Assembly (NCBI GenBank): GCA_963965975.1
Contig: OZ014416.1
Span: forward strand, 1,054,001-1,118,000
Source: Xestospongia bergquistia
Lineage: Eukaryota > Porifera > Demospongiae > Haplosclerida > Petrosiidae
Direction of reading: 5' to 3'
Length of the DNA stretch: 64,000 nt
In this document: in pieces, positions 1 to 64,000 of the stretch
Layout: every line of letters starts with the position of its first letter
How positions within the stretch are numbered: the first letter of the stretch is position 1
Position numbers and translations under genes: made by a program
The notes under the pieces: model-generated
Told to the model about the DNA's origin: nothing
Databases searched by the model: none
Seen by the model: only the letters and a program-made list of their open reading frames with translations

Positions 1-2346
1 TCAATGGACGATGCTGCTTGAAATGCTTCCATCCACCGACTAAAGGAGACAAGGAAAGTTAACACTGTTTCGTTAAAATATCCAATGACATTCTGAATCT
101 GATGACACTATAAATGTGTCATGATGTATAATGTATTATTACTTGAAAATGATATTGTCAATGTGTGTAGTTGATACTGTGAACTTAATGTTTTTTATAG
201 TGGTATCATATGTATCATAACATGTATCTGGTATTCATTAGTATACTATTAGTAAACTATTGGTAAACTACTAGTAAACTATTAGTATAAACTATTGGTA
301 AACTACTAGTAAACTATTAGTATACTATTAGTGACATCATCCATCTATTCATTTATTACATTATCCATACATCCATCATATACTATACATCCATTCAATA
401 TCATTTATAACTGACTTGTAGTCTGATTCATTTTCGGCAGCAAATACAATGAAGCCCTCTCGACGTGGATGTTTTAATTGAAAGGACCATTGTCTTTTAG
501 AGTCCTAACAAAAGATTGATACTAAATAACAATACTTTCCAATACAAAAAAGACAGAGAGAGATAATATTAACAACTGACCTGATTTGTTAGAACTTGAC
601 TACCTAATAACAATAGCTTAAGAATAGGTTTCTGAGATGAAGCAGCTGCACTGCTATTTTTATGACATTCCAAGAAACTGTTTCGTATCAAACAAAAACA
701 ACGTGACCATTTCAGTCTCTCTTTGCGGAAGAGTGATCCTTTGATAGATGTCTGTCCATATTCTAAAGAGGATATTGGGATATCAGTATCGATGGAAGTA
801 TCTGCTCTATTCTCAATAATACTGGATAGGAAGGACTCCACTTGTTGTGAAGTGTTATGAGGAAGACTACGGAAACCATCACCAAGAACAGGCTGTAATA
901 AAAACAAGATAACATATAACTACATGTACATGTATCCGTCCATCAGTTTATCATTCCGCCTTATCAGTCCATCTAACTATCTGCTTCTTGGCCTATCAAT
1001 TTGTTTGTCCTTCTATCCATCCCCTGTCCATCCATGCATTTGTTTGTCTGTTTGTCCATTCTTACAAAAGCCATATCTTCTATTGATCCTAAGGTAGCAC
1101 TAGACATTCTGTTGCTACCACTACCAGCTGATGAGAGTGTTCCTTCTCCTGATGCTGGAGTGCGTGGATTAGATGATGAGTCACTACTACTATCTCTTGT
1201 AGGACCACTACCTTGAGAACCTGTCTCTTCAAGAATACCTGCAAAATGGATAGCAGTTCATTTATCTATTCATTCATCCATTCAGTTCATACCTAATTCG
1301 ATTGCATCAGGTGGGTAGTCATAGATTTCCATATCATCAAGATCAAAGTCGAGCGGATAATCATAAATGGTCTCTTCATCGTCATAGTAATACTCAGGAG
1401 ATTGTATAGAACGAGGAATATCATAAGTATCAAATGGGTTACCAGTTAATTGAAACTCCATACCATGGGCACCAACCACAGACTGAGGAACACTTTCAGC
1501 TGTTAAAAGACAAGTAGGACATTATTAGTTAGAAATTTATTATGCTAATACAATACATGTGATGTACTTGTAATTGTAATACTTACATAATAATGAACGG
1601 GGGACATCATATATCCCCCTAGCAATAGGTATAGATTCATTTGGTTCTGGTGGAGGAACATCGTATATAACTTCATCTTGGAGGATTCGAGGGACATTAT
1701 AAATTCCCTCAGGTAAAGCACCAGTGTTGGCATTTTCAGCTCCCAAAAGAGGGACTTCAACTTCTAAAAAAAATATACCAAGTCATGTGATAATCACATG
1801 ATCAAGTGAAGACACACCTCTTTGGCTTGCAGACTGTAACCGTGACAACCATTCCAATTGTTCTTCTTCTTCGTCAGCTGCTAAATAGATCTCTTTTACT
1901 CCCTTACATGCAAGTCTGAATGCAAACTGTTTCTTGGCATCTTTAACTACTAAGATTTCTGCTCTTAATAAAATATAATCATGAGTATTGGTGTCATCTG
2001 GTGATCTGAAAATGGCAAATGAAAGAAATAAATGGAGGATTGAATAGATGAGTTAATAGATGATCAAATTGATAGATTTATTACTTGCTATAGCAGAATA
2101 CGCATCCCTTCAATTGACACCATTTCTTTTTCCACGAGTTGCCAGTTCTCTTGTACAAGTAACCATGGTAATGTTCTCCAATTTCAAGTTGCTGCTTGTG
2201 TTCATTTAAGTCCTGCATTGTATATAATATAACTGTAAAATAATAATATAATAATAATAACAATTACTTTATTATTGTTATTTTGACTTTTCTTTGTTTT
2301 CTTTGTTTTCTTAGGACTCATTAGGTTCATAGCTTCAGCAGTTTCC

Positions 2347-2382
<36 letters not shown>

Positions 2383-2935
2383 ATACATTGAATCTTCCAT
2401 CATTCCTACTTACCTGCATGGTCATGTCACACTGTTGTACTAACTCATCAATATCTTCATATATTGTACAATCGCTAAGGTTGTCCTCATCGTCAGGCTA
2501 AAAGAATAGATGCATAAATCAAAAATGGACACATGGAAAATAATAGATGGACTTATGGATACATACTCCAGGTATGGGAGGTGGTGGTGGTCTACCATGT
2601 ATTCCGCTATCACCCTCAGTTCCACCACTACTTCCTGAGAACACTGAGTCTTGTCCTAAACTAGTGGCTGATATTATAGAGTCTGCCCATTGACTATTTG
2701 GACGTGAGTGTGATACAACATGTTCTAATGTCGTCTGCCATTTGGTGAAGTCCCCTTCTGAATATGCAGCAAAAATATGTTTTGTGTTCAAATGGGTATC
2801 TGGAGAAAATTTATCTATAGGTACTAAATAATGAAATAAAAATAATAATAGAATACATCAAAAATTGTGTTAATTCTCAAAGATTCTCCCTCCCTCCCCC
2901 TCCCCTTCCTCCTCTCTCCCTCTCCCTCCCTCCCT

Positions 2936-3005
<70 letters not shown>

Positions 3006-6000
3006 TTCTCTCTCTCTCCTGCTCACCAGTCAATGTAATTTCACCAGCTGGTTCTACTGCAAAGCAAAGGTCTTTATCACAATCTTGAAGATTATATATA
3101 ATATTAGCTCCAACTAGAGATATAGATAAAAGGAACTGAGTATCTTCAGGGTTCTCATGGATTGTGAGGGTTTTCTTTGAAGGCATCAACCGACAATGTC
3201 GCCTGTGCCAACGTTGATGGTCATCCCTCCAAAGTAAAGGACCTAGAGAAGAAAAAGGGTTAAAATATTTATTTGTCTTTACCGATCAGTCTGTCTGTCC
3301 ATTCACCAAACCATTGATCCATCAATCTGTCCATTCCTCCATCCATTTGTTATTTACCTGCTATTTCTGGAACTTCTATCGGTTTATCAGGGATAACCTC
3401 TGGTCCTTCCCGAAATCCATTGCTGATAGGACGTGGGAAGTCACCTTCAGTTTTTCTTCTTGAAGGTAGAGTATTAAATTGACCTGTGAGTAAAATACAG
3501 TAACACTGATACTGCAGTATAACAATTATGTTTTAAAGTTATAAAGTAATAGTTAAATAACCAGAATTGAGAGACAAGGTGTGGAAACAATTCAAAATAA
3601 TACTGTGCATGTACTGTTATAAATTAATAGTTAAATAACCAGTATTAAGAGTATAATGTGGGAAATAATTCAAAATAATACTGTGCATGTACTAATATAA
3701 TAATGATATTAATAACCAGTCAACCACTAATGTAATCACAGAGATTATACAATACTGAATATATCAAAATCCTTAAACCCAATCATTAAATTCTTTAATG
3801 TAATTTTAACACATTAAATGATTTCATAATGTTTACTATAATTATGTGTAATGATATTATGTGTTTATTGATAATGCTGAGTAGAACTGAGGTTAGTGTA
3901 ATTTACTGGTTACAGGAGAGATTTTAACTGGATTCAAGATATGAAAGGAAATTGCTGAGAATACAATGTGTTGTTGGTAACTCATTTTGAAGACAAAGTA
4001 TAAAGTTCAGGATATTACAGAAGTCAGTTATAATACCTTTGCTCTGATCAAAGAGGAGAGGAAACTGCTACTACTAATAATTACAAACAATTCTATATTA
4101 TGATATTTATCAATATTACAACTCATTAAGGAAGTGGGTGGGCTCTATATTACATGTATTGTGATTTGAAGTACATGTACTATAATACACTATAATTACA
4201 AAATCATAGACACAATAGACAACAGTCTGTAAGAAACCAATCACAACATACAGACATACAGTTAGCATGTTATAATGTAAGTATTGTGAGATGGTATGTA
4301 TAGTATCTTTGGTATGCCTTCTGTTGTCATAAAACAACCTATTATTCTAACATGATATCATATACATGCTCACCATTACGTCCATAAGTATAACCTTAAG
4401 CATTAAATAACAGGTATCCATGGCAACATATGTAATTAGGCTACTATGTAGCAACGCAATTTCAATAAATTGGTATTCGTTTAATCAATAAGTGGGAGGT
4501 ACAGTTAACTATTAAATGACATTCGGTGACATTTTTTATTAAAAACCAGCTACGTGATGAGGTAGTATTTGATTTATATTTTACAAGTTACAGAAACACT
4601 TTAACAAGTTGATGACAGTGCAGCACCCCACTGACATCTGCCCACACATCTATAAATATCATTATAATGGTTCACAAGTACCGACATACAATATTGATAA
4701 ACTATGAATACATAACTATTGTAAATAGTCCCACAGACACATGCTAGCTAGTCAATGTTTATATCAATGAATATATTAAGGTATATAATGATAGCATTCT
4801 ATACCATATACAGTCTCCATTATATAGGTGTACTCTATGTAGGAGGTTAACAATGCATTTAAGTATAATGTGATAGCATGGTGTCCCCCATTGTAGGAGG
4901 TTGGAGTTCTAGCGTTAGTGAAACCTTAAATAAATAAACCAATTAACTGGGTAATCTTGTATTTAGATAAGTTATTGTTTTTAATGAGTTTATATAATTA
5001 CATAATAGTTAGAGTTGGTTCAGTTACCAGAAATTGTTACTAAAATAATAAATGTACAAAGTACAAAATCTATTAACATGGTACATTTAACACAAGCATC
5101 ACGACTATTGACGTGACCTCTCTTTACAGGAACCATGTACATTGTACATGTATGACATCATGTACTTTACAACCAACACGCAACAAACGTAATGGCTACC
5201 GATCTACATGTAATGCTGCTATGGCAATAGCAGTTACATGGAATTCATTGTTCACATTACAACAATATTAAATAACTGTTTAAAAATGACAGTATGGTTG
5301 TCTCCAAATTGTCTTGAATGAATGAATAGCTTATTATAATGTCTGTCTGTCATACTTTAACTCAGACTCACTATTAAATATAATTGTTCAATGCTATTAT
5401 TATGATTAATGATTTATAAAATCATTGTCTATCAATCTATCCAATCAGTCATTAAACCATTTAATCATCCATAAACCACAAATTAGGATAGACTAATCAA
5501 CAGAAAAACAAATGAGACGGAGGAGAAAGGAAGATGGAAAGAAGATAAAAGAGGAGGAGGAGGAGGGAAGATGAAAAAGAGGAGGAGGAGGAGGGAAGAT
5601 GTGGGAGAGATGAAAAAGAGAGAGGAGTTTGTCAATAGTTCCAATAGTCAATTTATTGTTTTAAATATACACTGCAAGCCATTGTAGTAAATTCTTTTCT
5701 CAGCTTGAATTTCACTTAACTTTAAATGTTAGTAGACTAATTAATAACATTGCGCCAATGATATGCCTATGTGTCTCTAATAGTGTGGAGGTATTGTAAT
5801 AACAGTTATTGTATTAATGATCATAACAATGTTTAATTGACAAATTGGTTTGATATTAGTAGCAATAATGGTGTTAAGGAGTAAGAGTGGGAGAAATGAA
5901 GACACAACAGAGGAAGAGAAACCAATGAAAGAAATAGTTAAATATGATGATTGTATTGATGGATAGACAGATAACAAAAGTACCTCGCACATTAACAATC

Positions 6001-7890
6001 CTCAAACCAGTAACTTTAGACTCAAACCAGAACCTTCAGACTTAACTAAACTCAGCTATACAATAAATCTTTAGACTCAAACTAGTACCTTCAGACTCAA
6101 ACTAGTACCTTTAGACTCAAACTAGTACCTTCAGACTCAAACTAGTACAGTAAGTCCTTCATATTTCAACCAATATATTTCACAATCAAACCAGTTCTAT
6201 TTCTATTATTAATAGTTATTAAATTACCTCAAGGCATAAATGACAGTACATACAAACAGATCAAATGGTTCAGTAGATATATGTAATTCACTATAAGGAA
6301 TGCACTTTACTGAGAACGTATGATAACCAGATTATGAACAGACTGAAGTAATTAATCATAGAAATATTTCCAATGAAGTGAGTCGTTGTCATTTGGTTAC
6401 TACAAGCACATGACATCATACTAACATTGCTACTATGTTCACAAGAATGTAGTGTTATTATTGAATTATTGAGTCCTTAGACACTTGTTGAATTGTACGC
6501 ATCAGTAGTTATCTTCCAGCCTTTCAAAACACAATTTGTCCGGTGTGTAATTGTTATTTAATTACTTAATCCACTGATAATTAACAACATGTTACTCATA
6601 GTCTAATACATTACAAAAGATAGGAATCAATGTTACGTTGAACCTTAAGTAAACTCCATTAATTATTAACACATAACAATGTTGTTACAATTGAATTTCA
6701 ATATTATTAATAAATAAACCTTACAAATCAATTAAGTCGCATCAATGAAAGCTAACGTGATCTATACATCACATATTGTGTTATGTAAACAAGACGTTTG
6801 TTTACATTATTTATAATTGCTAATAAATATTATAAATGTATTCATTACATAGTTAGATTATGGTATTGTAGGTCTAGATTTAAGTCAAAATTTTTACACT
6901 TTCTTGTTAATGTATGCATTTCATGTAAAAATTGTGTTTTCATGTAAATTTGATGTTTTCATGTAAAAATTTACATGTATTAACATGTATTATGAATGAA
7001 ACACTCCAGTTTTCACTAGAACATCAATGAAGTGTTTATTATTCATTTAGTTGACATGGTATATTACTATCGACAAATCCATTTACTATGTGGTTTTAGA
7101 AATACTCCAGTTTTCATTAGAACACTGATTGAGTGTTTATTATTCCTCTAGTTGTCATGGTATATTACTACTGACAAATCCATTTACTATGTGGTTTTAG
7201 AAACACTCCAGTTTTCATTAGAACATGTTTATTGCTCTTTCAGTTGACATTACATAACATAAGCTACACACAAATTCATTAGTCAACTCCTACACTTAGT
7301 TAATTAAAATGGTTTCTATGGCAACAATGTGGTCTATTACAAATTTTTGTTATCAACCTCATCACTCCACTCACTACGAAGTCACTCATTTTGAATTCTA
7401 CTGTTGCTTTGGTACAAAGTTAGGTGTGGCTATATTAATATCCAAATTTGGTCATTGAATGTCTATCACAACGACTAACTGGCTATAGTAAGTACTTAAG
7501 TTTGTTAAGAGTAATTGGTATATATAATAAAGATAGTAAGATCAGTTTATTGTGTTAGTAGATCAATTAGTAAATTGTTTTATTAATCAATGATTTGTAT
7601 ACTAATCAACATACTATGGTATGTGTTTTGACAACCAGCTCTGTTTTAAACCATCCATGAATTATGTCTACATACCTGCTTTTAATCGGATTTCAACTGC
7701 AGAATTACGTTGGCCACGAATAGTAGGTGGAGTTAACGTAGCAGGCTCTCGTGTGGCCTTCTCAAGAGACGATAACATTGCTTCATAACGTGCTCTAAGA
7801 GCTTCAGCTTCAAGTGAGAGTTTTTCTTGTTTAAGTACCTCACAGAGATATGATCGTATGTTAGGTAGAACTCGATCAACCGCTAGAAAC

Positions 7891-7943
<53 letters not shown>

Positions 7944-8810
7944 AGTCAAAAGGTCTAGTCACTAGATGCAAAAGGTCTAGTCACTAGATGCAGAGAAAAT
8001 TCTTATAGAGAAGATGACTAATATCATATAACACTTTACTATGACTTGTACATAGTTTATTCTATCATGATATATGATACCTAGTGAACATCAGTACTTA
8101 CCAATGAGTGACCTCAAATAGCAAACATTACTAGACTAGTGAACATTAGTATAACATAATCATTATATAGGGTAATTAATATATACTAAAGTGACCTATG
8201 AGATGACATTGTTAATAATTTCAAGAACTAATTATAAAGACACAAGAATAAAAGATAAAAGGCACTCTTATATTAATTCATAACGGCTACCTATCACTGA
8301 CAGGGCATGTGTTAACAACAACTCTAAAGAGACTTGCTAAACAACTCACAAAGCAAAAAATCACACATTAACAGTACATGTTAAGATCAAAAAAGTCCCA
8401 TTAATTGCTCATTTTGACATAATAGGAAGTAGTTAATGGTGACAGAAGTTATCACTTAGTTCAAAAGATCTCACACTAGTATTGACTAATAGCAGCTGTT
8501 ACATAACATGAACACATCTGGTACAATCATTATAGTATAGTCACTGGTTAGAGAGAAATGAATCAAGCTATCTTCATTTAATGCTAACATATAGCTCTTC
8601 TCTATTCTGAAGACACGATCAATTCAGTTATTGATACTAACTAACCCCTCAGTCATGACTACTATAGTATCTATCTCTTAATTCTCCTCTAGTATTACAA
8701 CCTTTTGTTCTGTTTCTTTAAAGGTTAGTTGCACTTGTAGACTATAGCCAGCAACAAGGAGGGCAACATAACTTTTAGTTCAACTCTATTACATACCTAA
8801 AGAGACGTAG

Positions 8811-8861
<51 letters not shown>

Positions 8862-10457
8862 CAACTACGTGATTTTAAAATCTTTGTTAAAAACAACAAT
8901 CTCTAAGATAAACAAACAACATGTACATGTATATAATACAATAAAATTATTATATCAACTATTGACATATACATATATGTACAATATTGAGTACATGTAA
9001 TGGGTATTTACAGCACAATACATGTACTAACAGAGCTGTAATATATGATTTGTTACATGATATGCATAAAAAGAACACCAGCTTACCCTACATACTTTAA
9101 TACTAAAGGATTTTTATTAGTTGGAGAGAAAGAGAGGTGACCTCAAACTAAACCATATCACTAAATAATGGTTGTACTATTAGTTTATAGTAGTCACTCC
9201 CAAAGGACATGTTCAGCTGCTGTAAAACAACTGCCCACCCTTATAGTATATATAGATGGCTTTGTGAGTGTATATAATGTGACTTGTTTGTTCAGCAACA
9301 TTAATGATTACTCCTAAACTAGATAACAGAGTCTAGATATGATAACAAAACATACTACAAAATATAGTAAAGACAACCAGGATGTCCTGATTTAACTGGA
9401 AAATTAACTTCTATAAGGCTACTTACTAGCTCTATATTAGTCAGATACTCTATGTCATCTGAACCATATCATGACATATGAATTTATTTGGTTAACTCCC
9501 AGTAACGTAATCTGATCAAGGCATACATTCTATTGTCCATAATAATACATTTAGTCTTGCATATCAACCAAACCTTTCAATTTCTGTAGTAAAGTTTGAC
9601 AAGTGTCAATTTAATTACCTTTGTTAACAATAACATTGTTTGTACAAGTCATCTGAGAACAGATACAATTTTGTGCAATAAGGGCTAGGCTTGACCATAA
9701 TATTTTATTTCAGAAATATTATTATATTTTTAGACAGACATAATAACTGAGCCATGTTGCTCATCAAATTACCTCTATATATAGCAATCAATGGTAAATG
9801 AATACTCTACCAGCTTAGAGCCAGCTTCTGAGCAGTATTAACGGTAATAATGACAGAATAATGCTATACATAGCATAACTGAAATGTTATAATTTCTTAA
9901 CAATGTTGTTACAACAATGGAGGTGTCAGTTTTGAGTCAAAAATGTTGTCTTGAGGTAAAGGAAAAGCTAAAAATAACTAGTACAATAAACAAACCAGGT
10001 GGATTGTATTTAAAGAATATATATATATATATCACTCTCATGTGTGAGGATTGACAGGATGGCCACACAATGATTTAGTTGGACAGACTATAGCAGCTGT
10101 TGCTACTAGCAATAATAAAGAATGCGAGAGAGTCGCTAATTACAAGCAGCTGCTCTAAATGTGTCATTAACTTGGACATACAAACTAGTGACAAAAACAA
10201 CAGCAACAAAAACCAGGTGCTAAAACTGAAACTTTTCTCTACATAGCCAAAATACAAACAAACAGGGCGTACATATACACATCAATCATCTTTATATTAT
10301 CTACTCTTACTGTATCCAGTAAAAGTTGACTTCCTTCCACTAATAAAATTTATAACATACAGTTTACATGAGTATCTTCAGTAAATATATCTTCCTTTAC
10401 TGTTTACTGATTGCTCTCACCTTTCAAAAGTTTGTGAGCCTCAGAGACTGAATCCAT
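1..10457 (-). CDS. Multi-PH-domain adaptor, AFAP-like, with Cas-like YxxP motifs (3' end off window)
   Basis: Fifteen exons join in frame: 10457-10421, 7882-7676, 3483-3358, 3242-3027, 2799-2567, 2497-2414, 2345-2268, 2212-2085, 2005-1818, 1763-1587, 1499-1293, 1238-1066, 892-581, 504-416, 39-<1. The start is the ATG at 10457 (MDSVSEAHKLLK). Residues about 13-80 are helical and charged, like the N-terminus of actin-filament-associated proteins. PH1 follows (exons 4-5), then PPPPPIP, then PH2 (exons 8-9; GYLYKR, WKKKWCQLKG, EWLSRL). Exons 10-11 hold six YxxP motifs (YNVP, YDVP twice, YDIP, YDYP twice), the type bound by Crk-family SH2 domains when phosphorylated. PH3 is in exons 13-15 (GSLFRKERLKWSRCFCL ... 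NRWMEAF). The last visible exon reaches base 1. PH domains and motifs are seen; the AFAP/XB130 assignment and a role as a membrane/cytoskeleton tyrosine-kinase scaffold are inference. Three PH domains is one more than AFAP has. Confidence 0.82.
241..333. repeat. Short AT-rich minisatellite in intron 14 of the PH adaptor
   Basis: Repeated TAGTAAACTATTRGTAAACTAC-like units lie between exons 14 and 15. I see no coding signal in 40-415. Confidence 0.7.
2887..3020. repeat. (CT)n / CCCT microsatellite
   Basis: About 130 bp of pyrimidines on the + strand. On the sense (minus) strand this is a (GA)n tract directly after the donor of exon 4 of the PH adaptor. Most other CT tracts in this window sit in front of acceptors instead. 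Confidence 0.9.
3484..7675 (-). other. Intron 2 of the PH adaptor (4.2 kb)
   Basis: It is bounded by a clean donor (GTATG at 7675) and acceptor (CTCACAG before 3483). No exon, RNA gene or transposon ORF was recognised. It contains tandem repeats: a 79-bp unit twice at about 3538-3695, a purine-rich GGA/GAA tract at about 5510-5625, a 20-bp unit (AGACTCAAACTAGTACCTTC) at about 6000-6150, and a unit of about 101 bp repeated 2.5 times at 6999-7250 that begins AAACACTCCAGTTTTCA. Confidence 0.75.
6999..7250. repeat. Tandem repeat, about 101-bp unit, 2.5 copies
   Basis: Copies begin near 7000, 7101 and 7202 with AMACACTCCAGTTTTCAYTAG and share a later ACAAATCCATTTACTATGTGG segment. The third copy is truncated. 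Confidence 0.85.
7883..10420 (-). other. Intron 1 of the PH adaptor (2.5 kb)
   Basis: A (GA)n tract at 7892-7939 (CT on the sense strand) abuts the acceptor of exon 2. A (CA)n run lies at about 8812-8858 and a short (AT)n near 10020. The small open frame at 10075-10257 lies inside this intron and has no coding support. Confidence 0.75.
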
Positions 10458-10978
10458 TTTTATTTAGAATAGTACACTAAACAATAATAGTACAGCCACT
10501 TCACAAATAATTCATCACTTTTGAAAATCTTGATTTGCTTGACTTTGTAGAAACTATTCTTTGACCTTTTGCAAAACACTAAATTATAAAGTATAGTTCA
10601 AGTATCTTCTTGGTTTGTAACTGAGCAATCACAGCTTGTAGACCGAGTTTTCTTTATGCTTGTTTAGTAGTCAGATTGTCTCGTTCCTGCAGAAACACAC
10701 CTTTGACTAGACAAATGAGATCACATGCGAAATATCTAAAGAATTTATGAATACTATTATACTATTGTTAATATTATAAAACTTATAGCCCCACCCTTTT
10801 TAATTATGTGTAAACAAAATGAATATAAATACCGCATATATTCGAATTAATCATTGCCAAGGGTACATTTTATTTTGATTGTTTTTAATAATGAATCTGT
10901 TTAATTAGGAACTCCCAATTTTTACATAACCTCTTGTTTCCTTCTTTGAAGCGACTTTAACAATTGCCTCCGATTAAA
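10458..10978. promoter_or_regulatory. Divergent promoter interval, PH adaptor (-) / CLC channel (+)
   Basis: 521 bp separate the two start codons, which point away from each other, so both promoters and both 5' UTRs must lie here or in undetected upstream exons. I see no unambiguous TATA box. A TATAAATACCGCATATA-like stretch near 10824 is a weak candidate for the + strand gene. Confidence 0.5.
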
Positions 10979-15516
<4,538 letters not shown>

Positions 15517-15716
15517 ATATAAATTGTAACAACTCCTTCAAAATAATTTGTACTTTATAATTTACTTGTAAAATTTTATTTGAGTCTATGAAGTTTTCTC
15601 GTGTATATAACTAAGTCTAAAATGTATTCCTTAAAACAATACAAAGTGCATATGACATCATGTGTATGTATTTAGAACAAGAGGATTGACATCCTTATTT
15701 CCATATTCATCATGTG

Positions 15717-15763
<47 letters not shown>

Positions 15764-17244
15764 GCACATACACACACACACACATACACACATATATATA
15801 TATATCATTACTAAATTAGAGCATTCAATTCAGAAACCCAATGGGACAGTCTGAGATCACCATATTTTAATACTGATCCCTGTCACTACACCATAAAAGT
15901 TACTGTTAAAGTATATGGCCTGAGGTTTGGACTGTCCCACTGAGCTTCCATAGTATCATGATAGTTTCTGATACAACTATAAAAGTGTCAAACAAAATTA
16001 TCATTATTGATTTATATAGTGAAGAAAGTGGTCCAGAAGTAAAATTATTATTAACATAACAAGAAAACACAATAAATAGCAACAAAGAAGCTCAATATCC
16101 TGATATTGCTGACCGTTAGATACAGCTGTATTTTGTCTTGTTCGAGTGGATATCATCTCTGAAAATAAACATTAAAATTATTATGTTATTGATTGTGTGA
16201 GCAATAATATTATAATTATATTCATTACCTACCTACCTAACTCTGCAATATAGATATTTTATAGAAACTCAAGTTAAAAACTGTAACCCACAAACACTTC
16301 AGTTCTATAGTTGGAGAAATGGACGTCTCCTTTACTGAATTCTTATTATAATGATCAAAATGATGTAATCATAATGAGTTAGCAACTAATACTCCTACAA
16401 TCAAGTCAACATTCATAATTAACACAATCAGCAACATCCTAAACAATATAATTTGCATAGTAAGTGCTTTTTATAATTGTTAGTATTATTATAACAGACC
16501 ACTTCGTCCATATTCCATACATACATCATGTAATCCCTCCTATCCATCTATCATCTAACTAACTATACTCTGCAGCTGCCATATTATTGCCTAAAGCATA
16601 AATGAGCAATTTTATATCATATTCCTATATCACTGACATGTCATCTATACCCTAAAACCCAGTTACTATTTATAGCAACATTTAGGTGACATCATTTCAT
16701 TCCAATTGTGTATTTATAAAAGCATGCACCTGACAAGCTATACATATATTAATATTCAGCAAATAAAGGAACTTAACCTTGGTCACCATCTATATACCTT
16801 TATTGATGGATAGATGTGGCTGCAATGTATGATTACACATCCCAACAACCAAAACACTCCCTCTTATTCATAGAGTAAATAAAAATTATCAAGAAAACCA
16901 AATAAAAGATACTTACATTAATAAAAATCATTTTTATTTGTAAACATTGGAAAATAATGTTTTCAAAATGTCATCAGTGCATGCGTGTAGAGCTATATGT
17001 ATTGTCACATGACTTATTTGAAGTTACTCCTATTAACCTGGTTAATTATGATAATTTTACCAATGCCATACACATCCAAGATTTTTAAACAAATAACAAC
17101 ACTACATGTATACACACGCATTATGAAAGAGACTGATACATTGTAAGTAAACTATGGTACACAACTCTATTCTTGATTGAACTGGATGTAATCAAAAGAT
17201 GTTGTGAATATGCTATCTATCCTCATGTGTTTAGGAGGAGTGGA
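15517..17244. other. Intergenic region with 3' UTRs and a degenerate duplicated segment
   Basis: The convergent interval between the CLC channel (+) and the caspase/APOL gene (-) holds no gene I can support. It contains a (CA)n/(TA)n run at about 15718-15804 and a segment (about 15523-16060) whose degenerate direct copy lies at 19677-20050. Confidence 0.7.
15523..16060 (+). repeat. Left copy of a degenerate direct repeat flanking the caspase/APOL gene
   Basis: Shared landmarks with 19677-20050, in the same order and orientation: ATTTGTACTTTATAATT, GAGTCTATRAAGTTTTCTC, GTATATAACTAAG, TATGACATCAT, and further on TTATTAACATAACAAGAA. The similarity is patchy and contains indels, so the duplication is old. 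Confidence 0.6.
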
Positions 17245-19309
17245 TCAATTTCCACATCTTCCTGATCTGTGTCCTTCATTTTGCTCAACAAGAGAAAGTT
17301 CACTTTTCATTTCTTCAATTTTAGTCGTGTACCATACATAAATTTCGTCTTTCTCATTTTCACCATTTCCTGATTCTCTTAGTTCACGTCTATTCTTGAT
17401 AATTTGATATAAATCGAGAGGTGCAGTAACGAGTAAAGCAATACCGCCAAGCTGTGCTCCAAGAATAGCAACAGTTCTAAATGCAGTAGCGCCAACCTTA
17501 GCACGAACACTTCCAGGTTTAGGCTTTTCCTTACTTCCACTAACACAAGTTGCTATACTACCAGTAGTTTTCTCAATAGCCAAATTGTATTCATGGGTTG
17601 TATCATTTACATTTGCACTAATCTTATGATCAAACATAATATGATCATGCGCTTCCATTAACTTTCTATTAGTTTTTACTTTAGCATTTACAGCAGCAAT
17701 AAGTGACGTAGCAGTTCCAGCAGCTCCCATAGCAGTTCCAGCTAATGAAAATCCAAGTGATGCACCCATAGAAAATGGAATAAGGACTAGACCAATTGCA
17801 ACAAGAGTTCCTCCAACAAATAGACTTGTTGAAGATCCAGTGATTTTATAAAATCTGAAATCTTGGACAATTTTTAATATCTCATCTCTCTGTTGCTCAA
17901 GAAAAGTAATTGTTTGGCGACGAACAGGACACCAAATAGCAAGAGACAATTGACGTTCTTTGTCCAGACGTAGAAGATCCTCTCTATATGACAAGAGGAT
18001 AAGCAATGTAAATTTATGAGGTAAGAGGAAATTAATACATTGATTCGTAACTGTTTATATATACTTATAAGTCTGAGGAGAAAGCGTGATATTGTCTTAA
18101 TTATAATTGTTTGCTAGACTATAACAAATGAACAGCTACTTGTATAGTTAATTTAGTAATACACCTACACACATGATCTTAACAATAATATATAAATGTA
18201 TTGCAGATCTTTTAAAGTCATTGTTTAAACTGATCAGTTGTTTTAAGCAATTAAGTAAGTACTCTTTATTGTTACTGATTTCATATCAAGCATACCTGCT
18301 ATGAAGAAAATTATCATAGGTAACAAGGGGGAAGCTGTTCAGTATTTATTATATTGTGCATATGAAGTAAATCATATTTAATAGACATATCTCATATATA
18401 CATAGTGTTGGTTTGTTTCTTATTGTAACTTTACACATAGCAGCTGTGACAGTAATTACTATAATAGTATCAGTTTATATTAAGTACTGGTTAAAATAAT
18501 AAGTCACTTCAATAGTGATAGAAATAGTGTCAGTTTCCTTAGCTAGCAATAGACCTTCACACAAACTGTTTAGCTGACTATTGGAGGCTAACCCTTATGG
18601 AATAACTCATGTAAGTCTACTAACTAGCTCTATAATAATGGATATACAATCATATATGCGTGAATTTATAGTGTAGAAGGTTGCATCTAACTTACTTGAT
18701 TGAAACACCATTTTGAAGAGTAGGTAAAATAGTGTTACAATGACGATTGAGATTTGATTGCCATTCAACGTAATGACCTTTCGTTCTAATTTGTTCTTTG
18801 ATCCGATCAAATATATCACAAATTGGTGAATCATGGCAGTGAGCTTGCATACACTGTGTAAGCCTAGGTGTTTGAGATTCCTTCTGAGGGTATGTTAAAA
18901 GAACACAAGAATTAAAAGGAATGGCTAAACGATGTTTCGGAACAACAATGTTTTTCGTCAGAATAGTTTGGAAAAAGAAAAGTTTTGGCTTATTTATAAG
19001 TTTAGGACAGTTCTCATCAGAGAAATAGCTCAATATACCTTTGATTGGTATAGTCTCTTTGTTAGTATCATATATATTGGGCTTGTCTCCTTTGCTGAGA
19101 ATAATCAGAATAAAAGCATTCAAATCAAACTGATCATCAGCTGTAGCTCCTATAATTTCTATAAGCAGTCGAAAAAAGGTATTATAAGAAAGATTGTTAA
19201 AGCAAATGACAAAAAATCCAAATACATTTCTTAATATACGCGTTAGATCTTGCACTTCCTCACTCCGTTCCACTAGACCATTTAACTCATCATCTGGAGC
19301 AGCTACCAT
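17245..19309 (-). CDS. Inactive caspase-like domain fused to an apolipoprotein L-like domain
   Basis: Two large exons: 19309-18696 and 17983-17245, joined by a perfect GTAAGT donor and a TCATATAG acceptor, in phase. From the ATG at 19309 the product is 450 residues. Residues about 10-204 have a caspase p20/p10 layout: NLSYNTFFRLL, FILIILSKGD, IYDTNKETIPI, NKPKLFFFQT, then SCVLLTYPQ and ILPTLQNG. The catalytic His (usually LSHG) is Lys and the catalytic Cys (usually QACRG) lies in QTILT, so it should not cleave. Residues about 205-450 match APOL: a helical head, a hydrophobic hairpin rich in Gly/Ala (LFVGGTLVAIGLVLIPF, GAAGTATSL), a second hydrophobic helix (AILGAQLGGIALLV), and a charged helical tail. 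A short upstream exon (19476-19458, MSIEEP) has a good donor. Spliced to the TTTTCAG acceptor at 19406, it runs into a stop inside the 64-bp palindrome, so the true 5' end is uncertain. Role in death or membrane permeabilisation is inference. Confidence 0.75.
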
Positions 19310-19372
19310 ATTATCAATAATGATCACAAGGCCATTTATATATAAATGGCCTTGTGATCATTATTGATAATA
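19309..19372. repeat. Perfect 64-bp palindrome with no spacer
   Basis: The 32-base arms are exact reverse complements meeting at 19340/19341 (centre TTTATA|TATAAA). The outer edge touches the ATG used for the caspase/APOL protein. Either the transcript would carry a very stable hairpin at its 5' end, or the locus has suffered a foldback duplication or an assembly error. Confidence 0.95.
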
Positions 19373-19676
19373 AAGATTGATAATAAAGATTGTGTAATTT
19401 CTAGGTCTGAAAATCAATTACAATGAAATTATTAAACAAGCAAATATAAGAACATACCTGGCTCTTCAATTGACATTTTTAAAAGGTCTTTACTGTGTTT
19501 ATAAATTAGCTGTTACACGTACTTTCTGTAGTTTTGAGAAGTGGACTCTCTTCACTTTCTTAAGGGCCTTAATAATCTAATTAAAATTTATCATGACCAC
19601 ACAAGAGTGTTGATAACTGAACATGCATAGTCATTCTGCAAAACAAACATATAGTATTTTTTTTACTATGGAATTT

Positions 19677-20050
19677 CAAAATTGTAATGACTTCTTCAAA
19701 CTAATTTGTACTTTATAATTAACTTGCAAACTTTAACTGAGTCTATAAGTTTTCTCATGTATATAACTAAGACTAAAAGTTATTCCTTAAAATAAAATAA
19801 TTATAAAGGGAGTATGACATCATCATGTGTATGAACAAGAGAATTGATGTCCTTTTCTCCATCTTCATCATTCTCAGTGCATGTATATATCTACTATATC
19901 ATTAGAGCACCTTGAGAGCAAACTGGTCCACTTTGATTTATTGATATGGTTTATGATACAAGAATGAAATCTGTCTATCAAAACTGTTTTAGGCAGTCAG
20001 AGAGAGCTTAAAAAGACATGTTATTTTTTATTAACATAACAAGAACATCC
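19677..20050 (+). repeat. Right copy of the degenerate direct repeat flanking the caspase/APOL gene
   Basis: It is the partner of 15523-16060, in the same orientation. The rest of 19477-20121 contains no gene I can support. Confidence 0.6.
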
Positions 20051-20121
20051 AACAATCTATGTAGGTGCTCAAATTTGAAGAAATGTATACTCTACTTTGT
20101 AAAAAAACATTTTTATTTGCT

Positions 20122-21438
20122 TTAATCATGGTTAGGTATAATGGTGTCTATTTTATCTCCTTCTTCCTTTGATGATTCAGGTTGTGGAATTGAAATGTCT
20201 TGAGGGGAACTAACTGATCTTTGCCAAGATGGTATACCAGAATTAGAATTTCCTCGTTGTGGAGTGGGAAATTGATGTCTATTATAGTGGGTGTGGTTAA
20301 ATGTGGCATGTGATATATCAAGTATAGTTACCTGTTTAACAATAATCCTTTTAAGGTAGTTAGTTCAGAATTAATACTATGTAGTGAGTGCTCAGTAATC
20401 ACAGGAGTCTAAATAAGGTAATAATAAAATTAAATTATTTAAATATATAACTATAATGTACTTTGATATATTAAACAATTATTGATACTATGATATTAAA
20501 ATGTTAATAGCTTACTATTTACCTGTGATGTTAGTGTTGTTAACTGTTGTTGCTGTCTTTCCAGTAATGTCTAGAGAGAGAAAGATCATATTGAGAGACA
20601 TATATACATAGTACATTGCTTACCTTTATAGCTTGAGTTGACTCCTTTAACTCGCGTACTACAAGAAAATAACAATACATGTTACTATATCATTATAAGG
20701 AGCAAGATTTAATATACATATGCTAATAAAAATTTATATTACTTTATTTCAATGCCACTCGTTAATACCTGAGGCCTCAAGGTTTGTTTGAAGTTGTTGA
20801 ATACTTGATTCTACATCATCTAATCTTTCTCTTTGGACTCTTTGTGCTGAGAACCATTGGTTTATAAATGTCTATAGGCACAATATAATAAGTACTACAA
20901 TATCTCTTATAATACCTTGATCCAGTACACCACTAGTCCAACCACGCCTCCTATCATGACTCCACCCACTAAAATTTGTTGCCATGATAAAAGTCGTGAT
21001 GGTAATGGAGGAGGACCAGGAGGAGTTGTAAAGGAAGAAGAGGAGACAAGAGAAGTAGTTGCTCTTTTAGCTGCTTCTTGAGTAGCCCAATAGATCTCTT
21101 CTTCAGTTAAACCTACAAGAGAGAGAGAGGGGGGGGAAGGAAGAGGGAGAGAGAGAGTACAAGTAATTGTAATATAGTATTGACCTTTTTTTGTTAGGAA
21201 TGCAACTTTATCCACTAATTGACTACTTGCTACTCGTGGATTGATTAGAAACTTAATAGCAACATCTAACTACAGAGAGAGAGTGCTTAAGAAATATAAA
21301 TTATAACTTTACCATTTTACGTCTTTCTGGGGCTATTCTTATCAAAAAATGTTCGTAAGAAGGATCTTGCGGTACAAATCCTTTCTTTTCCGTCTTTTCT
21401 TCTCTCTCCCCACCAGCAATAGGTTCCATATCACTCAT
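20122..21438 (-). CDS. PEX14: Peroxisomal membrane docking protein PEX14
   Basis: Eight exons: 21438-21313, 21269-21185, 21112-20916, 20871-20769, 20658-20624, 20570-20523, 20408-20332, 20278-20122; 275 residues. After a variable N-terminus comes the conserved PEX5/PEX19-binding helical domain (VAIKFLINPRVASS, FLTKKGLTEEEIYWA). Then a Pro-rich linker, one hydrophobic segment (VGGVMIGGVVGLVVYW), a coiled coil (VQRERLDDVESSIQQL), and the family's C-terminal block (LTTLKGLLLNR followed by HQFPTP and IPSWQ). PEX14 sits in the peroxisomal membrane and docks the cargo-loaded PEX5 receptor. At 275 residues it is shorter than the vertebrate protein, mainly through a short acidic tail. Its start lies only 94 bp after the SRPRB stop on the same strand. 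Confidence 0.95.
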
Positions 21439-21532
21439 GATTAGGCAAAGTAGTTCTTCACGAACACGTGTGCAGCCACACCTCCCAACATAAAGTTTAT
21501 AAAGGGTTAATAATTGCTCAACCCAGCAATGA

Positions 21533-23838
21533 TCACAAAGAATTCATCCATTTTATAATATTGTCTATATCAGGACTACAGTTGTTTTCATCCCCTTTTC
21601 CTCGTGCACTACAGCACACAAATTGAATGGAATTAGTGGGTGTGTCAAACGAGAATGTTTCGTCCTTTGCAATCAGCTGAATCTGTTGTTGCTCTCTGCT
21701 TTGATCAAGACTACCTAACTTGACAGACTGGTTTGTCAAGATCTGTGTACTGGTTTTGAGATAACAAGAACATAAAGTAAATATGAAATAAATACACTCT
21801 CTGACTATATATCTATTAATAAACCATTCATTCATTATGTAACATCATTGTTTCTATAAATAGCATCACGTTGCATGTATCTATTTTTAGATTTTGGGTA
21901 GTTTTAGGGTCTAGGTACATAATGATGTAATCTTATGTCTAGTTACATTTAAGGTAGTTGTTAGAGTGCCAGTAATCAAATGTCATACTTTAATGTGAAA
22001 TTAATACATTTAGGTTCTGATGTTTAAAGTTTAGGGTCTGGGGTATAGTATTAATTTCACATTAAAGTATGGTATTATATTACCAAACACTGCCTACATT
22101 TAAAGTCTGTCCTTTCATGTTTAGGTCAATACATATCATCTATTCTTACATTTCATTCTCTAAGGATGACATAATCTCCTCATCAGAACGAGCTAGCACC
22201 AGATCTATGTAACAGACATAATACAAGGTAATAATATTATATATGTAGATAGAAATATAATGTTAGGTCAAGCAGGCCTGAGCAGGCCTCACTAAGGAAC
22301 AATGACCAGCTGTTTGTTTGTTTGTCATACTTTTACCTTCTGCTGTTTATTAGAACAATAGAATTAGTCAGTAAATCAATCAAAATAGTTAATATAAGGC
22401 AATATCAAAATCAAGATCAATATCAAAATCAAGATCAAAATCAAGCAGTGATTGAGTCAGCATTTCAGATACAGAAGATGAACACTACATAATATCTATA
22501 TAAATTACTGTTGTGGTTATAGGGAATATATTGGTCACATGACCAATATCTAATGTTGTGGTTATAGGGAATATATTGGTCACATGACCAATATCTAATG
22601 TTGTGGTTATAGGGAATATATTGGTCACATGACCAATATCTAATGTTGTGACAATGCTACTGACCTTGTTTGTTACATGCTATTAATATGGGAACATGTC
22701 TCTTATGTACCCTCGGCTCTGAGAGGAGATCGATCAACAAATGAGCTAAATTGCTTACTTCTCGAGGAAAATGAACACTATCAACTAATACAATGACCCC
22801 TCTAAATGGATAAATACAAGTGATAAATGGATTGATATTTTTATTCCACTTACAATAAATTATCCAAATATTGCTTAAGTGTTCTGTGTCGTAGACTCTC
22901 ATCACCTGGAATATCTATTAACTCAACATCTGATGGTTGTCCATTCTGTATGCAATGTAAAATGAATGGACATAATGACTTGATTTAAAAATGTGGGTGG
23001 GATTAGTTAGTTAATTAAAGATCTTGTATTAATTGCTGAGAAAATTTAAAATTAATGGTCAATAAAATTACAATAATAATTATACAACATTATATGTATA
23101 ATGAATCTTTCTTAAAGTCAAATGACTTCTTTTCCTTATAAAACATAAAAGTGTAGGGCTGATCTGATCTAGAGTGTTTCCATAAGGGAGTTGATGTGAG
23201 AAGCATATTTCTATAAACCCTCCATACATATCAGGTATTAAGTTTTGGACATGGGTAGCCAATATCCTATGTACTAGGTCACAGTAGTCAACTGGCATCT
23301 AATAGATATACTTATAACTATAAATAGTTAAATAAATAATGATAAGTAAAACTACCCAAAGAAACAAAAGTAATAAAAGAGACGAGGATGGTTAGCAACC
23401 CCGCCCTGGATTAGACCCTAATTAATATACCAGTTGTTGATATTGTTTTTAATGTATACCTCTTTTGTTATTTGATAAGTTACTTTGTTTTCTTTCATTG
23501 AAGTTTGTGTACGTACAAAAGTACCTACAGAGAGCTAAAGACAAAATTATATCAAGGAAGGCAGGGAACCAAAGAAATATAAAAAAACTTAAAATTTCCT
23601 AAACGTTATCTCACTCTCATGAACAGCAATGTCTTCCCAGAATTACTAAGTCCAAGTAAACAGATTGCACGACCTTTTGACCCTCTTCGCAAACATATCC
23701 AAAGTACACCTATATTAATATAATAAGACACACGGTCATATTTGATGATTGATCTTCAATAATTTAATGATGACCTATTATAATTGTAGAGATGACTGTA
23801 ACAAGAACAGCTGTACCAATGGCTACTGTGTTATCCAT
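21533..23838 (-). CDS. SRPRB: Signal recognition particle receptor subunit beta
   Basis: Seven exons: 23838-23775, 23709-23615, 23534-23460, 22945-22854, 22801-22665, 22204-22150, 21749-21533; 244 residues. An N-terminal membrane anchor (IGTAVLVTVISTIII) is followed by a small-GTPase fold: P-loop GLSNSGKTLLFMR, a threonine in the switch I region (TQTSM), ELIDIPGDESLR as the DxxG motif, ACNKQD as the NKxD box, and CCSARGKGD near the end. This is the order and spacing of SRPRB, which anchors the SRP receptor alpha subunit in the ER membrane for cotranslational targeting. All G-box residues are present, so it should bind GTP. Introns 3 to 6 hold a minisatellite and a MITE. Start choice: the first ATG before the anchor, 212 bp from the oppositely oriented secreted-protein gene. 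Confidence 0.95.
21953..22094. mobile_element. MITE, 142 bp, with terminal inverted repeats and a 9-bp target duplication
   Basis: Ends GGTAGT...ACTGCC. The long internal inverted repeat CATACTTTAATGTGAAATTAATAC is at 21983-22006, with its complement near 22047-22070. The flanks carry a direct TACATTTAA at 21944-21952 and 22095-22103. It lies in intron 6 of SRPRB and has no coding capacity. A more degenerate relative lies near 39302. Confidence 0.75.
22509..22650. repeat. 45-bp minisatellite, 3.2 copies
   Basis: The unit begins TGTTGTGGTTATAGGGAATA and contains the palindrome ATATTGGTCACATGACCAATAT. Copies start at 22509, 22554 and 22599 and are practically identical. It lies in intron 5 of SRPRB, and the CACATG core sits inside each unit. 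Confidence 0.95.
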
Positions 23839-24050
23839 AAGAGATAAGTGGTCTGGAGAGGTAATGATAAGAAGAAAAGAGTCTTATATGAGAGCCACAA
23901 GGAAACGAAATAGGTGTGGTTTCTGTGGTTTTACTAGACTTTATTAAGCATCTTTGCAAGAACCAGCTCCACCTACAAAATCTCTTTTTCAAAAAAGACA
24001 CCCCTTTCTTTATGTTGGGCGTTTTGCATTCAAGGCAAGAAGTGAAGAAG

Positions 24051-24350
24051 ATGGTGGTGACATTCAGTTTGATGTTTCTAACTTTACTGGTGTATACCAG
24101 CACTACATTAGCAGGCTCACCACAATCAGGAACATTTTCAACAGCTGATGGGTCACATTGTACTTGGTTTGATTTAAGAGTGAGTGAAACAGAATTAGCA
24201 TTAGCTACAGCTTGTATTTGTAAAGACAAAGATGGAAAATCTCAGAGCTATGGTTGTCAGTATACGGGGGAATTGTATGGTTGTGATGAGTTTAAAAACA
24301 AGAGTCGAGAAATTTTGCTTGGATTGGTGGAACAATTAGCTGGTAAGTAA
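24051..24350 (+). CDS. Small secreted protein resembling FGF-binding proteins
   Basis: One open exon of 99 codons. The first 22 residues form a signal peptide (VVTFSLMFLTLLVYTSTT), and the mature part has six cysteines. The pattern GTFSTADGSHCTW ... ACICKD ... YGCQYTGELYGCDEF ... LVEQL follows the order in FGFBP-family proteins (G.F.T.D..C.W, then C, then Y.C.Y.G...C). That family binds FGFs extracellularly and releases them from matrix. The family call rests on this pattern alone. The frame stays open upstream to 23916, but the ATG at 24051 directly precedes the signal peptide and is preferred. The stop TAA overlaps a GTAAGT, so a further 3' exon cannot be excluded. Upstream it faces SRPRB, 212 bp away. 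Confidence 0.6.
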   Translation: MVVTFSLMFLTLLVYTSTTLAGSPQSGTFSTADGSHCTWFDLRVSETELALATACICKDKDGKSQSYGCQYTGELYGCDEFKNKSREILLGLVEQLAGK

Positions 24351-24485
24351 TTAATCCAATTTGTTGAGATAATAATTAACTAATTTATTATGCAATAGAG
24401 TACTTTAGGTGTTGTGGGTGTATTAAAAGTGAATTATTTTTTACTGATATTAATAACAAATAAATACAATACATACTACATTCAG

Positions 24486-25430
24486 CTAGTCAGCTATTAT
24501 TAAAAGTGTTAAAAATGTATCATAAGTGAAAAAAAACAATGTAACAAGCATCATGTTGTTCGGTGATCAAATGAATCATATGACTATCACATTATCATGC
24601 ACTCTGGAGGACAATCTAAAGAACAAAAAAGTCTTATTAATAATTCATTTATATCACATTAACTTACCACATTGCATGGTTGTTGTTGTTGATCGGATAA
24701 ACACATCATCACAAAGGAACTTACCATGGCGACCACTACCGCTACGTGAATGACTTCTCCTTCGGGAACGACTTGGCTTATTTTTCTCGTTCGCTTTTAC
24801 AGAAAACTGTAGCAGACCAAATCCAAACATATCTTGCAGTGCATTTTGGTTAATTATCTGACCATTATTGCTAGCAATAGTACCAGTACTGATACCAGCT
24901 CCATTAGTTTCCTTGCATGCATTACACAGTATTAATACTTTAAGATCTACTGCAGCGCCTTGGTTTGATAAAGTATCTGTTTTTGTTTTTGTTTTTGTTT
25001 TTTTTGTTCCAGTTTTTGTACTGAACTTTGCTCTTTCATTACAATTGTATTGTAACAAACGATGTATGGTGCAATTTGCTGGAATGACTACCCCTGGTGA
25101 TAGCAGAGCAGGGGGGATCAATTGGTAGATTCCAGCTTGGTTATCAAGTGAGATACAGGCGTTACCTCCTTGAGGAGACAATTCTTTGAGGTTGATATTG
25201 ACAAAAAATGCTTCAGCAGGATTGCAAAATGCTTTAAAAATAAAGATAGAAAATACAAATAAATAGAGTCTGTGTGAACTTTAGATGTATGTAAGTGTGG
25301 TATAGATGCAGAAAGATATTGAGAGGAATAAAATAATACACTTACGCTGAGCTTGTAACAAGCATATATTTACTGTTAATAGAACTAGTACTGTAGTAGA
25401 TAATGATGTATACCAACTTTTAATAGCCAT
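24486..25430 (-). CDS. Secreted protein of unknown family with a basic Arg/Ser tail
   Basis: Exon 1 (25430-25346) encodes a signal peptide (MAIKSWYTSLSTTVLVLLTV...). Exon 2 (25231-24725) continues in phase: PFCNPAEAFFVNINLKEL ... NACISLDNQAGIYQL ... IPANCTIHRLLQYNC ... LKVLILCNACKET. It includes a KTKTKTKTD low-complexity stretch and ends with SRSRRRSHSRSGSGRH. A short last exon (24493-24486, ending Ala-Asp-stop) is my best guess, because exon 2 ends at a strong GTAAGT donor. About six cysteines are spaced as in a disulfide-bonded extracellular domain. I do not recognise the family. Neighbouring genes do not indicate a function. Confidence 0.6.
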
Positions 25431-27140
25431 AGTTGGTTAATTTCTTTCTCTCTGCAGTAATAAGCTAAAATCAATGCCTGAGAGATTGCTTCAGTTAGCT
25501 TCAACTGCAAAATGCTGTTCCGGCTTGCTGACAGTCTGACACTAGTGACACTGTTAGCACTAGGCTTAAATAACATCAGTTTGCATTCTACACCAGTAGC
25601 ACAGAATGTATAATTGCAATATAATCCTCTGCACTGTCAGGCAGGTTAACAAGACCAGCTGCAGTGATGAAAATCCCACACAAATTTACTAGAATTGTAG
25701 ACAGCAAATTGTGCTGCATTCCACATATGTCTAGAGAATTTAATTGACAACATACACACCTTTACCTCTCCCTTTTTGTTAGCCAGGAAACCATACATTT
25801 TATATCATATCCAGTTGCAAGGTGGTTCATTGTTTACTATTGTGCTTATCAAAGTTAATCACTTGATAATAGCGTTATTCTTTGTCTAGAAAATTAGGTC
25901 AACGGCTTGTTTCAAATACGCTTTGAAAGGGTAACGTGATATGAAAACACCTGCTATTGTTCTAGTGTGGATAGAATGTCGTCTATTTCCCTTTTTTTCA
26001 CGGATGCATTAGTGCTAGCATTGTCCCACTGGATTTTAAAATTCTCTTTTGTTTGGAATTAGTTCTTTTTATGTCAATAACAACATCTTGTCAAAGCAAT
26101 GAATTAGTGAATGTGGCACCATTTTGTTTTCACTAATAATTGTATTGCATACCATCTAACACATTAATTTAATACTAATGTTGCTCTATTTGTTGTTATA
26201 GAGTAACAAGTATACAATTTACTGTAAATAATCACAATGGAATGATCACATACACATATCTGTTCATGTAGGATTGTCTCTCTTCTGGAACTTGAGTTAT
26301 TTAATTTATTACATAATACTCACTAATTAGATTATGTGGGGATCATCAGACTTGTCTGGAACTAGAGTTGTATATACACATCAATTGATATCAGAGACAT
26401 GTATTGTATTCATATAAATAATTAACTTAATACTAATTAGATAATGTTATCAATTGTCTCCCACTGTACTAATAACTACATCGAATAGTTATGTATTTAG
26501 TAAACTCATCTATGTACATATATGGAGTTTTAGTGTACTTTAGCTTTGAGTGGGGGAGGAATACTTTGGTAAGGTATTAGTCTATTTACATGTAAAACAA
26601 TTGTAGTTAACAAGTTGTAATGTGGTTAGTATCATTACAACTCTATTACATAACTCAATTAGCTTAATTGGATATATTCTAAAAATAGATACACCTACTC
26701 TATTTTTAGAATTTAAGCAATTCATTTAATATCTGTAGATTGGGTTTAATTGTTAGTGTAAATTGTTCATCAAGGTTCTTATTTATTTTCTTATTAGCAT
26801 ACAATAGTTCTTGTGATGCAGCTAAACTTAGTGTACCACAATGTTCTATGGTATCACTAGAAAGAGAAATCTTACATGAAGTCAAATCTCCCTGTGTTCA
26901 AGCACCAGCTGGCCATGAAGAACTTTGACATTGCATATAATTTTATATAGAAAATGATAAATTTAGACAAAAATATTGTTGCTTCAAAAGGGTCAATTTT
27001 TTTCATAATCAGTCAAAGTATGTTTAGGACCAAAAAAAAACGTATAAAAATTAAACACAATTTTATAAAACTAAATAAGTAGTCACAGATAAATGAAGTA
27101 AGGTAATTGAATAAAGTAAAAAAGTAACAACAGGAAATTA
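25431..27140. other. Intergenic, 1.7 kb, no gene seen
   Basis: AT-rich, with no exon pattern. A 14-bp perfect inverted repeat with a 9-base loop (ATTCTAAAAATAGA ... TCTATTTTTAGAAT) lies at 26676-26712. The open frame at 26740-26928 has no ATG at its start and no support. Confidence 0.6.
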
Positions 27141-29071
27141 TTATTGTATGACAAGGTCTTTGAGAACTCCAAAATTAGGACTACCCCAGCCTGATGCTGG
27201 ATCCCATCCTTTGGTTGCTTTAAAACCACCACAAAGGACGTTGTCCCCATAGTTTTCACCCTTAGTAATATCAGAGAATCCTTGTCCTTGAAGTTTGTAT
27301 AGCAAAGGATTAAAAAACCCTAGAGTACTCATGCCTTTGTTAAGACGCACATCATTTAGTAATGAGATGATTCCAGCCACAGTAGGAGTGGAACAACTTG
27401 TACCACCTACAACAGCAACCTCTCCTCCAACATAAATGAGAAATCCCACCGCAAAAGCACTGACATCAGGATAGGCACGGCCTTGGGGATTAAAATAAGA
27501 TGTATTTGGTGCTTTACCACTATTAAGATAATTCTTGACAGTTTGGTTTTGGTAATCAGGAGTACGAAAGACATTGGAAAACCCTCCACCTCCATATGGC
27601 CATACTTTTGTCATGGACTCAGTACCACCTACTGATGTAACATATGGGCTACTGCTAGGCCAATGAAGGTGGAATTTGCCACTTTTGCAATCCACACCCT
27701 TATCACCTGACGAAAACAAGATCGTACGTCCAGATATTCCAAGTTTTTTAAACTCGTCATCACAACGTTGAAGATATGATTGATCAATGGTACTTTCCAC
27801 ATCTCCATAGCTTACTGAATGTACCCGGGGTGAGTCTGAAGTGTTAGCAAGAAAGGTCAACCAGGAAAGGAAATACTCTTGTTTCCCATTAGAATAAGTT
27901 GATACGGAGATAAACCAAGTATGTACTTTTTTTCCTACGGCTAAAAGAGAGTACTCACATCAATCCATTCATCTATTCATTATTGCATACCTGTGATATA
28001 CTCCACATCTAATGATGCTTCAATTCCAGGACTATTGGGTTTATTTGTACCAATAACCTTTGCAATAGGATTACTGGGAATACCAAATTTATCTTGAAAG
28101 TCTGTCAAATCAGAAGGATTAAAATATTGTTTGAGGAAACTGGCAATAGCTTGTGAATTGTTTTCATTGCTACTCTGATAATCACTGATGTTGTAGTCTT
28201 TACTGATGGATATAGGAGAGACCCCAAGAGACTTTGGTCGTCCATAGGAGAAGTGGGTTTTTACTTGATCTGGATAAGGGAATTTATCAATACAACACAT
28301 GAAGTCTAAATGTGGTTGTAGTGAAGAAGGGACGGTGTATTCTAATGTACGAATGGTTGTCATATCTGGTTTGTCTCGATGTCGAAACTTATAAAATGTG
28401 GCAGAGAACAGGTTCTCTGCAACCGAGACAGGTATATCTGCTATCACAAAACCTTCTCCAATAGTGAAATCGGGTTGTACTCCTACAGCTCTTAGAACCT
28501 CCTTGACTTTAGCCACACCCTCAGGATAAGCGTAGACATATTTTGCAATTTCTTCTAGAGACATATGGTGTCCATAGTTGGGAGAATCAGGATCTGACAC
28601 TGAGAGTAATGTCCTCTCCAACCAATCTCTATTAGCCTGTTTGAGGGCTAAAGTCACATGTACCTATAATAGGAACAATGTAATTATGTTTGTATAATTT
28701 TGGAACCCAATTACTCATATATAGTGGGTAATTTTGGAGGGAGAAATATTGGCAAATTGGGCAAATTGCATTTCATTCTTATTAGCCAATGTTTTAATTA
28801 GGGGGTGCAGTAGTAGGTGGAACAAGTCATTTAGTTCTAATTTATATTGATTTGTCAATATTTTTCCCCTCCAATATTACCCACTATACACTACTGCACA
28901 CATATAGAACAAGCTATACCTTATATACATATAGATTGTATTGTAATATTAACATACCAGTTCATTTGGATCAGCTCTTTTAGACAATACCCACTCTGGA
29001 GGTACATCTGTTGCTATTGTCAGTTGTATGACAGCAACAACACAGAAACACTGTAGTACATTGGTAGCCAT
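27141..29071 (-). CDS. TPP1: Tripeptidyl-peptidase 1-like serine-carboxyl protease (sedolisin, S53), copy A
   Basis: Three exons: 29071-28958, 28663-27991, 27940-27141; 528 residues. There is a signal peptide of about 20 residues, then a prodomain (SPNYGHHMSLEEIAKYV ... SVAENLFSATFYKF) and the S53 catalytic domain. Active-site elements seen: Glu and Asp in EASLDVEYITG, the oxyanion Asp in SSGDKGVDC, and the nucleophile Ser in GGTSCSTPTVAG. Length and order fit lysosomal TPP1, which removes tripeptides from N-termini at acid pH. It forms a direct tandem with copy B, which shares its intron positions and most of its sequence. I see no frame break, so both copies look functional. Confidence 0.93.
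28722..28886. mobile_element. MITE (TA target site) in intron 1 of TPP1 copy A
   Basis: 165 bp with 20-bp terminal inverted repeats TAGTGGGTAATTTTGGAGGG / CCCTCCAATATTACCCACTA (one mismatch), flanked by TA on both sides as for Tc1/mariner-derived MITEs. The second copy sits at the same place in TPP1 copy B. Confidence 0.75.
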
Positions 29072-29226
29072 GTTAGTAGATTAGAACTGCTATGTTGGCT
29101 TTAACCTATGTTTTTGTAACTAATGTATAATGTCTACTAATTGCACGACAGTATGCTTTAACAGGTGTATGTCCAAAAATAATAATGTTTTTTAATATCG
29201 TAACTTTCAGTTTCTTGTACGTGAAT

Positions 29227-29240
29227 GGTCCATTAGCTCA
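29227..29240 (+). pseudogene. 5' fragment of tRNA-Ile at the duplication junction
   Basis: GGTCCATTAGCTCA is identical to the first 14 bases of the intact tRNA at 31488, and the preceding CGTGAAT is also shared. The sequence then departs completely. It lacks the B box, so it cannot be transcribed as a tRNA. Confidence 0.85.
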
Positions 29241-29411
29241 TTAATTGCTATGCTAGTACTTCATCCTTCATAATATCAAAGAATTAATTTTTAATAAAAT
29301 AAGATAAAAAACATATAAAAATTAAACACAATTTTATAAAACTAAATAAGCAGTCACAGATAAATGAAGTAAAGTAATTGAATAAAGTAAAAAAGTAACA
29401 ACAGGAAATTA

Positions 29412-31333
29412 TTATTGTATGACAAGGTCTTTGAGAACTCCAAAATTAGGACTACCCCAGCCTGATGCTGGATCCCATCCTTTGATTGCTTTAAAACCAC
29501 CACAAAGGACGTTGTCCCCATAGTTTTCACCCTTAGTAATATCGGAGAATCCTTGTCCTTGAAGTTTGTATAGCAATGGATTAAAAAACCCTAGAGTACT
29601 CATGCCTTTGTTAAGACGCACATCATTTAGTAATGAGATGATTCCAGCCACAGTAGGAGTGGAACAACTTGTACCACCTACAACAGCAACCTCTCCTCCA
29701 ACATAAATGAGAAATCCCACCGCAAAAGCACTGACATCAGGATAGGCACGGCCTTGGGGATTGAAATAAGATGTATTTGGCGCTTTACCACTATTAAGAT
29801 AATTCTTGACAGTTTGCATTTGGTAATCAGGAGTACGAAAGACATTGGAAAACCCTCCACCTCCATATGGCCATACTCTTGTCATGGACTCAGTACCACC
29901 TACTGATGTAATATATGGGCTACTGGTAGGCCATCCAGGGCGGAATTTGCCACTTTTGCAATCCACACCATCATCACCTGATCCAAACAAGATCGTACGT
30001 CCAGATATTCCAAGTTTTTTAAACTCGTCATCACAACGTTGGAGATATGATTGATCAATGGTACTTTCCACATCTCCATAACTTACTGAATGTACCCAGG
30101 GTGAGTCTGAAGTGTTAGCAAGAAAGGTCAACCAGGAAAGGAAATCCTCTTGTTTCCCATTAGAATAAGTTGATACGGAGATAAACCAAGTACGTACTTT
30201 TTTTCCTACGGCTAAAAGAGAGTACTCACATCCATTCATCTATCCATTATTGCATACCTGTGATATACTCCACATCTAATGATGCTTCACTTCCAGGACT
30301 GTTTGGTTTATTTGTACCAATAACCTTTGCAATAGGGTTACTGGGAATACCAAATTCATCTTGAAAGTCTGTCAAATCAGAAGGATCAAAATATTCTTTG
30401 AGAAAACTGGCAATAGCTTGTGAATTGTTTTCATTACTACTCTGATAATCACTGATGTTGTAATTTTTACTGATGGATATAGGAGAGACCCCAAGAGACT
30501 TTGGTCGTTCATAGGAGAAGTGGGTTTTTACTTGATCTGGATAAGGGAATTTATTAATACAACACATAAAGTCTAAATGTGGTTGTAGTGAAGAAGGGAT
30601 GGTGTATTCTAATGTACGAATAGTTGTCATATCTGGTTTGTCTCGATGTTGAAAATTATAAAACGTGGCAGAGAACAGGTTCTCTGCAACTGAGACAGGT
30701 ATATCTGCTATTGCAAAACCTTCTCCGATAGTGAAATTAGGTAATACTCCTACAGCTCTTAGAACCTCCTTGACTTTAGCCACACCCTCAGAATAAGCGT
30801 GGACATATTTTGCAATTTCTTCTAGAGACATATGGTGTCCATAGTTGGGAGAATCAGGATCTGACACTGAGAGTAATGTCCTCTCCAACCAATCTCTATT
30901 AGTCTGTTTGAGGGCTAAAGTCACATGTACCTATAATAGAAACAATGTAATTATGTTTGTATAATTTTGGAAGCCAAGTACTCATATATAGTGGGTAATT
31001 TTGGAGGGAGAAAATATTGGCAAATTGGGCAAATTGCATTTCATTCCTATTAGCCAATGTTTTAATTAGGGGTGTGGTAGTAGGTGGAACAAGTCATTTA
31101 GTTCTAATTTATATTGATTTGTCAATATTTTCTCCCTCCAATATTACCTGCTATACACTACTGTACACATATAGAACAAGCTATACCTTATATATATATA
31201 GATTGTAATATTAACATACCAGTTCATTTGGATCAGCTCTTTTAGACAATACCCACTCTGGAGGTACATCTGTTGCTATTGTCAGTTGTATGACAGCAAC
31301 AACACAGAAACACTGTAGTACATTGGTAGCCAT
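29412..31333 (-). CDS. TPP1: Tripeptidyl-peptidase 1-like serine-carboxyl protease, copy B
   Basis: Exons 31333-31220, 30930-30258, 30211-29412; 528 residues, the same layout and exon lengths as copy A. The signal peptide is followed by the prodomain and the S53 domain, with EASLDVEYITG, GSGDDGVDC and GGTSCSTP all intact. Differences from copy A are scattered substitutions, for example SSGDKG to GSGDDG beside the oxyanion Asp. Its 5' end lies 154 bp from the divergent tRNA-Ile gene, so its promoter must be short or shared with the tRNA's flank. Confidence 0.93.
30989..31153. mobile_element. MITE in intron 1 of TPP1 copy B
   Basis: It is the same element at the same position as in copy A, with a few substitutions in the right inverted repeat. 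It was therefore inserted before the tandem duplication. Confidence 0.75.
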
Positions 31334-31487
31334 GTTAGTAGATTACAACTGCTATGTCAGCTTTAACCTATGTTTTTGTAATTAATGTATAATGTCTACT
31401 AATTGCACGACAGTATGCTTTTACAAGTGTCCAAAAATTATAATAATGTTTTTTAATATCGTAACTTTCAGTTCTCTCTACGTGAAT

Positions 31488-31560
31488 GGTCCATTAGCTC
31501 AGTCGGCAGAGCGTCGTGCTGATAACGCGAAGGTCGTGAGTTCGAGACTCACATGGACCA
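31488..31560 (+). tRNA. tRNA-Ile, anticodon GAT
   Basis: A 73-base cloverleaf. Acceptor stem GGTCCAT/ATGGACC, discriminator A. D-arm GCTC..GAGC. Anticodon stem TCGTG/CGCGA with loop CTGATAA (anticodon GAT). T-arm GTGAG TTCGAGA CTCAC. No intron. A run of T begins at 31562 as a Pol III terminator. Metazoan tRNA-Ile is usually AAT or TAT; GAT is uncommon but known. Confidence 0.96.
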
Positions 31561-31668
31561 TCTTTTTTTTTCTTCCAGTAGTTGTCTTTATTTTTTTACT
31601 GTCTAAAAGGAAGCTATTAAAACTGAACCAATAAATAAAATGGCTTAATAATAACAATTATAAGCAGA

Positions 31669-32583
31669 TCATAAGTTACTACAACAAGTTATTTCTTGAC
31701 AACAAGATGGAGAACAAGTAGCACCAGTCAAACAGGTACTATTAACTTGATAACAGCAGTCTGTCGGACAAGAGAAATGGTTTTCAGAGCTCTGACAGAT
31801 AGTATCTCCACAAAAACCAAATGAATTAGTATCAGAGATCATCCAAAGAGGGTCATACAAACTCTTAGAAGCTTCAGAACAACAACCTTTAAAACAATCG
31901 ATCCATTTCCAACAGAAACCAGCTTTTGTAGACACTTTCTTATTACAGATTGCCTGACATTGTGATTGTACAGAACAATTCACACAATTGAAATACCATT
32001 TGAGAACCCCTCCCCCAGTTGGTTTTCCGCAAGAGCCACAATAACTTCCAGTACTTCCTCCTTCATAAGTCTGACCATCACAGCTGGGTAACTTGGATGA
32101 ATTACTGTCATTACAATTGTTGCAACAGCTGTAATGATGAACTCCACTATCACCACCAAGATAGTGAGCAGTACAGAAGGCAGGCTTGTGTTCACCTGGT
32201 GTTGATTCAGTCCAATACTGGCATCGACAGCTGTTCCATTTCACTTTGTAATCACTACATACACAGCGTGTGTTAGTACCTACTGAACCACATTCAAATT
32301 TAACACTACTCTTAACTGGTTGACATAATCCATATTTCTCAGGAGCAACAACCCAACTGATAATTCCGCCCGAGTTTCCTTCAGCTGTACATGAGATAAG
32401 GTGACTGACTGTACGCTGAAACTGACAGTCAGCTATATTTGTGTCTATAAGGTCCCCTTTCAAGCAAGTCTCACTAGTTGGATCACATTCCTGATTATTA
32501 GGGAGGAGTCTTTTTTGTCGTGATCCCAGTGTTGAACTTGAGAGGAAAAGTAAAAACAAGACAATATGGAGACTACACACCAT
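31669..32583 (-). CDS. Secreted cysteine-rich protein, 304 residues, family not recognised
   Basis: A single open exon beginning with a clear signal peptide (SLHIVLFLLFLSSSTLGS), followed by a dibasic RQKR site. The mature part has about 36 cysteines, many in CC or CxxC arrangements (YSCCNNCNDSN, DCFKGCCSEA, CPTDCCYQV, CSPSCCQEITCCSN), and several NxS/T sites. Such density implies a heavily disulfide-bonded extracellular or granule protein. It is divergent to TPP1 copy C, 553 bp away. I cannot assign a domain family, and no intron, stop or frame irregularity is seen. The region 31561-31668 holds only the tRNA terminator and 3' UTR. Confidence 0.8.
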   Translation of the reverse strand: MVCSLHIVLFLLFLSSSTLGSRQKRLLPNNQECDPTSETCLKGDLIDTNIADCQFQRTVSHLISCTAEGNSGGIISWVVAPEKYGLCQPVKSSVKFECGSVGTNTRCVCSDYKVKWNSCRCQYWTESTPGEHKPAFCTAHYLGGDSGVHHYSCCNNCNDSNSSKLPSCDGQTYEGGSTGSYCGSCGKPTGGGVLKWYFNCVNCSVQSQCQAICNKKVSTKAGFCWKWIDCFKGCCSEASKSLYDPLWMISDTNSFGFCGDTICQSSENHFSCPTDCCYQVNSTCLTGATCSPSCCQEITCCSNL

Positions 32584-33136
32584 TATTTGCTAATAGAGCT
32601 CGGCTACACAGCAAGAATGACAGTTTTATCACAGTACATACATACAGTCTAAAGAATAGTTGTGATTTCACTGGGTGTACACCTAGAACACTGGCATGTA
32701 AGAGATCCCAGCTCCTATCATGAATAAAAATACAAGATTGTGTTACACGAATTGCTATGACTTGATCAATTGTCACATTACTATTTAACGTGACATGACA
32801 CTTGAATACAAAAGAAACCAATTCATTTATTACAATACAAGTTAACAAAGAAACCACAATTCAACTTTCATAATTACCTCACTTGTCAACTAGTAGACAC
32901 CTTCAAAAGAAACTAAAAATGTGAAAGTGATAAGCTAACTACTATTGGCATATGCTATGCACATGTCTTCTTGATAAGTACACTATCTATTCATAGTAAT
33001 AAGTAATACTAAATCACACCACTGCACCCCCAAATAGAATTAAACCCACATTACACAAATAGGACTTCCCACTGATTGTAGTGGTTCAGTATTTGTTTTA
33101 GAAAGCTCCTCCTTAGAATTCTTTCCCAAGCCATTC
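32584..33136. promoter_or_regulatory. Divergent promoter interval, Cys-rich protein (-) / TPP1 copy C (+)
   Basis: 553 bp lie between two outward-facing start codons. No clear TATA box or repeat was recognised. The small open frames here overlap on both strands without support. Confidence 0.45.
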
Positions 33137-34829
33137 ATGGCTGCTTGTTATATGGTTCTGTTGCTCTGTGTTCTATCTTCTATTGGTCGTGGAAGCTCTG
33201 TTTTTGATCACTGGGAACGGATTGGTCAACCAGCACCAAATAATTTGGTTTGTATCAATTTAACACAATAACTTATGTTTGTTGTACAAATTAGGTACAC
33301 GTGACTTTAGCCCTCAAACAGACTAATAGAGAATGGTTGGAGAGGACATTACTCTCAGTGTCAGATCCTGATTCTCCCAACTATGGACACCATATGTCTC
33401 TAGAAGAAATTGTAAAATATGTTCATGCTTATCCTGAGGGTGTGGCTAAAGTCAAGGAGGTTCTAGGAGCTATAGGAGTACAACCCAATTTCACTATCGG
33501 AGAAGGTTTTGCAATAGCAGATATACCTGTCTCAGTTGCAGAGAACCTGTTCTCTGCCACGTTTTACAAGTTCCAACACCGTGAATACAAAACTCTTACA
33601 ACTATTCGTTCTACAAGTCACTCAATACCGACTACATTATCTCCATTTATCAGTTTTGTGTCTGGAATAAGTGAGTTCCCAAAAGTTCCAGTGAAAAAAA
33701 CTATAAAAGCTCTTAGAGATGGTGGCAATAGTGCTGGAGATGTAACACCTGATTTTATAGACAAGTCTTACAATATTCAAGGCTATGTTTCTAAAAATGT
33801 AAATAATTCACAAGCGGTCGTTGGTTTTTTAAATCAGTTTTTCAGTCCGGAAGATTTGAAAGAGTTTCAACAGCAATTCAAGCTGCCTTTGAAACCAGTT
33901 GTAAAGATAGTCGGTGAAAATGATGGAAGCAACCAAGGGATGGAGGCTAATTTAGATGTTCAGTACATTAGTGCTATTGGACGTAATGTTGACACTTGGT
34001 TCTATTCAGTGACTAGTCGTGCTAATGGTAACCAAGAGGACTTCCTGACGTGGGTGTTGGAACTAGCAAACAGCACGGACGTGCCATTGGTTCATTCTGC
34101 TAGTTATGGTGACAAAGAGTCCAGTATTGATGCTTCTTTTATGAATCGTGTTGAAGAGGAGTTTATGAAACTTGGACTTTCAGGTCGGACTCTGATCTTT
34201 GCATCAGGAGACTCTGGTACTTCCTGTGATATATTTAAGCATGGTGCATTTGAACCAATGTGGCCAGCGAGTAGCCCCTATGTGACAACTGTGGGTGGGA
34301 CTGTTAGCATGACTGAATGTTGGGATCACAGTGGTGGTGGATTTTCAAATGTAAATGAGATGCCTTCATATCAGAGAGACGCTGTAAATACTTATCTTAA
34401 AAGTGGTGTTGCTCCTGACACTAAGTATTTTAATACATCAGGACGAGCCTATCCAGATTTGGGCGTATTTTCCATTAACTTTGAAATTGTTTATGTGAGT
34501 ATTCCATGGCCCATTGATGGTACCAGCTGTTCTGCGCCAACAACTGCTGGAGTCATCTCTCTATTAAATGACATACGCTTGAATGCTGGACTCAGTAGTT
34601 TGGGATTTCTGAATCCTCTGATATATAAACTAAAGGGCAATGGGTTTTTCGATATTTCAAAGGTGAGATGTATGGGAAGAATATAAAGTTCTACTTATAC
34701 ATGCTTTGTTTCAAATAGGGCAATAACCATGGTAGTATTCTATGCAATGGTTTTTCTGCTACTCAAGGTTGGGATCCCACGTCAGGATGGGGTAGTCCAA
34801 ACTTTGGAGTCCTTAAGACATTAATCTGA
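33137..34829 (+). CDS. TPP1: Tripeptidyl-peptidase 1-like protease, divergent copy C
   Basis: Exons 33137-33247, 33295-34662, 34719-34829; 529 residues. The signal peptide (MVLLLCVLSS) is unrelated to those of A and B. Catalytic elements are present: Glu and Asp in EANLDVQYISA, Asp in ASGDSGTSC, Ser in DGTSCSAPTTAG. The gene lacks the A/B intron after the EASLD region and has instead an intron close to the C-terminus (after DISK). Exon 2 opens with about 285 bp nearly identical to copies A and B. Beyond that the protein identity falls to roughly half. It is otherwise intact. Confidence 0.92.
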
Positions 34830-35134
34830 CTCCTAATAATCAGAGAGAAATTATAGAATAGTTTGGGAAAACATTATACATTGTAGTTATGATTATTCTT
34901 GAAATTTTTGGATAAATTCAGTCTATTTTGAATTACAGAAAGATATCAATTTATAAGTAAAATAAGTGATATAATGAGAGAACAAAAAATCACTCCAAAC
35001 TTAAGAATATCAACATGAATAACTGGCTTTGATTGGTTGGTAAAAAAACACAACAATATCCATTATATAATATATATATATACTGTTTACCTCAAACTAT
35101 ATACTGGTATGTTGTCACATGACATGTAACAATG
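34830..35134. other. Convergent intergenic, no gene seen
   Basis: AT-rich 3' flank of TPP1 copy C and of the minus-strand gene that ends at 35135. A short (AT)n run lies near 35065. Confidence 0.6.
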
Positions 35135-38100
35135 TCACATGACCTTATCAGTCTTAGAACTGCTTTTGTGCTTGGAAACCAGACGTTTTGTATTGTCTAG
35201 TCCTGTAATATCTGTTACACAAACTCCACGCCATTTCTTATTGATATAGTTCATTTCTATACCGATGTAACGTTGAAATTTTTCACAATAACGAAGAGCA
35301 TACTTGCGATGTGGTTTAGGTGGAAGAGGACACTTACCTGAAAAACAGAAAAATAATAGGTTAGTTTATTTAATAGGAGCCAGATATCCTGTGTTATCAA
35401 TATCGCACTTGTAAATTGTTCAATATCTACCTAATAACTAGAATTGTTGACATATTAATTCAAACTAATTAAGCACCTTTTTGTGTTTCACTAGACAAGT
35501 GACTCCAACACTATCACAAACTCAATGAGTATGATTTACCTGTATGTGAAAAGAAACTCCTAATAACTTTTCTATCTTGTGATGAGAGTAATGGAGACTG
35601 GGCCAGTATCTACAGGAAAATGATGGACATTAGATTGTTTTATTATTAATTAATACTGGTCTATTATAATGCTGTAATTATAGACTTAATGACTAAAGCT
35701 AGAACTGTAGACATCCGTACTTTTCTAAGCTTCTTTTTGACTTTAGCTCGAAGATGATCTTCACTTTTTGCTGGATATTTATTTTTACTGCCATCAGTGG
35801 TATCACTAGCCATCTTGATCTTTGTATCATCATTTGGAGCTGTTGTTACTGAGGTATCAGGAGATATCTTCAGTTTTTTTATTTTGGTAATAGAGTCATT
35901 CCTTTTAGTGACATTGCTTGCCTGTTGCCAAACTAACTTGGGAATAGAAATGACAAGAGAAGTAGAGTGAGGTGAGACATGTGTCTGAGATTCAGGCTGA
36001 GAATTGGGTCGAGACTTCGGGATTGTGACTCTATCAAGAGGTATTGAAATCATGAGAGGTGATGAATAATTAGAGCAACTGCCAGAAACAGGTGTTATAA
36101 GTGGTATCTCATCAACAGATGATGTGCTCACAGTTAATGGCTGTACTAAGCTGGTATCCAATGAGCGTAGACACTCATTAAATACAGGCAGTATAGAATC
36201 AATAGAGTACTCATCTGTATTCAGAGATGGAGTGTCATTTGATGACATTTCTGCTGAGTTAATATCTAAGTCATTGCTATTTTCTAATGACTTTAAGAAG
36301 CTGTCAATAGGCAAGATTAAAGAATTGAGCACAAACTCATCAGAAGGCGCAGTTTCTGAAGAAACAAGTGAATTTAATGTATCCATTTTGTCACAAACAT
36401 CACTTGAGCATAACACTGTAGTTGTGCTTGGTGGTTCTTTTGAAAGTATGCAACTACAAATGTCTTTAGGATCAGTTGTGGCAGCAACAGATGTTGCAGT
36501 GACTGAACTAACCTCTTCACTGTCAGCAGCTGGAGACAGTCGTGGTAATGTTGATGTCATGATTATAGATTCCATCATAGAACTGGACACAACTGTGGTC
36601 ACAGATGGGGAGGAGTAGCCGACACTGACAGATGATATTTTAGACGGTGCTAGCAATGGTGGTCTTATAAAATCTGTTGTACTCTTAACAATAGTTGTAG
36701 ATTTGTCATAAGGAGGGCCACTAGTGTTATTTTCACTTGTACAAAAATCCATGAATGGTAGTCTGTTGTTGATGTCTGTCGTTTGTGGTGAAGTGAGTTC
36801 ATCATCATCACCTACAATTTGAATATCTTCTTCAGGTGTTTCCACAATACAAAGATTGCCAGGAGTAAGAGGAGTGGCTGGATTTTCACAGTCTTCCAGA
36901 TGGTTTACATTGGAACAGACATCTGAAAGACCACGTTCTATAATTAAACAACAAATAACTATCTGTCACAACAATGGATATGGCTACAAGTAATTATGGC
37001 TAAAGAAATGTATTAGATTAACAATTTCTAATGTAAACTGTTAACACAATTAGGTGCTTTTAAAATCGCTTGGGCTGGGCAAGCTGAATCTAGTATTTAT
37101 AAAGTATTGTGGTCAACCTAATGATGTATTTCAGTGACAGAAGCTGTTGCCTCAAAACATAATTTAGCTGTAATATAAAAGCCTTAAGGTGCAGGTTACT
37201 AAAGCCATAATTTACAAATGTACAATCATTACTATGATATAATAAAACAGTTATTTAATAGGTCATTTTTACTTTGCATATTGTAGCTTATCAGATTTTA
37301 TTTACTTTACATAGATTTAATAATTAATGAGTTGGCCATATCTTGAAATATTCATACTACTTTCCAAAGATAATGACTCCATGGAAAGTTAAATGCCATT
37401 TTTGGCAGTGTAATTAATAGGAGCTGACCTAATAATTCTTATAAACCTGGTATTGATATTGCACGATATTATTGTAGGGTAATGGTGGGCTGACCTAATG
37501 ATTCCTGTAAACTTGGTATTGAGAGCAAAGAGTTTGGTTCAATCCTTACAGTTGTTTCAACATTACGTGGAGGCACAAAAATATTTGCTGTCATTATTGT
37601 TTGGGGTTGAGATTGAAGTGTAAATAAGGTTTTTGCAATTGTTGTTTTTGTTTGAGGTGGTGGACCAGTTCTCGTGATTATAGTTTGAGGTTGTGGTTGT
37701 AGATTGAGAGAAGGGTTTGTTCTCATGTCAGGAGTAGAAGATTGAGGATAATAAAGTGTCTGAGGTTGAAACGATAGTTTTTTAGGCTGTAAAGTGAGTA
37801 AAGGGCTTGTTGTGGTGTTCAGAGTTTGAGGTTGAGGTGATAGCTGCTGTTGTACAAGAGAAGATGGCATATTTATAGAATTTGTTGACATGTGTATTTG
37901 TGCAAAATTTGTGGCAGAATGAACTAATGGAACAGCTGGTCTTTTGGGATAGGTTATAGGGTGCATAAGTTGAGAGCAGTTGTAGCACGAACAATACTGA
38001 ACTGGTTGTGTGCTTTGCACTGGTCTCATACCCATTCCATAAGTATAGAATTGTGGAGGAACCTGTGATACAAAACAAGTAATCCCAGGTATTGGAGGTG

Positions 38101-38643
38101 AATTCATGCCGTTGCCTTGAATAGGCTGAGAATTTGGATAAATATAGCATCCTTGCATGATGTCGTTGCTATGTGGATTTGTGTTAAGTTGTAGTACTGG
38201 AGACCTTGGTGGAGCAGGTGAGAGCCACGTAGGCTGCAGTATATTACAGCTGCTAGCTTGTGCATACTGTAATGATTGCATTGTCAACACTATATAGCAG
38301 AAAAAATAAGTCATTAGTACTAGAGTGGACGACAGTCAAATTATTTGCAATATTAATAAAATTATAATAATACGTTTGTTATTATTAATTACTTAAAACT
38401 CAAAGAAGGCATGCAATTGCTGTTTCTTTTATTCATGCGAGGACGTAGAATAACTGACCGTGGTCAGCACACTGCAGTTTATTGTCTTACGCAAATTAAT
38501 ATATGCAACCATGTACTTAAATGTAGATCCTTATACAAAATATTTATTATTAAACATAGATAAGAACTTACTTTTCTGCTAGAGATGATATCGTAACATA
38601 AACCTAAGACAGCTTCTCTCCAGTTATAACAGGTGTTGAGCAT
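35135..38643 (-). CDS. Ser/Thr- and Gln/Pro-rich probable nuclear regulator with a conserved-looking C-terminal domain
   Basis: Supported exons, in phase: 38289-37495, 36937-35721, 35609-35540, 35337-35135. A possible first exon 38643-38572 (MLNTCYNWREAVLGL, strong donor) needs at least one further unseen exon to fit phase. Exon 38289-37495 encodes a Gln/Pro/Tyr-rich stretch with repeated LQPQPQT-like motifs. The next exon is Ser/Thr-rich and acidic, ending in a basic helix (LRAKVKKKLRK). The last two exons give a compact C-terminal part: ILAQSPLLSSQDRKVIRSFF, GKCPLPPKPHRKYALRYCE, GIEMNYINKKWRGV. Its order (helix, G-x-CP, then EMNY..x-W) is faintly like the C-terminal tail of NELF-A, which is a guess only. 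Low-complexity activator-like regions suggest a transcriptional role. Confidence 0.65.
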
Positions 38644-39862
38644 ACTGACAGCTTCATTTGATGTTATTCAGCACCTGCTGTTCCTCCTCCCCACTAGTCC
38701 ACAGGGTAAGAGGTGTCGATTATGGTTTGTGTTAATTAGATTTGCTGGGAATGCATGTCTGAATGGACTTGTTAATTACCTACTGAATGTTAACACCAAA
38801 TCAAGAATGTAACATTACAACCTGTGATATCTATTAAGTGAAGTGATGTAGGGGTCACCAGAGGTTAAGCTCATTGAAAAAACAACACACTGCTTATCTA
38901 TAGCATAAATTTAATCAAAACTGTGAAACTAATCAGTTTCACTTTTCAATTATAAAAAGCATGTTTTGCTAAACAACAAAGAATGAATAGATCGCATGAA
39001 AAAAACAACAACTAAATTTATATTTTTATTGTCAATTCTAAATCAGTTGTAAGTGAGACTATGCCATTTGTTTGTAGCATTCAATTAGTTAATTAAAAAC
39101 TCACACGTGGCTTATGTTCCTCCTCTTTATATTACTAGTACAGGTGTCATCAATAAGGCTTAAGTCATAATTATACTAATTAATAATTCTCTGTAATATA
39201 AATTTGCAGATTATAAGACATTTGGATACAGAACCTTAGTATAATATACAGAGCTTGTTGTAAATGGATCATTGATGTATAATAGTGCAAATTTATTTTT
39301 AAGGTAGTGTCTGGAGTGACAGGCTAGGTAACAGAATGTCATATTTAAATATTAAACTAATACATTTAATACATGTAAAGTAAATCCATTATTAAAATAT
39401 GGACTCTATTACTTGCACTAGCACTACTAGTCATTCTTTACTATAGTAAAGAAACATTGCTAAATAATTTAATTTAAATACTACTGATATTTAATATAAT
39501 AGATTATATTTCCTTTTGAGGTTTTACATCTACTATCACAGGTGCCTGTATTAGTCTCATGTGATAGTGACTTCTCTTTCTATTTTTTGTATGTTTCTAA
39601 TGAAGACCTTCCTTGTTTTGTACTTTGTATTTCTTATTACATATCCTTGTTAACCACATTGTTTTAATCATAATTTTTATGAATTTATATCTTAATATTT
39701 TATTCATAACCTTGGTCATAGTAGAAATAAAGTCTTAATACAAGTTACCAGTTATCAACACCCAACTATATTACACAGAACAGCTGCTTATTATAATAAT
39801 AACACCAAGTAAATACAGGTCTGCTTAAAAATTATCATATGACACATTATATTGTAGGACTA

Positions 39863-39896
<34 letters not shown>

Positions 39897-40215
39897 AATC
39901 TGTTGAGCTAGCCTATGTTGGATCTGAATTGGCAGATAGTCAAAAATTTTCTATAAATAAGGTATGTTATATATATATGTAACTGTTGTGTGATTCAGTG
40001 CCTTAGCATCAACTTGCTGACTGAGTTAATCAGTTGAGTGTCTAGTCTATCGAGTGAGTTAGACCCTCCTCTTTGCTCCGTTGCAAGGGATCTACCGTAT
40101 TATTGTTATTATTATTATGAAAGTTCTAATTATTCGCATGCCAAGGAATTTAATCACATGACATGACACACTACAAAAGTATGATACGCCCATGTGACTA
40201 CTAACGGAGGCTACT
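38644..40215. other. Intergenic upstream of the receptor gene
   Basis: No exon pattern was seen. It holds a degenerate MITE-like segment (about 39302-39432), an (AT)n run (39865-39895) and AT-rich sequence. The receptor promoter should lie in the last few hundred bases. A CACATGACATGACAC stretch at about 40155 repeats the CATG core also seen in the SRPRB minisatellite. Confidence 0.5.
39302..39432. mobile_element. Degenerate MITE, relative of the element at 21953
   Basis: The left part GGTAGTGTCTGGAGTGACAG ... GTCATATTTAA matches the left arm of the 21953 element. The right part is its approximate complement (CCATTATTAAAATATGGACT ... GCACTACTAG). No clear target duplication was found. Confidence 0.4.
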
Positions 40216-57114
<16,899 letters not shown>

Positions 57115-57900
57115 ACTGCAAAAATCTTTTAGCTACATCTTGTCTTTTTAAAAGTAGACATTTTCATCTCTTCACATTTGTATTGAACATCTTTATTTGC
57201 ACTTCTATTTGCATCTGCTGTACTGTAATGAGCTATTATATAAAATGTATCTTTTGACTTCTTGTGTAAACAATTAGTAATATCTTGTTGCTGTGTTATT
57301 AATAGAATTTCTTCAACGTGTATAAAAAAATATAGATTAATTGTTAGCTGCCATAGTGACAGCCCTTACATAGTAAAACCACTACAAAATAGATATAGTG
57401 ACAGCCCCCTTGCATATACATAGCAAAATTACCATAGAATACATATAGTTACAGCCCTTACATAGTAAAACTACTATAGAATACATATAGTTACAGCCCT
57501 AATGTAGTAAAACTACCATAGAATACATATAGTTATAGCTGTTACATAATAAAACTACCACAAATAAATACATGTTTACAATTAATTCTTGGAACTATCT
57601 CTCAGCCCTTACATAGAACTTAAAACTACCATAGAACATATATAGTGACAGCTGTTACATAAATCTACCGCAAAATACATATAGTTATAGCTGTTACATA
57701 GTAAAATTACCACAAAATACATATAGTTATAGCTGTTACATAGTAAAACTACCACAAAATACATATAGTTATAGCTGTTACATAGTAAAACTACCACAAA
57801 ATACATATAGTTATAGCTGTTACATAGTAAAACTACCACAAAATACATATAGTTATAGCTGTTACATAGTAAAACTACCACAAAATAAATACACGTTTAC
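57115..57900. repeat. 3' UTR of the receptor followed by a 42-bp minisatellite (57344-57890)
   Basis: Five near-perfect copies of TGTTACATAGTAAAACTACC + ACAAAATACATATAGTTATAGC lie at about 57650-57880, with decayed copies upstream from 57344 (AGCCCTTACATAGTAAAAC). Related decayed units recur at 60080-60240. Confidence 0.88.
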
Positions 57901-57923
57901 AATTAATTCTTGAAACTATTTCA

Positions 57924-58240
57924 CGAACTTGTCAGGTTGACCTCATATGAGTGCCCATGCATCAGTATCAATGCAATTAAAGATTTGTAATTAATAGTGA
58001 CACTGTTTATCATGAACTTGTCAGAGTACATATGACCTCATCTTTCTACCTACATCAATACCAATACATGTATGTTAACAATTAATTCTTGGAACTATCT
58101 TATGAACTTGTCTGGTTTGACCACACAATTAATAACTAGACTCTATAAAAGTGTGACCATGCATTAAAACAAGAGACTTCTCCAGTCATAAGGATTAAGA
58201 AAGGAAGGTTGTGTTGCTGTTAACATCTTTCTACTTGAAG
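57924..58240 (+). promoter_or_regulatory. Promoter cassette 1 of the secreted Cys-repeat family
   Basis: It contains three GAACTTGTCNGGTTTGACC-like motifs (about 57924, 58013, 58103), then TATAAAAG at 58144, then GTGACCATGCATTAAAACAA, AGTCATAAGGATTAAGAAAG and GAAGGTTGTGTTGCTG before the ATG at 58241. The same order recurs before every other copy. Confidence 0.75.
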
Positions 58241-58926
58241 ATGATGAAAAGTGTCTTTGGCTTTCTACTGTTTATTGGAGTCTGTTATGGCAGCTGTCCT
58301 GCAGGCAATAAGTGTCAATGTCTAGCCTACCTCACAAGACACTTCGACAATTCCATAGTGGCTGCTATTCAAATAGTCGAAGTCGCCATCCTGACTGTGT
58401 GTCAGCTATGCATCGATACTGCAATGCCATTAAGTTTCCTTGGTATAAGCCTGAAGCTCGATTGATGGCAGCTTCACGAGAACATTATAACAATGTCATT
58501 TACCTTTCCTGTGTAAAAAGTGCTTTTACTGGATATGTAGCAATTTCTGAGTTAAAAATATATCATTCGGGTTGCAACCATCCAGGGAGTCAGACAAGTG
58601 CCTGTTTGGCTGCAGTTCATCGTTATTGTAAAGCAAAATATTGCGGAGTTGCAGATGCTGGGATGGCTCAAGAAGTGCCACCTGATTCACTCTACATCTC
58701 TTGTTTCAAGTCATCACTCAAAAAACTTCTACCTGTTGCTACACTTAGAGCTAAACATAGTCATTGTAATAGTGTCCATGCTAGTGCCAATGGCAATTGT
58801 TTTGCTGCTGCTAGCAGGTGGTGCACTGATCAAGGTTACTGTGGTGGGATCACACAAGAGGCAGGCAATGGTCGTATTTTGGTTGCTTGCTATGATGCCC
58901 TGTATTCTGCAGGAGTATCTGTCTAA
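58241..58926 (+). pseudogene. Secreted Cys-repeat protein, copy 1 (near full length, frame interrupted once)
   Basis: Starts with a signal peptide shared by all copies (VFGFLLFIGVCYGSCP). Compared with the open copy at 63668, the frame is interrupted once in the first third. From about 58330 to the stop at 58926 the homologous frame is open for some 200 codons. That part shows three repeats of about 60 residues with a pattern C ... C..A.HRYC ... SC: VSAMHRYCNAIKFPW, ACLAAVHRYCKAKYCG, NCFAAASRWCTDQGYCGG, each followed by a beta-like stretch ending in (L/V)(S/A)C. It could be a recent pseudogene or a single sequencing error. The family is not one I can name. Intronless as far as seen. Confidence 0.7.
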
Positions 58927-59880
58927 TTAGAAGGCATTAACTATTTGAACATTGCTATTATAATGGTAAATGAGTATAGTTTTAAGTGATTCTTTTTAAA
59001 TATTTTCTTTTTGAAGTAATGTGTAAACAATTGTTTTTGTAACCTAACAAAATTTTTGATTGGAAAAATAATAAAAAGAAAATTTAAAATGCCAAAAATG
59101 GACATTGATTCAAAATTTTTCTATAGATGTCTAGATATAGTTATATTTTTCTAGCAAGTGCTTCCTTAAAATTACTTTCTTCTAATTCTCTCATTACTGT
59201 ATTCAAAGCATAGATCTACAAATAAACAAGAGAACAATACTTAGCTACCTCTGTTCACAAGCCTACCATCAAACTAACTTACCTCAGCTCGTTGTCTTAT
59301 TTTTAATAATGCTTTCTCTTGTTTTGCTTTCCTCTCCTCTCTCTCGTTTTATGCTCATCATTATCATATGATTCCTTGTCTACCAATATTTCAACCACTT
59401 TTGCTTTCCCTCTTGATAATCAATGGCCACTACTTTGCACTCGATACTTGTTTGGCATTACAGGTATGTTGTAATAGTTGGTGGAGGTGTGTCATCTATT
59501 ACATCTTATGATGTAATAGATAATGATCACTTTTATGAGACATTAACCAGTTCTGACAAGTGTATTCATTAACAAATTAAGAATACTAAATAGGCAGGTA
59601 TTAATCAGGTATTAATGTAAGTTTTCTTTACTGAAGGGGAATCCCAATCTGTTTCAGAGTATTATGCTATCTGGGTTGAATCAACTGATGAGACAGTCAG
59701 ATATCAATATTAATATAATCAATACTACAAGATTCAAGAGAAATCTACTGAATACAAGAAAAACTTTCTCAAGTACTTGTCTATAGATGTTTCTAATTGA
59801 GGTGAGTTAAACTTCAAACTACAATCATAACTTTTCCATTGGAAAAGAAGACAAAATAAACCTACTCCATTTATTATCTA
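58927..59880. other. Spacer between family copy 1 and the orphan cassette
   Basis: Apart from the minus-strand remnant at 59141-59465 I see only AT-rich sequence and a short palindrome, CATCTATTACATC/GATGTAATAGATA-like, near 59490-59525. Confidence 0.5.
59141..59465 (-). pseudogene. Remnant of a charged helical protein's C-terminal exons
   Basis: Minus-strand pieces encode KAKVVEILVDKESYDNDEH, then EERKAKQEKALLKIRQRAE with a GTAAG donor near 59283, then a TTTGTAG acceptor near 59218 and IYALNTVMRELEESNFKEAL ending in TAA at 59141. The first and second pieces are out of frame with each other, and I could not find upstream exons. It is probably a fragment of a displaced gene. The family is not recognised. 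Confidence 0.4.
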
Positions 59881-59886
59881 TAATGT

Positions 59887-60080
59887 CATGAACTTGTCAT
59901 ATTTGACCTCATCTATCTGTCTGCTATAGAATAAACTAGATGACTACATAGAAGAGTGTCCATGCATCAGTGTAGTTAATTTATAAAACAAGAGACTTCT
60001 CCAATTTATAAAACAAGAGACTTCTCCAGTCATAAGGACTAAGAAAGGAAGGTTGTGTTACTGTCAACATCTTTCTACTA
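59887..60080 (+). promoter_or_regulatory. Orphan promoter cassette without a gene
   Basis: GAACTTGTCATATTTGACCTC at 59890 is followed by two copies of TTATAAAACAAGAGACTTCT, then AGTCATAAGGACTAAGAAAG and GGTTGTGTTACTG. Where a start codon is expected (about 60078), the sequence passes into decayed minisatellite units. Confidence 0.65.
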
Positions 60081-60321
60081 TACACAGCACTTACACAACA
60101 AAACTATTACAAAATACATATATTGACAGCTCCTACACATACTACACAGCAAAATTACTACAAAATACATATAATGACAGCTCTTACACATACTACACAG
60201 CAAAATTACCCTAGAATACATAATTGTAGTGACAGCCTTTACAGCATCTATCTAACCTATGAGTGGCCATACATCAGTATCAATGCAATTAAAGATTTGT
60301 AACTAGTAGTGACACTGTTTA

Positions 60322-60529
60322 TCATGAACTTGTCAGGTTTGACCTCATCTTTCTACCTACATCAATATTGATACATGTATGTTAACATGAACAATTAATT
60401 CTTGGAACTATCTTATGAACTTCTCTGGTTTGACCTGTCTAATAACTAGACTCTATAAAAGAGTGACCATGCATTAAAACAAGAGACATAACAAGGACTA
60501 AGAAAGGAAGGTTGTGTTAACATCTGAAG
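60322..60529 (+). promoter_or_regulatory. Promoter cassette 2
   Basis: GAACTTGTCAGGTTTGACCT at 60326, a weaker copy at 60417, TATAAAAG at 60454, GTGACCATGCATTAAAACAA, AAGGACTAAGAAAGGAAGG. Confidence 0.7.
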
Positions 60530-60740
60530 ATGAAGAACATCTTTGGCTTTTTACTTTTTATTGGAGTCTGTTATGTCAGCTGTCCTAGGTCTATAGCCAA
60601 TAAATGTCAATGTCTAGACCTACCTGAGAAGACACTTAGACAATTCCATGGTGGCTGCAATACAAATAGTTGAAGTTGCCATCTTGACTGTGTAGCAACT
60701 ATGCATCAATCCTGCAATGGCATTAAGTTTCCTTGGTATA
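60530..60740 (+). pseudogene. Secreted Cys-repeat protein, copy 2 (truncated)
   Basis: The signal peptide (IFGFLLFIGVCYVSCP) and about 70 codons of homology to copy 1 are present, with the frame closed early. Homology stops after CTTGGTATAA. The flank that follows (60741-60960) is shared with copy 4, so copies 2 and 4 descend from one already truncated ancestor. Confidence 0.7.
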
Positions 60741-61538
60741 ATGTCTTCTTGGATGGTAACTAATATTTTCACGTAGATTCAAGCAAAGAGATGGATCATG
60801 CTTTCTGAGATAACACATTTTTCTACCTACAGAAATCCAAAGAAGACCATCTACATGTACTTTGCTTATCTACTGCATCTTGTTTGTTACTTGACTTTGC
60901 ATACATTGCTGTGTTTTATGACCAAAAATTCAAAATATGAACCCCTTTCAAAGAGGTATGACAATTGTGTTGGGATGGTATAGTGTGTTGGAATAATGAC
61001 TATGATAGGATAATTTGTTTAAATTACTACCGGGTATATTACTATGGAATTATAAATGTCTGTTTTCTTTTATAAATGATTTCTCTAAATATATCTAATG
61101 TATATTAACAATATAATCTGTTTAAACTACTAATTACTATGGAATTATAAATGTCTGTTTTTTTATAAACAATATCTCAAAATAGACTAGTTGTAAGTTT
61201 CATAGTGACAGCCCTCAAACATGAAAATAGGTGTGTCTAACTAATGAGGTGTTAAACAGCATCTTCATAACTTTAACAATTAACTAGTCTACATGACCAT
61301 CATATTATTTAATGAATGATGCTATTTTTCAATAGTATAATAATTATTCATTATGCGATATAATATTAATTAATTTTTCCATCTAATATCTGATATAGAA
61401 AAGAAAACAACTAAATGATATGAAACTCACATAATAAATCAATTTGTATTAGTTAAAGCACCATTATCAGTGCTATATGAGATAAATTGCACAGGATGTG
61501 TGGTCCAGATATTTAAACAGTATAATGAGACTGTTTCT

Positions 61539-61726
61539 CATGAACTTGTCATGTCTGACCTCATCTCTCTAAAAAGTGACCCTGCATCGATGCAAGTTAC
61601 GATCTCATAAACTTGTGAGGTTTCACTACTAGATGACTCTATAAGAGTGGCCATGCATTAGACATCTCCAGTCATAAGGTTCAAGAAGGGAAGGTTGTGT
61701 TGCTAGTAAAATCTTTCTCCTTAAAG
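61539..61726 (+). promoter_or_regulatory. Promoter cassette 3
   Basis: GAACTTGTCATGTCTGACCT at 61542, AAACTTGTGAGGTTTCACTA at 61609, TATAAGAG at 61640, GTGGCCATGCATTAGACATC, AGTCATAAGGTTCAAGAAGG. This is the second promoter subtype, shared with cassette 5. Confidence 0.7.
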
Positions 61727-61797
61727 ATGATGAAGAAAATCTTTGGCTTTCTACTGTTAATTGGAGTCTGTTATGGCAGCTGTCCTATAGCCAATGA
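61727..61797 (+). pseudogene. Secreted Cys-repeat protein, copy 3 (signal peptide only)
   Basis: MMKKIFGFLLLIGVCYGSCP is followed by a direct jump into the upstream motif GAACTTGTCAGGTTTGACCT of the next cassette. This is the scar of an unequal recombination inside the array. Confidence 0.75.
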
Positions 61798-61853
61798 ACT
61801 TGTCAGGTTTGACCTCATCTTCTACCTACATCTATACTAATACATGTATGTTA

Positions 61854-62176
61854 TAGTGTTGTTTTAGTAGACATAAGGTGTTTTAGTTTTAGTATTAGTT
61901 ATAGTATTAATGTGAAATTTAATTTAGTTATAGTATTATTTATAGGATTAATGTGAAATTTAATTTAGTTTTAGTATTTATGTGAAATTTAATTTAGTTA
62001 TAGTATTAACGTGAAATTTAATTTAGTTTTAGTATTAGTTATAGTATTAATGTGAAATTTAATTTAGTTATAGTATTAATGCTAATTTTAATTTAGTTAT
62101 AGTTATAGTTAACTAAAATTTTTACTCTCTACTAAAAATATTTTAGTATTAGTTATAGTTAGCTAAAACAACACTA
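61854..62176. mobile_element. hAT-type MITE, 323 bp, inserted in promoter cassette 4
   Basis: Terminal inverted repeats TAGTGTTGTTTTAG / CTAAAACAACACTA, with an 8-bp direct duplication GTATGTTA at 61846-61853 and 62177-62184. The interior is an imperfect tandem of TTAGTTATAGTATTAATGTG + AAATTTAAT. The empty site TGTATGTTAACAATTAATTC is present in the paralogous cassettes near 58073 and 60377. No coding capacity. Confidence 0.88.
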
Positions 62177-62207
62177 GTATGTTAACAATTAATTCTTGGA
62201 ACTATCT

Positions 62208-62347
62208 TATGAACTTGTGAGGTTTGACCTGTCTACAACACAATTAATAACTAGACTCTATAAAAGAGTGACCATGCATAAAACAAGAGACATAATAAGG
62301 ACTAAGAAAGGAAGGTTGTGTTGCTGTTAACATCTTTCTACTTGAAG
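62208..62347 (+). promoter_or_regulatory. Promoter cassette 4 (distal part interrupted by the MITE)
   Basis: GAACTTGTGAGGTTTGACCT at 62211, TATAAAAG at 62259, GTGACCATGCATAAAACAAG, AAGGACTAAGAAAGGAAGG. It belongs to the subtype of cassettes 1 and 2. Confidence 0.7.
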
Positions 62348-62549
62348 ATGAAGAACATCTTTGGCTTTTTACTGTTTATTGGAGTCTGTTATGTCAGCTT
62401 TCCTATAGCCAATAAAAGTCAATGTCTAGACCTACACGACAAGACACTTAAGACAATTCCATGGTGGCTGATATTCGAAGTTGCCATCTTGACTGTGTAG
62501 CAACTATGCATTGATACTGCAATGCCATTAAGTTTCCTTGGTATAAGCT
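62348..62549 (+). pseudogene. Secreted Cys-repeat protein, copy 4 (truncated)
   Basis: The signal peptide and a short homologous stretch are present, the frame is closed early, and homology stops at the same place as in copy 2. Confidence 0.7.
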
Positions 62550-62743
62550 AATATCTTCTTGAATGGTAACTAATATTTTCACCTAGATTCAAGTAAAGAG
62601 ATGGATCGTGTTTTCTGAGATAACACATTTTTCTATACCTACAGAAATCCAAAGAAGACCATGTACATGTACTTTGCTTATCTACTGCATCTTGTTTGTT
62701 ACTTGACTTTGCATACATTGCTGTGTTGTGTTGGGATGGTAGT

Positions 62744-62825
62744 GTGTTGAAATAATGACTATGATAGCATATTTTGTTTAAATTAATTTAAACAAAATAT
62801 GCTATCATAGTCATTATTCCAACAC
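62744..62825. repeat. 82-bp palindrome, one mismatch, no spacer
   Basis: The arms GTGTTGAAATAATGACTATG ... AAATT and their complement meet at 62784/62785. In the parallel 3' flank of copy 2 (about 60980-61025) only the forward arm is present, so this is an inverted duplication particular to copy 4. Confidence 0.9.
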
Positions 62826-63085
62826 AGTTATAATTCCATAGTAATTAGTAATTTAAACAGATTATATTGATATTATATGCTAGATATATATTATTTTGAG
62901 AAATCATTTATAAAAGAAAACATACAGTTATAATTCCATAGTAATTAGTATATATTATACTAATTACTATGGAATTATAAATGTATGTTTTCTTTTATAA
63001 ATGATTTCTCAAAATAATATATATCTAAATATAATATCAATATAATCTGTTTAAATTACTAATTACTATGGAATTATAAATGTCT
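62826..63085. repeat. Inverted repeat of about 125-bp arms
   Basis: The left arm (about 62826-62952) is the complement of the right arm (about 62955-63085): AGTTATAATTCCATAGTAAT ... versus ATTACTATGGAATTATAAAT. The centre is GTATA TAT TATAC near 62953. The right arm is the orientation present after copy 2 (61020-61160). Confidence 0.88.
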
Positions 63086-63462
63086 GTTTGTTTTATAAAC
63101 AATATCTCAAATAGACTAGTTGTAAGTTTTATAGTGACAGCCCTCAAACATGAAAATAGGTGTGTCTAACTAATGAGGTGTTAAACAGCATCTTCATAAC
63201 TTTAACAATTAACTACATGACCATCATATTATTTAATGAGTGATGCTATTTTTCAATAGTATAATAATTATTGATTATTCATTATGCGATACAATATTAA
63301 TTAATTTTTCCATCTAATATCTAATTATTGAAAAGAGAACAACTAAAATGATATGAAGCTCACATAATAAATCAATTTGTATTAGTTAAAGCACCACTAT
63401 AATGGGATAAATTGCACAGGGGGTGTGGTCTAGATATTCAAACAGCATAGTGAGACTGTTTA

Positions 63463-63667
63463 TCATGAACTTGTCAGGTTTGACCTCATCTCTAGATCTG
63501 ACCCTGCAATAATAGCAATGCATACAAGTTAACAATTTTACTATCTCATAAACTTGTGAGGTTTCACTACTAGATGACTCTATAAGAGTGGCCATGCATT
63601 AGACATCTCCAGTCATAAGGTTCAAGAAGGGAAGGCTGTGTTGCTAGTAAAATCTTTCTCCTTGAAG
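63463..63667 (+). promoter_or_regulatory. Promoter cassette 5
   Basis: GAACTTGTCAGGTTTGACCT at 63467, AAACTTGTGAGGTTTCACTA at 63550, TATAAGAG at 63581, GTGGCCATGCATTAGACATC, AGTCATAAGGTTCAAGAAGG. It directly precedes the open copy. Confidence 0.75.
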
Positions 63668-64000
63668 ATGATGAAGAAAATCTTTGGCTTTCTACTGTTA
63701 ATTGGAGTCTGTTATGGCAGCTGTCCTATAGCCAATAAGTGTCAATGTCTAGACCTACCTGACAAGACACTTCGACAATTCCATGGTGGCTGCAATTCAA
63801 ATAGTCGAAGTCGCCGTCCTGATTGTGTGTCAGCTATGCATCGATACTGCAATGAAATTAAATTTCCTTGGTATAAGCCTGAAGCTCGATTGATGGCAAC
63901 TTCACGAGAACATAATAACAATGTCATTTACCTTTCCTGTGTAAAAAGTGCTTTTTCCGGATATGTAGCAATTTCTGAGTTAAAAATATATCATTCGGGT
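63668..64000 (+). CDS. Secreted Cys-repeat protein, copy 5 (open, runs off the window)
   Basis: Open from the ATG at 63668 to the window edge (111 codons). Signal peptide IFGFLLLIGVCYGSCP, a short Cys-containing linker (ANKCQCLDLPDKTLRQ), then the first repeat (GGCNSNSRSRRPDC, VSAMHRYCNEIKFPW, YLSCVKSAFSGYVAISEL) and the start of the second. By comparison with copy 1 the whole protein should be about 228 residues with three repeats of four cysteines. It is the best evidence that the family is functional. It is an extracellular protein by its signal peptide; activity and partners are unknown. Confidence 0.8.
   Translation, partial: MMKKIFGFLLLIGVCYGSCPIANKCQCLDLPDKTLRQFHGGCNSNSRSRRPDCVSAMHRYCNEIKFPWYKPEARLMATSREHNNNVIYLSCVKSAFSGYVAISELKIYHSG

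Follow-up and report, generated by a model that had tools for sequence, protein, structure and literature searches.

A pseudocaspase–ApoL exon cassette and its varied front ends in the genome of the sponge Xestospongia bergquistia

The window analysed here, a stretch of 64,000 nucleotides of the sponge Xestospongia bergquistia (contig OZ014416.1, positions 1,054,001 to 1,118,000; C6:1054001-1118000 below), carries on its minus strand, from 19476 to 17245, a gene in which a phase-2 join connects a pseudocaspase domain with an ApoL domain (Table 1). An in-frame GT-AG join links the stretches 19309-18696 and 17983-17245 (minus) into a product of 450 residues. The original prediction had proposed this two-exon product, and its join stands; however, the start at the ATG at 19309 does not, because the domain naturally begins before this ATG. 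Directly upstream, the same open frame encodes the first caspase strand, YINGLVIIIDN, and this strand is preceded by a short exon encoding MSIEEP, a counterpart of which (AAAAATG...CAAGGTATG) is present in three of the four C2 paralogues examined.

Table 1. Features of the pseudocaspase–ApoL gene (positions in the window)
Feature	Position	Strand	Basis
Exon 1, MSIEEP; ends in phase 1	19476-19458	-	ATG and GTATGT donor
Perfect spacerless 64-nt palindrome at the start of exon 2	19309-19372	.	Sequence
Exon 2, pseudocaspase domain	19350-18696	-	Extent if the palindrome-internal acceptor is used
Lys codon at the catalytic His position (LSKG for LSHG)	19093-19091	-	Sequence and alignment
Ile codon at the catalytic Cys position (QTI for QAC)	18964-18962	-	Sequence and alignment
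Intron 2, GT-AG, phase 2	18695-17984	-	Consensus ends
Exon 3, ApoL domain and stop codon	17983-17245	-	Pfam ApoL 2.3e-9; hydropathy
AATAAA, possible polyadenylation signal 3' of the stop	16933-16938	-	Motif match only
Second AATAAA, possible polyadenylation signal	16799-16804	-	Motif match only

Upstream of the gene and on the same strand lies a Pex14_N exon (20910-21269, minus; E=9.2e-7), and on its other side a CLC chloride channel gene (11519-13573, plus; 4.4e-6 and 3.7e-16). The gene is flanked by a direct repeat of approximately 199 bp with 80% identity (15521-15713 and 19679-19871). A second ApoL relic near 15 kb, hinted at by a short direct repeat, was dropped because no translated match proved convincing. 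Elsewhere in the window, three similar frames encoding pro-kumamolisin/TPP1-like proteases are arranged in tandem and inverted (27141-28663, minus; 29412-30930, minus; 33295-34686, plus), the third of which was scanned with Pfam (E=8.6e-24), and SRCR-type and Sushi exons at 43798-53764 (plus) probably belong to one or more scavenger-receptor genes (SRCR 6.1e-34 and Sushi 2e-9 in two frames).

A Pfam search of the 450-residue product placed Peptidase_C14 at residues 16-115 (E=3.1e-13, 50.4 bits, cut-off 21.4) and ApoL at residues 230-350 (E=2.3e-9, 37.6 bits, cut-off 25.9), the latter match spanning only positions 68-187 of the 298 in the profile; L27, the sole further family listed, fell under its cut-off (E=0.25). 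Both domains named in the original prediction were thus recovered above the Pfam cut-offs. The claim of a dead caspase also held, as the Peptidase_C14 match carries lysine in place of the histidine and isoleucine in place of the cysteine, and we call the domain a pseudocaspase because both catalytic residues are absent. The predicted hydrophobic hairpin agrees with two stretches of at least 19 residues in the ApoL exon, the first around LFVGGTLVAIGLVLIPFSM and the second around VAILGAQLGGIALLVTAPL, as judged by a hydropathy count and not by a structure. The caspase part yielded a good structure model (pTM 0.86) with a caspase fold, and structure comparison matched it to caspases and c-FLIP. 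The model of the ApoL exon was poor (pLDDT 56.8), and its comparison with structures returned no match at E<=0.001. When the profile of our ApoL alignment (A2) was compared with solved structures, the best matches (E of 0.0029 and 0.0053) were weak and limited to the hydrophobic stretch; both are components of bacterial pore-forming toxins, and they were not counted as evidence. In addition, none of the 56 pattern matches of A2 in genome_contigs and none of the 31 in viral_contigs was confirmed. The lack of confirmed prokaryotic or viral ApoL relatives argues, at that sensitivity, against a recently transferred ApoL and against contamination by bacteria.

To reveal the extent of the family, we searched the genome (146.46 Mb in 21 contigs) with profiles and found at least 25 ApoL matches and at least 99 C14 matches, both counts being lower bounds in which only the best candidates were scored. 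A map of the matches combined with frame reading revealed that 22 of the 25 ApoL matches are preceded on their own strand by a caspase-like exon; by simple arithmetic, approximately 0.03 same-strand neighbours would be expected within 3 kb upstream of the 25 loci if the 99 C14 matches were placed randomly. The three ApoL matches without a caspase exon, for which approximately 1.3-1.5 kb upstream was covered, lie on C4 (two) and C8 (one). Each C4 gene (C4:1451k and C4:1396k, loci L071 and L075) has its own ATG and a single open frame, and no caspase exon was seen in 1.3 kb upstream of either; a plain ApoL type therefore coexists with the fused type in this genome. At C8:2862k, a kinase-like exon is followed by ApoL, with no caspase exon in the stretch read and no in-phase kinase-to-ApoL join found. 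Tandem arrays and decayed copies occur among the family members. Dead caspases are also found without ApoL, namely at C7:359-360k (L016), where a pseudocaspase exon lies behind a kinase exon and no ApoL was seen further on, and at C3:2.240-2.248 Mb (L032 and L033), where dead exons resembling caspases lie behind intact-type caspases and Pfam detected no ApoL. Within the C3 cluster, one exon of 178 residues had been taken by eye for ApoL; it matches no ApoL profile, and C3 was for that reason left out of the 22.

In all 22 pairs, a phase-2 GT-AG join connects the pseudocaspase exon to the ApoL exon at or near the homologous place (18 pairs, plus four for which the join search was run with looser limits). 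The introns in the models of these pairs range from 57 to 2607 nt. Alternative joins also score in several pairs, and at C1:2046k and C1:1272k one of them is in another phase. On its other side, entry into the pseudocaspase exon is in phase 1: it comes from a kinase exon at all three kinase loci with both pseudocaspase and ApoL and at C7:359k as well, from a linker exon in seven of the eight C1 units, and, in the window gene and three of the four C2 paralogues examined, from the short first exon. The family is a two-exon cassette, in which a pseudocaspase exon (phase 1 in, phase 2 out) is followed by an ApoL exon, and this cassette is attached in compatible phase to different front ends.

Three of the 22 members (C6:2510k, C7:256k and C7:357k) have a kinase front end; two kinase exons were scanned and matched the protein kinase family at 1.8e-32 and 1.5e-32, and at C7:256k the kinase exon and the ApoL exon each contain one stop. 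Nine members, all on C1, have an upstream caspase, which is intact in six: at 1183k, 1191k, 2043k, 2050k, 2061k and 2075k it keeps both catalytic residues in an open exon, while at 2054k and 2068k it is split over two frames and at 4190k both residues are absent. For the remaining ten (the window gene, five on C2 and four on C1), neither a kinase nor a caspase was seen in the upstream stretch read, which ranges from almost nothing (C1:8512k) to approximately 3 kb, and a distant front exon may exist in these members; at C1:1268k and C1:1275k, no caspase open frame was seen in 2.8 and 3.0 kb upstream, respectively. In the seven C1 units with a phase-1 linker, a phase-2 join from the upstream caspase exon into the linker exon is also possible, and caspase, linker, pseudocaspase and ApoL can therefore be read as one chain. 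Counting against such a reading are the weak caspase donors in four of the seven units (GTTAGA twice and GTACAT twice), the other splice paths that also score in some units, and the frameshift in the eighth unit (C1:2064-2070k). The caspase-linker-pseudocaspase phase pattern was absent from the single C3 unit tested in the same way. An Asp near the end of the C1 linker exons, noticed by eye, is not claimed as a caspase cleavage site because the residues following it are not typical.

An alignment revealed that both catalytic residues are absent from all 22 ApoL-linked caspase domains. Both are kept in eight of nine upstream or adjacent caspase domains (seven in C1 units and two in C3) and in 11 of 12 further caspases selected manually among the retrieved C14 loci, out of the 99 matches. 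In a maximum likelihood tree of these 43 domains, which leaves out the dead caspase-like exons of C3 and C7:359k that have no ApoL, the 22 ApoL-linked domains fell on one side of a single branch (94/97; 96% of 200 bootstrap trees), and the seven C1 upstream caspases formed a group of their own (100/99). A single origin of the ApoL-linked pseudocaspases is thus supported, though not proven, and it applies to the sample compared because only 21 other domains of a larger set were included. A tree of ApoL exons was built from the two C4 genes and 19 of the 22 fused exons (of the missing three, one is identical to another, one is frameshifted and one has a stop). All of the fused exons were set apart from the C4 genes (100/100), and the window gene grouped with the C2 and kinase-bearing genes (100/100), as it does in the pseudocaspase tree. 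Several small groups of the pseudocaspase tree were repeated, while its C1 group of 11 was not resolved. On the whole, the two exons appear to have travelled together.

Selective constraints were estimated by the method of Nei and Gojobori for ten paralogue pairs. The dN/dS ratio was 0.25-0.58 for the pseudocaspase exons of the nine pairs with a computable dS and 0.22-0.68 for the ApoL exons of nine of the ten pairs; the tenth ApoL pair, near-identical C2 copies, gave 5.8 on a dS of 0.005. Taken over the whole family, moderate purifying selection acts on both parts. The near-identical copies C2:4266k (L002) and C2:4235k (L005) differ by a dN of 0.002 in the pseudocaspase and, with the dS of 0.005, by a dN of 0.029 in ApoL, and they show an in-frame length difference in ApoL.

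Several known systems bear on what such a protein might do. The long form of c-FLIP (CFLAR) is an inactive partner of caspase-8 with death-effector domains in front and, to our knowledge, no ApoL; c-FLIP pairs with a caspase, whereas for the window pseudocaspase such pairing is a proposal. In the caspase/gasdermin and RIPK3/MLKL systems, the protein that permeabilises the membrane is under the control of a separate caspase or kinase, and the logic that we propose would be common to these pairs, but housed in one chain. Human APOLs have been studied as immune and kidney-disease proteins, and APOL1-6 share with the window protein the Pfam ApoL domain (over cut-off); we know of no caspase domain in human APOLs and of no caspase control over the ApoL class of effectors.

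According to the accessible part of one report, APOL1, 3 and 6 are cytolytic, APOL2, 4 and 5 are not, and APOL1-5 produce conductances in bilayers (PMC8358165); a role of APOL in apoptosis has been reviewed, as the available portion of that article indicates (PMC7891394). In the coral Acropora millepora, caspase-X is described, in the text available, as combining an inactive and an active caspase domain in one chain, and the full protein was a less effective killer than the active domain on its own (PMC4715348). The C1 units would resemble caspase-X in holding active and inactive domains in one chain. However, the order differs, the inactive domain coming first in caspase-X and the C1 units running from caspase to pseudocaspase to ApoL, and the available text on caspase-X does not mention ApoL (PMC4715348). 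The window gene has the inactive domain alone and does not have the caspase-X order. Among the open-literature matches listed, no title or beginning of an abstract described a caspase-ApoL fusion, in agreement with the original statement that no family with this order was known, and ApoL does not appear in the accessible part of PMC8195603; a gene prediction of this architecture may sit unremarked in protein databases or subscription papers.

Our best reading, which we put forward tentatively and place slightly short of an even chance, is that the family encodes an ApoL membrane effector controlled via caspase-type docking. This is plausible by analogy with the behaviour of human APOLs, c-FLIP/caspase-8 and coral caspase-X. 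The ApoL part would insert into a membrane and permeabilise or remodel it, and the pseudocaspase part would set the timing through partnership with an active caspase domain, in the way that c-FLIP partners caspase-8. In the C1 units, the pairing could occur within one chain, with the intact caspase upstream in compatible phase, and the window protein would pair in trans. In the kinase-bearing members, the kinase may serve as the switch. The setting would likely be cell-autonomous immunity or programmed cell death, given the tandem arrays, the decayed copies and the roles of both domain families elsewhere. We count against this reading the low-confidence ApoL model, its lack of a structural match at E<=0.001 and the failure to establish a recognisable cleavage site in front of ApoL. 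Two further points against it are that control would have to act in trans in all ten members, the window gene included, for which neither an upstream caspase nor a kinase was seen, and that the window copy may be broken at exon 2. Moreover, an ApoL domain does not imply killing, since human APOL2, 4 and 5 are not cytolytic in the available part of the report cited (PMC8358165).

The genes suggest a caspase-linked membrane-attack protein made as one chain. A stronger proposal, which we consider possible though rather doubtful, is that these are one-chain death or defence machines in which an active caspase and its dead partner in cis control membrane permeabilisation by ApoL, with parallel kinase versions. 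If this were true, one cassette in one protein would do what caspase/gasdermin and RIPK/MLKL do with two. The cassette bears on how ApoL is controlled in early-branching animals, and ApoL is linked to the control of cell death by the presence of a caspase-type exon in front of 22 of the 25 detected ApoL matches. The cassette also provides testable proteins for asking whether ApoL is an executioner under caspase or kinase control, why dead caspases are kept, and whether animals have executioners beyond gasdermins and MLKL.

The main rival to control of an ApoL effector by docking is a membrane-tethered regulator resembling c-FLIP, in which the pseudocaspase works on other caspases and ApoL is only a lipid-binding anchor that forms no pore. 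The retention of the fold with loss of catalysis in 22 of 22 domains fits such a regulator, as does the report, in the part available, that half of the human APOLs (2, 4 and 5) are not cytolytic (PMC8358165). Nevertheless, in most pairs the pseudocaspase is no more constrained than ApoL, and the two C4 ApoL genes in which no caspase exon was seen indicate that ApoL has a use of its own; we consider this regulator somewhat unlikely. Less likely still is a protein for membrane trafficking or remodelling under caspase or kinase control without any killing, for which one may cite the description, in the accessible parts of two articles, of APOL1 and APOL3 as also controlling membrane dynamics (PMC11726835, PMC7891394); the tandem arrays and decayed copies look more defence-like, although this is only an impression. 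The fusion is known here from genomic sequence alone, and two separate adjoining genes or a wrong gene model might be suspected; however, a phase-2 GT-AG join in all 22 pairs, across introns of such different lengths, and the several groups that the two exon trees have in common make this very improbable.

Under a further alternative, the family is functional and the window copy is in decay, a pseudogene disrupted by the palindrome at exon 2, of which no counterpart was seen in the sequence of the C2 paralogues examined. In two of these paralogues, the caspase exon begins at a TTTTCAG acceptor and reads ETEITPEIKGLAIVVDN. The window gene retains this acceptor, behind which the exon starts with DLEITQ and then enters the palindrome, one arm of which holds the coding sequence of the gene's own first caspase strand. 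If the paralogue-type acceptor (AG at 19407) is used, exon 2 starts at 19406 and runs into a stop after 29 codons, and the window copy may thus be broken; other members are broken as well, C7:256k by stops and C1:2064-2070k by a frameshift. On the other hand, the acceptor within the palindrome (AG at 19351) preserves the frame and leaves 470 codons open, the frame is open for 450 codons apart from the palindrome, and the six comparisons with the window gene gave a dN/dS of 0.40-0.66 at a dS of approximately 0.6-1.0 to its nearest relatives. The palindrome could also be an assembly error. Taken together, we regard decay of the window copy as a serious minority possibility. Two further perfect spacerless palindromes that are not simple AT runs were noted, one of 68 nt in the window (62751-62818) and one of 82 nt on C1 (L028:3584-3665; C1:2045121-2045202), and the three are either an artefact of assembly or the product of recent fold-back events, which would then be common in this genome.
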